Origin: Oceanicaulis alexandrii DSM 11625 | GTDB taxonomy: Bacteria; Pseudomonadota; Alphaproteobacteria; Caulobacterales; Maricaulaceae | Assembly (NCBI RefSeq): GCF_000420265.1 | Contig: NZ_ATUP01000001.1 | Span: 1 to 64,000, forward strand | Reading direction: 5' to 3' | DNA: 64,000 nucleotides | In this document: positions 1 through 64,000 of the stretch, piece after piece | How positions within the stretch are numbered: position 1 is the stretch's first letter | Layout of the letters: every line of letters starts with the position of its first letter | Translations under genes and position numbers: made by a program | Notes under the pieces: model-generated | Databases searched by the model: none | Seen by the model: the letters and a program-made list of their open reading frames with translations, nothing else | What the model was told of the DNA's origin: nothing

Positions 1-2
1 CC

Positions 3-209
3 AGCACGGCCTGTCTGGGAGACGGCATGTGGTTTCTGGCGCTGATCAAGCCGATCATGCGTCTGTTTGGCGGCTGGCCAGATTTTCAGATTTTCCGCCA
101 AACACGGCTGATCGACGAAATGCGGCAGGCGGGGTTTGACATCACCTATACCCACCGTCCGGCGAAAGCGCCGACGGTGTTTGTCATCGCCCGCAAGCCT
201 TTGCTCTAG
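3..209 (+). CDS. C-terminal end of a class I SAM-dependent methyltransferase (5' truncated by window)
   Basis: The frame is open from the first bases of the window and ends at TAG 207-209, so the gene starts upstream. The visible ~68 residues contain a hydrophobic LALIKPIMRLFGGWP stretch followed by FRQTRLIDEMRQAGFDI and a final beta strand TVFVIARKP. This is the usual C-terminal layout of small class I methyltransferases that lack a strongly conserved tail. The SAM-binding part is not in the window, so the substrate cannot be named. Its stop codon overlaps the stop of the convergent PHA synthase gene by four bases (CTAG). An internal ATG at 27 is unlikely to be the true start because it would remove the whole Rossmann core. 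Confidence 0.6.
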   Translation, partial: STACLGDGMWFLALIKPIMRLFGGWPDFQIFRQTRLIDEMRQAGFDITYTHRPAKAPTVFVIARKPLL

Positions 210-2203
210 CTTCGAACCTTCACGTACTCCCCCGGCGCCGGGCAGAGCGGTTCTCTGACGCCGCCTCCCGGTTGCCGGGCGGGAACCTGTTCATCACTGA
301 GCGCCAGCAGCCAGTCTCGCCAGTGCGGCCACCAGGAGCCGGGATACTCGACTGCATCCTTCATCCAGTCTTCGCGCGTTTCAGGCAGCTTGGTGTTGAT
401 CCAGTGCTGATATTTCTGGGCGTCGGGATGGTTCACCACGCCGGCGATATGGCCTGAGCCCGCCATCATGTATTCAACCGGTCCGCCAAACAGGCGGGCC
501 GATCGGTACACGCTGTCGGCCGGAGCGATATGGTCTTTCTGGCTCGCCTGCATGAAGATCGGGATCTGGACGTCTTTCATGTTCAGCAGATGACCGTCCA
601 GCTCCAGCTTGCCCTCCGCGAGCAAGTTCTGGCGATAGAACGCATTCAGATAAAACAGATGCAGCGCCTTGGGCATGCGGGTTTGATCGGCGTTCCAGTA
701 TAGAAGATCAAAGGCTTGCGGCTCTCGGCCCAAGAGATAATTCTTGATCACGAACGACCACACAAGATCGTTCGAACGCAGCATGTTGAAGGTGTCCGCC
801 ATGGTGCGGCCGTCCAGAACGCCGCCCTGAGCGTCCATCAGGCGTGAGATTTCAGCGATCCATTCTTCATCCGCGAAGACGAGCAAGTCACCGGCGAGCT
901 TGAAGTCATGCTGGGCGGCGAAGAAGGTCGCGGAAGCGATGCGGTCATCGTGCTCGACCGCCATCCAGGCCAGCGCCGTCCCCAGCATGGTGCCGCCGAT
1001 GCAATACCCGACCGTGTCGACCTGATGTTCTCCGGTCACCTCTTCAATCACTTCGAGCGACTGAAACAAGCCTTCTTTGATGTAGTCCTGGAACGTCACG
1101 TCCTTCATGGACGCATCAGGGTTCACCCAGGAAATCAGGAAAACCGTGAAGCCCTGTTCGGTCAGCCAACGGATCATCGAGCTCTGCGGGCGCAGATCGA
1201 GAATGTAGAACTTGTTGATCCACGGCGGGGCGATCAGCAAGGGTCGCTTGCGAACCTGCTCCGTCACCGGTTCGTACTGGATCAGTTCCATCACCCGGTT
1301 GCGATAAACCACCTGGCCAGGCGTCGTGGCGAGGTCCTTGCCGACTTCAAAGCCCGTCATGTCGGTCTGGCTGAGCGCCAGGCGGCCGTCGCCGCGTTCC
1401 AGGTCTTCCACCAGACGCATCAGGCCGCGCGTCAGGTTTTCGCCCTTTGTCTTGACGATTTCTTCCAGCACCTCGGGGTTGGTGAGGGCGAAATTGGTCG
1501 GGGCGAGGGCGTCCACCAATTGCTGGGTGAGAAACTGGACCTTGCGTTTGGTCGCTTCATCAACCCCTTTGGCGCCTTCCACCAGACCCATCAGAAATCT
1601 CTGATTGAGCAGATAGGACTGCTTCATGGCGTCAAACAGCGGATGATCGCGCCAGGCGTCAGATTTCCAGCGCTTGTCAGCGGGGTCAGGCGTGATCACC
1701 GGATCCGACGCTTCACCGCTCATCATCCGGCGTGTGGCGTTCGACCACAGATCCAGATACCCGGCATAGAGGTCTGCCTGGGACTGCATGAGCAATTCAG
1801 GGTCAGACAGGATATGCTCCCAGGTGTTCAGCACCTCTGGATTGGCGTGAAGCGGGTCGGCCTGAGGCATCATGGACGGATCGCCTTCCAGCGACCGGCG
1901 CACGCGCTCACTCAGGAGCTTCTGACCGCTCAAGGAGGCCTTGAGCACATTGCGAGAAATTTCGTCCAGCTTCTCCAGATACGCTTGAGGCATATGGCTC
2001 AGGAGTTCGTCCTGCTGATCGGGCTGCGGCGGTTTCGGAGCATCGGCTGAAGTCTTGCTCTTGGCTTTCGCCGCAGAGGCTTTGGGAGCCCGCTTGGTCG
2101 TCGGCTTTTTCGCCTTCGAGACGGACGCTTTCGGAGTCGATGTCTTTTTCGGTTCGGCTTGCGATCCGTCAGAGGACTTGGAAGATGATTTGCGCGTTGT
2201 CAT
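206..2203 (-). CDS. phaC: Class I poly(3-hydroxyalkanoate) synthase PhaC
   Basis: Polymerises (R)-3-hydroxyacyl-CoA into PHA at the granule surface. The 665-residue product has the PhaC N-terminal domain, an alpha/beta-hydrolase core and the lipase-like box GYCIGG with nucleophile Cys401, followed by the W-N-x-D and G-H-I-AG-V-N-H stretches expected around the catalytic Asp and His. The start at 2203 is chosen because TAAGGAG lies 9 bases upstream; an upstream in-frame ATG at 2272 lacks such a site. The first ~60 residues are a low-complexity tail rich in Lys, Ala, Ser, Thr and Pro (repeats like KAKKPTTKRAPKASAAKAK) that most class I synthases do not have. No phaA, phaB or phasin gene is adjacent. 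The 3' end overlaps the convergent methyltransferase gene by four bases. Confidence 0.95.
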   Translation of the reverse strand: MTTRKSSSKSSDGSQAEPKKTSTPKASVSKAKKPTTKRAPKASAAKAKSKTSADAPKPPQPDQQDELLSHMPQAYLEKLDEISRNVLKASLSGQKLLSERVRRSLEGDPSMMPQADPLHANPEVLNTWEHILSDPELLMQSQADLYAGYLDLWSNATRRMMSGEASDPVITPDPADKRWKSDAWRDHPLFDAMKQSYLLNQRFLMGLVEGAKGVDEATKRKVQFLTQQLVDALAPTNFALTNPEVLEEIVKTKGENLTRGLMRLVEDLERGDGRLALSQTDMTGFEVGKDLATTPGQVVYRNRVMELIQYEPVTEQVRKRPLLIAPPWINKFYILDLRPQSSMIRWLTEQGFTVFLISWVNPDASMKDVTFQDYIKEGLFQSLEVIEEVTGEHQVDTVGYCIGGTMLGTALAWMAVEHDDRIASATFFAAQHDFKLAGDLLVFADEEWIAEISRLMDAQGGVLDGRTMADTFNMLRSNDLVWSFVIKNYLLGREPQAFDLLYWNADQTRMPKALHLFYLNAFYRQNLLAEGKLELDGHLLNMKDVQIPIFMQASQKDHIAPADSVYRSARLFGGPVEYMMAGSGHIAGVVNHPDAQKYQHWINTKLPETREDWMKDAVEYPGSWWPHWRDWLLALSDEQVPARQPGGGVREPLCPAPGEYVKVRS

Positions 2204-2296
2204 TCGCCCGGACTCCTTACAGTGGGTGACAGCCACGGGACAAAGCGTATAGAAAGCCACGACCGCGTCCACCGGTCAGGAGGTCGCTGGAAGGCC

Positions 2297-2605
2297 ATGA
2301 CACTGAAAAAAGCATTTCTTCTTCTGTCATCCATGCTGCTCACCGGCTGCATGATGGCGCCAGCCCACCAGGATCCTCGCTGGACCGATGACGCTTTGGC
2401 GGCGCAACCGGCCCATGCTGCGCCTGTTTTCGTGCCGACGCTGCGCCTGTCCGAGGATGAACGCACCGATTTGCACCTGCACGAAGCCGATGTGCTGCAA
2501 AGCGGTCTCGCTGTCCTGGAGGCCGGCCAGGCGCTGCGCGGTCCCGACCCTGATTCTGAACGTTACGCCGCTGAACAGCGCGCCCGCACCCAACCGCCGC
2601 AATAA
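2297..2605 (+). CDS. Small predicted lipoprotein, function unknown
   Basis: A 102-residue protein starting with a charged then hydrophobic segment (MTLKKAFLLLSSMLLTGC) that ends in a lipobox LTGC, so it is probably lipidated at Cys18 and held in the outer or inner membrane. The mature part is polar, with no domain I recognise; it contains a short acidic-His stretch (DLHLHEADVLQ) and a run of Gln/Arg at the C terminus. The ATG at 2297 is preceded by AGGAGG at suitable distance, which rules out the longer reading from 2222. It is divergent from phaC (93 bases apart) and 39 bases upstream of glpX, so it may share the glpX-recJ transcript. Confidence 0.7.
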   Translation: MTLKKAFLLLSSMLLTGCMMAPAHQDPRWTDDALAAQPAHAAPVFVPTLRLSEDERTDLHLHEADVLQSGLAVLEAGQALRGPDPDSERYAAEQRARTQPPQ

Positions 2606-2644
2606 ACACCGATTTACTCCGGATTGCCTGAAGGAAGACTCCCC

Positions 2645-3604
<960 letters not shown>

Positions 3605-3609
3605 GCCCG

Positions 3610-5391
3610 ATGTCCGCCGAGCCGCTTTTTGGCGTCCGCCAGTCTCTGGCCGGGCGGACCTGGCGGTTGAAAGCGGCTGACGACGCAGCCATACAAGCGA
3701 TCACCCGCGCTACGGGCGTCTCTGACGCTCTGGCGCGGCTGATGGCGGCGCGCGGACTGACCGCAGACGCCGCCCCGGCCTTCCTCGCCCCCAAACTCCG
3801 CGACAGCTTTCCCGATCCGACCAGCCTGAAAGGCATGGACGAAGCCGCGGTGCGCATCTGGGACGCTGTCGAGGCGGGCGATCGGATCGCGCTGTTCGCA
3901 GATTATGACGTGGACGGCGCCACCTCCGCCGCTCAGCTGGGCGGCTGGCTGCGGGCTTTGGGCGCAGAACCCATCATCTACGTGCCAGACCGGATTGAGG
4001 AAGGCTATGGCCCGAACGCTCCGGCGCTGAAACATCTCAAAGAACAAGGCGCTCGACTGGTCATCACGCTCGATTGCGGGGCGGCGTCCGTCGGGCCGTT
4101 GACGGCGGCGCACAAGATGGATCTGCCCGTTGTGGTGATTGATCACCACCTGATGGACGGCGAGATCCCCCCGGCGGATGCGCTGGTGAACCCCAATCAG
4201 CCGGGCGATGCGTCCGGATGCGGGCATCTGGCGGCGGCGGGCGTGACGTTCGTGCTGCTGGCGGCGCTAAACCGGGAAGGGCGCAAACGCGGCGCTTTCA
4301 AGGATCAAGCTGAACCCAATATTCTCGATTTTGCCGACCTGGCCGCGCTTGGAACGATCTGTGACGTGGTGCCGCTGACGGGTGTGAACCGGGCGATCGT
4401 CACCCAGGGACTGAAAGTGATGAGCGCGTGGACGCGTCCCGGCATGGCGGCCTTGGCGGCCGCTGCGGGCGTTACAGGGCCGGCCTCGCCCTATCATGCG
4501 GGTTTCCTGCTGGGGCCGCGCATCAATGCGGGTGGTCGCGTGGGGCAGTCTGATCTCGGCGCGCGCCTGATGATGACGACCGATCCAGCGGAAGCCGCTC
4601 ATATCGCCCAGACTCTGGATGCCCTCAATGCGGAACGCCGGGCCATTGAATCCGATGTCCTGGAGCAGGCGCAGACCCAGGTCGAAGCGCAATCCATTGC
4701 AGATGACACGTCTATCCTCGTCGCGTCCGGCGATCACTGGCATCCCGGCGTCATCGGCATTGTGGCGGGCCGGATCAAGGAACGCTTCAACCGTCCCGCC
4801 ATCGTCATCGGCATTGATCCTGAAACCGGTCTTGGGAAAGGCTCCGGCCGATCCTGCGCCGGGGTCAATCTGGGCGGCGCGGTTGCAGCGGCGCGTGAAG
4901 CGGGACTGCTGGAAGCGGGCGGCGGTCACGCCATGGCCTGCGGCCTGACGATCCAGGCGTCGCGAATCGGTGAGCTGACTGAATTTCTCTCTGAAACACT
5001 CAAGGATGAATGGGCGAGGGCGGATGAAGCGCGCACCTATCAGGTGGACGCCGTCGTCAGCCCCTCCGCTGTCAGTTTTGAGTTCTGCGAGGCCCTGTCC
5101 GCTGCTGCGCCCTATGGGGCCGGCAATCCCGAACCGCGATTCGCGTTCTCATCCTTGCGGCGCAGTTACGCGCAACGGGTCGGGACCGATCATGTGCGTT
5201 TCACCTTTGAATCGCCGGGCGGCGGGCGTCTGACCGGGATCAGCTTCCGCACCGCTGACGGTCCGATGGGGCAGGCGCTGCTGAATGGTCCGGACGGGCT
5301 GTGGCACGTGGCGGGCAAACTGAAAGCCGAAGATAATCGCTATGGACGCAAGGCGGAACTGCATCTGGAAGATCTGGCCAAGGCGGACTGA
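3610..5391 (+). CDS. recJ: Single-stranded-DNA-specific 5'-3' exonuclease RecJ
   Basis: Degrades single-stranded DNA in recombination, mismatch and base-excision repair. The 593-residue protein has the DHH phosphoesterase core: FADYDVDGATSAAQL with D98, IDHH with D178-H179-H180, a LGTICDVVPL motif, and a DHHA1 domain with the GGG(H)AMA-type sequence (residues ~437-443), then an OB-like C-terminal domain. The ATG at 3610 is chosen because it gives the family's N terminus and lies just after the glpX stop. An in-frame reading from 3454 would overlap glpX heavily and adds only glpX antisense-type sequence. Confidence 0.95.
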   Translation: MSAEPLFGVRQSLAGRTWRLKAADDAAIQAITRATGVSDALARLMAARGLTADAAPAFLAPKLRDSFPDPTSLKGMDEAAVRIWDAVEAGDRIALFADYDVDGATSAAQLGGWLRALGAEPIIYVPDRIEEGYGPNAPALKHLKEQGARLVITLDCGAASVGPLTAAHKMDLPVVVIDHHLMDGEIPPADALVNPNQPGDASGCGHLAAAGVTFVLLAALNREGRKRGAFKDQAEPNILDFADLAALGTICDVVPLTGVNRAIVTQGLKVMSAWTRPGMAALAAAAGVTGPASPYHAGFLLGPRINAGGRVGQSDLGARLMMTTDPAEAAHIAQTLDALNAERRAIESDVLEQAQTQVEAQSIADDTSILVASGDHWHPGVIGIVAGRIKERFNRPAIVIGIDPETGLGKGSGRSCAGVNLGGAVAAAREAGLLEAGGGHAMACGLTIQASRIGELTEFLSETLKDEWARADEARTYQVDAVVSPSAVSFEFCEALSAAAPYGAGNPEPRFAFSSLRRSYAQRVGTDHVRFTFESPGGGRLTGISFRTADGPMGQALLNGPDGLWHVAGKLKAEDNRYGRKAELHLEDLAKAD

Positions 5392-5432
5392 AACGATCTG
5401 CACCGATTGCTGTAAAACCTACACAGACATGC

Positions 5433-5461
5433 TTGCATGACACCGCCGGGACAGATATATC
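5433..5461 (+). promoter_or_regulatory. Probable sigma-70-type promoter of tRNA-Glu
   Basis: TTGCAT (5433-5438) and TATATC (5456-5461) are separated by 17 bases and end 19 bases before the tRNA 5' end. Spacing and position fit a housekeeping promoter; no transcription data are available. Confidence 0.45.
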
Positions 5462-5480
5462 ACCGCCTCCACACCGATGC

Positions 5481-5555
5481 GGGCCCTTCGTCTATCGGTT
5501 AGGACGCCAGGTTTTCAACCTGGAAAGAGGGGTTCGATTCCCCTAGGGCCTGCCA
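5481..5555 (+). tRNA. tRNA-Glu (TTC)
   Basis: Cloverleaf folds by eye. The acceptor GGGCCCT pairs with AGGGCCT (first pair G-U), the anticodon stem CCAGG/CCTGG encloses loop TTTTCAA giving anticodon TTC, the T arm is GGGGTTCGATTCCCC, and CCA is encoded at 5553-5555. It stands alone between recJ and ppa with its own promoter-like hexamers upstream. Confidence 0.95.
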
Positions 5556-5627
5556 CGCGCGTCGCCTCTCCTCACAATCGTCTCAGAACCGCGTCAGCAA
5601 ACGGTCGCGCCTTTGTGGCCTGTGCAT

Positions 5628-5659
5628 GAAAAACGGCGCACGAGAGACCCGTGCGCCGT
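5628..5659 (-). terminator. Rho-independent terminator of ppa
   Basis: On the minus strand a ten-base GC-rich stem (ACGGCGCACG with CGTGCGCCGT) is followed by five or six T residues. It lies just past the ppa stop. Confidence 0.75.
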
Positions 5660-5685
5660 CTTCAAGATCTTCATCGGCAAGAGGG

Positions 5686-6216
5686 CTAGGCCTTCTTGGC
5701 GCGCTCCATGGCGGCCGTGATCATCTCGCGGGCGCGTTCGACGCCATGCCAGCCCTGAACCTTCACCCATTTATTGGGCTCGAGATCCTTGTAGTGCTCA
5801 AAGAAGTGGGTGATGCGCGCCAGCTGAGCGCCGTGGACATCGTTATAGTCTTTGATGTCGTCATAGAACGGGGTCAGCTTGGCGTGCGGGGCGGCGAGGA
5901 TCTTCTCGTCCTGGCCGCTCTCGTCTTCCATCATCAGCACGCCGATCGGACGGGCGCGCACGACGCAGCCCGGCACCAGCTCGGTCTGACCCAGAACCAT
6001 CACATCGATGGGATCGCCGTCATCTGACAGGGTGTGCGGCATGAAGCCGTAATTGCACGGATAGCGCATCGGGGTGTGCAGGAAGCGGTCGACGAACACC
6101 GTACCTGAGTCTTTATCCAGCTCGTACTTGACCGGTTGGCCGCCGACGGGAACCTCGATGATGACGTTGATGTCTTCAGGCGGGTTCACGCCGGCGCTGA
6201 TTTTATCAATGCGCAC
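5686..6216 (-). CDS. ppa: Inorganic pyrophosphatase (family I)
   Basis: Hydrolyses PPi to two phosphates and so drives nucleic-acid, protein and lipid synthesis. The 176-residue length equals the usual bacterial hexameric enzyme. The metal-binding signature [12 protein letters not shown] has Asp66, Asp68 and Asp71, and the substrate-binding RYPCNYGF and [12 protein letters not shown] segments are present. The start is the GTG at 6216, preceded by GGAGG seven bases upstream; the long upstream reading frame on the same strand is unrelated in composition. It is followed by a clear terminator, so it is probably monocistronic. Confidence 0.96.
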
Positions 6217-6378
6217 GAATAGTCCTCCAGCGAAACGCGAATGTTGGCGCGCAAAAAACCGTGTTGAGCGTCCAGCTGCAAGTGATTTGTGCGGTGCAAG
6301 ACAATTTCTGATTTTCAGACCGTCTGCAGGCGCGTTGAGAGATTGCGCGCAAAGGCGGGCGGAGCTAGCTTGCCGCCC

Positions 6379-6942
6379 ATGATGATCGGAACTCGCATTC
6401 TTGCCCTGGCTGCCGCCGCACTTGTCGGTTTCGGCTCCGCCGGCTGCGCCCTGGCGCAGTCTATCGACCCCACTGCGCCTGACGCTATCGTTGAGTATGG
6501 CGGTCCTGACCCGCTGACCATCGAAGGGGATTTCGGCTCGCACACCTTCACTGTTGAAGTCGCAAACACCGATGATTCCCGTGAGCGGGGTCTGATGCAT
6601 CGCGAATCCATGGATCCTGACGCCGGCATGCTGTTTGATTTCGGGCGTGAGGATTTCATCTCCATCTGGATGGAGAACACGATCATCCCGCTCGACATTC
6701 TCTATGTGCGGGCCAATGGCGAGATCGCCAAGATCGTCACCGGGGCGCAGCCGTTTTCACGTCGCCCCATGTCGTCAGACTATCGCGTGATCGCAGTGGT
6801 GGAGCTCAATGGCGGGCGCACGCTGGAGCTGGGCATCGAGCCGGGCGACCTGGTGCGACACCCGCTGTTTGACAATGTCTCCGACGAAGAGTCGCCGATG
6901 GCTGCCGATGAGACTGCGGAAGAAACAGATCCGCAGCGCTAG
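6379..6942 (+). CDS. Exported DUF192 family protein
   Basis: A 187-residue protein with an N-terminal signal sequence (hydrophobic [21 protein letters not shown], cleavage likely after ALA). A DUF192 domain follows at about residues 55-160, recognised by [20 protein letters not shown], the [17 protein letters not shown] motif and a C-terminal ELGIEPGD strand. The family is widespread and mostly periplasmic, and no biochemical role is firmly established. The GCALAQ region could also be read as a weak lipobox. Two ATGs (6379, 6382) are equally possible starts and the ribosome site is weak. Its C-terminal ~20 residues are acidic and poorly conserved in type. Confidence 0.8.
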
Positions 6943-6947
6943 GGTGC

Positions 6948-6976
6948 TTGCGCCGGACGGCGCAGCCCCCTAAACG
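6948..6976 (+). promoter_or_regulatory. Candidate promoter of tRNA-Pro
   Basis: TTGCGC (6948-6953), 17-base spacer, TAAACG (6971-6976), ending 10 bases before the tRNA. A loose match with correct spacing. Confidence 0.35.
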
Positions 6977-6986
6977 ATTTGCATGT

Positions 6987-7063
<77 letters not shown>

Positions 7064-7133
7064 TCATCTTCAGGGCTTCTTAGGAAGCTTTGGGTGAGAC
7101 AGGACTGTCGACAGCCAAGTCTGGACGAGAATC

Positions 7134-7439
7134 ATGTTCGCGAAGATCTACCGCCCTTCAAAAACCGCCATGCAATCAGGCCGCGCCAAGTCTCAGGACT
7201 GGGTGCTGGAATTTGAACCCGCCATGGCCAAGCGTCCCGACCCCTTGATGGGCTGGTCGTCCAGCGGCGACACCCGCCGTCAGATCCACCTTCATTTCGA
7301 TACCAAGGACGCCGCTGTGTCTTACGCACAGCGTTACGGCATCGCGTTTCAGGTCCGTGAAGTGCGCGAGACCCCGCGCAAGATCAAATCCTACGCCGCC
7401 AATTTCGATGCGGATCGCAAGGAACCCTGGTCTCACTAA
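7134..7439 (+). CDS. NDUFS4-like accessory subunit of respiratory complex I
   Basis: A 101-residue protein of the 'ETC complex I subunit conserved region' family, the bacterial counterpart of mitochondrial NDUFS4 (18 kDa subunit). The family is restricted largely to alphaproteobacteria among bacteria. Diagnostic stretches are the N-terminal KIYRPSKTAMQSGRAKS, the WVLEFEP strand, the MGWSSSGDTRRQIHLHF core and the C-terminal RKIKSYAANF. It probably sits on the peripheral arm of NADH:quinone oxidoreductase. As usual for this gene it is not in a nuo operon here but lies alone between two tRNA genes. Confidence 0.85.
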   Translation: MFAKIYRPSKTAMQSGRAKSQDWVLEFEPAMAKRPDPLMGWSSSGDTRRQIHLHFDTKDAAVSYAQRYGIAFQVREVRETPRKIKSYAANFDADRKEPWSH

Positions 7440-7495
7440 GGCCAAGCCGCCGCAAGGCAGCCCTTAAAACTGACCCTTTCCCGCAACGCCGTATC

Positions 7496-7523
7496 TTCAC
7501 AGGATGCGGCGTTCCGTTCTAAT
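7496..7523 (+). promoter_or_regulatory. Candidate promoter of tRNA-Arg
   Basis: TTCACA (7496-7501), 16-base spacer, TCTAAT (7518-7523), 14 bases before the tRNA. Weak consensus match. Confidence 0.3.
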
Positions 7524-7537
7524 GAGGGTGACGGTCA

Positions 7538-7614
7538 GGCCCCGTAGCTCAACTGGATAGAGCACCGGACTTCTAATCCGACGGTTGTAGGTTCGAGTCC
7601 TACCGGGGTCGCCA
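7538..7614 (+). tRNA. tRNA-Arg (TCT)
   Basis: The acceptor GGCCCCG pairs with CGGGGTC (one G-U), the anticodon loop CTTCTAA gives TCT, the T arm GTAGGTTCGAGTCCTAC is present, and CCA is encoded at 7612-7614. Length 77. Confidence 0.95.
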
Positions 7615-7638
7615 TGGGCTGAAGGCACGGGGGCAGTC

Positions 7639-8058
7639 ATGTCGGACACTATTTCAGGGCAGGGGCGACTCCGCTTCGTCTTCGATGAAGATCGCGACAT
7701 TCTGGAAGTGATCTATCCGGCCTGTATGGATGCGCCGGCGGTTCGCGAAGCCATGACCTATATGCAGGTTGGCCCGATCTCGACCCATGGCCGGACTTTG
7801 ATCAATCTCACAGAGGTTGAAGAAATCACCCTGACCTCCGCCGATCTTGTCAGCTTCGCCAATCAACGCGCGCGCGATTTCGGCGACAAGTCCCGCACAC
7901 GGCAATTCAATGCCTTCTATGGCGTGAAGGACAGCATCCGGGATACGGTCGACGCCTGGACGCGGTTCTTCCCCACCGGCGGCGGCGCCGTGGAAATGCG
8001 CCTATTTGAAGAGCGCCACGACGCCATCTACTGGCTGATGGGGCGGTCAGCCCAATAG
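7639..8058 (+). CDS. Unknown soluble protein, possibly STAS/SpoIIAA-like fold
   Basis: 139 residues, no signal peptide or membrane segment, preceded by a G-rich ribosome site at 7629-7634. The pattern of an N-terminal beta strand pair (RLRFVFDEDRDILEVIYPACMD), a helix, then a central strand TLINLTEVEEITLTSADLVSFANQRAR resembles the SpoIIAA-like/STAS fold of small bacterial proteins in this clade, but I see no diagnostic signature. It starts 25 bases after tRNA-Arg and converges on the SulP gene with 5 bases between stops. SulP carries a C-terminal STAS domain, yet nothing shows a functional link. Confidence 0.6.
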   Translation: MSDTISGQGRLRFVFDEDRDILEVIYPACMDAPAVREAMTYMQVGPISTHGRTLINLTEVEEITLTSADLVSFANQRARDFGDKSRTRQFNAFYGVKDSIRDTVDAWTRFFPTGGGAVEMRLFEERHDAIYWLMGRSAQ

Positions 8059-8063
8059 CGGCT

Positions 8064-9701
8064 CTAGTGACCGCCGCCGAACGCCCCCGTCTTCACCGAA
8101 TAGTCCGTCGCGATCTGGTATTCCGGATCATCATCGGAATCGATCATCAGCTGACCGGCTTTCGTCAGCAGCTGATGACAATCTCGAGACAGATGACGCA
8201 GACGAAGCTCCTTGCCGCTGGCTTCATATTTCAGCGCCAGGTCCTCAATCGCCTGCAAGGCGGATTGGTCCACCACACGCGAGCGTTTGAAGTCCACGAT
8301 CACCACATCCGGATCGTTCTCGATATCAAACAGTTCGCTGAAATTGTCGGTCGAGGCGAAGAAGAGCGGACCGTCCAGTTCATAGGTTTTCGCGCCGGGC
8401 ACCGTATGGCTGTCATGGGCTGAAATATGAAGACGTTTCGCCGAGCGCCAGGCATAAACGAGCGCGGATACGATCACGCCGGCGACGACCGCCACGGCCA
8501 GGTCGTACTGAACGGTCACCACCGTGACCAGAACGATCACCAGCGCATCAGAGCGCGGGATCTTGAACATGATCCGGAGCGAGTTCCAGGCGAACGTTCC
8601 GATCACCACCATGAACATCACCCCCGTGAGCGCCGCCAGCGGGATCTGCTCGATCAGCGGTGCGCCAAACAGGATGAAGCTGAGCAAGAACAGCGCCGCC
8701 ATGATCGCGGCGAGGCGCGTGCGCGCGCCCGATTGCACATTGATCATGGACTGGCCGATCATGGCGCAACCGCCCATGCCGCCGAAGAAACCGGTGACCA
8801 GGTTCGCTGCGCCTTGAGCCACGCATTCCTGGGACGCGCCGCCGCGTTTGCCGGTCATCTCACCCACAAGGTTAAGCGTCAGAAGGCTTTCAATCAGACC
8901 GATGGCGGCCAGGACCAGCGCATAGGGGAAAATGATCTGAAGCGTTTCGAAATTCAGCGGCACAGTGGGGATGTGGAAGCCCGGCAGCCCGCCCTGAATG
9001 CTGGCGAGATCGCCCACGCGCGGCGCGTCCAGACCAAAGCCGATGACGATGGCGGCGGTGATGGCGATGCCCGCCAGCGGCGCCGGGATCGCCTTGGTGA
9101 ACTTTGGCAACGCCCAGATGACGAGCATGGTCAGGCCCGTCAGTCCCAGCATCACCATCAATGGGACACCAGTCAGCCAGTCGCCTCCCGCCAGTCCGTG
9201 ACCGCCGCCGCCATGGTCGGAGCCTGGAACCTGGAACTGGCCCAGCTGGGCGAGGAAAATCACGATGGCCAGGCCGTTCACAAAGCCCAGCATCACCGGG
9301 GTCGGCACCAGCCGGATGAATTTGCCAAGTTTGAAGATGCCCGCGCCCAGCTGAAGCACGCCCATCAGCACGACGGTCGCGAACAGGTATTCAACGCCAT
9401 GTTCGGCCACCAGCGCCACCATCACGACCGCCAGCGCGCCCGTCGCGCCCGAGATCATTCCCGGACGGCCGCCGAACACCGCGGTGATCAGGCCCACGAT
9501 AAAAGCCGCATACAGGCCAACCAGCGGATGCACGCCGGCCACAAAGGCGAAGGCCACTGCTTCAGGCACCAGCGCCAGCGCCACCGTCAAACCGGCCAGC
9601 ACTTCGGTTTTCAGCCGATTGGGGTTGGTCAGAGACAGGTTCGCGTCCTGCTCGGTCAGAGAAAGACGTTCCACAAGCGCGTTGAGGGTGGCTTTGACCA
9701 T
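8064..9701 (-). CDS. SulP family inorganic anion transporter with C-terminal STAS domain
   Basis: A 545-residue inner-membrane protein. It has 12-14 hydrophobic segments from about residue 25 to 410, the SulP motif region [34 protein letters not shown] near the N terminus, and [27 protein letters not shown] in the core. A STAS domain at about 435-530 includes [23 protein letters not shown]. Family members carry sulfate, bicarbonate, chloride or dicarboxylates; the substrate is not decided by sequence, and no carbonic anhydrase or sulfate-assimilation gene is adjacent. The start at 9701 gives the normal N terminus; the open frame continues upstream to 10085 but that part is non-homologous and lacks a ribosome site. 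Confidence 0.85.
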
Positions 9702-9827
9702 CACGATAGATCCCGGCTGGATAAGATAGTGTGCGCCATTGAGCGGCAAACAAGCTGCGTGCTCTGACACGGCCCTTGCTGCAACGCAACACTCGGCCCT
9801 GATTATTTTGTTTCGCGTTGAACGGAT

Positions 9828-9857
9828 TTGACGCTGGGTGACACCTGTCACTAACGC
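9828..9857 (+). promoter_or_regulatory. Candidate promoter of the adaptor/ABC operon with a palindromic operator in its spacer
   Basis: TTGACG (9828-9833) and TAACGC (9852-9857) are 18 bases apart, and the spacer holds a perfect inverted repeat GTGACA-CC-TGTCAC at 9838-9851. A palindrome placed between -35 and -10 is a usual repressor position. The rest of the 281-base gap between the divergent SulP and adaptor genes shows nothing else I recognise. Confidence 0.4.
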
Positions 9858-9982
9858 GCGCCCGGAGACAGGGGCTAAGTGAAATCCATGGGCGAGGCCG
9901 GGACCGACTAATCGATTTCTCCAGCGCCCATGGCGGGAACTGATACACTGCTCGCGCGAATAGCGCACAGGGGGCATGACGC

Positions 9983-11023
9983 ATGAATGACGAACGAACA
10001 GAGCAATTGCACTCTCTGACGATTGAGCGAACCCAGGAGTCGCACGGATCGGGCGGACCCGGATGGGTGGCGCTTCTGGTCGCAATTGTACTGGCGGGCG
10101 GTGGCGGCGCCGGCGCTGCCTGGTATTTCTCTCCCAAGGCTGAACCCGCTCCGGCGGTCACGACGGAAAGACCGGACCGCAGCGTTGAAACGGTCGAGAC
10201 GGCGCCTGCCGCCACACCAACGGCATCAACGCGTCCCGCGCCAAGCTCGGGCCTTGTGGCGTCCGGGTATGTGGTGGCGCGCCGACAAGCGACGGTTTCC
10301 GCAGAGATCACGGGCCGCATCCGCGATGTGCTGATTGAAGAAGGCGCCGTGGTCGAGGAGGGCGAAGTGCTCGCCTATCTCGATGATGATCGCGCCCGCA
10401 TCGATCTTGATCTGTTTGAAGCTCAGCAGGCGGCTGCAGCCGAGCGGGCGCAATCGTTCGCCGCGCAAGTGACTGAAGCGCGCACGCAACTGACCCGTAC
10501 AGAACAGCTGATCAGCTCAGGCTACGCGACCGATTCACGACGGACCGCCGAACAGGCCCAGCTCGACAGCCTTCAGGCTCAGCTCAGCGCCGCGCGTGCG
10601 GATCTTGCCGCCGCCCGTGTGCGCGTACGCAGCCAGCGCGATTATGTGGACCGTCATGTGGTGCGCGCGCCGTTTGGCGGCGTGGTGATCGCCAAGAACG
10701 CGCAAGTCGGTGAGATCCTCTCACCTGTATCCGCAGGCGGCGGCTTCACCCGGACCGGCATTGCGACCCTGGTCGACATGGACAGCCTGGAGCTCGAAGT
10801 GGATGTGAACGAGGGCCAGATCCAGCGCGTGCGGGCCGGCCAGCGCGTTGAGGCCATTCTGGACGCTTACCCGGACTGGCGCATTCCCGCCCATGTGGAA
10901 GCCATCATTCCCACAGCAGACCGCGCTCGGGCGACCATCCGCGTCCGCGTGGCTCTGGGAGAGCGTGATGACCGGGTCCTGCCGGACATGGCCGCCCGCG
11001 TGACGTTTCTCGAACAAGACTGA
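9983..11023 (+). CDS. Periplasmic adaptor (membrane fusion protein, HlyD/MacA family)
   Basis: 346 residues. A short cytoplasmic tail precedes one transmembrane segment ([23 protein letters not shown], about 28-50) and a Pro/Thr-rich linker. A biotinyl-lipoyl-like half motif [32 protein letters not shown] follows, then an alpha-hairpin rich in Ala/Gln/Arg (about 140-215), the second lipoyl half [19 protein letters not shown] and a beta-barrel region. It links an inner-membrane pump to an outer-membrane channel. It is followed 35 bases later by an ATPase and two permeases, giving a MacAB/DevBCA-like exporter. No TolC-type gene is adjacent, so an unlinked channel is presumably used. Confidence 0.85.
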
Positions 11024-11058
11024 ATTTCGATCTCAGCACCAGGCGATAGGGACAGATC

Positions 11059-11751
11059 ATGACCGACGTGCTCTACGAACTCACAAATCTCTCCAAGCGT
11101 TATACCCGCGGCAAAGAGAGCGTTGCGATCTTTGAAGACCTGACCATGACCATCAATCGCGGTGATTTCATCGCGATCATGGGGCCGTCCGGGTCTGGCA
11201 AGACAACCTTGCTCAACCTTCTGGGCGGCATCGACAAGCCTTCTGGCGGGCAGGTGGTCTGCAACGGGCTCCGGATCGACAATCTCAGCCAGGCGAAGCT
11301 GTCCAAATGGCGCTCGAGCCATGTGGGCTTCATCTTCCAATTCTATAATCTGATGCCGACCCTGACGGCGGCCCAGAACGTGGAATTGCCGTTACTGCTG
11401 ACCAATCTGTCTGGCAAGGAACGCAAGCGTCGGGTTCAGACCGCTCTGGAAGTGGTCAAGCTGGCCGATCGCGGCAAACACCGTCCTCGCCAGCTTTCAG
11501 GGGGTCAGCAACAGCGTGTCGCCATTGCCCGGGCGCTGGTCGCCGATCCCGACGTGCTGCTCTGTGACGAGCCGACGGGCGATCTTGATCGCACCACCGC
11601 GGACGAAATCCTTGAAACGCTGCAGCTGCTCAATTCAGAGCTCGGCAAGACGATCGTCATGGTCACCCACGACCCGGCGGCCGCCAAATACGCCCGTCGC
11701 GAATTGCACCTTGATAAAGGGCGCTTTGTGGAATCCGGAGCGATGGCATGA
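11059..11751 (+). CDS. ABC transporter ATPase, MacB/LolD type
   Basis: 230 residues. Walker A GPSGSGKTT at 42-50, Q-loop FQFYNLMPTLTAAQNVELPLLL, signature LSGGQQQR at 146-153, Walker B VLLCDEPTGDLD with D170-E171, and switch His in VMVTHD. The Q-loop and the D-loop sequence LDRTTADEI place it in the MacB/LolD/FtsE subgroup that works with FtsX-like permeases (mechanotransmission type). Its stop overlaps the next gene start by four bases (ATGA), so the ATPase and permease are translationally coupled. Confidence 0.93.
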   Translation: MTDVLYELTNLSKRYTRGKESVAIFEDLTMTINRGDFIAIMGPSGSGKTTLLNLLGGIDKPSGGQVVCNGLRIDNLSQAKLSKWRSSHVGFIFQFYNLMPTLTAAQNVELPLLLTNLSGKERKRRVQTALEVVKLADRGKHRPRQLSGGQQQRVAIARALVADPDVLLCDEPTGDLDRTTADEILETLQLLNSELGKTIVMVTHDPAAAKYARRELHLDKGRFVESGAMA

Positions 11752-12905
11752 ATGACCTCACGCTCATACGCAAATCCCTGTTCAGGAAGAAAACCCGCGC
11801 GATCCTGCTGATCCTCTCGATCATGACGGCCTTCCTGATTTTTGGCGCGCTCGCCTCGATCGACCGGGTGCTCAACTCTTCTGAAGAACTGTCGCGGGCT
11901 GACCGCCTAGTGACGGTGAACAAGATCAATTTCACCCAGACCATGCCTTTCGCCTATTGGGGTCGGGTTGAAGGTGTGGATGGCGTGCAGGCCGTCACGC
12001 ACGCCTCCTGGTTTGGCGGGTATTTCCAGGACGTGCGCAACTTCGTGCAGTCATTCGTCGTGGATATGGACAGCTATCTGGTCGTCTACCCCGAACTGGA
12101 GCTGCCCGCCGACCAGCGCGCCGCACTGGCTGAACGCCGCGATTGCGTTGCCGTCGGGGCGGATCTCGCCGAACAGTATGAATGGAGTGTGGGGGATCGT
12201 TTCCCGCTCAGCTCGAACATCTGGCGGCAGCAGGACGGCTCCAGCGCCTGGGATGTGGAGGTCTGTGCGATCCTGACCACGGAAGATGAGGACCTCCCCA
12301 CCAACTACCTCTTGATGCAGTACGACTATTACAACGAAGCGCTGGCGTTCAATCGCGACCAGATCGGCTGGATGATCATGCTGACAGGGGATCCAGCGAT
12401 CAATGATGCGGTGTCTCAGCGGATTGACGACATGTTCGCCAACTCGCCGGCTGAAACCGAAACCACCACCGAAGCCGCGTTTTCCCAGGCGTTTGTCGAA
12501 CAGCTGGGCAATATCGGATTGATCCTGAGCCTTGTCGTCAGCGCGGCCTTCGCCACCATTTTGATGATCGTAGGCACCACCATGGTGATGGCGATCAATG
12601 AGCGGACCAAGGAAGTGGGCGTCATGAAGACGCTTGGTTTCTCATCCTCGCGCATCTTCACCCATGTGATGTCGGAATCAGTGCTCCTCAGCCTGGTCGG
12701 AGGCTTGTTGGGACTGGGGGCCGCCGTGCTCCTGCTCAGCGGCATCGCCCAGGTCGCAGGTGGGCAATTGCCGGGCCTTGGTGTGGGCCGAGACACCTGG
12801 ATCCAGGCGTTTGGCCTGATGATCGCCTTCGGTCTCGTGACCGGGTTTGTACCGGCCCTCAACGCCATGCGTCTGAAAATCGTCGACGCTTTGGGTAAGG
12901 AGTAA
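11748..12905 (+). CDS. ABC transporter permease, FtsX/MacB type (first of two)
   Basis: 385 residues. One N-terminal transmembrane helix (TRAILLILSIMTAFLIFGALASI) precedes a ~220-residue periplasmic domain and three C-terminal helices (about 260-375). The FtsX signature MAINERTKEVGVMKTLGFSSSRIF lies between helices 2 and 3. Lacks its own nucleotide-binding domain, which is supplied by the preceding gene. The periplasmic domain is the part expected to hold the cargo or engage the adaptor; the substrate is unknown. Confidence 0.9.
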   Translation: MNDLTLIRKSLFRKKTRAILLILSIMTAFLIFGALASIDRVLNSSEELSRADRLVTVNKINFTQTMPFAYWGRVEGVDGVQAVTHASWFGGYFQDVRNFVQSFVVDMDSYLVVYPELELPADQRAALAERRDCVAVGADLAEQYEWSVGDRFPLSSNIWRQQDGSSAWDVEVCAILTTEDEDLPTNYLLMQYDYYNEALAFNRDQIGWMIMLTGDPAINDAVSQRIDDMFANSPAETETTTEAAFSQAFVEQLGNIGLILSLVVSAAFATILMIVGTTMVMAINERTKEVGVMKTLGFSSSRIFTHVMSESVLLSLVGGLLGLGAAVLLLSGIAQVAGGQLPGLGVGRDTWIQAFGLMIAFGLVTGFVPALNAMRLKIVDALGKE

Positions 12906-12910
12906 TCGCC

Positions 12911-14086
12911 ATGATCTCGCAAATTCTTGCGGTCACCTCGATCAATCTGCGCTCCATCCCGCAACGCTGGGGCATGTCGCTGGCGACCATCCTCTCCATC
13001 GCTCTGGTGGTGGGCGTCCTTCTGGGCTTCCTCGCCATGGCCAACGGCTTCCGCGCCACCGTCAGCGGGACCGGATCAGAGCAGATCGCCGTCCTTCTGC
13101 GCTCTGGCGCTCAAGCTGAACTCAATTCCGGCTTTGGACGGGATACGGTGCGCCTGATCGAAACCGCACCCGGCGTGGCTCGGGATGCGGAAGGGAACGC
13201 CATTCTGTCGGCCGAGCTGTATGTCATCACCGACGCGACCAAACGCTCGACCGGCAATGACGCCAGCCTGTCCTTGCGGGGCGTGGATGAGATGGCGCCG
13301 CGCCTGCGCGAAAACTTCCAGATCGTTCAGGGCCGCATGTTCGCCGAAGGCTCCAACGAGATCGTGGTGGGCGAGGGCGTCATCCGGGAGTTCTCCGGTT
13401 TTGATTTGAACTCCACCATCCGCATGGGCCCCAATGAATGGCGCATTGTCGGCATCTTCTCGACCGGCGGTTCAGTCTTTGATTCCGAGATCTGGGCCGA
13501 TATCGGCACTGTTCAGAATCTTTATCAACGCGGCGCGAGCTATCAGTCGATCCGGGTAGAGCTTGATGGCGAAACCGGCCTGACCGAACTTCAGGACTAT
13601 GTGGAAAACGAACCGCGTCTGGATCTCGATGTAGAAACGGAGAAGGACTTCTTCGCCCAATCAGCGGGTGGGTTGTCCAATCTGATCATGTATCTGGGCT
13701 GGCCTTTGGCCATCATCATGGCCGTCGGCGCGCTCGCCGGGGCGTGGAACGCCATGTACGCCTCGGTGGATTCGCGCATTCGCGAGATCGCCACCTTGCG
13801 GACTTTGGGCTTTTCAGGTTTCGCCGCCTTTGTGGGAACGCTGGTGGAGTCCCTGATGCTCGCCTTTATCGGCGGCCTTGTAGGGGCCTTGATCACCTAT
13901 TTCGTCTTTGACGGCGTGAGCGCATCCACCCTTGGCGGCAGCTTCACACAAGTGGTGTTCTCGTTCGCGGTAACGCCCGCAGCGGTGGTGAACGGGGTGG
14001 TCCTGGCGCTGCTGGTGGGCTTGCTGGGCGGCTTTTTCCCGGCCTTGCGCGCCTCTCGCGTGCCGCTCCTGGAAGTGCACGGCTAG
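12911..14086 (+). CDS. ABC transporter permease, FtsX/MacB type (second of two)
   Basis: 391 residues, same four-helix FtsX layout as its neighbour but clearly diverged. An N-terminal helix (MSLATILSIALVVGVLLGFLAMA) precedes a large periplasmic domain, and the MYASVDSRIREIATLRTLGFSGFAAF signature precedes the last two helices. An AAGGAG ribosome site overlaps the stop of the upstream permease. Two different permeases next to one ATPase suggest a heterodimer (ATPase2-permeaseA-permeaseB) rather than the MacB homodimer. The gene converges with metC-like at 14111. Confidence 0.9.
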   Translation: MISQILAVTSINLRSIPQRWGMSLATILSIALVVGVLLGFLAMANGFRATVSGTGSEQIAVLLRSGAQAELNSGFGRDTVRLIETAPGVARDAEGNAILSAELYVITDATKRSTGNDASLSLRGVDEMAPRLRENFQIVQGRMFAEGSNEIVVGEGVIREFSGFDLNSTIRMGPNEWRIVGIFSTGGSVFDSEIWADIGTVQNLYQRGASYQSIRVELDGETGLTELQDYVENEPRLDLDVETEKDFFAQSAGGLSNLIMYLGWPLAIIMAVGALAGAWNAMYASVDSRIREIATLRTLGFSGFAAFVGTLVESLMLAFIGGLVGALITYFVFDGVSASTLGGSFTQVVFSFAVTPAAVVNGVVLALLVGLLGGFFPALRASRVPLLEVHG

Positions 14087-14110
14087 ACGCCTTCGGGGCG
14101 GGTCTGACTC

Positions 14111-15256
14111 TCAGCCAAGCGCCTGAGTCAGATCCGCCCAGAGGTCGTCCACATCCTCAAGTCCCACAGACAGGCGCAGAAGAGCGCCTTCGGCTGTCCA
14201 GGGCACGGCGGTGCGCCGGATCTGGCGGTCGCAGGGCAGGATCAGGCTTTCATAGCCGCCCCAGCTGAACCCCAGGCGAAACAGATGCAGAGACTCTGCA
14301 ATCGCTTCGCCCGCCCGCGCGTCCATCCCGTCCAGCACAAAGGCGAAACAGCCCGATGAGCCGCTGAACTGGCGCGCGAACAGGGCATGGTCGGGATGGC
14401 TCTCAAGGCCTGGATGCAACACGCGGGCGATCCTGGGGTGATCCTCAAGCTGGCGGGCGATGGCGAGACCAGAAGCGCCGGAGCGTTCGATCCGCAAGGA
14501 CAATGTCCGCAAACCGCGCAGGCACAGATAAGCGTCATCGGGCGAAACATGGCCGCCGAACAAGACATCCTTGTCTTTCAGGCGCGCCGCCGCGTCTCCG
14601 CGCGCGGCCACCGCCCCCATCAGGAAATCGGAATGCCCGCCGACATATTTGGTCAGCGCCTGGGCTGCGTAATCCACGCCCAGCTCAAGCGGATTCATCA
14701 ACAGGCCCGCACTCCAGGTGTCGTCGATCACGCTGGCGGCGCCGGCGTCTCGGGCTGCGCGGGCGATGGCGGCGATGTCCTGCACCTCAAACGTCAAGGA
14801 TCCGGGAGCTTCCAGAAGCACGAGCGCGGTCGGTTTGGCGAGCAAAGTCGAGATGTCTGCGCCAATTCGCGGGTCGTAATAGACTGGCGTCACGCCATAG
14901 CGCGGCAATTCTTCATCACAGAAGCGCCGCACCGGTCCGTAGGCGGAATCGGTAATCAGCGCTTGCATGCCTGAAGGCTGCTCGGGCAGGGCCGTGCGAA
15001 GCGCCAGGATCACGCTCGCCAGCCCGGACGGCGCCAGCGCCACGTGGTCCGCTTCATAAAGCTGAGCGATCGCGTCACGTAATTCTGTATTGGGGCTTAG
15101 CCCGCCACGCCCGTAATGGCGCCGAGGCGGAGTAGGGTTGTACAGCTCGGCCGTTGAGGGCGCGACCACGGTCGAAGCGCGCTCGATCGGCGGATTGACC
15201 AAATCGTCGCTGCGGCGAGGTTGACCGGAATGGATCAGTCGGGTGTCGCGTTTCAT
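14111..15256 (-). CDS. metC: Cystathionine beta-lyase-type PLP enzyme (Cys/Met metabolism family)
   Basis: 381 residues, fold-type I Cys/Met metabolism PLP-dependent enzyme. PLP phosphate-binding region APSGLASVILAL, Asp in SVIDDTWSAGLLMNPLELGVDY, Schiff-base Lys203 in ALTKYVGGHSD, and C-terminal Arg in LRLSVGLEDVDDL. The FSWGGYESL stretch is typical of MetC. Expected reaction: cystathionine to homocysteine, ammonia and pyruvate; a related C-S lyase role cannot be excluded by eye. The start is ATG 15256 because GGGAG lies 8 bases upstream; the long upstream extension overlaps the divergent binding-protein gene. Confidence 0.85.
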   Translation of the reverse strand: MKRDTRLIHSGQPRRSDDLVNPPIERASTVVAPSTAELYNPTPPRRHYGRGGLSPNTELRDAIAQLYEADHVALAPSGLASVILALRTALPEQPSGMQALITDSAYGPVRRFCDEELPRYGVTPVYYDPRIGADISTLLAKPTALVLLEAPGSLTFEVQDIAAIARAARDAGAASVIDDTWSAGLLMNPLELGVDYAAQALTKYVGGHSDFLMGAVAARGDAAARLKDKDVLFGGHVSPDDAYLCLRGLRTLSLRIERSGASGLAIARQLEDHPRIARVLHPGLESHPDHALFARQFSGSSGCFAFVLDGMDARAGEAIAESLHLFRLGFSWGGYESLILPCDRQIRRTAVPWTAEGALLRLSVGLEDVDDLWADLTQALG

Positions 15257-15323
15257 GTCGACGCGCTCCCTTCTCTTCGTTACACCTGAGGTATTGATTT
15301 CAGCATGTAAGGCGGTTGGACCG

Positions 15324-16385
15324 ATGACGCCAGCGTCTTTGTTCGACCTGATGGACCCGCGTCGCCTCGCAAAAGGGGCGACCGCGTTTGCATTGGGCTT
15401 CGCGGTTTCCCAAAGCGATGTGGCGGCATCCCGCTCGCACATGGCCGATATACAGAATCGCGGCGTGCTCAGATGCGGCGTCGACACCGGGCTGACGGGG
15501 TTTGCAGAAACTGACGAAAACGGCGTGTGGAGCGGGTTCGAGGTCGATCTCTGCCGCGCCTACGCCGCCGCTTTTCTTGGCGATCCCAACCGCACCCAGT
15601 TTGTGCCGACAACAACCCTCGACCGGTTTCAATCCTTGCGGGACGGCGATGTGGACATCCTGTTGCGCAACACCAGCTGGACCTTGTCGCGGGCAGCCAC
15701 TCAAGCAGTGCGATTTACAGGCGTCTATTATTACGATGGCCAGGGCTTTCTGGCCCCGGCCGACCTGGGCCTCACCTCAGCGCAGGAGCTGAGCGGCGCG
15801 CGCATCTGCGTGCAGCCCGAGACCACCAGCGCGCTTAATCTCGACGATTATTCAGAACGCTACGGGCTGAATTTCACCACCGTATCCGTTGAAACCGTCG
15901 CGGACGCCCGCATAGCGTATGAGGCGGGGGAATGTGATGCGTTCACCAGCGACGTCTCACGCCTGGCCGGCTTCAGACGCAGCCTCACTGAACCCGACCG
16001 GCACATGGTCCTGCCTGACGTCATTTCCAAGGAACCGCTGACGCCCGTGGTGAAAGCCGGCGATCCCCGGTTCGAAATGGCGGTGGAATGGGTGCTGATG
16101 GCGCTTATTGCGGCCGAAGAATACGGGGTTACGCAAAGCCAGCTTTCAGAGCCGGGCCAGATTTCAAACCGTCCGGAAGTCCGCAGACTTCTGGGATTGG
16201 ATGAAGATATCGCCTTAAGTCTCGGTGTTGACGAGGACTTTGCGCGGCGAGCGATCGCTGCAGGTGGCCATTATGGCGAGATGTTCGAACGCAATCTGGG
16301 TGAAGCGTCCCCGCTTCAGCTAGAGCGGGGACTGAACGCCCAATGGAACCAGGGCGGGCTGCTGTATGCTCCGCCCGTGCGCTGA
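15324..16385 (+). CDS. Periplasmic amino-acid-binding protein (AapJ-like), orphan
   Basis: About 353 residues with an N-terminal signal region (RRLAKGATAFALGFAVSQSDVAA). A type-2 periplasmic binding fold of the SBP_bac_3 family follows, from RGVLRCGVDTGLTGFAETDENGVWSGFEVDLCRAYAAAF onwards. The C-terminal stretch GGHYGEMFERNLG with QWNQGGLLYAPP matches the AapJ/general L-amino-acid-binding subgroup. No permease or ATPase gene is next to it, which is unusual for this family. Start is uncertain: ATG 15324 has a weak AAGG upstream, ATG 15351 (MDPRRL) is also possible, and upstream in-frame ATGs overlap metC. It lies between two sulfur amino-acid enzyme genes. Confidence 0.85.
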   Translation: MTPASLFDLMDPRRLAKGATAFALGFAVSQSDVAASRSHMADIQNRGVLRCGVDTGLTGFAETDENGVWSGFEVDLCRAYAAAFLGDPNRTQFVPTTTLDRFQSLRDGDVDILLRNTSWTLSRAATQAVRFTGVYYYDGQGFLAPADLGLTSAQELSGARICVQPETTSALNLDDYSERYGLNFTTVSVETVADARIAYEAGECDAFTSDVSRLAGFRRSLTEPDRHMVLPDVISKEPLTPVVKAGDPRFEMAVEWVLMALIAAEEYGVTQSQLSEPGQISNRPEVRRLLGLDEDIALSLGVDEDFARRAIAAGGHYGEMFERNLGEASPLQLERGLNAQWNQGGLLYAPPVR

Positions 16386-16394
16386 ACGCTCCGT

Positions 16395-17402
16395 CTAATC
16401 GAGCCAGGGCGGGGTCGGCAGGCCTTTTTCACGCAAGAAGTCGGGGTTGTAGAGCTTGGACTGATAGCGTGATCCATGGTCGCAAAGAATGGTCGTGATC
16501 GTGTGACCCGGCCCCATCTTGCGGGCCAGGCGGACCGCGCCGGCGATATTCACGCCAGCTGAACCGCCCAGACACAGGCCTTCTTCCATCACGAGATCAT
16601 AGAGAATGCCTAGCGCTTCCTCATCCGGAATGCGGAAAGCTTCATCGATTTGAGCGCCTTCCAGATTGGCGGTGATGCGGCTCTGTCCGATGCCTTCGGT
16701 GATTGAATTGCCTTCAGCTTTCAGCTCGCCATGGGCGTAATAGCCGTATAGCGCCGCGCCGCCGGGATCTGCGAGGGCGATCTTGATGGCGTCATTCTTG
16801 GCTTTCAGCGCATCTGACACGCCCGCAATCGTGCCGCCGGATCCGACCGCCGCCACAAAGGCATCCACCTTGCCGCCGGTCTGCTCCCAGATTTCAGGGC
16901 CTGTGGTCTGGGCGTGGGCGCGACGGTTGGCGGTGTTGTCAAACTGGTTCGCCCAGATCGCGCCATTGGGTTCAGTCGCGTTCAGCTCTTCCGCCAGCGT
17001 GCCTGAATAGCGCGCATAATGATTGGGGTTGGAATAGGGGACGGCATCCACTTCGATCAGCTTGGCGCCCATCAGGCGGATGGCGTCCGCTTTCTCCCGT
17101 GACTGGGTGCGCGGAAATACAATCACCACCTTGTAGCCCAAAGCGCGTCCGACCATGGCCAGGCCGATGCCGGTATTGCCGGCGGTGCCTTCCACAATGG
17201 TCCCGCCCGGTTTGAGCGCGCCGCTGGCTTCCGCTTCGCGTATGATGCCAAGCGCCGCACGATCCTTCACCGATCCGCCCGGATTGAGGAACTCGGCCTT
17301 GCCCAGGATTTCACATCCTGTTGCGTCAGACACCTTGTTTAGACGAAGGAGCGGCGTATCGCCGATGAGATCAATGACAGAGCGGGCGGGGCGGGGGATC
17401 AT
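16395..17402 (-). CDS. cysK: Cysteine synthase (O-acetylserine sulfhydrylase family)
   Basis: 335 residues, fold-type II PLP enzyme. The PLP lysine is K46 in NPGGSVKDRAA, the substrate-binding loop EGTAGNTGIGLAMVG is present, and the phosphate loop is AVGSGGTIAG. The motif order agrees with cysteine synthase; sequence alone does not cleanly separate CysK from CysM or cystathionine beta-synthase-like enzymes. Ribosome site GAGG lies upstream of ATG 17402. It converges with the binding-protein gene (9 bases between stops) and is divergent from the chrR-like gene, with the ECF-like promoter of the latter in the 141-base gap. Confidence 0.88.
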   Translation of the reverse strand: MIPRPARSVIDLIGDTPLLRLNKVSDATGCEILGKAEFLNPGGSVKDRAALGIIREAEASGALKPGGTIVEGTAGNTGIGLAMVGRALGYKVVIVFPRTQSREKADAIRLMGAKLIEVDAVPYSNPNHYARYSGTLAEELNATEPNGAIWANQFDNTANRRAHAQTTGPEIWEQTGGKVDAFVAAVGSGGTIAGVSDALKAKNDAIKIALADPGGAALYGYYAHGELKAEGNSITEGIGQSRITANLEGAQIDEAFRIPDEEALGILYDLVMEEGLCLGGSAGVNIAGAVRLARKMGPGHTITTILCDHGSRYQSKLYNPDFLREKGLPTPPWLD

Positions 17403-17488
17403 GGCGAGCCTCTTTTCAGCGTTCTGAGCGCCAAGTTAGGAGCTGTCTGACCTGGCTGCAATCAAACGGGCTCGCCTTAACACAGGCG

Positions 17489-17518
17489 TGATCCGTTTTC
17501 GTCGCGTCTGCGTAAGAA
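17489..17518 (+). promoter_or_regulatory. Group-11 ECF (RpoE/ChrR-type) promoter candidate of the chrR-like operon
   Basis: TGATCC at 17489-17494, an 18-base spacer, and TAAGAA at 17513-17518, 25 bases before the chrR-like ATG. From established work on Rhodobacter sphaeroides, RpoE recognises a TGATCC -35 and a TAAGA-like -10, so both hexamers match. A second copy with the same spacing heads the convergent operon at 26249-26278. Confidence 0.7.
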
Positions 17519-17543
17519 GATACGAACAATTGGAGTGACCGAA

Positions 17544-18203
17544 ATGCATACGCTTGACGCAGCATGGATGGTGGACGTGGCCAGCGGCGCAGCGCCCAAA
17601 GCGGTGCAGGTTCTCGCCGCCTGCCACGCAGAGATGAATGCGAGCGCCTACACCTTGCTGCATCAGGCTGAGCACGTCATGGGCGGTCTGCTTGAAGACA
17701 CAGAGCCGGCCGCCATGAATGTCGGCGCCTTTGAGGCTTTGTCTCAAAAACTGGGCGGCTTGTCGCATGCTCCCGCTACTCAGCGTCCGCGTCTGTCTGA
17801 TCAATTGAACCTGGACCTGCCCGATACTCTCAAGCGTGTCTTGAGCTACCATCCGCATCCCATCTGGATGAACAAGATGGGCGGAATTCAGGAAATGCCG
17901 CTAGAGCCCCTGGAAGAAGATGGCGTTCATGTGCGCCTTCTCAGCCTGCCGTCCGGGCGCGGCGTCGCCGAACACACTCACCAGGCTGAAGAGCTGACCC
18001 TGGTGTTGAAGGGTGGTTTCAATGATGGCCACGCGGATTATCGCGCGGGCGATGTCTGTCATGCCGATCCGTCCCTGACGCATAATCCACGCGCTCATGC
18101 GGACGGTCCTTGCATTTGCCTGTCGGTTGAAATGGGACGCCTGCAGTTCACACACCCGGTCATCTCACTGGCCAGCCGCGTCCTGGGCTGGGACCGGTCC
18201 TGA
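17544..18203 (+). CDS. ChrR-like cupin protein with degenerate anti-sigma domain
   Basis: 219 residues aligning by eye with ChrR, the zinc-dependent anti-sigma factor that releases RpoE on singlet oxygen. The C-terminal cupin (about 105-205) keeps the metal ligands: EHTHQAEE (His, His, Glu) and the later His in LTHNPRAH. The N-terminal zinc anti-sigma region keeps the helix pattern and His28, but the H-x3-C-x2-C motif reads HAEMNASA, so both cysteines are missing. No sigma-factor gene is adjacent, although rpoE-chrR pairs are the rule. ATG 17544 is favoured by GGAG 8 bases upstream. First gene of a four-gene run. Confidence 0.8.
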   Translation: MHTLDAAWMVDVASGAAPKAVQVLAACHAEMNASAYTLLHQAEHVMGGLLEDTEPAAMNVGAFEALSQKLGGLSHAPATQRPRLSDQLNLDLPDTLKRVLSYHPHPIWMNKMGGIQEMPLEPLEEDGVHVRLLSLPSGRGVAEHTHQAEELTLVLKGGFNDGHADYRAGDVCHADPSLTHNPRAHADGPCICLSVEMGRLQFTHPVISLASRVLGWDRS

Positions 18204-18225
18204 TCCTTTGTTTGGAGGTTTCACC

Positions 18226-18927
18226 ATGCTGCGACTGATCATGACGACCTTGAGCGCAGGCGCTGTGCTGACGAGCGCCGCATGGGGCTCCGCTGATAAC
18301 GCGCCTTCGCCCACTCCCATGCCGAACGCGGGCGAGAGCATTGTCTTTGATGTCTATCGCGATGGCGACAAGCGTATGGGCACGCACGCCGTCCATTTCG
18401 AGCAGGACGGGGATGATTTGCTGGTCTCCGTCGACATCGAGCTTCGCGCCGGTCTGGGGCCGATCACCGTCTTTCGCTATGAGCACCAATCTACTGAGCG
18501 CTGGCGTGAAGGCCAGCTGATCGGACTGAACGCAGAAACCTTCAAGGATGGCGAGACCTATCGTGTGCAGGCTCAAACCACCAATGAGGGTCTGGATGTG
18601 GAGGGTGAAACCCCGGATGCGGGCGCAATTTCACTCGAGTTTCCGCTCTCGGTTCTGCCCAGCTCGCACTGGCGCGGCTATCGCACAGGCGCCTACGACA
18701 TCCTGAACACCGAACATGGCAGTGAGCTGGATGTGACGGTGGATTATCTGGGCGAGGAAATGCTGGCGGCCGATGGCGCGCGCATCACCGCCCATCGCTA
18801 TCGGCTCTCCAGCGATCTGACCGTAGACCTGTGGTATGACGAAAACGGTCGCTGGGCCGGCTGCCAGTTTGAGGCGAGGGGCCAGACCATTCGCTATGAA
18901 CGCCGTGCTGATCCTTTGAGGGGCTGA
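18226..18927 (+). CDS. Exported DUF6134-like protein
   Basis: 233 residues with a probable signal peptide (MLRLIMTTLSAGAVLTSAAWGSA). The mature part looks all-beta: ESIVFDVYRDGDKRMGTHAVHFEQ, then paired strands ending in TVDLWYDENGRWAGCQFEARGQTIRYERR. The pattern (a short periplasmic beta protein measuring sugar- or lipid-like modification with a W-Y-D-x-x-G-RW motif) fits the DUF6134 family; function is not known. A strong GGAGG precedes the ATG. Its stop overlaps the next ATG by one base (TGATG), so it is co-translated with the photolyase gene, placing it in the light/oxidative-stress operon. Confidence 0.65.
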   Translation: MLRLIMTTLSAGAVLTSAAWGSADNAPSPTPMPNAGESIVFDVYRDGDKRMGTHAVHFEQDGDDLLVSVDIELRAGLGPITVFRYEHQSTERWREGQLIGLNAETFKDGETYRVQAQTTNEGLDVEGETPDAGAISLEFPLSVLPSSHWRGYRTGAYDILNTEHGSELDVTVDYLGEEMLAADGARITAHRYRLSSDLTVDLWYDENGRWAGCQFEARGQTIRYERRADPLRG

Positions 18928-20456
18928 TGCCTGCGCTCAGACTTGTTCTCGGCGATCAGCTCAGCGCATCCATCGCCAGCCTAGCTGATTATAGCGATGG
19001 CGATTTGATACTGATGGCGGAGGTCGCTGAAGAAGCGTCATACGTCCCTCATCACGCCAAGAAGATCGCCTTCATCTTCTCCGCCATGCGCCATTTCGCT
19101 TCCAGCCTGGAAGGGGGCGGCAAGTCCGTGCGCTATGTGAGGTTTGACGATCCGGACAACACCGGCGCGTTGAAATCAGAAGTGGCTCGGGCGCTTGAGA
19201 CACAGGCCTTTGATACGGTCGTCACCACCTCTCCGGGCGAATATCGCTTGAAGACGGATATTGAGAGCTGGTCGGACGCTTTTGATATACCCGTTCAAAT
19301 CCGTCGCGACGACCGTTTCATCTGTTCGCTGGACCGGTTTGACGCGTGGGCGGACGGACGCAAGCGCCTCACCATGGAGTATTTCTATCGCGAGATGCGG
19401 CGGGAGACGGGTATCTTGATGGAGGGCGACAAGCCCGCTGGCGGGCAATGGAATTTTGATCAGGACAACCGCAAATCACTGCCCGCTGATGTGACCCTTC
19501 CCGAGCGCGCCTGGATCGAGCCTGATGCGATGACCCGGCAGGTCATTGAGCTGGTCGCGGAACAGTTTCCTGATCAATTCGGCGATCTTGAACCCTTTGG
19601 TTACGCCGTCACGGCCGAAGATGCGGACGCGCAACTGGACTGGTTTTTACACAACGGCCTGCCCAGCTTTGGCGATTACCAGGACGCCATGAAACAGGGC
19701 GAGGCCTTCCTGTTTCACTCTGTCATCGCGCTCTATCTCAATATCGGCCTTCTCGACCCACTCATGGCCTGCCGAAAGGCGGAGGCGGCCTATGAAAAGG
19801 GCGACGCCCCGCTGAACGCGGTGGAAGGCTTCATTCGGCAAATCCTGGGCTGGCGTGAATATGTTCGCGGAATCTACTGGCGGTTCATGCCGGACTATCT
19901 TGAGCGCAATGCGCTTGAGGCCAAGCGTCCGCTGCCTGACTTCTACTGGACAGCGGACACCGACATGGCGTGCGTGCGTGATGTCGTCACCACGACCCGC
20001 AAACACGCCTATGCGCATCATATTCAACGGCTGATGGTGACAGGAAACTTCGCGTTGGTTGCCGGTATTGATCCCAAGGCGGTCAATGACTGGTATCTCG
20101 CCGTATACGCGGACGCCTATGAATGGGTGGAAGCGCCCAATACCCACGGCATGGCGCTCTATGCCGATGGCGGTTTGATGGCGACCAAGCCGTACGCCGC
20201 ATCAGGAAGTTATATCAACAAGATGAGCGATAGTTGCAAATCCTGCAGCTATGCAGTGACCAAGAAAAACGGGCCGAAAGCGTGCCCGTTCAACTATCTG
20301 TACTGGAACTTCCTGATCGAAAATCGGGAACGGCTGAAGGGCAATCACCGTTTATCTATGATCTACAAGACGCTGGATCGGATGACGGACGAAAAGACCG
20401 ATGCCATCGCCGCAGATAGCCAACGGTTTTTCAAACGCATCGGCATTGCCGAGTAA
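18927..20456 (+). CDS. FeS-BCP family (6-4) photolyase/cryptochrome (PhrB-like)
   Basis: 509 residues of the iron-sulfur bacterial cryptochrome and photolyase family. The four [4Fe-4S] cysteines are at 349 (DMACVRDVV), 437 and 440 (DSCKSCSYAV) and 453 (KACPFNY). This is the same spacing as Cys350/438/441/454 of Agrobacterium PhrB, which repairs (6-4) photoproducts with FAD and a lumazine antenna. The N-terminal alpha/beta domain (LRLVLGDQLS) and the FAD-domain motif FIRQILGWREYVRGIYW are present. Its presence next to a CPD photolyase gene gives both UV-lesion repair classes in one locus. Confidence 0.92.
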   Translation: MPALRLVLGDQLSASIASLADYSDGDLILMAEVAEEASYVPHHAKKIAFIFSAMRHFASSLEGGGKSVRYVRFDDPDNTGALKSEVARALETQAFDTVVTTSPGEYRLKTDIESWSDAFDIPVQIRRDDRFICSLDRFDAWADGRKRLTMEYFYREMRRETGILMEGDKPAGGQWNFDQDNRKSLPADVTLPERAWIEPDAMTRQVIELVAEQFPDQFGDLEPFGYAVTAEDADAQLDWFLHNGLPSFGDYQDAMKQGEAFLFHSVIALYLNIGLLDPLMACRKAEAAYEKGDAPLNAVEGFIRQILGWREYVRGIYWRFMPDYLERNALEAKRPLPDFYWTADTDMACVRDVVTTTRKHAYAHHIQRLMVTGNFALVAGIDPKAVNDWYLAVYADAYEWVEAPNTHGMALYADGGLMATKPYAASGSYINKMSDSCKSCSYAVTKKNGPKACPFNYLYWNFLIENRERLKGNHRLSMIYKTLDRMTDEKTDAIAADSQRFFKRIGIAE

Positions 20457-20468
20457 GGACTGAACACC

Positions 20469-21272
20469 ATGACAGCGCCTTCAATACCGACGCCTGCTGA
20501 TGGCGTGTGCTGGCTCACCGGCGCGAGTTCCGGGATCGGCGAAGCCTTGCTCGCCGATCTGGTCAAGGAGGGCTGGCGCGTCGCGATCTCGGCCCGCAGC
20601 GCGGACAAGCTCGATGCGCTGTCACGCCGCCATCCCGGTCAGGTCTTCGCCTATCCCGTGGATATCAGTGATGATCGCGCAGTCTCCGCCGCAGTCGCTC
20701 AAATTGAATCTGACCATGGACCGATCGCACGGGCGATCCTCAATGCCGGCGTCTATATCTCGATCGACGCGGAAAACCCACGCTTTGAGGATTACGCCAA
20801 GACGTTTGACGTCAACCTGAAGGGGGCGGCCGCCTGCGTTTGCGCGCTCACGCCGCTTTTTTGTGAGCGCGGCAAGGGCCAGCTTGTGATCGTCTCATCC
20901 GCCACGGCCTTTGGCGGCATGCCCACCGCGACCGCCTATGGCGCGACAAAAGCAGGGCTTTTGAACATGGCCGAGGGGCTCGCCATTGAGCTTCATCGCT
21001 ATGGGGTGAAAGTCCAGTGCGTCACGCCCGGGTTTGTCGACACCCCGGCTCAGGATGACAACGCCTTCCCCAAACCCTTCATGGTGAGCGCGGAAACCGC
21101 TGCCAAGCGCATCTGCAAAGGGATGAACCGTAAAGGGTTCGAGATCACCTTTCCCAAACGCTTCACCTGGATGTTGAAGCTGATCTACGCGCTTCCGCGC
21201 GATTGGCACATCGCACTGGTCCGAAAACAAACGAGCTGGGACAAGCCGCCGGAAACAAAAAAGCCCGCATGA
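20469..21272 (+). CDS. Short-chain dehydrogenase/reductase
   Basis: 267 residues. The NAD(P)-binding TGASSGIG motif is at 17-24, the catalytic Tyr157/Lys161 lie in AYGATKAG with Ser at the preceding SSATAFG strand, and NAG appears as LNAGVY. The C terminus (RFTWMLKLIYALPRDWHIALVRKQ) has an amphipathic or membrane-associating look, as in SDRs acting on lipids. Twelve bases separate it from the photolyase gene, and a terminator follows. SDRs of this kind are found with CFA-synthase/DUF1365/FAD-oxidoreductase genes in ChrR regulons, so a role in modified-lipid metabolism is plausible but unproven. Confidence 0.88.
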   Translation: MTAPSIPTPADGVCWLTGASSGIGEALLADLVKEGWRVAISARSADKLDALSRRHPGQVFAYPVDISDDRAVSAAVAQIESDHGPIARAILNAGVYISIDAENPRFEDYAKTFDVNLKGAAACVCALTPLFCERGKGQLVIVSSATAFGGMPTATAYGATKAGLLNMAEGLAIELHRYGVKVQCVTPGFVDTPAQDDNAFPKPFMVSAETAAKRICKGMNRKGFEITFPKRFTWMLKLIYALPRDWHIALVRKQTSWDKPPETKKPA

Positions 21273-21284
21273 TGCGGGCTTTTT
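21257..21284. terminator. Bidirectional terminator shared by the two convergent operons
   Basis: AGCCCGCAT / ATGCGGGCT stem (21262-21280) flanked by six A residues on one side and five T residues on the other, so it can work on both strands. It overlaps the end of the SDR gene and lies just before the CFA-synthase stop. Confidence 0.85.
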
Positions 21285-21290
21285 CGTGTC

Positions 21291-22535
21291 TTATCTGGCG
21301 CGGCTAATGGTGAACTGGCCGACATCGATACGGCCGGTCCGAAAGCCCGCCTCGCAATAGGCGAGGTAGAAATCCCACATGCATTTGAACCGGTCATCAA
21401 ACCCCATGGGCTCAATGGTCGGCCACGCGTCGTCGAAGCGCTCTTTCCAGAGCTTGAGCGTGTCCGCGTAATCAAGGCCGAACTGATCGGTTTTCACCAG
21501 ATCAAGCTTCGCAGTTTCAAAGCAGGCTTCCAGTTTCTCCACGCTCGGCATCATGCCGCCGGGGAAAATATAACGCTGGATGAAGTCCGCGCGCTTTGAA
21601 TAGGTTTCAAACAGATCGTCGCGAATGGTGATGATCTGGAGCCCCGCCTTGCCGCCGGGCTTGAGAACCGCAGACACCTTATCGAAAAAGCTGGGCCAGA
21701 ATTCCTGACCAACCGCTTCAAACATCTCGATCGAGGCGACCCGGTCGTAAACGCCCGTCTCGTCGCGATAGTCTTGCAGCTTGATGGTCACCTTGTCTGA
21801 GAGGCCGAGCCGCTCCATCCGCGCCAAAGCGTAATCACGCTGCGCCGGAGACAGGGTCAGGCAGGTGACGTTCGCGCCGATCTGGCCGGCGGCGAATTCT
21901 GCGAACCCGCCCCAGCCGCAACCGATTTCCAACACATCATGATCGGGCTGAAGATCCATGGAGCGGGCGAGGGCAGCGTATTTCTCGGTCTGCGCGTCTT
22001 TCAGGGTTTGCGCCCCATCGGTGAACCGCGCTGACGAGTACGTCATCGTTTCGTCCAGCCACAGCTCGTAAAAGCTGTTGCCCAGATCGTAATGCGCTTC
22101 GATGTTCTTGCGCGCCTGGCTCTTCGTATTGGCGCGCCGCAAATGGTACAGCCAGTGGAAGAACCGTGTGATCGGTCCGCCGCGCGTAATATGGGCCATT
22201 TCATCGAGATTGGCGGAAAACACGGTCAGGACGGCCGCCAGATCCGGCGTCGTCCAGTCGCCGTCCATATAACTTTCGGCAAAGCCGACATCGCCGCCCG
22301 AAATCACCTTTCGGACGACAGCGTAATTGGCCAGCTCAATGATGGCGTTAGGGCCTTCACGTTGGCCTTCAAACTGAACGGCGCGACTATCAGGCAGCAC
22401 AACGGTCAGTGTCCCGACTTTGAGTTTCAACAACATGCGCAGGGTTAAACGCACCCCCCGCGGCACGCCCTTGAGGCGGTCGATCACAGCCGGAGAGTCA
22501 GCCCGCACCAGCGGGGTGGCGGCGAAGTCGGTCAT
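21291..22535 (-). CDS. cfa: Cyclopropane-fatty-acyl-phospholipid synthase-like methylase
   Basis: 414 residues, class I SAM methyltransferase acting on unsaturated acyl chains of phospholipids. SAM motif VLEIGCGWGGF at about 200-210, the YDLGNSFYELWLDETMTYS segment, and the VASIEMFEAVG motif with the acidic residue of the active site are all present. The N-terminal ~110-residue domain is of the CFA type. Could make cyclopropane rings or, as UfaM does in Rhodobacter sphaeroides, add a methyl group on the way to furan fatty acids; sequence reading alone does not decide. GGAG 5 bases upstream of ATG 22535. Last gene of the minus-strand operon. Confidence 0.88.
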   Translation of the reverse strand: MTDFAATPLVRADSPAVIDRLKGVPRGVRLTLRMLLKLKVGTLTVVLPDSRAVQFEGQREGPNAIIELANYAVVRKVISGGDVGFAESYMDGDWTTPDLAAVLTVFSANLDEMAHITRGGPITRFFHWLYHLRRANTKSQARKNIEAHYDLGNSFYELWLDETMTYSSARFTDGAQTLKDAQTEKYAALARSMDLQPDHDVLEIGCGWGGFAEFAAGQIGANVTCLTLSPAQRDYALARMERLGLSDKVTIKLQDYRDETGVYDRVASIEMFEAVGQEFWPSFFDKVSAVLKPGGKAGLQIITIRDDLFETYSKRADFIQRYIFPGGMMPSVEKLEACFETAKLDLVKTDQFGLDYADTLKLWKERFDDAWPTIEPMGFDDRFKCMWDFYLAYCEAGFRTGRIDVGQFTISRAR

Positions 22536-22582
22536 TGGCGGCTCCGTCGGTTACGCATTTGCGTGTAACGTCAAGTTTACAA

Positions 22583-23404
22583 TTAATCGGGCGCGGCGCC
22601 AAATTCAGCGCGCGAGGGTCGGGAAACGGGATGCGCCATTGAGGCGTCTGCGGGTGGCGGGTTTCGCTTGTGATAGACCGCGCCCTTGATCCACAACCTC
22701 AAGGCCTCCCAGTGAATGGCCAGGATGGTTTTGAGGCTTGAGAACGGTTGCGTGAGAAACAAACGCGCGAGCCGCGCGGTGCTGAGCGGCGCGCGCTTCA
22801 TGGCCATGGTCGCCAGAAAATCCGGGCCATCCTCACGCTGTTTGAAAATCGTCAGATGGAAGGTGTCATCAGGCTCGCGCAGCGTGAACTCATAGCGTCC
22901 GCCCAGATCGAAGAAGGGGGAGACGTGAAAGATCTTCTCTGCGTCGTGGGTTTGGCGTGACCCCTCACTGGCCTTCGCCACATAACAATGGCTGTCGCCA
23001 AAGGTATTGTGGACTTCATAGATCAGGCCCTTGAGCTGACCTTCAGCGTCATGGGCGAAATAGATCGACAAGGGGTTGAATTGGTATCCCAGCACACGCG
23101 GAGCGCAAAGCAGGGAGATCTGGTCTTGTTCATCCACCTCGACCCCGGATGACGCAAACAGGTTGCGCGCCCAGGACGACAGATCGCCGCCGTCGCGCGG
23201 ACCGAGATCCTTGGGATAAAAGCTGTAGAGGTTGAACCGCCCGACAGAGAAGAGCGCGCTGACCTGATCCGCCGCCTTGAGTTGGTCGAGGTCCAGAAGA
23301 ACTGACGCCAACCTGTAGCTGAACCGATGCAGGAAGGGCGCCCGGCGTTCATGCACCGTCTTGCCGATGTAAAGGCAGCCCGCAGGTTGAGTGTCGCGCG
23401 TCAT
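22583..23404 (-). CDS. DUF1365 family protein
   Basis: About 273 residues. Family features are the N-terminal CLYIGKTVHERRAPFLHRFSYRLASVLLDLDQL, the LLCAPRVLGYQFNPLSIYF motif and EVHNTFGDSHCYV. DUF1365 proteins almost always lie between a FAD-dependent oxidoreductase and a CFA-synthase-like gene, as here; I know of no firm assigned reaction. The start at 23404 lies two bases past the upstream gene's stop codon; an ATG at 23422 adding six residues and overlapping that gene is possible. Forty-seven bases separate it from cfa. Confidence 0.88.
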   Translation of the reverse strand: MTRDTQPAGCLYIGKTVHERRAPFLHRFSYRLASVLLDLDQLKAADQVSALFSVGRFNLYSFYPKDLGPRDGGDLSSWARNLFASSGVEVDEQDQISLLCAPRVLGYQFNPLSIYFAHDAEGQLKGLIYEVHNTFGDSHCYVAKASEGSRQTHDAEKIFHVSPFFDLGGRYEFTLREPDDTFHLTIFKQREDGPDFLATMAMKRAPLSTARLARLFLTQPFSSLKTILAIHWEALRLWIKGAVYHKRNPPPADASMAHPVSRPSRAEFGAAPD

Positions 23405-23405
23405 G

Positions 23406-24767
23406 TTATTCAGCCGCGACATGGGCTTTCAGACGCGACGGCTCAGCCGATCGCGCCCAGGCGCCGCCATCCACATCGCCTTCTGCAAAACTCCACGGAA
23501 TCTGACCGCCCAAGCGCAAGGCCACTCTCAAACCGGCGCGCAAGCCATCTTCGTGGAACCCATAGCCCAGCCAGGCGCCCGCGAACCAGGTCTTGCGTAC
23601 GCCCTGGATGGAATTGAAGATCCGCTGCGCGGCGAGGGCCGGCGCATTGAATTGCGGATGGTCGTACTGATAACGGCCAAAGACGGTTTCAGGTCGGGGC
23701 TGACGGACGGGGTTCAGCGTCACAAAGAGCGGCCTGTCTGATCGAATGCCTTGCAAACGGTTCATATCGTAGGTGACAGCCGCTTCGTCTCCGCCTTCGC
23801 GCAGATAGGTCCAGGCCGCTTGAGCGCCCTTACGAGCCGGGGTGAGGGTCGTATCGCAATGCAAGACCGCTTCGTTTGCGCCATACCGGATCGCCCCCAG
23901 GAGCTGACGCTCATCCTCATCCGCGTCCGTCAGCAAGGACAGGGCCTGATCGGAATGGCAAGCGAGGATGACTTCATCGAATTGGTGCGTCTTCCCGTTT
24001 TCATCTTCAAGGGTAACGCCGTCTGTTGTGCGGCGGAGGGCGGTGGCCTGCGGCTGAAATTCGACGCCAGCCTCGATCAGGTCCGCTTCCAGCTTTTGTA
24101 CATAGGTGCGGCTCCCGCCTTTGACCGTATTCCATTTGGGTCGGCTGGCGTGCATCAGGCGGTGGTTCTTGAAAAAGCGCACGAAGGTTTCAGCGGGATA
24201 GTCCGACATCCCCGCTTCAGATGTGGACCAGATCGCAGCCCCCATGGGCAGGAGGTATTGCGAACGGAACGCGTCCCCCATTCCCAGACGGTCCAGATAC
24301 TGACCCAGGCTCAAGCCCTCAAGCCCGCCAGTCTCCAGATCTTTCTGGGCGGCTTTGTTAAAGGTCAGGATATCGCGCAACATGCCCAGATAGCGCAGAT
24401 TGAACAGGTTGGAGGGATCGGCGAACAGGCCCTTGAGCCCATTTGAAGACCACTCGAACCTCCGGTCCAGGCTGAAACCGAAACTCATATCAGTGCGATG
24501 GCTGTCGACCCCGAGATGCTCGAACAAGGCAATCAGATTGGGGTAGTTGAGCGGATTGAAGACGATGAAGCCCGTATCCACGTCAATCTGCGCGCCATCA
24601 TAATCAATGCGCACAGTGTTGGCGTGTCCGCCCAGCCGATCGCGCTTTTCAAAGACTGTGACGTCATGGACGTTGCGCAACGCCCAAGCGGCGCCGAGAC
24701 CGGAAACGCCCGCGCCGATCACAGCGATGCGCAAGGGGCGGGAATGCAAAGGCGTAATCGGGCTCAT
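23406..24767 (-). CDS. FAD-dependent amine-oxidase-like oxidoreductase of the CFA/DUF1365 cluster
   Basis: 453 residues. The dinucleotide-binding GAGVSGLG is at 18-25, followed by FEKRDRLGGHANTVRI, and the C-terminal FAD motif is seen in TWFAGAWLGYGFHEDGLRAGLRVA. The sequence belongs to the flavin amine oxidase superfamily subgroup found beside DUF1365 and CFA-synthase genes. In Rhodobacter sphaeroides enzymes of such a cluster (UfaD, UfaO) desaturate and oxygenate methylated acyl chains to furan fatty acids; whether this gene is an ortholog of either needs alignment. Its ATG overlaps the photolyase stop by four bases. Confidence 0.85.
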   Translation of the reverse strand: MSPITPLHSRPLRIAVIGAGVSGLGAAWALRNVHDVTVFEKRDRLGGHANTVRIDYDGAQIDVDTGFIVFNPLNYPNLIALFEHLGVDSHRTDMSFGFSLDRRFEWSSNGLKGLFADPSNLFNLRYLGMLRDILTFNKAAQKDLETGGLEGLSLGQYLDRLGMGDAFRSQYLLPMGAAIWSTSEAGMSDYPAETFVRFFKNHRLMHASRPKWNTVKGGSRTYVQKLEADLIEAGVEFQPQATALRRTTDGVTLEDENGKTHQFDEVILACHSDQALSLLTDADEDERQLLGAIRYGANEAVLHCDTTLTPARKGAQAAWTYLREGGDEAAVTYDMNRLQGIRSDRPLFVTLNPVRQPRPETVFGRYQYDHPQFNAPALAAQRIFNSIQGVRKTWFAGAWLGYGFHEDGLRAGLRVALRLGGQIPWSFAEGDVDGGAWARSAEPSRLKAHVAAE

Positions 24768-26206
24768 GCGGAGTCCTTGATCTTTTCAAAGGCGGCGAGG
24801 GCGCGTTTGCGCGCCTCACCATGGTCGACGATCGGCTCGGGATACGTTTCCCCCAAGCGAACACCGGCTTGTCTTAGAACCGACGCATCCGCCATCCAGG
24901 GGGCATGAATCGCCTTGTTTGGTAATTTCGTCAGCTCTGGTAACCACGTACGAAGATAGTCGCCATCCGGATCAAACTTTTCTGACTGTCCGACAGGATT
25001 GAAAACCCGGAAATACGGAGCGGCGTCCGCGCCTGACCCGGCCGTCCACTGCCAGGACGCTGAATTGCTCGACAGGTCGGCGTCAACCAGCGTATCCCAA
25101 AACCAGGCTTCGCCTTCACGCCAGTCAATCATCAGATCCTTGATCAGGAAGCTGGCCACGATCATGCGGACGCGATTATGCATCCAGCCTGTAGCCCAAA
25201 GCTCTCGCATGCCAGCATCCACGATCGGATACCCTGTGCGCCCCCGGCGCCAGGCCTCAAGATCTTTCTCCTGTCCCGTCCATTCAAATCCGTCAAATTT
25301 TGACTGGAAGTTCGCCTCGGGCAGGTCGGGGAAATGATAGAGCAGGTTATAGCTGAACTCACGCCAGGCGATTTCGCTGAGATAGGTGTCAGCGCCCTCT
25401 GATTGCGCGTGATCAGAGCGTTTGACCGCGTGCCAGACCTGTCTGGGGCTGATCTCGCCGAAATGCAGATGCGGCGATAATTTCGAAGTGCCATGCTCAG
25501 CGGGCAGGTTCCGGCGATCTGAATACGCAGTGACGCTGTGCTGGAGAAACTGACCCAGCCGGCCATGGGCCGCCGCCTCGCCAGGCGTCCAGTTGTCATC
25601 GAGCCCGCCTGACCAGTCAGGCTTGGTCGGCAAGAGCTTCAAGGCTTCCAGCGCGCAACCGCCTTGATAGTCTTGAAACCTCAGCGCGTCCGGGCGAGCG
25701 GTCGGTTCGGACGGCGCATGACCCGCTTTCAGGGAGCGCCAATAGGGCGTGAAAACCTTGTAGGGCGCGCCGGCTTTCGTCGCGATATCCCACGGCTCCA
25801 CAATCAGCGAACCATTGAATGAGCGGGCTTTCACATCGGCCGTTTTCAGCGCTGATTTGATGGATTCATCGCGCTTGCGCGCCCAGGGCTCATACTGGCG
25901 ATTCCAGAACACCGCGTCAGCGCCGACATCCTCAATCAGCGCCTCGAGGCAAGACTGCGCAGGGCCTTTCTGGAAGATCAACCGCCCTCCCAGCTGCTCG
26001 ATATCGCGAGCCAGTGATGTGAGCGAATGATGCAGCCACCACCGGCTCGCGCCGCCAGGCTTCCACGCACCCGGTGCGTCATCATCGAGGATATAGACAG
26101 GCAGAACAGGCGCGCCCGTGGCCGCGGCGGCTTGCAAGGCGGGGTTGTCGGCCAGCCTAAGGTCTTGTTGAAACCAGACAATTACAGGCTTTTTCAAATC
26201 AGTCAT
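24764..26206 (-). CDS. phrA: Class I deoxyribodipyrimidine (CPD) photolyase
   Basis: 480 residues. An N-terminal antenna domain (VIVWFQQDLRLADNPALQAA) and a C-terminal FAD domain with TAYSDRRNLPAEHGTSKLSPHLHFGEISPRQVW are present, as is the signature region WMHNRVRMIVASFLIKDLMIDWREGEAWFWDTLVDADLSSN. WQWTAGSGADAAPYFRVFNP follows. Repairs cyclobutane pyrimidine dimers using light. ATG 26206 (MTDLKK) gives the normal N terminus; an ATG at 26221 is also in frame. It is the first gene of the minus operon, with an ECF-like promoter 43 bases upstream, and is translationally coupled to the FAD oxidoreductase. Confidence 0.93.
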   Translation of the reverse strand: MTDLKKPVIVWFQQDLRLADNPALQAAAATGAPVLPVYILDDDAPGAWKPGGASRWWLHHSLTSLARDIEQLGGRLIFQKGPAQSCLEALIEDVGADAVFWNRQYEPWARKRDESIKSALKTADVKARSFNGSLIVEPWDIATKAGAPYKVFTPYWRSLKAGHAPSEPTARPDALRFQDYQGGCALEALKLLPTKPDWSGGLDDNWTPGEAAAHGRLGQFLQHSVTAYSDRRNLPAEHGTSKLSPHLHFGEISPRQVWHAVKRSDHAQSEGADTYLSEIAWREFSYNLLYHFPDLPEANFQSKFDGFEWTGQEKDLEAWRRGRTGYPIVDAGMRELWATGWMHNRVRMIVASFLIKDLMIDWREGEAWFWDTLVDADLSSNSASWQWTAGSGADAAPYFRVFNPVGQSEKFDPDGDYLRTWLPELTKLPNKAIHAPWMADASVLRQAGVRLGETYPEPIVDHGEARKRALAAFEKIKDSA

Positions 26207-26248
26207 GGGTTTGCAATGCACGCGTTCTGGGACGAGGTATGGTGTCAG

Positions 26249-26278
26249 GCTATACGGTGATTTATATCCTCTGGATCA
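26249..26278 (-). promoter_or_regulatory. Group-11 ECF-type promoter candidate of the photolyase/CFA operon
   Basis: On the minus strand TGATCC (26278-26273), 18-base spacer, TATAGC (26254-26249), 42 bases before the photolyase ATG. The -35 and spacing are identical to the chrR-like promoter at 17489-17518; the -10 is a weaker match. Confidence 0.6.
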
Positions 26279-26331
26279 GGGGCTGACACACATAGCCGTC
26301 TGTCCCAACGCCAAGTGGAGAAGCGTTTCTC

Positions 26332-27192
26332 ATGAATCCGAACGCCGTCGTAGAAATTCCGCTGCCCAAGGGCGGCGTGCTGGAAATGGGCAATGAGAAG
26401 CCGCTCACCATTATCGCAGGTCCCTGCCAGCTTGAAAGCCGCGAGCATGGCCTTGAGGTTTCGATGGCGCTCAAGGAGATCGCGGACCGCACAGGCGCGG
26501 GCCTCGTCTACAAGACCTCGTTTGACAAAGCGAACCGCACCAGCCTGTCCGGCAAACGGGGCCTGGGCCTGTCGGCTTCCATGGAGGTCTTCAACGAGAT
26601 TCGGGAAACCAGCGGCCTGCCGCTGCTGACGGATATTCATACCGCAGAGCAATGCGCCATCGTCGCCGAAGCCGCTGATATCCTTCAGATCCCGGCCTTT
26701 CTCTGCCGCCAGACCGATCTGCTGATCGCCGCCGCGGAAACCGGCAAGGTGATCAACGTCAAAAAAGGCCAGTTCCTGGCGCCCTGGGACATGCCCAATG
26801 TGATCGGCAAGCTGACCGGCGCCGGGAACCCCAATGTGATCGCCACCGAACGCGGCGCCAGCTTTGGCTATAATACGCTGGTGGTGGACATGCGCAGCTT
26901 CCCGATCATGAAACAGACCGGCGCGCCGGTCGTCATGGACGCCACCCACGCCGTGCAGCAACCGGGCGGGCAGGGCGGATCCTCCGGCGGTCAACGTCAG
27001 TTCGCGCCGCATCTGGCGCGGGCGGCGGTCTCTCTGGGCATAGCGGGCGTCTTCATGGAGACCCATCCGGATCCGGATAATGCGCCCTCTGACGGCCCGA
27101 ACATGATCCCGCTCGACCGGTTTGAAGAGGTTGTGCGCGATCTGATGGCTTTTGACGCGCTGGCCAAGTCCAATCCCGTCATTCAACTCTAA
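26332..27192 (+). CDS. kdsA: 3-deoxy-8-phosphooctulonate synthase KdsA
   Basis: Condenses phosphoenolpyruvate with arabinose 5-phosphate to KDO 8-phosphate, the first committed step of the LPS inner-core sugar KDO. The 286-residue length fits. Motifs: IAGPCQLESREHGLEVS, YKTSFDKANRTS, DIHTAEQC, KKGQFLAPWDMPNV and MDATHAVQQPGG. The ATG is preceded by GGAG. hldE follows after 17 bases, forming a short LPS core operon. The gene is divergent from the photolyase, with 125 bases between. Confidence 0.96.
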   Translation: MNPNAVVEIPLPKGGVLEMGNEKPLTIIAGPCQLESREHGLEVSMALKEIADRTGAGLVYKTSFDKANRTSLSGKRGLGLSASMEVFNEIRETSGLPLLTDIHTAEQCAIVAEAADILQIPAFLCRQTDLLIAAAETGKVINVKKGQFLAPWDMPNVIGKLTGAGNPNVIATERGASFGYNTLVVDMRSFPIMKQTGAPVVMDATHAVQQPGGQGGSSGGQRQFAPHLARAAVSLGIAGVFMETHPDPDNAPSDGPNMIPLDRFEEVVRDLMAFDALAKSNPVIQL

Positions 27193-27209
27193 TCGCTCTG
27201 GAGAGCGCC

Positions 27210-28679
27210 ATGTTGCGTGAACGGGCTGCGCACCTTCTTGCCGCCATACAAAACCGCCGCGCCATGGTGCTCGGCGATCTGCTGTATGACAGCTTTGTCT
27301 ATGGCGACACCCATCGCATTTCGCGAGAAGCGCCGGTGCCGATCCTGTCAGAGAAGCGACGCACGGCGATGCTGGGCGGCGCAGGCAATCTTGCGCGTAA
27401 TCTCTCAAGCCTCGGCGCTGAAGTGCGCCTGATTTCCGTCGCCGGGACTGACGCTGACGGCGACGCTGCGATTGACCTGGTCAAGGCCGCCTGTGGCGAT
27501 GCGGAGGGAGTCGTCCGGACGCCTGAGCGCCCAACGCCGTCTAAAATCCGCTATGTCTCCAATAATCAGCAGATGTTCTGCGTTGATCGCGACCCGACAG
27601 AGACGATCCGGAGCGACACGGTTTCAGAGCTCTTAAATCACATTAAATATGCGATTGAAGAGTCTGATATTCTGATTGTTTCTGACTACGGTCGTGGCGT
27701 GGTGACGCGTGAGTTGGTGCAAGCCGCCATCGCTCTTGCGCGCGAAGCGGGCAAGCCTGTCAGCGTCGATCCGCGCGGTCATGATTACAGCCGGTATGAC
27801 GGCGCCAGCATTATCAAGCCCAATGCCGGCGAACTTGAAGCCGAAACCGGACTGACCGTCTCCAGTGATGACGACGCGGCGACAGCGCTGATAGCCCTCA
27901 AGGCGCAATTGTCGCGCACTGAGGCCGTCATGGTCACACGTGGCGGCGCTGGCATGACCTTGCTGGATGAAACCGGCGCCATTCATCATCACCGATCTCG
28001 CCCTCGCGAAGTCTATGACGTTTCAGGCGCTGGCGACACGGCGCTTGCCGGACTGTCTCTCGCCATGGCGGCCGGCGCGTCTTTGAAGGACGCGATGGAA
28101 TTCGCCGATCTTGCTGCAGGCGTTGCGGTCGGCAAGCCGGGAACAGCCACCGTTTCGCCCGAAGAAGTGCTCGATGCTGCACAAGCGGGTGAGGAAGCGC
28201 CGGACTGGCGCATCATGTCCCGCCCGGCCATGGCGGCGCTGTCGGCGGACTGGCGTGCGAGCGGTTTGAAAGTGGGCTTTACCAATGGCTGCTTTGATCT
28301 GCTGCATCCGGGGCATTTGTCCGTGCTGCGCCATGCGGCTTCGGTCTGTGATCGTCTGATCGTCGGATTGAACGCTGACGCCTCGGTCAAACGCCTGAAA
28401 GGTGAGAACCGCCCGATCAATGATCAGGTCACCCGCGCAACCATGCTCGCCTCGCTCGAAATGGTGGACAGGGTGGTGATATTTGATGAAGACACGCCTG
28501 CAGAGCTGATCTCGGAAATCCGCCCCCATGTCATGGTCAAGGGGGCCGATTATGTGGCGGACGAACTGCCCGGCGCAGATTTCATCCGGCAGTCTGGCGG
28601 GGAAATCGTCCTTGCGCCGCTGATGGACGGGCTTTCCACCACCAATATCGTCAATCGCTTGCGGCAGGGCGATCCGTAA
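27210..28679 (+). CDS. hldE: Bifunctional heptose 7-phosphate kinase / heptose 1-phosphate adenylyltransferase
   Basis: 489 residues with two domains. A PfkB/ribokinase-type kinase occupies about 1-320 (VLGDLLYDSFVYGDTHRISREAPVPIL, catalytic DVSGAGDTALAGL near 270). A cytidylyltransferase-fold domain starts at about 350, with TNGCFDLLHPGH (358-369, HxGH = H366-H369) and VMVKGADYV. Makes ADP-glycero-manno-heptose precursor for the LPS inner core. The fusion is the E. coli-type arrangement. GGAG upstream of ATG 27210. Ends back-to-back with the next gene. Confidence 0.95.
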   Translation: MLRERAAHLLAAIQNRRAMVLGDLLYDSFVYGDTHRISREAPVPILSEKRRTAMLGGAGNLARNLSSLGAEVRLISVAGTDADGDAAIDLVKAACGDAEGVVRTPERPTPSKIRYVSNNQQMFCVDRDPTETIRSDTVSELLNHIKYAIEESDILIVSDYGRGVVTRELVQAAIALAREAGKPVSVDPRGHDYSRYDGASIIKPNAGELEAETGLTVSSDDDAATALIALKAQLSRTEAVMVTRGGAGMTLLDETGAIHHHRSRPREVYDVSGAGDTALAGLSLAMAAGASLKDAMEFADLAAGVAVGKPGTATVSPEEVLDAAQAGEEAPDWRIMSRPAMAALSADWRASGLKVGFTNGCFDLLHPGHLSVLRHAASVCDRLIVGLNADASVKRLKGENRPINDQVTRATMLASLEMVDRVVIFDEDTPAELISEIRPHVMVKGADYVADELPGADFIRQSGGEIVLAPLMDGLSTTNIVNRLRQGDP

Positions 28680-29906
28680 CTAGCCATCAATGGGCGTGAT
28701 AGGGGCGACCTCAACCTCAAGCGGCGCATCAAGCGGCGGGGCGTAACGCGCTTCATCGGCCATGATCGCGCGCATCACTTCCAACCGGGCTTGAGCATTG
28801 GCGCGGATGTCCATGTAGAACAGGTTGGAGGGACGCACCCGTCGATCCTCCGCAAGGCGCCCGGGCCGGCGCAAGGCGCTGGCGCGCGGCTGATCAATCA
28901 TCAACAAGCCGCCCTGGCATTGCGCGCCCGTCTGGTTGGTCATGGGCGAGGGCGCATCCGTCAGCATCAAGCCCTCCGCCGCAGCCGCGCCCCGATGCAA
29001 TCGTGCAGGGGCATAGTCCTCATTCGCGGTCCACAACACAGGATTGACGCACAACAGAGCCCGGTCCTCGACAGGGGGCAGCCGCCCTCGGGAATCAAGC
29101 GCTCGCGAGCGCTGCGTCAAAGCCTCGATGCGGGCTGTCTCCTGCGGGCGAACGGCGACCCAGCCCACCAGACAACGCACCTCGGACGGATCTGTGCACA
29201 CCGGAACGGTCGAGAGCGGCCCAGCCAGAAGATCCAGAGGCGTCGGCGCCTCGATGATGTAGGCGGCTGTCAGGCGCCGGCGCACTGCAGGGTCAGGCGC
29301 AACTCGCCGCGCCAGAACGTCCAGCGCGATGGCGCCGCCCTGGCCCACACCGACGATGAAGAAAGGCTGCTCGGGATCCGTCTCGCGCAGAAACTGGGTG
29401 AAGGCGCGCTGGATATCCGTTTGCGCCAGCTCCCGCGCCAGGACTGAATCCTCGCGATTATTCATGAAGGTATAGAGCGACGCCTGACGATAGCGCGGCG
29501 CATAAAGCTCCACATCCTGAACTAGGAACGGCGCGGCGTAGTTCGGCAGGATGATCTGGGACAACTCCACCGCTTCCTGCGGCCGATCATAGGGCGCATT
29601 CCAGTGGCTGCCGCCGTCATAGGTGGTGGGATGAATGAAAAAGACCGCCGGATGCCCTGCCTCGTCAGGCAAGCGCACGTCCGGTCGCGCCGCCCAGGCT
29701 TCATCCTGTGTGTAATCGGGGGCCGGGGGGCGTTGATAGGTCTGAAACGGCACGCCGGGATCCAGAAACGTCTGGAAGATCTGGTCGCGTAAAACGAAGG
29801 CGCTCAACGCGGACAGCAGAACAAAGCCGCCCAAAGCGCCAAACAGGAGCCAGCGCAACCAGGCGGTGAGGGGGATGTTGAAGGGGCCGTTCATGCTCAC
29901 ACTCAT
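28680..29906 (-). CDS. DUF3089 alpha/beta-hydrolase-like protein with nucleophile Ser replaced
   Basis: 408 residues with one N-terminal transmembrane anchor (WLRWLLFGALGGFVLLSALSAFV). A DUF3089 domain follows, recognised by AVFFIHPTTYDGGSHWNAPY, NYAAPFLVQDVELYAPRYRQAS and DIQRAFTQFL. At the nucleophile elbow, where the family usually has G-H-S-Q-G, this protein reads GVGQGG: Gly188 (codon GGC) takes the Ser place. It may therefore be catalytically dead or use another residue. Probably periplasmic. It converges with hldE without a gap; no clear ribosome site precedes ATG 29906, and ATG 29894 is an alternative. Confidence 0.8.
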   Translation of the reverse strand: MSVSMNGPFNIPLTAWLRWLLFGALGGFVLLSALSAFVLRDQIFQTFLDPGVPFQTYQRPPAPDYTQDEAWAARPDVRLPDEAGHPAVFFIHPTTYDGGSHWNAPYDRPQEAVELSQIILPNYAAPFLVQDVELYAPRYRQASLYTFMNNREDSVLARELAQTDIQRAFTQFLRETDPEQPFFIVGVGQGGAIALDVLARRVAPDPAVRRRLTAAYIIEAPTPLDLLAGPLSTVPVCTDPSEVRCLVGWVAVRPQETARIEALTQRSRALDSRGRLPPVEDRALLCVNPVLWTANEDYAPARLHRGAAAAEGLMLTDAPSPMTNQTGAQCQGGLLMIDQPRASALRRPGRLAEDRRVRPSNLFYMDIRANAQARLEVMRAIMADEARYAPPLDAPLEVEVAPITPIDG

Positions 29907-30012
29907 ACGCTTGCAACTGGGACGTCAGCAAGAGGGAGCCTTGATTCCTCCCATATTCGCGGGCATTGCAGAGAGGCGTCCGCTCTGGACGCTGTAACAG
30001 GAGTTGAGCGAC

Positions 30013-30741
30013 GTGCTTCGCTGGCTACGCAATCGCTTTTTGACCGGCGTCGTTGTCGCCGCCCCGATCGGCATCACTTTCTGGCTGATCTACAGCTTCG
30101 TGACCTTTGTGGACCAGGTGATCAAGCCGCTGGTTCCGGCCCGCTACAATCCTGAAAGCTATCTGCCCTTCGCCATACCCGGCATGGGGCTTCTGATCGC
30201 GGTGCTGGGACTGACCTTGCTGGGGGCGCTGGCGGCGAACATTTTCGGCCGTAGCCTGCTTGATCTGGGCGAGCGCGTACTCAATTCCGTGCCGCTAATT
30301 CGCAATATCTACGCCGCACTCAAACAGATCGTCGAGACGGTCTTCCAGGGCCAACAGAACTCCTTCAAGGAAGTGGTGCTGGTGGAATACCCCATGGCGG
30401 GCAGCTATGCGGTCGCTTTCGTGGCCTCGACCGGCCGCGGCGTCATCCGCTCGGTCGTGGGCAAGGGCGATGACGTCATCGGCGTCTTTATTCCGACCAC
30501 GCCAAACCCGACATCGGGCTTCTTGCTGTTCGTGCCGCGCTCCAAGGCGATCGCGCTCGACCTGACGGTGGAGGAAGCCGCCAAGCTGATCATTTCCTTC
30601 GGCATGGTGACGCCGGATCGCTTGCCGGACGGCGCGATCCCGCAAGCCGAACCGGGCAAGGCCGGCGCTGGCCTGATGCCCGACGATACCCAGGGCGGCG
30701 ATGCGCCCGAGTCTGAAGACCCTGATTCCCCGAAGCCCTGA
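30013..30741 (+). CDS. DUF502 family membrane protein
   Basis: About 242 residues. Two transmembrane helices (LTGVVVAAPIGITFWLIYSFVTFV and FAIPGMGLLIAVLGLTLLGALAANIFG) come first, then the DUF502 core with PLIRNIYAALKQIVETV, FKEVVLVEYPMAGSYAVAFVAS and VGVFIPTTPNPTSGFLLFVP-type sequence. The C terminus is a disordered acidic/Pro tail. Family role unknown. Start: AGGAG ends at 30003, so GTG at 30013 (9-base spacing) is favoured over TTG 30004, which abuts the site. The ABC-like family is often found near recG in alphaproteobacteria, as here. Confidence 0.85.
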   Translation: MLRWLRNRFLTGVVVAAPIGITFWLIYSFVTFVDQVIKPLVPARYNPESYLPFAIPGMGLLIAVLGLTLLGALAANIFGRSLLDLGERVLNSVPLIRNIYAALKQIVETVFQGQQNSFKEVVLVEYPMAGSYAVAFVASTGRGVIRSVVGKGDDVIGVFIPTTPNPTSGFLLFVPRSKAIALDLTVEEAAKLIISFGMVTPDRLPDGAIPQAEPGKAGAGLMPDDTQGGDAPESEDPDSPKP

Positions 30742-30760
30742 GTTTTCGAGATAGCGACAT

Positions 30761-30794
30761 AAAAAAGCCCCCCGGATGATCCATCCGGGGGGCT
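30761..30794 (-). terminator. Rho-independent terminator of the cold-shock gene
   Basis: On the minus strand a 13-base stem (AGCCCCCCGGATG / CATCCGGGGGGCT) is followed by six T residues, 27 bases past the cold-shock stop. It may also slow transcription from the DUF502 side, although that side lacks a T run. Confidence 0.85.
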
Positions 30795-30820
30795 CTTCAT
30801 CCAAATCTTTTCAGATCAGA

Positions 30821-31033
30821 TTAGTCGGCTTTCGCAAGCGAACCTGCGGAAGTTTTGCCGCTTTTGTGGTCGCGCTCTTCTTCATAAGAAATGCGCTGAC
30901 CTTCGGTGAGCTCGGGCATGCCCGCACGCTCAACGGCGGACGCGTGCACGAACACGTCCTTGGAACCGTCGTCAGGTTGAATGAAACCGTAGCCTTTGGT
31001 GGCGTTGAACCACTTCACAATGCCGGTAGCCAT
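30821..31033 (-). CDS. Cold-shock domain protein (CspA family)
   Basis: 70 residues forming one cold-shock OB fold: [38 protein letters not shown], with the RNP1-like KGYGFI and RNP2-like VFVHA motifs. Binds single-stranded RNA/DNA, acting as an RNA chaperone. AAAGGA lies 10 bases before ATG 31033. The 185 bases between it and the recG stop presumably hold its promoter and a leader; I see no other gene there. Confidence 0.95.
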
Positions 31034-31218
31034 TGATGAATGTCCTTTTTTAGACAAGAGATAATCACCACGCCCTCCGAATAAGAGCATGGCGGACATC
31101 GACATTTGGAGGGAGTGGAATCAGCGCCGAAGCGCGGTGACCGAAAACCTGGCCATGTATCGATGGCGATTAGATACTACAGACCGAAGCCGATAGCCAG
31201 AGAAATCTGCGGCCCGGT

Positions 31219-33312
31219 CTATCCCGACCGCATCAATCGCACGCCTTCATCGCGTTCAAACAAGTACAGCAAGGTGCGCAGGGCCTCTCCACGCTCTCCG
31301 GCGAACACGTCGTCACGGGCGGCTTCATACTGCGCCGCGTCGCTGGCGAGTTCCAGAAGGTCGGCATGAGCGGCGAGATCGGCGATTCGGTAATCCGGCA
31401 GGCCCGACTGTTTCAGCCCCAGCGGATCACCCGAGCCGCGCAAGCGCCAGTCTTCCTCGGCGATGACGAAGCCGTCATCGGAATTGCGCATGATCTCGAG
31501 CCGCGCCCGGGCGGTCTCGCCCAGCTGGCCATGATAGAGCAAGAGGCAGGTGGAGGGCTTGTCGCCCCGACCCACACGCCCGCGCAACTGATGGAGCTGC
31601 GCCAGACCAAACCGCTCGGCGTGCTCGATCACCATGATGGTGGCGTCCGGCGCATCCACACCGACCTCGATCACAGTGGTGGCGACCAGCACATCAATCT
31701 CGCCAGCGCGGAAATCCTCGGCGGCCTTTTGCTTGTCGCGCGCCGGCATGCGGCCATGCACCAGACCGATGCGCGCGTTCGGCAGCATTTCCGACAGCAT
31801 GTGGTGTCGCGCTTCGGCGGCGGCGAGATCGGACGTGTCGCTGTCTTCCACCAGCGGGCAGACCCAATAGGCGCGCTCACCCTTGGCCAGAGCGCGCTTG
31901 AGCCCTTCGACGATCTCATAGAGCCGTTCGCCGGACACGACGCGGGTGTCAGGCGGAATGCGGCCAGCGGGTTTTTCATCCAGACGGCTGACATCGAGAT
32001 CACCGAACGCCGCGAGCGTCAGCGTACGCGGAATAGGGGTGGCGGACATGGCGAGCACATCCGGCGCACGGCCCTTCATGGTCAGCTTGCGGCGGTCAGA
32101 CACCCCAAAACGGTGTTGCTCGTCAATCACCACCAGGCCCAGATCGGCGAACTCCACGCTGTCCTGGAACAGGGCGTGAGTGCCGCAGACCACTTGCGCC
32201 TCGCTTGAGGCGATCTGCGCCTCCAACTCCTTGCGCGCCTTGCCCTTGTCGCGTCCGGTCAGCGCCACGACCGTTATCCCGGCGGGCGCGAGCAAGTCGC
32301 TCATCACCTTGGCGTGCTGACGGGCGACGATTTCAGTCGGCGCCATCAGGGCAGTCTGCACCCCGGCTTCGGCGGCATGGGCGGCGCAGAGCGCGGCGAC
32401 GAAGGTTTTGCCCGAGCCCACATCGCCATGAACCAGCCGCATCATGCGCTGCGCGCTGTCCATATCGGTCTTGCAGGCCTCAAACGCGCGCATCTGAGCG
32501 CCGGTCGGCGTGAAGGGCGCATGCTCGAGGACTTGCGCCACACGGGCGCCGTCTCCCGATAAAGGTCGGCCTTTGCGCGCCTTGCGATCGCGCCGCGCCA
32601 GTTTCAAAGCCAGCTGGTGGGCGAACAGCTCGTCAAAAGCGAGACGTTTGCGAACCCTCGCGCCGGGCTCCAGATCAAGATTTGATTGCGGGGCGTGAAG
32701 CTCCAAAAGCGCCTCACGCCAGCCCGGCCAGTCCTCGCGCGCTTTCAGTGGCGGATCGATCCATTCAGGCAGATCGGGCAGGGTGCCGAGCGCCTCAGCC
32801 ATCGCCTTGCGCATCACATTGATCGAGAGCCCCGCCGTCAGCGGATAGACCGGCTGCAACAGATCCTTGTCCTCGACCTCTTTGGGGTCGGCGATCAGAT
32901 CGGGATGCACCATCTGGATCTCGCTGGCGAAACGCTCCGCCTTGCCTGACACCAGCCGGGTTGAGCCTTCGGGCAGCATGCGGCGCAAATAATCGGACTT
33001 GGCGTTGAAAAACACCAGATGCAGCCAGCCCGTCTCGTCGCGCATGCGCACCTTGTAGGGCTGCTTCATGGTGGGGCGGGGGATATGGGCCTCCACCTCC
33101 GCCTCGATGCTGACCAGCACCTGGTTTCCGGCGTCACCGGCATTAGAGATCGACACCCGGTGCGTCCGGTCCACCAGCCCCGTGGGCGCGGTGAAGATCA
33201 GATCCTTCACCCGCGGCCCCGCCACCTTCTCCATCAAGGCCGCAAGCCGAGGCCCCACGCCTTTCAGCGTGGTCAGATCAGCAAACAGCGGGAAGAGCGA
33301 TTGTGGGCGCAT
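31219..33312 (-). CDS. recG: ATP-dependent DNA helicase RecG
   Basis: 697 residues. The N-terminal wedge/OB region begins LTTLKGVGPRLAALMEKVAG. The helicase has Walker A MRLVHGDVGSGKTFVAA, motif II VIDEQHRFGV, motif III MSATPIPRTL and motif VI QLRGRVGRGDKPSTCLL. Regresses stalled replication forks and processes recombination intermediates. Normal family length. In many alphaproteobacteria recG is followed closely by sdhE and mfd on the opposite strand; here a regulator-cytochrome pair lies in between. Confidence 0.96.
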   Translation of the reverse strand: MRPQSLFPLFADLTTLKGVGPRLAALMEKVAGPRVKDLIFTAPTGLVDRTHRVSISNAGDAGNQVLVSIEAEVEAHIPRPTMKQPYKVRMRDETGWLHLVFFNAKSDYLRRMLPEGSTRLVSGKAERFASEIQMVHPDLIADPKEVEDKDLLQPVYPLTAGLSINVMRKAMAEALGTLPDLPEWIDPPLKAREDWPGWREALLELHAPQSNLDLEPGARVRKRLAFDELFAHQLALKLARRDRKARKGRPLSGDGARVAQVLEHAPFTPTGAQMRAFEACKTDMDSAQRMMRLVHGDVGSGKTFVAALCAAHAAEAGVQTALMAPTEIVARQHAKVMSDLLAPAGITVVALTGRDKGKARKELEAQIASSEAQVVCGTHALFQDSVEFADLGLVVIDEQHRFGVSDRRKLTMKGRAPDVLAMSATPIPRTLTLAAFGDLDVSRLDEKPAGRIPPDTRVVSGERLYEIVEGLKRALAKGERAYWVCPLVEDSDTSDLAAAEARHHMLSEMLPNARIGLVHGRMPARDKQKAAEDFRAGEIDVLVATTVIEVGVDAPDATIMVIEHAERFGLAQLHQLRGRVGRGDKPSTCLLLYHGQLGETARARLEIMRNSDDGFVIAEEDWRLRGSGDPLGLKQSGLPDYRIADLAAHADLLELASDAAQYEAARDDVFAGERGEALRTLLYLFERDEGVRLMRSG

Positions 33313-33377
33313 GTCGCTAACATCGCCCGTGAACTGGATTCGCGAAAGTCTCGCCCTTCACCCAACCGCACCCGCCT

Positions 33378-33881
33378 TCAGCGTTGGGGCGGCAACAGGT
33401 CTTCAAGAAAGAACGCGGCCAGGTCCGCCCGACCCTCCAGCCCCGCCTTCCGGTACAGGGATCGCGATTGCTCCCGAACCGTCCGTTCTGACGTGCCGCG
33501 AATGTCTGCGATCTCGGCATGTGAAAGCCCCTTGAGCAAGAGCATGCCGATTTCGGTCTCTGACGGGGTCAGGTTCCAGGCCGAAAACTGATCAGATATG
33601 GCCGCGCTCAGGCCTTGCACGAGCGCGCGGTGTTGATCGCGCCAATGGATTGTGTCGCGTCGCGCGATGACCAGATCCCGATTGACTTGCAAAAAACGGC
33701 GCAAGGTCAGACCCGCTCCGACCAGCGCCGCCACCAGGACAAACCCTTCAAGCATCAGATGGGTCAGGCTCACGCCTTCACGCCCGTCAATCAGAAGGTC
33801 AGCGGCTATCAGCAACGCGATCAAACCGAAGACGCCTGATGTGACAATGTGGATAAGCCTCTGGGATCTGTTTTCCGACAT
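33378..33881 (-). CDS. Membrane-anchored LuxR-type transcriptional regulator
   Basis: 167 residues. Two N-terminal transmembrane helices (IVTSGVFGLIALLIAADLLI and LMLEGFVLVAALVGAGLTLRRFL), a short linker, and a C-terminal LuxR helix-turn-helix (about 100-160) with LTPSETEIGMLLLKGLSHAEIADIRGTSERTVREQSRSLYRKAGL. There is no receiver or autoinducer domain, so sensing probably occurs through the membrane part. GGAGG lies 8 bases before ATG 33881. The gene is divergent from a b-type cytochrome gene with 161 bases between, suggesting that it controls that gene. Confidence 0.82.
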   Translation of the reverse strand: MSENRSQRLIHIVTSGVFGLIALLIAADLLIDGREGVSLTHLMLEGFVLVAALVGAGLTLRRFLQVNRDLVIARRDTIHWRDQHRALVQGLSAAISDQFSAWNLTPSETEIGMLLLKGLSHAEIADIRGTSERTVREQSRSLYRKAGLEGRADLAAFFLEDLLPPQR

Positions 33882-34042
33882 AGGACGCCTCCATTCACAC
33901 GCGGGACCGGGGGAACTGTCAAAAGACGTATGGCCCTTGCTCTCTGTTCGCGCCAGCACTGATCCACAGCCGTCGACCGAGGAAACGAGCAGGGAAAACC
34001 GCAAGCGCAATCCTCGACCGTCAGCGTCAACTGGAGAGCGAT

Positions 34043-34759
34043 ATGAGCAACAACCAACAAGCAGACGGATCAGGTTCGCACGAACTGACCACTGTAAAGG
34101 TCTGGGACCCCGTCGTACGGATCGGTCACTGGGTTATCGTCATCGGAGTCCTGACCGCATACTTCACTGGCGATGAAGTGCCCAACGTCCACATCTGGGC
34201 CGGATACATCGTCGGGATCACCGTTATTGTGAGAGTCATCTGGGGTTTTGTCGGCACTCGACACGCCCGGTTCTCCAGTTTTGTCAAAGGCCCAGGGTCG
34301 GTCTGGCGCTATGTCTCGGGCCTGCTCAAGGGCGAAGCCAAACGCTCCATTGGCCATAACGCGGCTGGCGGCGCCATGACGGTGGCTTTGCTGATCGCTC
34401 TGTCAGGCGTGATGGTGTCCGGTCTCGCCTTGCAAGCGATCGAAGACGGGGCAGGCCCGCTTGCTGGGATCATGGCGAGCTCAGGCCCTCCTGTGCCGGA
34501 ACTCGGCGAGGCGTCGCAAGACCATCAGACGCGAGCTTATGAAGATTATGACGATGAACATGAAGAGCATGACGACCGCTATGAAGCCGGAGAAGCGGGC
34601 GACGAAGGCGCAGAAGAGCTATACGAGTCGCTCCATTCGATCTTTGTTTACATCACGCTCGCGCTCGCCGGGATCCATGTGATCGGCGTGCTGGTCTCAA
34701 GCCTCGTGCATCGTGAGAACCTGCCAGCCTCCATGATAACCGGTCGAAAACGCCCCTGA
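34043..34759 (+). CDS. b561-type cytochrome with an acidic, His-containing loop
   Basis: 238 residues of the cytochrome b561/Ni-Fe hydrogenase b-subunit superfamily. Four transmembrane helices carry candidate heme His residues in VRIGHWVIV, VHIWAGY, SIGHNAAGG and LHSIFVYITLALAGIHV. Between helix 3 and helix 4 (about residues 160-195) lies an unusual loop dense in Asp, Glu, Tyr and His (DYDDEHEEHDDRYEAGEAGD), a possible metal-binding or pH-sensing segment. It would pass electrons across or within the inner membrane; the partner is unknown. It is transcribed away from the LuxR-type gene. Confidence 0.8.
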   Translation: MSNNQQADGSGSHELTTVKVWDPVVRIGHWVIVIGVLTAYFTGDEVPNVHIWAGYIVGITVIVRVIWGFVGTRHARFSSFVKGPGSVWRYVSGLLKGEAKRSIGHNAAGGAMTVALLIALSGVMVSGLALQAIEDGAGPLAGIMASSGPPVPELGEASQDHQTRAYEDYDDEHEEHDDRYEAGEAGDEGAEELYESLHSIFVYITLALAGIHVIGVLVSSLVHRENLPASMITGRKRP

Positions 34760-34830
34760 TCTGAACAGGCTTGAACCGGGTGAAGGCGCAGCCCTTCACC
34801 CGCGCCCCTCCGCGCGCTATATGCGCTCAC

Positions 34831-35154
34831 ATGAGTGATAATCCTTTCTCCGATCCGAATACGCCCCTGGACCCTGAAGCGCGGCTGAAGCGTTTGACGT
34901 TTCGCGCCTGGCGGCGAGGGTTCAAGGAAGCCGACCTGATCATGGGACGCTTCGCGGACACCAAGCTCTATGACTTGTCGCCAGACGAGGTGGATGAGTT
35001 TGAGCGTCTGCTCGATGCGCCCGACACCGAGGTCTACGCCTGGATCTGCGGCACGATCGAGACTCCGGCCAATTATGACGGCCCGGTGCTGGATGCGCTG
35101 AAAAGCTTTGATTATGAGGCGCTCGCCGCCGAGGGCGACGGCCCGTCGAGCTAA
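34831..35154 (+). CDS. sdhE: FAD assembly factor SdhE
   Basis: 107 residues. The DUF339 core RLKRLTFRAWRRGFKEADLIMGRFAD contains the RGxxE motif (here RGFKE) used to help attach FAD covalently to succinate dehydrogenase SdhA, followed by ELSPDEVDEFERLL-type and VYAWICG helices. ATG 34831 gives the family's short N terminus; the upstream reading from 34771 is G/P-rich without homology. It precedes mfd, which matches the common alphaproteobacterial order. Confidence 0.88.
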   Translation: MSDNPFSDPNTPLDPEARLKRLTFRAWRRGFKEADLIMGRFADTKLYDLSPDEVDEFERLLDAPDTEVYAWICGTIETPANYDGPVLDALKSFDYEALAAEGDGPSS

Positions 35155-35170
35155 ACCGTCAGCATTTGCC

Positions 35171-35200
35171 CTCTTTCCCGGTGAAGACCGGGATCCAGAG
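35171..35200 (+). repeat. REP-like palindromic unit 1
   Basis: A 30-base element with hairpin CCCGGT-GAAG-ACCGGG at 35177-35192 flanked by CTCTT and CAGAG. It is paired with an inverted copy at 35225-35254. Confidence 0.5.
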
Positions 35201-35224
35201 AGGATCGAGCGCGACGTTTGACTG

Positions 35225-35254
35225 CTCTGTTCCCCGACCTTCGCCGGGGAAGAG
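35225..35254 (-). repeat. REP-like palindromic unit 2 (inverted)
   Basis: Read on the minus strand it matches unit 1 at 23 of 30 positions, keeping the CTCTT start, GAAG loop and CAGAG end, while the stem changes sequence yet still pairs (CCCCGGC / GTCGGGG). Units are 24 bases apart, tail to tail, in the 171-base sdhE-mfd gap. Confidence 0.5.
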
Positions 35255-35325
35255 TGGTGTAAAGAGAACCAATCACCCCCCGTCAAACTGGCGCGGGGGC
35301 GAAATTGTATTGAGGACGCCCCGCC

Positions 35326-38300
35326 GTGAACGAGTTCAAAGCGCTTGCTGAGTCGACCCAATCGCTGACCGTTTGCGGCGCGCCTGAGGGCTTTGACGCC
35401 CTGATCTTCTGCGACGCCTTGCGGGCGCGTGGCGGGGTGGGGCTCTACATCGCCACCGACGAGGCGCGGGCCAGCGCGTTCGCGGCGGCGGCGCGGTTCT
35501 TCGCGCCAGACCTCGAACAATTGCGGCTTCTGGGCTGGGATTGTCAGCCCTATGACCGGATCAGCCCCAGTCCGCGCACGGCGGCCCGGCGCGCCGGAGC
35601 GCTTCATGCGTTGGCGCAACGCGATCCGAAAGAGAAAAAGCCGCTTCTGGTGATCTCCACCGTATCTGGCGCCATCCAGCGCTGCGCGCCGAAAGCGGCG
35701 ATGTCAGGCGGGGGGTTAGGCGCCAAGCCCGGCGGGGTGCTCGATTCCGAAGTGCTCAAACAGCATCTGGCGGAAAACGGCTATGTGCGCACCGCCACCG
35801 TCACTGAACGCGGCGATTACGCCGTGCGCGGCGGGGTGATCGATGTCTTCCCCGCCGATGCGGAAGAACCGGTGCGGCTCGATTTCTTTGGCGATGTGCT
35901 TGAAACCGTGCGCGGCTTTGACCCTGAAACCCAACGCACCACCAGTCAGCTCAAATCGGTCAGCTTCGCGCCCGTCAGCGAGATCGTGCTGAACGCTGAC
36001 GCCATTTCGCGCTTCCGCTCGGGCTTTCTGAAAAATTTCGGCGCGGTCGGCTCCGGCGATCCGATTTATGATTCTGTCAGCGCAGGCGCACGCCCGAACG
36101 GGGCCGAACATTGGCTGCCGCTGTTTCATGATCATCTCGATACGGTCTTTGATTATGTAGGCGAGGGCGCTCTGGTCGGGCTCGACCCGCTGGTCAAGGA
36201 CGCGCTTGATGAGCGGCTCGAGCAAATCCGCGACTATTACGACGCTCGGCAGGCCGCGTCGAAATCCGGCGCCGGGGCCATGGGCGCGCCCGCCTATCGC
36301 GCGCTGGAACCCACATCGCTCTATCTTGATGAAGACGAATGGGCGCGTGAAATAGACCGGCATGCTGCGCGCCGCTTTACCGCGTTTCAGGAAGCGGGCG
36401 AGAACGTTATCGACATGGGCGGCAAGCAGGGGCGCAGCTTCGCCGCTGAACGCCAGGCCGATCAGAACGTTTTTGACGCCGCCGCTAAGCATGCCGTCGC
36501 CCTGCGTTCATCCGGCAAGCGTGTGCTATTCGCCAGCTGGTCGGAAGGCGGCTCTGACCGTCTCGCCAGCGTGCTGGGCGATCATGGCCTGAAACCGATC
36601 ATGGAGGCGACCGACTGGCGGGCCGCTCACAAGATGAGCGGGCAGACCATCTCGCGCATCGTTCTGCCGCTGGAGCACGGGTTTGAGACGCCTGACTTCG
36701 TGGTCATCGCAGAGCAGGATGTGCTGGGCGACCGCCTGGCGCGGCCTCGTCGCAAGAAAAAGACGGCGGACGTCATCGCAGAAGCTGGCGCGCTGACGCC
36801 CGGAGATCTGGTGGTTCACGCCGATCATGGTCTGGGGCGCTATCTGGGCCTGAAAACCCTGTCGGTGGGTGATGCGCCGCATGATTGCCTGGAGCTGGAA
36901 TACGCCGGCGCCAGCAAGCTTTACCTGCCGGTCGAAAACATCGAGCTGTTGTCGCGCTATGGTCAGGACAGCGAAACCGCCCAGCTTGACCGCCTGGGCG
37001 CCGGCGCCTGGCAAGCGCGCAAGGCCAAGGCCAAGAAACGCCTGCGCGACATGGCCGATCAGCTGATCAAGATCGCCGCCACCCGCAATGCGCGCGACGC
37101 CGAAGTGCTGACCCCGCCCAGCGGGCTTTATGACGAGTTCGCGGCGCGCTTCCCCTATGTGGAGACCGATGATCAGCTACACGCCATCGATGACGTGTTC
37201 TCTGACTTCGCCCGGGGCCGCCCCATGGACCGGTTGATCTGCGGCGATGTGGGCTTCGGCAAGACCGAAGTGGCCCTGCGCGCGGCGTTTGTCGCCGCCA
37301 TGAGCGGACGTCAAGTCGCGATCGTCGCGCCGACCACCTTGCTCGCGCGCCAGCACTTCAAAACCTTTGAAGAACGCTTCAAGGGGTGGCCGGTGAAAGT
37401 GCGGCAACTCTCCCGGCTCGTGCCCGCGAAACAAGCGACCGCCACGCGCAAGGAGCTGGCGGAGGGAACGTGCGAGATCGTCATCGGCACCCACGCGCTC
37501 CTGGCGAAGACCGTGAAGTTCGCCGATCTGGGCCTTCTGGTGATCGACGAAGAGCAGCGCTTTGGCGTCAAGCACAAGGAACGGCTCAAGGAGCTCAAAT
37601 CGGACGTCCACGTTCTGACGCTGACCGCAACGCCGATCCCGCGGACCTTGCAACTGTCCATGGCGGGCATTCGAGACCTGTCGATCATCGCCACGCCGCC
37701 GGTGGACCGTCTGGCGGTGCGCACTTATGTGACGCCCTTTGACAGCGTCACCGTACGTGAAGCCCTGCTGCGCGAACGCTATCGCGGCGGCCAAAGCTAT
37801 TATGTGGCGCCGCGGATCACAGATCTGGACGAGATCTCGCGGTTCCTGCGTGAACAGGTACCCGAGGTCAGTTTCGTGGTCGCGCACGGCCAGATGTCCG
37901 GCAGTCAGCTCGAAGACATCATGACGGCGTTCTATGAAGGCCGGTACGACGTTCTGGTCTCCACCACCATTGTGGAATCCGGCATCGACATCCCGACCGC
38001 CAACACCATGATCATCCACCGCGCCGACATGTTCGGCCTGGCGCCGCTCTATCAGCTACGCGGTCGAGTCGGACGCGCCAAGGCCCGCGCCTACGCCTAT
38101 CTGACGACGCCAGCCAATCAGAAGCTGACCGCCACAGCGGACAAGCGGCTGAAGGTTTTGCAATCGCTTGATAGCCTGGGCGCCGGCTTCACCCTGGCGA
38201 GCCACGACCTGGACCTGCGCGGCGGCGGCAATCTCCTGGGCGAAGAGCAATCAGGTCACATCAAGGATGTGGGCGTGGAGCTTTACCAGTCCATGCTCGA

Positions 38301-38814
38301 AGAAGCCGTGGCCAGCCTGCAGGGCGATTCCAGCCTGGAAGAGCGCGACTGGTCGCCTGCCATCAATGTGGGCGCGGCGGTGCTGATCCCGGAAGAGTAT
38401 GTGCCGGATCTCGACGTGCGCATGGCGCTCTATCGCCGTCTGTCGTCTCTGGACACCAAACAAGAGCGCGAAGGCTTCGCGGCCGAGCTGATCGACCGCT
38501 TCGGCAAGCTGCCTGACGAAGTTGAGAGCCTGCTTCAGGTTGTAGCCCTTAAAGCCCTATGCAAACGGGCGAATGTGGCTAAGCTCGATGCGGGTCCCAA
38601 GGGTGCCGTCGCGACATTCCGTGAGCACGGCTTCGGCGATCCGGCGGCGCTTGTCGAACTCATGACCAAGCGCCCGGCCGATTACAAGCTGCGGCCAGAC
38701 AACACACTGGTTCTCAAGGGCGACTTCCCCGATCCCATGGATCGCCTCAAAGGCGCGCTACGACTTCTTGCGCCCGTGGCTGATGCCGCCCGCCGGGCGA
38801 AAGACGCCGCTTAA
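35326..38814 (+). CDS. mfd: Transcription-repair coupling factor Mfd
   Basis: 1162 residues, the normal length. A UvrB-like N-terminal module (GYVRTATVTERGDYAVRGGVIDVFP) is followed by the RNA polymerase-interacting CarD-like domain (LTPGDLVVHADHGLGRYLGLK, near 490). Helicase motifs are GDVGFGKTEVALRAAF (about 638-653), VIDEEQRFGVKHKE, LTATPIPRTLQLSMAGIRDLS and QLRGRVGRAKARAYAY, and a C-terminal TRCF domain ends the protein. Removes RNA polymerase stalled at lesions and recruits UvrA. The start is GTG 35326 with GAGG upstream. Paralogous in helicase core to recG in the same window. Confidence 0.96.
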   Translation: MNEFKALAESTQSLTVCGAPEGFDALIFCDALRARGGVGLYIATDEARASAFAAAARFFAPDLEQLRLLGWDCQPYDRISPSPRTAARRAGALHALAQRDPKEKKPLLVISTVSGAIQRCAPKAAMSGGGLGAKPGGVLDSEVLKQHLAENGYVRTATVTERGDYAVRGGVIDVFPADAEEPVRLDFFGDVLETVRGFDPETQRTTSQLKSVSFAPVSEIVLNADAISRFRSGFLKNFGAVGSGDPIYDSVSAGARPNGAEHWLPLFHDHLDTVFDYVGEGALVGLDPLVKDALDERLEQIRDYYDARQAASKSGAGAMGAPAYRALEPTSLYLDEDEWAREIDRHAARRFTAFQEAGENVIDMGGKQGRSFAAERQADQNVFDAAAKHAVALRSSGKRVLFASWSEGGSDRLASVLGDHGLKPIMEATDWRAAHKMSGQTISRIVLPLEHGFETPDFVVIAEQDVLGDRLARPRRKKKTADVIAEAGALTPGDLVVHADHGLGRYLGLKTLSVGDAPHDCLELEYAGASKLYLPVENIELLSRYGQDSETAQLDRLGAGAWQARKAKAKKRLRDMADQLIKIAATRNARDAEVLTPPSGLYDEFAARFPYVETDDQLHAIDDVFSDFARGRPMDRLICGDVGFGKTEVALRAAFVAAMSGRQVAIVAPTTLLARQHFKTFEERFKGWPVKVRQLSRLVPAKQATATRKELAEGTCEIVIGTHALLAKTVKFADLGLLVIDEEQRFGVKHKERLKELKSDVHVLTLTATPIPRTLQLSMAGIRDLSIIATPPVDRLAVRTYVTPFDSVTVREALLRERYRGGQSYYVAPRITDLDEISRFLREQVPEVSFVVAHGQMSGSQLEDIMTAFYEGRYDVLVSTTIVESGIDIPTANTMIIHRADMFGLAPLYQLRGRVGRAKARAYAYLTTPANQKLTATADKRLKVLQSLDSLGAGFTLASHDLDLRGGGNLLGEEQSGHIKDVGVELYQSMLEEAVASLQGDSSLEERDWSPAINVGAAVLIPEEYVPDLDVRMALYRRLSSLDTKQEREGFAAELIDRFGKLPDEVESLLQVVALKALCKRANVAKLDAGPKGAVATFREHGFGDPAALVELMTKRPADYKLRPDNTLVLKGDFPDPMDRLKGALRLLAPVADAARRAKDAA

Positions 38815-40046
38815 CCAGTCTTGGCGGAACTGAAAGGCAAGACGTTCGAGCGCCGCACCATCTGGTCGATCAGGGCTTCAGCGCTGGTTTCACCGCCAGC
38901 GTCCTCGATAGACGGGCTCAGCTCGAGCCGGAAGGGCTTGAGCGGATCTGCGCCTTCATAGGCCGTGCATTCGGCGATGGCGGAGACGCGATTGGACACC
39001 ATCGTCGCTTCGACCTTGGGCGTTTTGGGAAGGGCGATAATGAATCGGTCCTGACCCAGGCGCACGACAAAGTCTTCGGCGCGCACACAGTGACGCAACA
39101 TGCCGGCGAACTGGTTGGACGCCTTTGCGAAGCCGTTCATGCCCGCTTCCTGCGGCGCGCTGACGGTCAACATGATCAGGCTGAGCGGTTCTAGCCGCGC
39201 TGCAGCCTGATCCATCAGGCTTTGCAGATGAATACGGCCGAAACCTTCATTGTAGAGGTCGGAGGTTTCGTCGAGCAGGCTGGGCAGGCGGCACGCTTCC
39301 AGCCGCGCTTTGGCCAAGCGGCGGCGGCGGCGTTCAGACGCCAGCGCCATCACGCGATCGCGCATTTCATCATTGCTGGCGGCGTCGGAAAGAATGTCGG
39401 ATGCGCCACGCGCGAACGCTTCATCCGCGCCCGCATAGTCGGTCTCGGCGGTCAGCAAGATCGCAGGCGTATGATAGAGCCGCGTATTGCGCCGCATGGC
39501 CGAACAGACGGTGTGCGCCAGCCCGGGTTCCGGGCGGGTGTTCAGGATCACCGCGTCAAACGTACGTTCATGCAGGTAATCAAAGGCGTTGAAGGTCGAA
39601 AAAGCGGCGATGGTCTGAATGCCCGCTTTGGACATCGCAAACTGCAGCCGCATGAAAGACGGGCCGGGCGCGCCGACGAACAAAACCGTCGAGTCATCAG
39701 CATTCACAGGCACCGGTGCGGGCTGATACCCCGCCTCTAGGGCGCTTTGCAGTCTCAGCTGCGCCGTATGTTCCAGCACTTTAAGGCGGGACAGGGCGCG
39801 CAAACGCGAAGCGATCTGGATGGGATGAGCGTTCTTGGGAAGTCGTGCATCCGGTTGGGCGCAGTCATGCTCGCCAATCGCCAGATGCAGGGTTTCCGAA
39901 GGCAGGTCGGCGTCAACAGCGCCAAAACTCACGACGGCTTCGCACCCAGGCTCAATATGAGTGGCGACCAGAAACCCCATCTGAGCCAATAGCTCTGCGG
40001 TTTCTCGCGCAGCGGCGTCATCGCCAATGACTGCTATGGAAAACAT
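38811..40046 (-). CDS. popA: PopA/PleD-like protein: degenerate receivers plus inactive GGDEF domain with intact c-di-GMP I-site
   Basis: 411 residues. Two receiver-like domains are present: a shortened first one from residue 1, and a second at about 120-235 whose phospho-Asp place reads VILNTRPEPG, Asn for Asp. A GGDEF-fold domain follows (about 260-400). The active motif is GQDRF (331-335) instead of GG(D/E)EF, so cyclase activity is unlikely, but the allosteric RxxD I-site is kept as R322-A-E-D325. This is the architecture of Caulobacter PopA, a c-di-GMP effector that directs cell-cycle proteolysis of CtrA. Start 40046 gives the receiver N terminus; the longer frame is non-homologous. Orthology to PopA rather than another PleD paralog is inferred. 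Confidence 0.75.
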   Translation of the reverse strand: MFSIAVIGDDAAARETAELLAQMGFLVATHIEPGCEAVVSFGAVDADLPSETLHLAIGEHDCAQPDARLPKNAHPIQIASRLRALSRLKVLEHTAQLRLQSALEAGYQPAPVPVNADDSTVLFVGAPGPSFMRLQFAMSKAGIQTIAAFSTFNAFDYLHERTFDAVILNTRPEPGLAHTVCSAMRRNTRLYHTPAILLTAETDYAGADEAFARGASDILSDAASNDEMRDRVMALASERRRRRLAKARLEACRLPSLLDETSDLYNEGFGRIHLQSLMDQAAARLEPLSLIMLTVSAPQEAGMNGFAKASNQFAGMLRHCVRAEDFVVRLGQDRFIIALPKTPKVEATMVSNRVSAIAECTAYEGADPLKPFRLELSPSIEDAGGETSAEALIDQMVRRSNVLPFSSAKTG

Positions 40047-40149
40047 CCGCCCCGTCTGCCCCCCTCGACCCGAGGCAGCAAGATTGTGTCGTTCTGAGTT
40101 CAGTGTCAAAACTTTGATTCCTGAAATTGTCACAAAGCGATTCAGCAAC

Positions 40150-41298
40150 ATGCCGACCGATACAAAAGCACAAGGCCCTTTGCGTGGCGTTAAAGTCCTG
40201 GAATTTGTCGGATTAGGGCCTGCGCCCTTTTGCGCCATGCTCCTCAGCGACCTGGGCGCAGAGGTCATCCGGATTGACCGCCCGCATGCTGGCGGCGGCG
40301 GTCCGGCTGAGATCCTGGCGCGCGGTCGGCGATCGGCGGCGTTTAATCTCAAAAGTCCCGACGCGGTCAAAGCCTGTCTGAAGCTGATCAAAAACGCCGA
40401 CATCATCCTCGAAGGCTATCGCCCGGGTGTGATGGAGCGCCTGGGGCTGGGACCGGAAGAGGCGTTGAAAGCCAATCCGGCGCTGGTCTATGGACGCATG
40501 ACGGGGTGGGGGCAGCACGGCCCGCTCGCCCATGCCGCGGGTCATGACCTCAATTATATCGCTCTGACCGGCGCGCTCGACGCCATTGGCCCCAAAGACA
40601 AACCGGTTCCTCCCGTCAATGTGGTTGGCGATTTCGGCGGCGGTTCGATGTATCTCGCCGTCGGGGTTCTGTCGGCCTTGCATCATGCGCGAGCAACGGG
40701 CGAAGGGCAGGTTGTCGATGCGGCGATCGTGGATGGCGCTGCGCATTTGATGGGCGCGGTGCATCAGCTGGACGCCATGGGATTATGGAACCAGCCACGC
40801 GGCGAAAACCTGCTCGATGGCGGCGCACCGTTTTATGATGTGTATCCCTGTGCGGACGGCGCTTTTGTCTCGATCGGCGCGCTGGAGGCGGAATTCTTCC
40901 AGCTGTTGATCGACAAGCTGGACCTGTCAGACCATCCCGCCATGCAGGCGCAATATGACGCCAAGACCTGGCCAGCCATGCGGCAAGTGTTTGAAGAGAC
41001 GTTCAAAGCCGAGCCGCAATCACACTGGACGGCGCTTCTGGACGGCACGGATTGCTGTTTCGCTCCGGTTCTCGATACCGGGCACGCGACAGAGCATCCG
41101 CATATGAAAGCCAGAGGCGTGTTTGTCGAGGTCGAGGGTGTGCGGCAGGCCGCGCCTGCGCCGCGCTTCTCTCGTACGCCCGGCGCCATTCAAGGCGCTG
41201 CGCCCAAGCCCGGCGAGCATACCGAAGACATCCTGCGCGACTGGGGTTTTTCCGACGCCGAGATCGGCACGCTGAAAAACGCCGGGGGTTTAGGCTGA
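40150..41298 (+). CDS. CaiB/BaiF family CoA transferase (alpha-methylacyl-CoA racemase-like)
   Basis: 382 residues. PLRGVKVLEFVGLGPAPFCAMLLSDLGAEVIRIDRP at the N terminus, the FNLKSPDAVKACLKLI region, EGYRPGVMERLGLGPE, and YGRMTGWGQHGPLAHAAGHDLNYIALTGAL are characteristic of the AMACR branch, including the His and Asp of the racemase active site (GHD). Probably epimerises 2-methylacyl-CoA thioesters of branched fatty acids or sterol side chains, but CoA-transfer activity cannot be excluded. Start ATG 40150. Divergent from the popA-like gene. Confidence 0.85.
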   Translation: MPTDTKAQGPLRGVKVLEFVGLGPAPFCAMLLSDLGAEVIRIDRPHAGGGGPAEILARGRRSAAFNLKSPDAVKACLKLIKNADIILEGYRPGVMERLGLGPEEALKANPALVYGRMTGWGQHGPLAHAAGHDLNYIALTGALDAIGPKDKPVPPVNVVGDFGGGSMYLAVGVLSALHHARATGEGQVVDAAIVDGAAHLMGAVHQLDAMGLWNQPRGENLLDGGAPFYDVYPCADGAFVSIGALEAEFFQLLIDKLDLSDHPAMQAQYDAKTWPAMRQVFEETFKAEPQSHWTALLDGTDCCFAPVLDTGHATEHPHMKARGVFVEVEGVRQAAPAPRFSRTPGAIQGAAPKPGEHTEDILRDWGFSDAEIGTLKNAGGLG

Positions 41299-41390
41299 CA
41301 CAGCGCTGCAATAGGCGCTAAACAGACGCAAATCGCGGGCGTACGGCCTTCGGTGTCTTTATGCTCGAACAGGTTTGAACGCTGGGCGCC

Positions 41391-42314
41391 ATGCCGCTGG
41401 TCAAAATCAAATCCCTGATCCGCCGCGCCTGGGACATCCCGGCGATCAAGATCACTATTCGCGCCGTGGACCGCATGATGGCCCGCGAAGTGATGCTGTT
41501 TGCGGGCGGCGCGGGGTTTTTCGGTCTTCTGGCGCTTGTGCCTGCCGTCCTGGTGGCGGCGTCCATATATGGCTTGTGGTTTTCAGCTGATGACGCCGTC
41601 AATCAGGTCGCGCGACTTGAAGTGACTGACGTTTTGCCGCCGTCGGCCAACACCTTCCTGACCACTCAGCTGTCTGAACTCGCCGGAACGTCGAACGCGT
41701 CGCTGACCTTGCAAGGCGCCGTGGCTTTGTTCATCGCCTGGTTCGCCGCAGCGCGCGGGGCCAAGGCCATGATCGCAGGCCTCAATCAAATCGCGCGGCG
41801 GGGCGATCTGCGCAATATCCTCCATTTCAACCTGTTGGCCATGGGAGCTGTGATCGCCGGCGGGGCCTTGCTGGTCCTGGCCAATCTGGCGATCCTGACC
41901 ATCCCTAACATGATCCGTCCCGCCTTGCGCCTGCTGGGCAGCGAAGCAGCAGATTTCGGCGCCAGCCTGATCAATGAATGGTCGATCTCCTATCTCGCCA
42001 TGCTGGCGGCTCTGACGCTGCTCTATCGCTTCGTGATGCAGCGCGCCGGAGAGACCAGCTGGCCCGCTTCGCTGATCGGAGCCGGCGCCGGCGCGACCTT
42101 GTGGTTGATCGCGTCCAAAGGCTTCACGCTGTATGTGGCGACCATCGTCAATCCCAGCACCTATGGACCGCTAGGCACGCTGATCGTGTTTCTGTTATGG
42201 GTCTACTGGTCAGCCTACGCCGTGTTTTTCGGCGGGGCGCTCGCCGTCGAGATTGATCGTCACAGAGGTGAAGCCCACCCTGATCAAAAACCGGCGCCGG
42301 AGGAAAAGCACTAG
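41391..42314 (+). CDS. YihY/BrkB family inner-membrane protein
   Basis: 307 residues with about six transmembrane helices. Family landmarks are MLFAGGAGFFGLLALVPAVLVAASIYGL near the N terminus, ARGAKAMIAGLNQIARR, and the C-terminal GPLGTLIVFLLWVYWSAYAVFFGGALAVEI. Formerly called ribonuclease BN in error; the actual role is unknown (possibly envelope transport). The C-terminal tail is polar. No close functional partner: CoA-transferase genes lie on both sides. Confidence 0.85.
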   Translation: MPLVKIKSLIRRAWDIPAIKITIRAVDRMMAREVMLFAGGAGFFGLLALVPAVLVAASIYGLWFSADDAVNQVARLEVTDVLPPSANTFLTTQLSELAGTSNASLTLQGAVALFIAWFAAARGAKAMIAGLNQIARRGDLRNILHFNLLAMGAVIAGGALLVLANLAILTIPNMIRPALRLLGSEAADFGASLINEWSISYLAMLAALTLLYRFVMQRAGETSWPASLIGAGAGATLWLIASKGFTLYVATIVNPSTYGPLGTLIVFLLWVYWSAYAVFFGGALAVEIDRHRGEAHPDQKPAPEEKH

Positions 42315-42390
42315 CCTCAAGAGCGATATGGGCTATAACGCGAACCCAAATTAAACGATCGTTGAAAAACTCAGGGAAGGAGACCGCGCG

Positions 42391-43086
42391 GTGGCGGACA
42401 AAGTCTACCCAGATGCAAAAACGGCCCTCGACGGGCTGACTTTTGACGGCATGACCGTGATGGCGGGCGGCTTCGGGCTGTGTGGCATTCCGGAAAACCT
42501 CATTCTGGCGCTGCGCGACAGCAACGCCCAGGACCTGACGGTGATCTCCAATAATGCGGGCGTTGATGATTTCGGCCTGGGTCTGCTGCTGCACACCCGC
42601 CAGATCAAGAAGATGGTCTCCTCCTATGTGGGTGAGAACAAGACGTTCGAGAAACAGTATCTGAACGGCGAGCTGGAGCTGGAGTTCAATCCCCAGGGCA
42701 CGCTGGCCGAGCGCATCCGCGCAGGCGGCGCCGGCATTCCGGGCTTTTACACCAAGACCGGCGTCGGCACGCTGGTCGCGGAAGGCAAGGAGCACAAGGA
42801 TTTTGACGGCGAGACCTACATCATGGAAACCGGCCTTGTGGCCGACATCTCCATCGTGAAGGCCTGGAAAGCGGACAAGGCGGGCAATCTCGTCTTCCGC
42901 AAAACCGCCCGCAACTTCAACCCGATGATGGCGACCGCCGGCAAGGTGACGATCGCCGAGGTCGAGAAAATCGTCGAGAACGGCGAGCTTGACGCCGACC
43001 ACATCCACACGCCGGGCATTTTCGTTCAGCGCCTTGTTCAAGGCTCGTTCGAAAAGCGCATCGAGCAACGCACCGTGCGCGCGTAA
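42391..43086 (+). CDS. scoA: 3-oxoacid CoA-transferase subunit A
   Basis: 231 residues. GMTVMAGGFGLCGIPENLI, the VISNNAGVDDFGLGLLL segment and ELEFNPQGTLAERIRAGGAGIPGFYTKTGVGT are typical of SCOT alpha subunits. With the next gene it transfers CoA from succinyl-CoA to acetoacetate or similar 3-oxoacids, linking ketone-body or amino-acid/PHB breakdown to acetyl-CoA. Start is GTG 42391 with AAGGAG eight bases upstream. The beta subunit follows after 17 bases. Confidence 0.93.
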   Translation: MADKVYPDAKTALDGLTFDGMTVMAGGFGLCGIPENLILALRDSNAQDLTVISNNAGVDDFGLGLLLHTRQIKKMVSSYVGENKTFEKQYLNGELELEFNPQGTLAERIRAGGAGIPGFYTKTGVGTLVAEGKEHKDFDGETYIMETGLVADISIVKAWKADKAGNLVFRKTARNFNPMMATAGKVTIAEVEKIVENGELDADHIHTPGIFVQRLVQGSFEKRIEQRTVRA

Positions 43087-43103
43087 GCAGGAGGATCTCA
43101 CAC

Positions 43104-43751
43104 ATGGCTTGGACGAGAGAACAACTGGCTGAACGCGCCGCCAAAGAGCTGCAGGACGGGTTTTACGTCAATCTGGGCATTGGCATTCCGACCCTGGTCG
43201 CGAACTTCATCCCTGACGGTATGGACGTCACCTTACAATCTGAGAACGGCATGCTGGGCATGGGCCCGTTCCCGACTGAAGACGAGGTGGACGCCGACCT
43301 GATCAACGCCGGCAAGCAGACCATCACCGAGCTCGACAAGACCAGCTATTTCAGCTCGGCGGACAGCTTTGGCATGATCCGCGGCGGACATATCAACCTG
43401 TCCATTCTGGGCGCGATGGAAGTGGCCGAGAATGGCGATATCGCCAACTGGATGATCCCGGGCAAAATGGTCAAGGGCATGGGCGGCGCGATGGATCTGG
43501 TCGCCGGCGTGCAGCGCGTCGTGGTGATCATGGACCACACCAACAAGGCGGGCGAAAGCAAGCTCTTGAAGGAATGCTCCCTACCGCTGACTGGTCAGGG
43601 CTGCGTCGATCGCGTCATCACCACGCTGGGTGTGTTTGATGTGGTCGAGGACGGCCTGAAGCTCGTGGAGCTGGCCGACGGCGTGACCCTTGATGAGATC
43701 GCCGAGAAGACTGAAGCCAAATACACGGTGGCTGAGGGTCTGGCGGCTTAA
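43104..43751 (+). CDS. scoB: 3-oxoacid CoA-transferase subunit B
   Basis: 215 residues. Catalytic Glu47 lies in LQSENGMLGMGP, and the SADSFGMIRGGHINLSILGAMEV region and GAMDLVAGVQRVVVIMDH are present. Partner of scoA; a PHA synthase gene is also in the window, so acetoacetate from PHB turnover is one possible substrate, which is inference. Followed by a strong bidirectional terminator. Confidence 0.93.
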   Translation: MAWTREQLAERAAKELQDGFYVNLGIGIPTLVANFIPDGMDVTLQSENGMLGMGPFPTEDEVDADLINAGKQTITELDKTSYFSSADSFGMIRGGHINLSILGAMEVAENGDIANWMIPGKMVKGMGGAMDLVAGVQRVVVIMDHTNKAGESKLLKECSLPLTGQGCVDRVITTLGVFDVVEDGLKLVELADGVTLDEIAEKTEAKYTVAEGLAA

Positions 43752-43773
43752 GCCGCGTCAGTGGCGCTGAAGT

Positions 43774-43806
43774 AAAAAACCCCGGGGCGGATGCTCCGGG
43801 GTTTTT
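43774..43806. terminator. Bidirectional terminator between scoB and sdaA
   Basis: AAAAAACCCCGGGGC...GCTCCGGGGTTTTT forms a GC stem with A and T runs on the two sides, centred in the gap between the converging genes. Confidence 0.85.
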
Positions 43807-43828
43807 CATTATCTTTCGGACGCCAGCC

Positions 43829-45214
43829 TCAGCACACTGGCACATTGACCGCGAGACCACCTGTGGAGGTCTCCTTGTATTTGTCGTTCATGTCCGCGGC
43901 GGTCTGGGCCATGGTCTCGATCACCTGGTCAAGCGACACCTTGTAATCCGCATCCTCGCTCATCAACGCCAGACGGGCGGCGTTGATCGCCTTGATCGCG
44001 CCAATGGCGTTGCGCTCGATGCAAGGGATCTGAACGAGCCCGCCCACAGGATCACAGGTCAGCCCCAGATTATGCTCCATGGCGATCTCGGCGGCATTCT
44101 CGATCTGGCGGTTCGTGCCGCCCAGCGCCGCGGCGAGCCCGCCGGCGGCCATGGAGCAGGCGACGCCAACTTCACCCTGGCAGCCCGCTTCCGCGCCCGA
44201 AATGGACGCGTTTTGCTTATAGAGCGCGCCAATGGCGGCTGAGGTCAGGAAGAAGCGCGCAATGGCGTCAGGATCATTCGAGCGGCGATGGTGGCGGTCG
44301 TAATAGCGCAGCACAGCCGGGATGATGCCCGCCGCGCCATTGGTCGGCGCGGTGACGACCTTGCCGCCGGCGGCGTTTTCTTCATTCACCGCCATGGCCC
44401 ACAGATTGACCCATTCCATCGAGGCGAGGGGGTCGGTCTCCGCCCGCGCCGCTTCCGCCATCAGCTTGTCGCGCATTAGGGGCGCGCGGCGTTTGACGTT
44501 CAGCCCGCCGGGCAATTCCCCGCGCTGGCGCACGCCGCGTTCGATGCAGTCTTCCATGGTTTGGGTGACGCTGGTGATCCAGCCACGGACTTCGCTTTCC
44601 TCGCGGAAAGCGGTTTCGTTGGCCATCATCAGCTCAGGGATGGTCAGGCCTTCGCGGTCGCAGATTTCCAGCAGTTCATCACAGGAGTTAAACGGATAGG
44701 GTTCGCCCTTCAGCGCTTCCGCGGCGGAATTACGCCCCGCTTCCGTCTCATCAATCACGAAGCCGCCGCCGATCGAGTACCAGATTTCCTCGCGCAAAGC
44801 GTCGCCAGATGCGTCAAAGGCGATGAATTTCATGGCGTTGGAGTGAAACGGCAGACGCTTGGATCCGTTAAAAATCAGATCAGCATCCCAGTTGAAATCG
44901 ATCTCATGCGTATCGAGCAGTTTCAGCGTCTTTTCAGCCTTGATGCGGTCGATACGCGAGGGCAGAGCGTCAGGATCCGCACCTTCGGGCGTCACGCCTT
45001 CCAGCCCCCACAGGATCGCCTTGTCCGTCGCGTGGCCGGAGCCCGTCAGCGCCAGCGAGCCATAGGCTTCCGCCTGCACGCGTTTGACGCTCGACAAGCC
45101 ATGCTCTTCATCCACGCGCTCTAGAAAGAGGCGCGCCGCCTTCATCGGCCCCACAGTGTGAGAGCTCGACGGGCCGACGCCGATCTTGAACAGGTCGAAA
45201 ACGCCAAAATGCAT
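43829..45214 (-). CDS. sdaA: L-serine ammonia-lyase (iron-sulfur type, single chain)
   Basis: 461 residues joining beta and alpha domains. GVGPSSSHTVGPMKAA (about 12-27) is the beta-domain signature. The alpha domain has APTNGAAGIIPAVLRYY and the cysteines for the oxygen-labile [4Fe-4S] cluster in AEAGCQGEVGVACSMAA and LTCDPVGGLVQIPC. Converts L-serine to pyruvate and ammonia. It is last in a run with the stand-alone RAM protein (3 bases upstream) and tryptophan dioxygenase, forming an amino-acid catabolic operon. Confidence 0.95.
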   Translation of the reverse strand: MHFGVFDLFKIGVGPSSSHTVGPMKAARLFLERVDEEHGLSSVKRVQAEAYGSLALTGSGHATDKAILWGLEGVTPEGADPDALPSRIDRIKAEKTLKLLDTHEIDFNWDADLIFNGSKRLPFHSNAMKFIAFDASGDALREEIWYSIGGGFVIDETEAGRNSAAEALKGEPYPFNSCDELLEICDREGLTIPELMMANETAFREESEVRGWITSVTQTMEDCIERGVRQRGELPGGLNVKRRAPLMRDKLMAEAARAETDPLASMEWVNLWAMAVNEENAAGGKVVTAPTNGAAGIIPAVLRYYDRHHRRSNDPDAIARFFLTSAAIGALYKQNASISGAEAGCQGEVGVACSMAAGGLAAALGGTNRQIENAAEIAMEHNLGLTCDPVGGLVQIPCIERNAIGAIKAINAARLALMSEDADYKVSLDQVIETMAQTAADMNDKYKETSTGGLAVNVPVC

Positions 45215-45217
45215 TGT

Positions 45218-45484
45218 TTAATCCAGGCCCTGACCGCGATCAGGCGTAAAGGCGTTGAAACAGATCAGGGTCTGGGTGTCTTTCACCCCGTCAATGGTCT
45301 GCACCGACTTGTTCACGAAGCGGCCAATATCCGCGCCGTCATCGACAGCGAACTGGGCGAGCAGATCAAATTCGCCAGACACCGAATGCACCTGACGGGT
45401 CTCGCTGACCGTATCGACAATGGCGGACGCCACGTCATAGGTGCGGCCCAGCTCGCATTTGATGAAGATGTAAAAGCTGCGCAT
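45218..45484 (-). CDS. Stand-alone Lrp/AsnC ligand-binding (RAM) domain protein
   Basis: 88 residues covering only the AsnC-type effector-binding fold: FIKCELGRTYDVASAIVDTVSETRQVHSVSGEFDLLAQF then VNKSVQTIDGVKDTQTLICF. There is no helix-turn-helix. GGGAG lies upstream of ATG 45484. Stand-alone RAM proteins oligomerise and bind amino acids; targets are mostly unknown. Position between kynA and sdaA (20 and 3 bases) suggests it senses an amino acid such as Trp or Ser and modulates one of these enzymes or an Lrp paralog; that is inference. Confidence 0.85.
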   Translation of the reverse strand: MRSFYIFIKCELGRTYDVASAIVDTVSETRQVHSVSGEFDLLAQFAVDDGADIGRFVNKSVQTIDGVKDTQTLICFNAFTPDRGQGLD

Positions 45485-45504
45485 GAAAGACTCCCGAGGC
45501 GGAA

Positions 45505-46353
45505 TTAAAGCTGTGTGCGAACGGTCCAGAGTTCAGGGAACAGGCGCAGGTCGAGCGCCTTGACGAGATAGCTGACGCCGCCGGACCCGCCGGTGCCGCG
45601 CCGGAAGCCGATGATGCGCTCGACGGTCTTCATATGGTTGAAGCGCCATTGCTGGAATTTCTGTTCCAGATCGACGAGCTTTTCGGCGAATTCGTAGAGT
45701 TCCCACCATTTCGCGGTGTCGAGGTAAACCTCTCGCCACATCGCTTCGACCTGGGCGTTCGGCTCATACGCTTTCGACCAGTCACGCTCGATCACGTCCT
45801 CGGGCAGCGCTGCGCCCTGACGGGCGGCGAGCTTCAGCGTTTCATCGTAAAGCGACGGCGCATTGAGCGCAGCGGTGACGGCGGCGTGCGCTTCAGGCTC
45901 GTTGGCGAACACGCGGGCCAGCGCCGCATTCTTGTTGCCCAAGCGGTATTCGAGGATGCGATACTGATGGCTCTGAAAGCCCGAGCTTTGGCCCAGCGCG
46001 TCGCGAAACTTCAGGTAATCGGCCGGCGTCATGGTGGAAAGCACTGACCAGGACTGGGTCAGTTGCTCCTGGATGCGGGCGATGCGCGCCAGCATCTTCA
46101 TCGCTGGCCGGACTTCATCGTTCTGCAGATGGGAGAGGGCGCCGTTGAGCTCATGCAGGCACAGTTTGAGCCAGAGCTCAGACGCCTGATGGATGATGAT
46201 GAACATCATCTCGTCATGCTCATCGGTCAGCGGCGTCTGCGCGCTGAGCACCTTATCCAGACCCAGATACCGGCCATAGGACAGACCCGCGTCTGGATCC
46301 CAATGGATATCCTCGCCCTGAAGGTCGACAGATGTCTTGAACTGATCGCTCAT
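45505..46353 (-). CDS. kynA: Tryptophan 2,3-dioxygenase
   Basis: 282 residues, heme dioxygenase opening the indole ring to N-formylkynurenine. The DLQGEDIHWDPDAGLSYGRYLGLDKVLSAQ start, DEMMFIIIHQASELWLKLCLHEL with the distal substrate-binding His, SSGFQSHQYRILEYRLGNKN and the heme-ligand region FNHMKTVERIIGFRRGTGGSGGVSYL are all present. Start MSDQF at 46353; an upstream in-frame ATG (46386) is possible. kynB and kynU are not adjacent. Confidence 0.95.
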   Translation of the reverse strand: MSDQFKTSVDLQGEDIHWDPDAGLSYGRYLGLDKVLSAQTPLTDEHDEMMFIIIHQASELWLKLCLHELNGALSHLQNDEVRPAMKMLARIARIQEQLTQSWSVLSTMTPADYLKFRDALGQSSGFQSHQYRILEYRLGNKNAALARVFANEPEAHAAVTAALNAPSLYDETLKLAARQGAALPEDVIERDWSKAYEPNAQVEAMWREVYLDTAKWWELYEFAEKLVDLEQKFQQWRFNHMKTVERIIGFRRGTGGSGGVSYLVKALDLRLFPELWTVRTQL

Positions 46354-46482
46354 ACCGGTTCCGTTCGCCGCCACATCGCCCCGCATGTAGACAGGCTGAG
46401 CCAGCCGGGCAAGCCAAGAGGGCTCATCTTCGCCACAGCCGCAAACTGCTGCGCGGTCAGTCCGCTCGCCCGGTACGGCTGT

Positions 46483-47157
46483 CTAGATCAGGCTAAAGCG
46501 CAGGGGCGGCAGATCCGTAATGGAGGCCTCGATCTGATCGCCTCTTTCAACAGGCCCCACACCGGCGGGCGTGCCGGTATAGATGAGATCGCCCGGCTCC
46601 AGGCGAAACAGGCTCGACAGATGTGAGATCACTTCGGCGCTGGACCAGATCATGTGCGCCAGATCGCCCGATTGCCGGGTTTCACCGTTTACGCTGAGCG
46701 TTATAGGACCTTCAGACGGAGAATGCCCCGGACGGATCAGGCCGATGGGCGCGGACTGGTCAAAGCCTTTCGACGCATCCCAGGGACGTCCCTGCTTCTT
46801 GGCGGCGGCCTGAAGGTCTCGACGTGTCAGGTCCACGCCGACCGCCGCGCCATAAACCATCATCTTCGCGCGTTCCGGGCTCAGATCCGCGCCGCCGGCT
46901 CCAAGCGCCAGCACAAGCTCCACCTCATGATGAAGGTCTTCAGTCGCGGGCGGGTAGGCGACTTCGCTGCGGCTGGTCACCGCATCGCGGGGTTTGGAGA
47001 AAAAGAAGGGCGCTTCACGATCAGGATCAGCGCCCATTTCACGTGCGTGATCTGCGTAGTTTCGACCGACGCAGTAAATCCGCCGGACAGGAAACTGACC
47101 GCCGCCTTCCACCGGAATAAGTGTTTCAACCGGCGGGTTGATGACATAAGCGGTCAT
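46483..47157 (-). CDS. Fumarylacetoacetate hydrolase family protein
   Basis: 224 residues of the small FAH fold. RIYCVGRNYADHAREMG, PFFFSKPRDAV, the acidic metal ligands in LHHEVELVLALG, and GYLGTPAGVG-type end sequence LIYTGTPAGVGPVERGDQIEASI are present. Family members hydrolyse fumarylpyruvate, acylpyruvates or decarboxylate oxaloacetate; this short form resembles fumarylpyruvate/acylpyruvate hydrolases. The neighbouring kynA hints at aromatic amino-acid catabolism but its product is upstream of such a substrate, so the link is weak. 129 bases separate it from kynA. Confidence 0.88.
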   Translation of the reverse strand: MTAYVINPPVETLIPVEGGGQFPVRRIYCVGRNYADHAREMGADPDREAPFFFSKPRDAVTSRSEVAYPPATEDLHHEVELVLALGAGGADLSPERAKMMVYGAAVGVDLTRRDLQAAAKKQGRPWDASKGFDQSAPIGLIRPGHSPSEGPITLSVNGETRQSGDLAHMIWSSAEVISHLSSLFRLEPGDLIYTGTPAGVGPVERGDQIEASITDLPPLRFSLI

Positions 47158-47223
47158 GGGCGTGATCTTTCTTGCTGACTCAGCTCGAAACTAGCGAGCC
47201 TGCCGCGGACCGCAAGCTCAGGC

Positions 47224-48015
47224 TTACGCTTCAGATGTGTCCGATTTCGTCGGAATCGGAGCCTTGGAGAGTTGGCCCAACAGATCAATCGGCATGGGGA
47301 AGACGATGGTTTGCGTGCCTTCGCTGCTAATTTCAGTCAGCGTGCCCAGATAGCGAAGCTGCAAGGCGCCTTCCTGGGATGACAGCACTTGTGCGGCTTC
47401 TGCGAGCTTGATCGAGGCTTGCTGTTCGCCCTCTGCTGAAATGATCTTGGCGCGCCGTTCGCGCTCAGCCTCGGCCTGCCGCGCGATCGCCCGGATCATG
47501 GAGGAGTCCAGATCCACATGCTTGATCTCGACATTGGCGACCTTGATGCCCCAGGCTTCGGTCTGGTCATCGAGGATTTGCTGGATGTCAGAGTTGAGCT
47601 TGTCGCGCTCGGCCAGCATTTCATCAAGCTCGTGCTTGCCCAGCACAGAGCGCAGCGTGGTCTGGGCGAGCTGGCTGGTGGCCATGCGAAAATCCTCGAC
47701 CTGGTTGATCGCCTTGGCCGGATCAATGATGCGATAATAAAGCACCGCATTCACCTTCACCGAGACATTGTCCTGGCTGATCACATCCTGGCTGGGCACG
47801 TCTTCAGCCACGGTCCGGATATCCACGCGCACCATTTGCTGGATGAAGGGGATCAGGATGATCAGCCCCGGCCCGGAGGTTCCGGTATAGCGGCCAAGCG
47901 TGTAGATCACCGCCCGCTCGTATTCGCGCAGGATTTTCAGCGCTGAGGAAATCACACCGAAGGCGACAAACGCCAAGGCGACCCATACGCCGAGATTCAC
48001 GCCGAGTTCAGCCAT
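47224..48015 (-). CDS. Stomatin/SPFH-domain membrane protein (slipin type)
   Basis: 263 residues from the preferred start. One N-terminal membrane helix ([22 protein letters not shown]) is followed by the SPFH domain ([38 protein letters not shown]...) and a coiled-coil segment rich in Glu/Arg/Ala ([31 protein letters not shown]). Start: GGAG lies 8 bases before ATG 48015; an ATG at 48075, overlapping the nfeD stop by four bases, would add 20 residues by translational coupling and cannot be excluded. With the upstream NfeD protein it forms the conserved membrane-quality-control pair in which NfeD cleaves the stomatin tail. Confidence 0.9.
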
Positions 48016-48071
48016 GTTCAATACTCCGTCTTGCGCCATTTGAGCGGCGGGTTCGATTGCTTGCTGAGGCT

Positions 48072-49505
48072 TCATCCGTTCGCCTTCACATAAAGGGTCA
48101 ATCCGACCAGCTTGGTGACCACAATCGCGTCACCTGGATTCAGCGCCGTCTTAGCCACCGCTTTCCAGCGCTCGCCCTGAACCTGCACAAAGCCGGACTG
48201 TCCCGACCATTCAAGCACATGCCCCTGAGCACCAATGAGGCTTTTGCCGCCCGTGGTGACTTTGCGGGCCTGAGCGGCGAGACCATAACTCAGCATCGCA
48301 AACATCGTCCCGCCAAGGACGACAGCCATGACGGCGATCAGACGCCAATCAATGCGGAAGGCAGGGGCGTCTGTCTCGATCAGCATCAAGGCGCCCAAAA
48401 CGAACGCGGCCAGCCCACCCAGCGCCAATAGACCTGAAGACGCGAAAAACGCTTCCGCAACCAAAAGGGCGAGCCCCAGCACCACCAGGGCAGCGCCAGC
48501 ATAGTTCACGGGCAGGGTGTTCAGCGCGTAAAATCCGACGATCAGACAGATCACGCCGGCAATCGCCGTGACAGGCTCAAGCCCGTTATAGAAAGACACC
48601 AGAAGGCCGACAAAACCCAGGTTTACGAGCAAGAACGCGATATTGGGGTCTGTGATCACCGACAGGATGTCTTCCGCAGCGGTCTTTTCGATCCGGGTGA
48701 TCTGCGCCTGAGTCACGGATAAGACGCGTTCATCTCCGGACCCTAACTGCACGGACTGACCGTCCGCCTGCGCAAGCAGGTCTGACAGGTTATCTGCCCG
48801 GATTTCAATAACGCCTAGCGTCAGAGCCTCATCCGCCGTCGCGCTTATGCCATCGCGCACCGCACGTTCCGCCCAGTCCGCATTGCGATCGCGCAGTTCG
48901 GCCAGTGACCGGACATACGCCACGGCGTCATTGACGGCCTTGTTGCGCAAGGCTTGCGCGTTTCCAGTCGCGTTTTGCGGTGTTGAGCCGGACTCTTCCC
49001 CTGCGCCTTCCGCAGCGCGTTCAAACGCGGGATCGGTGCCTTCGGGGGCCGGGGCCGGATCACCGCCCGGCAAACCGCCCAGTTGAACAGGCGTCGCCGC
49101 CCCCAGGGAGGTGCCGGGCGCCATGCCGGCGAGATGGCTGGCGTAGAGGATATAGACGCCTGCGCTGGTCGCCCGCGCGCCGGAAGGGTGAACGAAGACA
49201 ATGACCGGCGTCTCACTGGACAGAATGGCGCGATTGATGTCGCGCATGGAAGTATCCAGACCGCCCGGAGTGTCCATTTCCACAATCAGGGCCTGTGCGT
49301 TTTCCTGACTCGCGAGTGTTATGGCGCGCTGGATATAGGCGGACGTCGCCGGACCAATCGGTCCGATGATCTCGGCGCTCATCACACGCGCCTGATCCAC
49401 TTCTGCCTGACGCGCCAAGCTGTCTGCGCCCCAGATCAGCGCCCCTAACATAATCAGGGACAGCGCCAGCGCGCGAAGTCCAAACCGGGCAGGGCGGCGC
49501 ATCAT
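48072..49505 (-). CDS. NfeD-type membrane serine protease (ClpP-like domain plus NfeD OB domain)
   Basis: 477 residues. A signal/anchor ([22 protein letters not shown]) is followed by a ClpP-like domain with [22 protein letters not shown] and the catalytic Ser in [20 protein letters not shown] Gly/Pro/Glu-rich insertion (about 175-205), several transmembrane helices (about 300-420) and a C-terminal OB-fold NfeD domain ([25 protein letters not shown]) complete it. This is the long NfeD1b form, expected to act with the adjacent stomatin. Start MMRRPARF at 49505 follows AAGAAGGA; the upstream ATG 49562 is less likely. Confidence 0.92.
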
Positions 49506-49646
49506 CAGGTCCTTCTTTGCGTCTTCAAGTGGATAGAGCCTAACCCAGTCAGAGCGCCGCATGAAGGAAAACCAGAACCAGAAGCAAGACTTTCATTGCA
49601 GGCTTTCGTCTTGCGCGAACTGTCTGAATGCGCCATCGCACTGCGT

Positions 49647-50858
49647 ATGACCCGACCTTCTCCCCTTTATGACGCTGTGGTTCTGGGCGGCGGCGCCGCC
49701 GGGCTGTTCTACGCCGGGCAGGCTGGCGCTCTGGGACTGTCCGTTCTGGTGCTCGATCACTCGCAAAAGCCGGCTGAAAAGATCCGCATTTCAGGCGGCG
49801 GGCGCTGCAATTTCACCAATCTGGGAACCCGAGCGGCCAACTTTCTGTCGGCCAATCCTCATTTCGCCAAATCGGCTTTGGCCCGGTATACGCCGACCGA
49901 TTTCCTGGCGCTGATGGAGCGCCATGGCCTCAGTTGGCACGAGAAAACGCTTGGTCAGCTGTTCTGCGATCAGAAATCGGGCGCGATCATCACAATGCTG
50001 CTCGATGAAATGCGCAATGTAGGCGCGGTCCTGAAGCTCGGTGTCGAGATCTCGGAGGTCGTCAAGAGTGATGATCTGTTTGAGCTGACCACGTCAAACG
50101 GCCCCGTACAGGCTCGCCGGCTGGTGGTCGCCACGGGCGGGCTGTCCATCCCCAAGATCGGTGCGACCGGCTTCGCCTATGATCTGGCGCGTCAGTTCGG
50201 ACATGAACTCATCACGCCTGAACCCGCGCTTGTGCCGCTGACATTTGAAGGCGAGGCCAAAGCCGAATTCGCCAGCCTGGCCGGGGTTTCCACCCCGGTT
50301 GTCGCCAGCGCTGGCGACGGTGCGTTTCAAGAAGGGATGCTGTTCACCCACCGCGGATTATCAGGCCCTGCGATCTTGCAGGTGTCGTCCTACTGGCGTC
50401 CGGGTGAGGAGATCGAGATCGATCTGTTCGCGGGCGGGAAGGGCGCGGAACGCCTGAAAGCCCTGAAAAAAGACATGCCCATGAAATCCCTGGGCAAGGC
50501 GCTCGAAGCAATCTTGCCCAAGCGTCTGGTCGAGCATCTGGACCAAAGCGGTCAATTGCCGGACTGGTCACGTCTGGCTGATGTCTCCCATGCCGACCTT
50601 GAAGCGCTGTCTGACGCCCTGTCGCACTGGCGTTTGAAACCGGCCGGCACCGAAGGGTATCGCACCGCTGAAGTCACGCTCGGCGGCGTTGATACGGCGG
50701 GCCTGTCATCGAAGACGATGGAAAGCCGTCAATGTCCGGGGCTCTATTTCATCGGCGAATGCGTGGATGTGACGGGCTGGCTGGGCGGCTATAATTTTCA
50801 ATGGGCCTGGGCCAGCGCCTATGCAGCGGCGCAAGCCAGCTTTGAAAGCCAGTTCTAA
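49647..50858 (+). CDS. YhiN/HI0933-family flavoprotein
   Basis: 403 residues. The FAD-binding VVLGGGAAGLFYAGQAGALG is followed by the family-specific KIRISGGGRCNFTNLG, GQLFCDQKSGAIITMLLDEM, LVVATGGLSIPKIGATGFAYDLARQFGH, and the C-terminal GLYFIGECVDVTGWLGGYNFQWAWASAYAAAQA. The family is poorly characterised; one gut member (BaiN) reduces bile-acid intermediates. No obvious partner gene. ATG 49647 places the Rossmann strand at the usual position; the ribosome site is weak and an ATG at 49596 is in frame. Confidence 0.88.
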   Translation: MTRPSPLYDAVVLGGGAAGLFYAGQAGALGLSVLVLDHSQKPAEKIRISGGGRCNFTNLGTRAANFLSANPHFAKSALARYTPTDFLALMERHGLSWHEKTLGQLFCDQKSGAIITMLLDEMRNVGAVLKLGVEISEVVKSDDLFELTTSNGPVQARRLVVATGGLSIPKIGATGFAYDLARQFGHELITPEPALVPLTFEGEAKAEFASLAGVSTPVVASAGDGAFQEGMLFTHRGLSGPAILQVSSYWRPGEEIEIDLFAGGKGAERLKALKKDMPMKSLGKALEAILPKRLVEHLDQSGQLPDWSRLADVSHADLEALSDALSHWRLKPAGTEGYRTAEVTLGGVDTAGLSSKTMESRQCPGLYFIGECVDVTGWLGGYNFQWAWASAYAAAQASFESQF

Positions 50859-50886
50859 GGCGCATTGAGTCCGCCCGTCTCTGCGT

Positions 50887-51588
50887 TCAGACCACAGCGC
50901 CGAACAAGGACCCGATCCCGGCGGTCAACGCCATCGCCAGCGCGCCCCAGAATGTGACACGGACAGCGGCCTTGGTGACATTGGCGCCGCCCACGCGTGC
51001 GCCGACTCCGCCCAAAAGCGCCAGAAAGACCAGTGATGCGGCAGACACGCCCGCCGCTAACCACTGGGACGGCATCAGAAAAACCATCAACAGGGGCAAA
51101 GCTGCGCCAACGGCAAAAGTCGCAGCCGAAGTGAAAGCCGCCTGGATGGGGCGGGCCGTACTGATTTCAGAGATTCCCAGCTCGTCGCGCGCATGGGCGC
51201 CCAGAGCGTCTTTCGCCATCAGCTGGTCAGCGACCTTGCGCGCCAGATCAGGATCGAGCCCACGCTTCATATAGATTTCGGCCAGTTCCTCGCGTTCAAA
51301 TTCGGGTTGCGTCGACAATTCTTCGCGCTCACGCGCGAGGTCGGCGTTTTCCGTATCTGACTGAGAGCTGACGGAGACATATTCACCCGCCGCCATGGAC
51401 ATGGCGCCTGCGACCAGTCCTGCGACACCGGCGATCACTACATCTGAGGTCGCCGCAGACGCTGCGCTGACCCCGACGATCAGGCTGGCGGTCGAGACGA
51501 TACCGTCATTGGCGCCCAGAACCGCCGCACGCAGCCAGCCCACACGAGAGACAAGGTGATGTTCGGCATGAGTATGCAGGCGGGACAC
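50887..51588 (-). CDS. VIT1/CCC1 family Fe2+/Mn2+ transporter
   Basis: 233 residues. [30 protein letters not shown] and [24 protein letters not shown] are the conserved N-terminal helices with the acidic/Met metal path. A cytosolic helical hairpin rich in Glu ([20 protein letters not shown], the likely metal-binding domain) follows, then three more helices. Five transmembrane segments in total. Expected to export or sequester Fe2+ or Mn2+. Monocistronic by position; convergent with the flavoprotein gene. Confidence 0.88.
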
Positions 51589-51701
51589 GGCTCGTCCTCA
51601 TTGGCTGATCAACCGCAACAGAATCGGAGATTGTCTCGATCAAGAGGGCCTCGCAACCCGCAGAAGCGATGGTGAGACAAAAGGTCCTGAACGGGAAAAT
51701 G

Positions 51702-51789
51702 TGGCGGAGGGGGAGGGATTCGAACCCCCGGAACCTCGCGGCTCAACGGTTTTCAAGACCGCCGCAATCGACCACTCTGCCACCCCTCC
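51702..51789 (-). tRNA. tRNA-Ser (TGA)
   Basis: On the minus strand the acceptor GGAGGGG pairs with CCCCTCC, the anticodon loop CTTGAAA gives TGA, a long variable arm (type II) is present, the T loop is TTCGAAT and CCA is encoded at the 3' end. Length 88. Confidence 0.95.
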
Positions 51790-51927
51790 GTCACACAGTT
51801 TCTAGCCTGCGACGGGGTCTGGACACAAGCTGGCGCAGGAGCGCCGTGCAGTAAATCATGCAGCAAATGCTGCGGCGCCCCATAAAAAGTTTTAATCGCA
51901 GCCATCAAAGCAATCATTTTGACGAAT

Positions 51928-51957
51928 TTGAGGCAGACCCTGTATTTCCTGTAATAT
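51928..51957 (+). promoter_or_regulatory. Candidate promoter of the lipoprotein katG
   Basis: TTGAGG (51928-51933), 18-base spacer, TAATAT (51952-51957) in an AT-rich patch; an overlapping TTGACG starts at 51919. This would give a ~130-base leader before katG. In the rest of the 307-base gap between tRNA-Ser and katG I see only the inverted repeat listed separately. Confidence 0.4.
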
Positions 51958-51988
51958 AAAACGCACAAATCTGTCAGAGATGCAGCAT

Positions 51989-52038
51989 GCACTATGGTGT
52001 CAGCTATTTTTTGGGCCGTCTCAACACGCCCATAGTGC
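51989..52038 (+). promoter_or_regulatory. Inverted repeat GCACTATGG / CCATAGTGC in the katG leader
   Basis: Perfect 9-base arms at 51989-51997 and 52030-52038, centres 41 bases apart (about four helical turns). Either a pair of operator half-sites or an RNA stem-loop in the katG leader. It does not fit the four-part OxyR tetranucleotide spacing. Confidence 0.4.
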
Positions 52039-52084
52039 GCAATCGATCATCTGGACTTGATTTTGCGTGTCATTCTTTACATAG

Positions 52085-54418
<2,334 letters not shown>

Positions 54419-54444
54419 TCACGCATCTGCATCTGAACACGGCG

Positions 54445-54471
54445 AGGGCTGCGATCTGTGATCGCGGCCCT
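54445..54471 (+). terminator. Possible katG terminator hairpin
   Basis: AGGGCTGCGATC and GATCGCGGCCCT pair over 12 bases with one G-U and a three-base loop, 27 bases past the katG stop. No T run follows, so it may instead be only a stabilising hairpin. Confidence 0.4.
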
Positions 54472-54553
54472 TGCTGCATTCAGGCCTCGTGTGTTGCGCA
54501 CTTTCGCCACACTGACCATGAATTAGACTGGTGTCAGCATTCAGGGTCAGCTC

Positions 54554-55150
54554 ATGCACGCACATCTCCGTACACGGACCTTTCAATGTATTTGGCTTGT
54601 CAGCGCTTTGGCGCTATCGGCATGTTCAGGCCAGCCTGCGCCACAAACGCGGCCGGACTTCGCGCCAGCGCCCGTCGCACAACACGCGCCGTCCTCACTC
54701 CCTGACGCCAATCAGGCCCTTGCTCCGCAAAGCGTGCAGACTGGCGTCGCCAGCTGGTACGGCCCGGGCTTTGAAGGCCGACAGACCGCCAATGGCGAGG
54801 TGTTCGACTCCTCGCTTCTGACCGCCGCCCATAGGACCATGCGCCTGCCCAGTCGCGCCCGCGTGACACGGCTGGACACCGGCAAGAGCATTATCGTGCG
54901 AGTCAATGATCGCGGTCCCTATATCGACGGTCGCCTGATCGACCTCAGCCATGCCGCCGCTCAGGCCTTGGGCTTTGAAGATGACGGGCTGGCTGAAGTG
55001 CGCGTGGAAGGGCTCGGCCCCGCCGATCCCGAGGATCGCGAAGCGCCGCCCGTCTTCTTTGACCCGGACTTCGGGCCGCCAGGCACCCACAATCCGGTAA
55101 ACACCCAAAATCTGGGTGATACGCTTCAGCCTGGTTCCGATGAAGGCTAG
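54554..55150 (+). CDS. rlpA: RlpA-like septal lytic transglycosylase lipoprotein
   Basis: 198 residues. A signal ending in lipobox LSAC (Cys24), a Pro/Ala-rich linker, then the double-psi beta-barrel of RlpA: GVASWYGPGFEGRQTANGEVFD, TAAHRTMRLPSRARVTRLDTG, and VRVNDRGPYIDGRLIDLSHAAAQALGF (with the catalytic-type Asp). Cleaves glycan strands lacking peptides in Pseudomonas RlpA. There is no C-terminal SPOR domain, so it is a short form whose septal targeting is unclear. 55 bases before the carboxypeptidase gene, probably co-transcribed. Confidence 0.88.
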   Translation: MHAHLRTRTFQCIWLVSALALSACSGQPAPQTRPDFAPAPVAQHAPSSLPDANQALAPQSVQTGVASWYGPGFEGRQTANGEVFDSSLLTAAHRTMRLPSRARVTRLDTGKSIIVRVNDRGPYIDGRLIDLSHAAAQALGFEDDGLAEVRVEGLGPADPEDREAPPVFFDPDFGPPGTHNPVNTQNLGDTLQPGSDEG

Positions 55151-55205
55151 GGTGTCGTCACTCGCTCACCGATTCCGCTGCAACCGCCAACCCGGGACTC
55201 CACTC

Positions 55206-56354
55206 ATGCGTCGACTGCTTTGCCTGTTCGCCCTGATCACCCTGAGCCTGACGCCCGCAACAGCGCTGGCCCAGAGCGCGTTCGACACTCGCGCCTCACA
55301 TGCGGTGATCCTGGATCATGAGACCGGGGACATGCTGTTCTCCAAGAATGGCGACACGCCCATGCCGCCCGCCAGCATGTCCAAGCTGATGACCGCCTTG
55401 ATGGTGTTTGAAGCCCTCGAAGACGGACGCCTGACGCTGGAGACGACCCTGCCAGTGAGCGAAAACGCCTGGCGCCGGGGCGGGGCGGCGTCCGGCTCAT
55501 CCACCATGTTTCTGGAAGTGAACTCACGCGCAGCGGTGGGCGATCTGATCCGCGGCATCATCGTCCAGTCCGGCAATGACGCCTGCATCGTGGTCGCAGA
55601 GGCGCTTGGCGGCACCGAAGAGAATTTCGCCCAGATGATGACCGAACGCGCGCACGAGCTGGGGCTCGATAGCGCCAGCTTCGCCAACGCGACGGGCTGG
55701 CCAGATCCCGAGCACAGAATTTCCGCGCTCGACCTGGCCCGACTGGCCCGCCACATCATCACCCAATACCCGCAATACTATGACATCTATGCGGAAAGTG
55801 AGTTCACCTATAACGGTATCCGTCAATTCAACCGCAACCCGTTGCTCGGCGTGTTTGAAGGCGCTGATGGCCTGAAAACCGGCCACACAGAAGAATCCGG
55901 TTATGGGCTGGTCGCCTCGGCGGAGCGCGATGGCCAACGCCGGATCGTGGTGTTCAACGGTATGGACTCCAATCGTGACCGCGCCGACGAGTCCGAGCGC
56001 CTGATGCGCGCCGCTTTCTCTGAATTCTCGACCATAGACCTGGTGGCTGCAGGCGAGGTTCTGGGCCGCGCCGACATCTATCTCGGGCTGGAACCGTCCG
56101 TCGAGCTGCGTGCCTCAGAGGCATTGTCCTTTGGCCTGCACCGTCGCGATCGTGACGGCGTCACAGCCGAGCTGGTTTATGAGGGGCCGCTGAACGCCCC
56201 GGTTCAGGAAGGTGACCTCGTGGGTCATCTTGAAGTGAGTTTGCCTGATGGCCGCGAACTGAGCGTACCGGTCGAAGCGGCTCAGTCCGTGGCCCGCAAA
56301 GGAGCGCTTGGGCGAGCAGGCGCAGCCTTCGCGCGCCTCATTCGCGGCGGATAG
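55206..56354 (+). CDS. dacC: D-alanyl-D-alanine carboxypeptidase (PBP5/6-type, S11 family)
   Basis: 382 residues. A Sec signal (MRRLLCLFALITLSLTPATALAQ) is followed by the penicillin-binding core with S57-M-S-K60, S122-G-N124 and K224-T-G226, and a C-terminal beta domain (about 285-370) with an amphipathic end (ARLIRGG) for membrane contact. Trims the terminal D-Ala of peptidoglycan stem peptides. Start ATG 55206. It is 5 bases upstream of tmk, a conserved alphaproteobacterial order. Confidence 0.92.
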   Translation: MRRLLCLFALITLSLTPATALAQSAFDTRASHAVILDHETGDMLFSKNGDTPMPPASMSKLMTALMVFEALEDGRLTLETTLPVSENAWRRGGAASGSSTMFLEVNSRAAVGDLIRGIIVQSGNDACIVVAEALGGTEENFAQMMTERAHELGLDSASFANATGWPDPEHRISALDLARLARHIITQYPQYYDIYAESEFTYNGIRQFNRNPLLGVFEGADGLKTGHTEESGYGLVASAERDGQRRIVVFNGMDSNRDRADESERLMRAAFSEFSTIDLVAAGEVLGRADIYLGLEPSVELRASEALSFGLHRRDRDGVTAELVYEGPLNAPVQEGDLVGHLEVSLPDGRELSVPVEAAQSVARKGALGRAGAAFARLIRGG

Positions 56355-56359
56355 CCGGC

Positions 56360-56995
56360 ATGACGCAAGGACGCTTCATCACGCTTGAAGGCGGCGAGGG
56401 CGCTGGCAAGACCACGCTCGCCAAAGCGCTCGCGGCCGGCCTTCAGGCTCGAGGCTTCGAAACCCTGATCACCCGCGAGCCCGGCGGTACGCCCAATGCG
56501 GAGGCGCTGCGCCATTTGCTGGTGGAGGGCGAGACAGGCCGCTGGTCGCCGCTGGCGGAAACCTTGCTGCTCTACGCGGCGCGCGCGGACCATGTGGAAC
56601 GCCTGATCAAACCGGCCCTGGATTCGGGAAAATGGGTCATCTGCGACCGGTTTTCGGACTCAACACGCGCCTACCAAGGCGCAGCAGGCGGACTCGCCGC
56701 TGAGCGCATCGCCCAGATCGACGCCGCCTGTCTTGACGGCTTTGAACCGGATCTGACCTTCATGGTCGATCTCGACCCTGAGCAGGGGCTCGAGCGCACC
56801 CGAACGCGCGGCGAAGAGGCGACGCGGTTTGAACGTCAGCCCGGCGCCTTTCACCATGCTCTGCGTCAGGCGTTTCTTGAGATCGCAAACGCCGAACCTG
56901 ACCGCTGTGTGATCCTGGATGGGTCTCAAAGCCCCGACATCGTCTTTGAGCGCGCGATGATGGTCATTCAGGACCATCTGGAGGTCCCTGCGTGA
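56360..56995 (+). CDS. tmk: Thymidylate kinase
   Basis: 211 residues. P-loop GGEGAGKTT (11-19), TREPGGTPNAEALRHLL, the DR(F/Y) motif in VICDRFSDSTRAYQGAAGG, and VDLDPEQGLERTRTRGE. Phosphorylates dTMP to dTDP. Its stop overlaps the GTG start of holB by four bases (GTGA). Confidence 0.95.
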   Translation: MTQGRFITLEGGEGAGKTTLAKALAAGLQARGFETLITREPGGTPNAEALRHLLVEGETGRWSPLAETLLLYAARADHVERLIKPALDSGKWVICDRFSDSTRAYQGAAGGLAAERIAQIDAACLDGFEPDLTFMVDLDPEQGLERTRTRGEEATRFERQPGAFHHALRQAFLEIANAEPDRCVILDGSQSPDIVFERAMMVIQDHLEVPA

Positions 56996-58032
56996 GTGAT
57001 GACGAACGGCCTGAAGCGGACCGGGAAGGGGGGCTGCCTCATCCCAGACGGGTTTATGACCTTTTTGGTCAGGACGCGGCTCTGGAAGAGGCGCAAGCTG
57101 CGATCGACAGCGGCCGAATGCACCATGCCTGGATGGTTTCTGGCCCCAAAGGCGTGGGCAAGGCCAGCTTCGCCTACCGCTTGGCCCGTCGCCTGTTGGG
57201 CGCGCAAGCCCAGGGTGCAGGCGGATTGGCCAGCGCCCCTGACGATCCGGTCTGTCGGCGGCTTGAAGCGCTCTCGCATCCGGACTTCTTGCTGATCCGC
57301 CGCCCCTATAATGACAAGACAGGCAAGCTGAAGGGTGAAATTCCGGTCGAGGAAGCGCGGCGTGCGCCGGAGTTCTTCTCCAAAAGCGCGAGCGGGAAGG
57401 GTTGGCGGGTCTGCATCGTTGACAGCGCCGATGAGCTAAACACCAACTCCGCCAACGCCTTGCTGAAGACTCTTGAAGAGCCGCCTAAACGCGGCATTCT
57501 CATTCTCATCGTCAATACGCCCGGACGGCTGCTACCCACGATACGCTCTCGCTGCCGCCGTTTGATCTTACGCGCGCCCAGCATCGAAGCCACGACGCAA
57601 TGGCTGATAGAAACCCACGCCATGAACGCCGATGACGCCCAACGGGCTGCGGCGCTGGCCAATGGCGCGCCCGGACGCGCCTTGGCGCTCGCGGAGACAG
57701 ACGCGCCGTCCATCAAGGCGACAATTGATACCGCGCTTGAAGGCCTGCCGCGGCTGGATCGAGGCGCGATCGCCCAGATCACCGCAGCCGCGAGCCGCAA
57801 GGGTGGCGAGCAAATCAAGCCGATCACCCTCGATTTTCTGATCGCGAACGCCCAGAACCGGGCGCGCGCCATGGCGCTTGAGAGCGATGGGGCTGACAAA
57901 GCCGGCGCGTGGGTGGATGCAGCCGATCAATTGACCCGTCTGGCGAGAGAAAGCGAAACGCTCTATCTCGACGCCAAACAAACACTCTACGCCGCCTTCG
58001 GCCTGATGCAGGATGCGGCCCGGACCCAATAA
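56992..58032 (+). CDS. holB: DNA polymerase III delta' subunit
   Basis: 346 residues, clamp-loader AAA+ fold. Walker-A-like SGPKGVGKASFAYRLAR (50-66), the VDSADELNTNSANALLKTLEEPP segment (sensor 1 region, with the conserved LLKTLEEPP) and SRCRRLILR (arginine-finger-like SRC). The zinc-finger cysteines found in some delta' proteins are not evident. Start GTG 56992, coupled to tmk. An 8-base gap separates it from tatD; metG, often found between holB and tatD in this clade, is absent. Confidence 0.92.
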   Translation: MSDDERPEADREGGLPHPRRVYDLFGQDAALEEAQAAIDSGRMHHAWMVSGPKGVGKASFAYRLARRLLGAQAQGAGGLASAPDDPVCRRLEALSHPDFLLIRRPYNDKTGKLKGEIPVEEARRAPEFFSKSASGKGWRVCIVDSADELNTNSANALLKTLEEPPKRGILILIVNTPGRLLPTIRSRCRRLILRAPSIEATTQWLIETHAMNADDAQRAAALANGAPGRALALAETDAPSIKATIDTALEGLPRLDRGAIAQITAAASRKGGEQIKPITLDFLIANAQNRARAMALESDGADKAGAWVDAADQLTRLARESETLYLDAKQTLYAAFGLMQDAARTQ

Positions 58033-58040
58033 GGCGCCCA

Positions 58041-58823
58041 ATGCTGATCGACACTCATATTAACGTGCATGGCGAAGCATACGCCGAGGATCTCGATCAG
58101 GTTCTGGACGCCGCCCGGGCGGCTGGCGTGTCGCCTATGATCGCGATCTGTTGCCGGCTTCACGAGTTTGAAGAGGTCGCAGCGATCGCCGAAAAACACG
58201 ACGATGTCTATTGCACCATCGGCGCGCACCCTCACCACGCCAAGGATCGCCCCGACATCACCGCGGACCAGCTCTTGGAGATCGCGCAGCACCCCAAAGT
58301 GGTTGCGATCGGCGAGACCGGCCTCGATTTTCACTATAATTACAGCCCGGCCGAGGATCAGTATCCGTCATTGCGCGCCCATATCGAGGCGGCGCGGCGG
58401 GCGGATCTGCCGATCATCCTGCACTGCCGGGAGGCGGACACGCAGATGGCGGATTTACTGGAAGAGGAAATGGGGAAGGGGGCGTTTCGTCCGCTGCTTC
58501 ATTGCTATACCGGCGGGGCCGAGTTGGCGCGACGTGCGTCAGCCCTGGGCGCGTATTTCTCTGCGTCCGGCATCATCACCTTCAAGAAAGCCGAGGATGT
58601 CCGCGCCGTGTTTCGCGAGATCGTGCCCGAAGACCGCATCATCATTGAAACTGATTGTCCATATCTGGCTCCCGTTCCTTATCGAGGAAGGCGCAATGAA
58701 CCGAGCTACTTGCCGCATGTTCTTGAGAAACTGTGCGAGGTAAAGGGCTGGGGCGTGGAGGAGGGCGCGGAGCGCACGACACAAGCCGCCTTGAGACTGT
58801 TTGACCGGATTTCGATCTCGTGA
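58041..58823 (+). CDS. TatD-family metal-dependent hydrolase
   Basis: 260 residues, TIM-barrel amidohydrolase relative. TIGAHPHHA, AIGETGLDFHYNYSPAEDQ, LPIILHCREAD, PLLHCYTGG and IETDCPYLAP carry most metal ligands. The first ligand motif, usually HxH, reads THINVHGEAY, that is H6-x-N8. Family members are 3'-5' DNA exonucleases linked to repair. ATG 58041 gives the canonical N terminus MLIDTH. Four-base overlap with the next gene (GTGA). Confidence 0.9.
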   Translation: MLIDTHINVHGEAYAEDLDQVLDAARAAGVSPMIAICCRLHEFEEVAAIAEKHDDVYCTIGAHPHHAKDRPDITADQLLEIAQHPKVVAIGETGLDFHYNYSPAEDQYPSLRAHIEAARRADLPIILHCREADTQMADLLEEEMGKGAFRPLLHCYTGGAELARRASALGAYFSASGIITFKKAEDVRAVFREIVPEDRIIIETDCPYLAPVPYRGRRNEPSYLPHVLEKLCEVKGWGVEEGAERTTQAALRLFDRISIS

Positions 58824-59683
58824 GCGACGGGCCCGTTCTGCGCGCCCGCATATTGGGCTGCGGGTCATCCGGCGGCGTGCCGCGCATTGATGGCGACTGG
58901 GGTGATTGCGACCCGAAAAACCCCAAAAACCGACGCATGCGCTGCAGCTTGCTGGTTGAGCGCGCCGAAACCCGGAACGCCTTGAAGACGGGCGAAGTCA
59001 CACGGCTGCTGATCGATACGTCGCCTGATCTGCGCCACCAAATGCTCGAAGCCCGTGTCAGTTCACTGGACGGCGTCGTCTATACGCATACGCATGCGGA
59101 TCAGGCGCATGGCATTGATGATGTTCGCGCTTTTGTCTATCGACGTGGCGCGCAGCTTGTCGCCATGATGAGTCCTCAGACACGTCGGCTCTTGCGAGCG
59201 CGCTTTGACTATATTTTTGAAACTCCGGACGGATCGGGCTATCCGCCCCTGATGCATGACCGGGCGCTTGATCCCGGTGAACTCGCCATCGTGTCAGGAC
59301 CTGGCGGCGATATCGAGCTCTCACTTTTTGATGTGGTCCATGGCCGCGAACCTTGCAGCGGCGTGCGCATCGGCCCGCTGGCTTACACGCCGGACGTTAA
59401 CGGGCTGGACGCCAATGCGATGGCGGCGTTAAGCGGCGCCAGCGTTTGGATCGTTGACGCCTTGCGGGAGAAACCCCATCCCAGCCACGCCCATGTCAGC
59501 CAGGCGCTCGACTGGCTTGCCCAGATCAAACCAACTCTGGGCATCCTGACCAATCTTCACATCGATCTCGATTACAAAGCGCTTTCACAGCGCCTGCCAA
59601 AAGGCGTCAGGCCAGCCTATGACGGCCTGGAAGTCACGCTCTCCTTATCTGAGGGCGGCATCATCGAAGCGTCACGCGCCTAA
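58820..59683 (+). CDS. Metallo-beta-lactamase-fold hydrolase (PhnP-like)
   Basis: 287 residues. ARILGCGSSGGVPRIDGDWG, CDP and MRCSLLVE at the N terminus, and the zinc motif THTHADQAHGIDDVRAF (HxHxDxxH). Later His residues are in FDVVHGREPCSGVRIG and KPHPSHAHVSQAL, and LTNLHIDLDY is present. Closest in look to PhnP phosphodiesterases and the 'MBL fold' gene that follows tatD in alphaproteobacteria; the physiological substrate is unknown. Start GTG 58820, coupled to tatD. Last gene of the rlpA/dac-tmk-holB-tatD run. Confidence 0.88.
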   Translation: MSDGPVLRARILGCGSSGGVPRIDGDWGDCDPKNPKNRRMRCSLLVERAETRNALKTGEVTRLLIDTSPDLRHQMLEARVSSLDGVVYTHTHADQAHGIDDVRAFVYRRGAQLVAMMSPQTRRLLRARFDYIFETPDGSGYPPLMHDRALDPGELAIVSGPGGDIELSLFDVVHGREPCSGVRIGPLAYTPDVNGLDANAMAALSGASVWIVDALREKPHPSHAHVSQALDWLAQIKPTLGILTNLHIDLDYKALSQRLPKGVRPAYDGLEVTLSLSEGGIIEASRA

Positions 59684-59919
59684 TAACAACATACCAAATT
59701 TCTCATAATATATCTTATGCGTCATTTAGACGTTTAGGCAGCCACGGTATTTGCTCGACCTGTTCGCCTCATGAACCATACTCCCCGAACCGCTTTGACT
59801 CAGCTGAGACTGATGCGGGTTGAATGCTGGCCAAGCCCGTTTGAAAATCGGGTCACGATTTAGCGCTGGGGTGTCTGCACGCCCTAAACGGTTTGCTGCG
59901 AAGACCATAAGGGCGAGAC

Positions 59920-61308
59920 ATGACACGTTTGAAGACCATCCTGGCAGTCGCTCTTACGGCGATGCTTTCGCAGCTCACAGCGGATGTGCGCGCGTCAGCG
60001 CAGACCTTGTCTCCCCCCATTCTTCCCATGAGCGAGACAGAACAGGCCCTGCCCGCACTTCCGACCATTCTGCCGCTGCGTGACCGGGCCGTGGTTATCG
60101 ACCGCATTCTGCAAGAGCGGCTGGACACGATCATCCCACAGATCATGCGCGAACAGGGCGTGTCCATGTGGGTGCTTATGGCGCGGGAGTATTTCGAGGA
60201 ACCCGTCGTAAACAGCATGCTGGACGCACGCAGCATGGCCGCCCGCCGGCGCACCATCCTCATCTTCTTTGATCCCGGTGACGGGCAGCCCGTCGAGCGG
60301 TTGACAGTGAGCCGCTATGGGCTCGCCGGCCTCTTCGAGCCGTCCTGGAATCCCGATGAAGAACCCGACCAGTGGCAGGCCGTGGCCGACATCATCGCTG
60401 AGCGCGACCCGGCCAACATCGCCATCAACTTTTCCGATCTGACCGCCTTCGGAGACGGCATGACGCTGAGCCAACACCGGGCCATGATCGCCGCCCTGCC
60501 CGCCACCTATCAAGACCGGATCATTTCCGGCGAAACGCTGGCCATACGCTGGCTGGAAACTCGCACCCCGTCAGAGGTGGAGATCTATCCCGGCATAGTG
60601 CGCATCGCCCACGCCCTGATCGACCGCGCTTTCTCACGCGCGGTGATCACGCCGGGCGAGACCACCGCCGATGACGTGGTCTGGTGGTATCGCGAGGAAT
60701 TGTCCCGCCTGGGCCTGACGCCCTGGTTCCACCCGTCTGTGGGGATCCAGCGCGAGGGAGCCGAGACGATGCTGCGCGGCGACACCGCGATCATGCCGGG
60801 CGATCTGCTCTGGACCGATTTCGGGATCACCTATCTGCGCCTCAGCACCGACACCCAGCACCTGGCTTATGTGCTCAAGCCCGGCGAGACCGAAGCGCCC
60901 GAAGGCCTGCAGCAAGGCCTCGCCGCCAGCAACCAGGTGCAGGACATTCTGATGTCGCACTTCCAAACGGGGCTGAGCGGCAATGACGTTCTGGCGCGTG
61001 CGCGCGCCGAAGCGATCAGCGAAGGGCTCGACCCTTCGATCTATTCCCACCCGATCGGCACGCACGGTCATGGCGCGGGCCCGGCCATCGGCTTCTGGGA
61101 CAACCAGGACGCAGATCCGCGCGGCGCCGGACTGATCAATGAGAACACCGCCTGGTCAATCGAGCTGACCTCCTACAGCGCCGTGCCCGAATGGGGTGGC
61201 CAGGTAGTGGATTTCCGCACCGAGGAAGACGCCTTCTTCGACGGCCGGGAGGTCCGCTTCCTGGACGGCCGGCAGATGGAACTGACGCTGATCGCCCCGG
61301 CGGACTAA
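59920..61308 (+). CDS. Secreted M24-family metallopeptidase (Xaa-Pro aminopeptidase-like)
   Basis: 462 residues with a signal peptide (ILAVALTAMLSQLTADVRASAQ, cleaved after about residue 28). An N-terminal creatinase-like domain follows, then the pita-bread catalytic domain from about 215. Metal ligands are seen as Asp in LLWTDFGITYLRLSTDTQ, His in IGTHGHGAGP and Glu in AWSIELTS, with a final acidic residue in VDFRTEED. Exported members of this family cut N-terminal residues before proline. The 236 bases upstream are AT-rich at 59690-59750 and may hold its promoter; no other feature seen there. Confidence 0.85.
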   Translation: MTRLKTILAVALTAMLSQLTADVRASAQTLSPPILPMSETEQALPALPTILPLRDRAVVIDRILQERLDTIIPQIMREQGVSMWVLMAREYFEEPVVNSMLDARSMAARRRTILIFFDPGDGQPVERLTVSRYGLAGLFEPSWNPDEEPDQWQAVADIIAERDPANIAINFSDLTAFGDGMTLSQHRAMIAALPATYQDRIISGETLAIRWLETRTPSEVEIYPGIVRIAHALIDRAFSRAVITPGETTADDVVWWYREELSRLGLTPWFHPSVGIQREGAETMLRGDTAIMPGDLLWTDFGITYLRLSTDTQHLAYVLKPGETEAPEGLQQGLAASNQVQDILMSHFQTGLSGNDVLARARAEAISEGLDPSIYSHPIGTHGHGAGPAIGFWDNQDADPRGAGLINENTAWSIELTSYSAVPEWGGQVVDFRTEEDAFFDGREVRFLDGRQMELTLIAPAD

Positions 61309-61316
61309 CCCTCTCC

Positions 61317-61337
61317 TGCAGTGCGCAATGCACTGCA
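61317..61337. repeat. Perfect palindromic hairpin after the M24 peptidase
   Basis: TGCAGTGC-gcaat-GCACTGCA, 8-base arms, 8 bases past the stop, with no T run. It could be a factor-dependent terminator stem or a binding site. The rest of the 343-base gap to 61652 contains only short open frames without ribosome sites, and I see no gene in it. Confidence 0.4.
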
Positions 61338-61651
61338 ACCGCACGAAGGTTTCTGGCCAACACAAGCGTAGCAACGACCTGGATTCGCGTGTCGGACCGG
61401 CTCGACAAGCCCTATCCGGGAGTCATCAAGCAGTTGGACGCGGACGTTGCGGCGATCAGGCCCGGTCCCCGCCCCGGCTTATCAGCCAGTCGTTCAACCT
61501 TGCCCCGCTCTGACACGACAGCCAGCCTTTCACGGCCCAGCACATTCTGAAATGCAAACAAGTTAGCAGTCTCAAAGAACGACTTGCTCTTTCCTCTCGG
61601 ATCAACACGCAGGGAGGACAAGCCTCCCGCAACACCATGGGGAGGAAAGCC

Positions 61652-63028
61652 ATGTCTCTTAAAGGCTATGGCGCGATATTCGCACTCACGATGCTGGGCG
61701 CCGCATGCACTGATAGTCAGGCAGTCTCACCGCAGACTGCTAGCGCCCAGACAGATGTCGACACCAGCATTATTCCCGGTCCCCGAGATTGTTTCTGGCG
61801 ACGGGGTCCGTTCGGGACGGACCCATACATCAACATGGCCTACCCTGATGCCAATGTCTTTTACTGGGCGGGCGTTTTCAGCATTCCCGACGGCGCACAA
61901 CTCACGCTGGAAGGCGCCTTTCCCGCCAGCCGATACATGTCTTTCGTATCCTACACTGCTTCGGGCCAACCCATTGAGTCCCTTCCTGACTTTCTGATCG
62001 AAGCCGAACAGGGCGAGAATCCGTTTCTTGAAGGCGCCACACGTTCCGAAGTAACAAACCGCTACACGGTGGAGGTGCTCAACGCGCCCCCGGAAACCCG
62101 GCGGGATATCGGCTCGCGCAGTGCTGAGGGGCCGACCAGCATCCTTCATGCTCCCGCGGATCAACCGGGCGGACCTCAAACCATTCTGTACCGGATATAC
62201 CTGCCTGACGGCGGCGCCGCGCCTGATGGCGGCGCAGCCCTGCCCCAACCTGTCCTGACCCTGCCCTCCGGAGACATACTTCGCGGCGAGCAAGCCTGCG
62301 AGGCGCTTCGGACCCTGCAACCGGCTGTCATGGCGGCAGGAGCCGCCAGCATCACGGCGGCTCAGTATCGCGCCCTGATCACGCAACCGAACCGCCCCGA
62401 CACCTGGCCGGCGCAATCTCCTGCGGACTGGTACATCCAGCTCGATCGTGAAAGCCTGCTCGGGATCTATACCGGCCAGATTAACGAAGATGCGCGTCGA
62501 TCTGAGGGCGGCTTCTATCCCAATCCGGACAATTTCTACATCAGGACGATCGTCAATCGAAAGCATGGCCCGGTCTTCATGGTCCGCGCCAAGGCGCCGA
62601 CAACGCCCAATACCTATCAGGGCGACGAAACGATGGGTGAAGGCCAGCTCCGTTACTGGTCGATCTGCTCCAACCAGAGCTTCGTCAATACGCGCGTCAA
62701 TGACTGCCTGTTCGACGAAGAAATTCCTCTAGATCCGCGCGGCTTCTTCACCGTCATCGTGAGCCGTGAAGAAGATCGCCCTCGCAATGCACGCCCGGAA
62801 TGCGGCTTGAGCTGGCTGCCGATGGCCGATGATGGCGACGGCATGTTCGATGAGGACGTCACCGTGGTCCAGATCCGTCACATGCTGGGCGCAGACGACT
62901 TCGCCAACTCCATCGAACGCGTAGACCGCCAGGACGACCTGGAGACGATCCTCGGCCCCTACATGCCGCGCACCCAGTATCTGCAGACCAATCAGGTCGA
63001 AGCGCTGTTCCCGTGCCCGACGCGTTGA
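61652..63028 (+). CDS. Exported protein of unknown function, possible lipoprotein
   Basis: 458 residues. The N terminus MSLKGYGAIFALTMLGAAC is a signal sequence with Cys19 in a weak lipobox (GAAC). I do not recognise the mature domain. It is rich in aromatic residues with motifs such as GPRDCFWRRGPFGTDPYINMAYPDANVFYWAGVF, YLPDGG repeats near 190, RYWSICSNQSFVNTRVNDCLFDEE and RPECGLSWLPM, and has several conserved-looking Cys that could form disulfides. ATG 61652 follows GGGAGGAAAG, so the upstream ATG 61637 is rejected. It lies 47 bases before a TonB-dependent receptor gene, so the two are probably co-transcribed and may handle one nutrient. Confidence 0.7.
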   Translation: MSLKGYGAIFALTMLGAACTDSQAVSPQTASAQTDVDTSIIPGPRDCFWRRGPFGTDPYINMAYPDANVFYWAGVFSIPDGAQLTLEGAFPASRYMSFVSYTASGQPIESLPDFLIEAEQGENPFLEGATRSEVTNRYTVEVLNAPPETRRDIGSRSAEGPTSILHAPADQPGGPQTILYRIYLPDGGAAPDGGAALPQPVLTLPSGDILRGEQACEALRTLQPAVMAAGAASITAAQYRALITQPNRPDTWPAQSPADWYIQLDRESLLGIYTGQINEDARRSEGGFYPNPDNFYIRTIVNRKHGPVFMVRAKAPTTPNTYQGDETMGEGQLRYWSICSNQSFVNTRVNDCLFDEEIPLDPRGFFTVIVSREEDRPRNARPECGLSWLPMADDGDGMFDEDVTVVQIRHMLGADDFANSIERVDRQDDLETILGPYMPRTQYLQTNQVEALFPCPTR

Positions 63029-63075
63029 GCCGGAACCAATCAAAATAAAAACAAAAAATACCTGGAGGAAACATC

Positions 63076-64000
63076 ATGAAAGCCATCTGGCTTGGAGGCT
63101 CGGCGCTTGCCGCGCTCATAAGTGCGGGAGCGCCTGCGCTCGCACAAGAGACTGACCCGGCTGTCGTCCGGGATGTGATCACTGTCACGGCTCAAAAGCG
63201 TGAGGAGAACATTCAGGACGTGCCGCTTTCCATCGTCGCGGTGAGCGGCGAAGACCTGGAAGAGCGCAACATCACGAACGCCATGGACCTGGGACGCACC
63301 GTTCCAAACTTCTACGCTACCCGCGGGGCTGCCGCCGCCAACACCCGCATCGTTGTTCGCGGCATCGGGACGGCCGGCAACACGGCGGCGGACCAAAGCA
63401 CTGCGTTCTTCCTTGATGGCGTGTACATTCCTCGCCCCTCCATTCTCTACGCTTCATTTCTTGATATCGGCAGCGTCGAGGTCGTCCGCGGGCCGCAAGG
63501 CACGCTGTTTGGCAGGAACGCCACCTCTGGCGGCGTAATCCTCACCTCACGGGCGCCAGGTGAGGAGTTTCATGGGACCGCTTCCCTCGAATTCGGCGAC
63601 TATGGCCATCAACAGATAGAAGCGGCTGTGGACCTTCCTGTGAACGACGCGGTTCGCCTGCGTTTTGCGGCTCAGGCCTCAGAGTTTGACGGCTATGGCG
63701 AGTCCATTCCGGACGGCTCCAGTTTTGGCGGCGACGAAACCGTCGCGGCGCGCCTGAGCGCGGATATCGATCTTACGCCCCGTCTCAGCTGGTCGGTTCG
63801 ACTGGATCACACGCGTCTGTCTGGCGACGGCGCGAGTGCGGCGGAGGCCCTCGGAGATACGCTGACCCCGGTGGGACGCGCGATCCTGACCGGGTTTCTG
63901 GGCGCCGGAAACCTGCCCGAACTGGATGATCCGTATGATCACCGGGTAAGCCACATCGTTGGGGGTGACCTGTCTGATGTCCAATGGGGCCTGTCAAGCA
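63076..64000 (+). CDS. TonB-dependent outer-membrane receptor (3' truncated by window)
   Basis: The first 308 residues are present; the frame runs off the end. A signal peptide (MKAIWLGGSALAALISAGAPALAQ) is followed by a TonB-box-like RDVITVTAQKREENIQDVPLSI and the plug domain with RTVPNFYATRGAAAANTRIVVRGIGT, FLDGVYIPRP, GSVEVVRGPQGTLFGRNATSGGVI, then the start of the beta barrel. GGAGG lies 8 bases upstream. It takes up a siderophore, vitamin or polymer fragment across the outer membrane; the ligand cannot be told from this part. Confidence 0.92.
   Translation, partial: MKAIWLGGSALAALISAGAPALAQETDPAVVRDVITVTAQKREENIQDVPLSIVAVSGEDLEERNITNAMDLGRTVPNFYATRGAAAANTRIVVRGIGTAGNTAADQSTAFFLDGVYIPRPSILYASFLDIGSVEVVRGPQGTLFGRNATSGGVILTSRAPGEEFHGTASLEFGDYGHQQIEAAVDLPVNDAVRLRFAAQASEFDGYGESIPDGSSFGGDETVAARLSADIDLTPRLSWSVRLDHTRLSGDGASAAEALGDTLTPVGRAILTGFLGAGNLPELDDPYDHRVSHIVGGDLSDVQWGLSS

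Follow-up and report, generated by a model that had tools for sequence, protein, structure and literature searches.

ECF11 sigma factors and their ChrR partners have been described in R. sphaeroides, P. syringae and Shewanella. For the P. syringae system (PSPTO_1043/1042), the available text gives a ChIP-seq consensus of TGATCC-N16-CGTA (PMC5507510), and Shewanella RpoE2-ChrR is reported to act at TGATCC/CGTA promoters, two of whose transcription starts were mapped (PMC4336711). Inhibition by R. sphaeroides ChrR is reported to require zinc in the anti-sigma domain (PMC6852236). The titles and abstract openings of the best-ranked literature matches, a set that reaches few subscription papers, mention neither an orphan or second ChrR nor such a system in the genera considered here, and the accessible text of PMC8999054 yielded nothing on orphan ChrRs.

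Two convergent operons and their promoters

The window is the whole stretch of DNA analysed, 64,000 nucleotides of Oceanicaulis alexandrii DSM 11625 (contig NZ_ATUP01000001.1). It contains two convergent four-gene operons that meet at a single bidirectional terminator-like hairpin, and the open reading frames and Pfam matches agree with all eight gene names given in a preliminary description of the locus. Spacing within the operons is tight or overlapping, with a largest gap of 47 nt.

17489..17518, plus strand: ECF11-type promoter of the plus operon, TGATCC-N16-CGTA, conserved upstream of orthologues
17544..18203, plus strand: orphan ChrR-like protein, sigma gene not adjacent; anti-sigma-like N-terminal helices, C-terminal cupin
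18226..18927, plus strand: DUF6134 protein (Pfam; fold model)
18927..20456, plus strand: DPRP photolyase, PF04244 (Pfam)
20469..21272, plus strand: short-chain dehydrogenase/reductase, SDR (profile matches)
21258..21284, unstranded: terminator-like hairpin, bidirectional, where the operons meet
21291..22535, minus strand: CMAS/CFA-family methylase, probable UfaM (Pfam; gene order as reported in PMC7380195)
22583..23422, minus strand: DUF1365 protein, probable UfaO (Pfam; PMC7380195)
23406..24767, minus strand: FAD-dependent amine-oxidase-family protein, probable UfaD (Pfam; PMC7380195)
24764..26206, minus strand: CPD-type photolyase (profile matches; ATG at 26206, GTG at 26221 as alternative start)
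26249..26278, minus strand: ECF11-type promoter of the minus operon, TGATCC-N16-CGTA, conserved upstream of CPD photolyase orthologues

The hairpin has 12 pairs with A- and T-tracts and is flanked by the stop codons at 21272 and 21291; the whole region holds seven terminator-like sites, not above shuffled sequence (8.4). The PF04244 photolyase, which we take to be of the FeS-BCP class, has a Cys-rich C-terminus. On the minus strand, the methylase scores far under the Cfa equivalog cut-offs, and the order of flavin amine-oxidase family, DUF1365 and CMAS is the ufaD-ufaO-ufaM order, reported also for the furan-fatty-acid genes RPA2571-2570-2569 of R. palustris (PMC7380195). By sequence, these lipid genes are probably the furan-fatty-acid set ufaD-ufaO-ufaM, a fit that the preliminary description missed. 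Probable furan-fatty-acid genes would thereby stand beside a ChrR paralogue, and the products of such genes are reported to be necessary for ChrR turnover (PMC6852236). Most of the island's content (the CPD photolyase, the presumed FeS-BCP photolyase with the SDR, and ufaD-ufaO-ufaM, the last assigned by family and gene order) is already known ECF11 regulon.

The promoters had been read as hexamer pairs whose second member is the -10, and both pairs lie as claimed: TGATCC (17489-17494), 18 nt and TAAGAA (17513-17518) on the plus strand, and TGATCC (26278-26273), 18 nt and TATAGC (26254-26249) on the minus strand. The attribution of TGATCC to ECF11 agrees with the published consensus TGATCC-N16-CGTA (PMC5507510, PMC4336711), which fits both promoters and is more exact than hexamers with an 18-nt spacer. 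A scan with TGATCC-N17-19-TAAGA, the pattern that had been proposed, did return four sites but missed the minus-operon promoter, and this literal pattern was dropped because the consensus derived from orthologues, TGATCC-N16-CGTA, performs better. A reversed-pattern control (0 and 2 matches) was set aside as seemingly unfair since it contains CTAG, and wrong spacings were used instead. CTAG is rare in such genomes. Across the whole genome, a spacing of k = 16 gives 14 matches to TGATCC-Nk-CGTA, compared with 5 at k = 15, 2 at k = 17, 4 at k = 20, 3 at k = 21 and 8 at k = 22. A given 200-nt stretch is expected to hold ~0.0005 N16 sites on one strand, true sites being included in this rate. The excess of N16 over other spacings argues that both island promoters are more than chance.

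The hexamers are kept at orthologous loci in relatives, their loss having been named in advance as a possible refutation. The plus-operon motif occurs at 9/9 island loci of the first set (window included) and at 41/41 orphan loci of the order sample (defined below), all N16, with TGATCC in 39 and TGATCT in 2; three of these 41 loci probably duplicate first-set loci L009, L010 and L026. Spacer sequences differ among the 41. Upstream of the CPD photolyase operon, the motif is present in the window and in 5/5 island relatives with upstream sequence; L048 and seven distant loci have no such motif at their photolyase operon, and in G034 no N16 site precedes any CPD photolyase. A further motif site lies within the photolyase gene itself (24949-24974, minus strand). 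It is hardly credible that the promoter match is due to chance or to common ancestry without shared control: the pattern is not rare (21 genome sites at N15-17 against 15 at the control spacings N20-22), but N16 is enriched genome-wide and persists in every one of the 41 orphan promoters despite their differing spacers.

The preliminary description had presumed a sigma factor encoded elsewhere. The genome does encode an ECF11-like sigma with chrR adjoining, whose top PDB match is R. sphaeroides RpoE (2q1z, E=1e-42); the absence of such a sigma had likewise been named as a possible refutation. Together with the hexamers conserved at orthologous loci, this is consistent with the proposal that the operons share one sigma, and their common control is well supported. 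The rpoE-chrR promoter of this genome lacks the TGATCC-N16-CGTA motif, another point that the preliminary description missed. Other N16 sites in this genome precede fasciclin, AhpC/redoxin-family, RpoH-like sigma and SOUL genes; a search of two relatives turned up no counterpart of the redoxin site or the SOUL site.

The orphan ChrR and its neighbour

The gene heading the plus operon encodes a ChrR paralogue unlinked to any sigma gene and, as its alignment indicates, zinc-less, a feature that the preliminary description missed. The protein does not reach the TIGR02451 (ChrR family) cut-off of 124.5 (121.8 bits; 121.2 in a second search), yet ChrR is the best structural match of its model: the six top-ranked PDB matches all come from ChrR, with both domains aligned (rmsd 5.7-7.5). 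Retention of the ChrR fold is thus predicted by a model (pLDDT 88.9) of four helices followed by a cupin, in which helices I-III are of high confidence and helix IV, which in ChrR binds sigma-2, is short and lies within or adjoining the lowest-confidence segment. The Hx3Cx2C motif of the zinc-binding anti-sigma (ZAS) domain is absent from the window protein by alignment and from all 21 orphans of alignment A1. The C-terminal cupin carries HxH..E..H and CIC, and its metal ligands (HxH, E and H) are invariant in A1. The 21 aligned orphans form one side of a single branch of the ChrR tree (support 90). The rpoE-linked ChrR of this genome likewise lacks the zinc cysteines. Comparing helix-I contacts of the ChrRs with sigma region 4 gave no clear pairing, and no conclusion is drawn from it: the ChrR column is unreliable for many rows, in which the regular expression matched at a wrong position.

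A tentative alternative, which we consider a real possibility if a less probable one, is that the island is only a compact ECF11 regulon and that the ChrR-like gene encodes a cupin protein that does not bind sigma-E and has another job in the response, such as aiding ChrR turnover or acting on oxidised lipid. CxxC is missing from the N-terminal 60 residues of 41/41 orphans, and helix IV, judged by eye, is reduced in many (not recognisable in family f2, weak in several others), as this alternative would predict. It also agrees with retention of the cupin HxH..E and CxC in 21/21 (A1), CxC being kept in 33/41 order-sample orphans, and with the neighbouring DUF6134 gene, which follows the orphan on the same strand in 39/41 order-sample loci. 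The DUF6134 protein has an N-terminus resembling a signal peptide (by eye) and is predicted to be all-beta with an EipB (DUF1849)-like fold, weakly similar to RseB and LolA/LolB too. However, helix I keeps an invariant Asp and Gly (21/21 in A1), GG.LLE is the majority sequence after helix III, and helices I-III are confidently modelled, which is more than a pure cupin enzyme would need. Additionally, zinc-free anti-sigma domains are reported to inhibit sigmas in other systems (PMC7406223).

Orphans and rpoE promoters across the order

The order sample comprised 101 sigma loci, one per genome and our own included; it excludes G033, G092, second copies (G112, G040 and others) and every weaker match. 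An orphan was defined as an A1-profile match not beside rpoE, among the matches listed, and G093, G103, G078, G040 and G089, which have further weak matches beyond those listed, were counted as orphan-less. On this definition, which holds for every orphan count in this section, the genomes of 42 of the 101 loci bear an orphan among the matches listed, and all 42 orphans are preceded by the motif. A scoring matrix built from 30 island promoters, with rpoE promoters kept out of its training set (threshold at the 99% shuffled level), scored the rpoE promoter in 2/42 orphan-bearing versus 43/59 orphan-less genomes. Because an island-trained matrix detects them, autoregulated rpoE promoters and island promoters are of one kind. 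The regex motif precedes rpoE in 38/59 orphan-less genomes; the 21 genomes with neither orphan nor regex rpoE motif, 5 of them scoring by matrix, indicate that autoregulation can be lost without an orphan. HxxxCxxC is present in the linked ChrRs of 27 or 24 of the 59 orphan-less genomes, depending on trimming.

It is very unlikely that another ECF sigma of this genome, and not the ECF11 homologue, recognises the motif. Ten matches to Sigma70 region 2 occur in the genome, and several are ECF-sized, but only three of the others could be aligned with the ECF11-like sigma under the cut-off applied, with 32-33% identity; the motif is the published ECF11 consensus (PMC5507510, PMC4336711), and it stands before rpoE itself in the 38 orphan-less genomes.

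One 54-genome group, an unstarred branch of the sigma tree with support 89, takes in all 42 orphan-bearing genomes; within it, the rpoE regex motif occurs in 1/42 genomes with an orphan versus 4/12 without. Independent pairs (3 on starred branches, 6 on all) are too few to reach significance. The inverse association between orphan and rpoE motif looks like largely one ancient event and thus offers no statistical proof of linkage.

A proposed circuit and its described relatives

The promoters, the sigma gene, the conservation, the missing motif at rpoE and the loss of zinc ligands are read from sequence; we infer that sigma-E transcribes the operons, what the stress signal is, and that the orphan acts as an anti-sigma. 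The genome's own ECF11 sigma-E would transcribe both operons from TGATCC-N16-CGTA promoters, so that photorepair, furan-fatty-acid synthesis and the exported DUF6134 protein would be induced jointly under singlet-oxygen-like stress. The head gene would encode another ChrR, lacking the zinc site, that accumulates only while sigma-E is active. This orphan would most likely rebind sigma-E and so provide the negative feedback that is out of reach for rpoE-chrR, which has apparently lost autoregulation in this lineage. We lean, if only slightly, towards this reading, in which both operons are driven by sigma-E and negative feedback on it has shifted from rpoE-chrR to the orphan. The anti-sigma zinc is essential in R. 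sphaeroides ChrR and its ligands are missing in the orphan, which counts against the feedback role, as does the short helix IV.

More tentatively, and with rather less confidence, a clade within the order that holds Oceanicaulis and Hyphomonas may have split the ECF11 circuit, sensing and feedback shut-off being carried out by different zinc-less ChrR paralogues. One half would be the pair of sigma-E and zinc-less ChrR, in which sigma-E no longer drives its own operon; the other would be the zinc-less ChrR that only active sigma-E makes and that heads the photorepair and lipid operons. If true, stress sensing and feedback shut-off would both be independent of anti-sigma zinc. The question can be tested in this large natural group, whose members have two ChrRs, neither with zinc cysteines, and a sigma operon seemingly without self-feedback.

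Compared with described systems, the P. syringae phrB locus (PSPTO_1121-1114) shares phrB, SDR, flavin amine oxidase, an RSP_1090 homologue and cfa, but rpoE is judged autoregulated there, and the available account mentions neither an orphan ChrR nor DUF6134 (PMC5507510). Shewanella shares a photolyase-related phr with SDR and a ybgA-phrB-cfa set, both reported as TGATCC/CGTA-driven; in contrast, its loci are separate, the motif precedes rpoE2-chrR itself, and an orphan ChrR goes unmentioned in the accessible text (PMC4336711). R. sphaeroides sigma-E/ChrR shares the ECF11 class, promoter pattern, photolyase, SDR and rpoH target, and its reported core regulon also includes ufaD, ufaO and ufaM/cfa (PMC6852236, PMC7380195, PMC5507510). 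The R. sphaeroides ChrR, however, binds zinc and is encoded with rpoE. In the present genome the motif is missing at rpoE-chrR, neither ChrR has the zinc cysteines, and one of the two stands unlinked at the front of the repair operon.

Architecture of the island and its promoters

The island at 17489-26278 lies in an Oceanicaulis-like genome of 3.0 Mb, and among named organisms its FeS-BCP photolyase is most similar to that of Oceanicaulis sp. MMSF_3324 (81% identity). As the preliminary description had claimed, it comprises two convergent four-gene operons with the proposed gene content and orientation, and the single terminator-like element at which they were said to meet is present as one hairpin with A- and T-tracts between both stop codons.

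16395-17402, divergent from the ChrR-like gene and adjoining it: PLP-dependent, cysteine-synthase-like enzyme (PF00291)
within 17489-26278, plus strand, in order: ChrR-like protein, DUF6134, FeS-BCP photolyase, SDR
within 17489-26278, minus strand, in order: CPD-type photolyase, flavin amine-oxidase-family protein, DUF1365, CMAS-family methylase

The matching ECF-type promoters also hold, with TGATCC-N16-CGTA upstream of both operons. This is the ChIP-seq consensus of the P. syringae ECF11 sigma factor (PMC5507510), and the available part of a Shewanella study gives the same consensus for RpoE2-ChrR, with mapped transcription starts (PMC4336711). The sigma factor, expected to be encoded elsewhere, probably corresponds to the one ECF11-like gene of the genome, rpoE, with chrR after it; in the PDB, its product matches RpoE of R. 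sphaeroides best (E=1e-42). The promoter region of this rpoE-chrR pair is without the motif.

Genome-wide, 14 motif sites have the N16 spacing, against 2 to 8 at each of five other spacings. Six of the 14 are not inside a forward ORF >150 aa and have the T of TGATCC 46-107 nt before an ORF start; behind them are both island operons and genes for fasciclin, AhpC/redoxin-family, SOUL and RpoH-like sigma proteins, the last named by resemblance only (Pfam gives sigma-70 regions 2 and 4). In three of the six cases the site overlaps a possibly spurious ORF on the reverse strand, and the remaining eight fall within an ORF >150 aa on either strand. When two relatives were searched for the N16 pattern, the fasciclin site was found in both, the rpoH and CPD photolyase sites in G083 only, and the redoxin and SOUL sites in neither. 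One N16 site within the CPD photolyase gene (24949-24974, minus strand), ~207 nt before the FAD gene, has counterparts in L007 and L048, two loci from relatives; it is probably due to conserved protein coding, or possibly an internal promoter.

Conservation and distribution of the orphan ChrR

The FeS-BCP photolyase served as query to retrieve 80 loci. Among them, L007-L010 have the complete eight-gene layout, and L011 and L041 have it except for a match to the SDR. L013 and L026 match only the ChrR-like, DUF6134 and photolyase genes; L048 has most island genes, with the ChrR-like match missing and no motif upstream of its CPD photolyase. The motif precedes the ChrR-like gene in 9/9 of these island loci that have one, window included, in agreement with the predicted conservation. 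The neighbourhood is conserved as well: a relative of the PLP enzyme holds the same place in 8/8 named island loci and 29 of the 41 orphan stretches fetched, among which it is absent from family f4. L013 is a MAG titled Candidatus Sulfopaludibacter yet carries a Hyphomonas-like island, and its label may be wrong.

Across 150 genomes of the order, a sigma match (E 1e-15) was found in 131, and some ChrR matched the orphan profile, built on 21 aligned orphans, in 109. At the 101 rpoE loci examined (L005 included), 42 genomes have an orphan away from the sigma gene among the matches listed. The motif stands upstream of all 42 orphans (window + 41), always with N16, and reads TGATCC in 40 and TGATCT in 2; DUF6134 follows in 40, both exceptions belonging to genus g30. 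By regular expression, rpoE bears the motif in 1/42 orphan-bearing versus 38/59 other genomes; a matrix trained on island promoters only gives 2/42 (both g30) versus 43/59. The median sigma-chrR gap is 105 nt (12 to 143) with an orphan and 2 nt (-58 to 115) without, and the linked ChrR, encoded beside rpoE, has a CxC in 0/41 versus 31/59 genomes.

This inverse pattern is no statistical demonstration of linked evolution. In the sigma tree, all 42 orphan-bearing genomes (three families) fall inside one group of 54 (support 89); in the ChrR tree, the 21 aligned orphans form one side of a branch (support 90), and the linked ChrRs of orphan-bearing genomes sit inside another group (support 99). These groupings suggest that the orphan with a motif-less rpoE is largely one old rearrangement, long kept. 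In g30 (L270, L265), the orphan has no DUF6134 match beside it and the rpoE motif is still scored by the matrix, and one of its two genomes has no chrR match beside rpoE; this genus is a possible intermediate. The orphan has apparently been lost in G039, G041, G021 and G080.

A candidate feedback role for the orphan

The orphan resembles R. sphaeroides ChrR over both domains (E=3e-18) and scores 121.8 bits, below the family cut-off of 124.5. In the alignment, its anti-sigma domain has lost both cysteines at zinc positions, and its cupin domain retains the metal ligands and a CxC. The model (pLDDT 88.9) has helices at 6-14, 19-31 and 33-51, a short one at 62-69, and then a cupin barrel, a predicted ChrR-like fold; its top PDB matches are ChrR chains at rmsd 5.7-7.5, so its domains are placed differently. 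The linked ChrR of the same genome has lost all four anti-sigma zinc ligands. Elsewhere in the order, 20/38 linked ChrRs (L118-L237) are without zinc cysteines even where rpoE bears the motif, and orphans without the cupin CxC occur in part of family f2 (8/41; L173, L266-L268, L271-L274).

The shared promoters, the sigma gene, the lost zinc cysteines and the motif-less rpoE can be read directly from the sequence. We infer that sigma-E makes the orphan, which would bind sigma-E and thereby replace the feedback formerly given by an autoregulated rpoE-chrR. Two observations speak against this role: the reduced helix IV of many orphans (by eye) and the zinc dependence of R. sphaeroides ChrR (PMC6852236). 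Anti-sigma domains without zinc are known from other groups, according to the part of that source available (PMC7406223). The main rival is a role without sigma binding.

Island content and the known ECF11 regulon

The DUF6134 protein is modelled as all-beta (pLDDT 87.4). Its top PDB match is DUF1849 of Brucella (E 4e-6), which we take to be EipB, with weaker matches to VioE, YmcC, RseB and LolA/LolB; a putative envelope role binding lipid or protein is plausible.

By family and gene order alone, the minus operon resembles R. palustris RPA2571-2570-2569, described in the available part of the source as ufaD-ufaO-ufaM of furan fatty acids (PMC7380195). The ECF11 core regulon orthologues already include a photolyase, SDR, ufaD, ufaO and cfa/ufaM (PMC5507510, Table 2), and most of the island is therefore a compact form of a known set.
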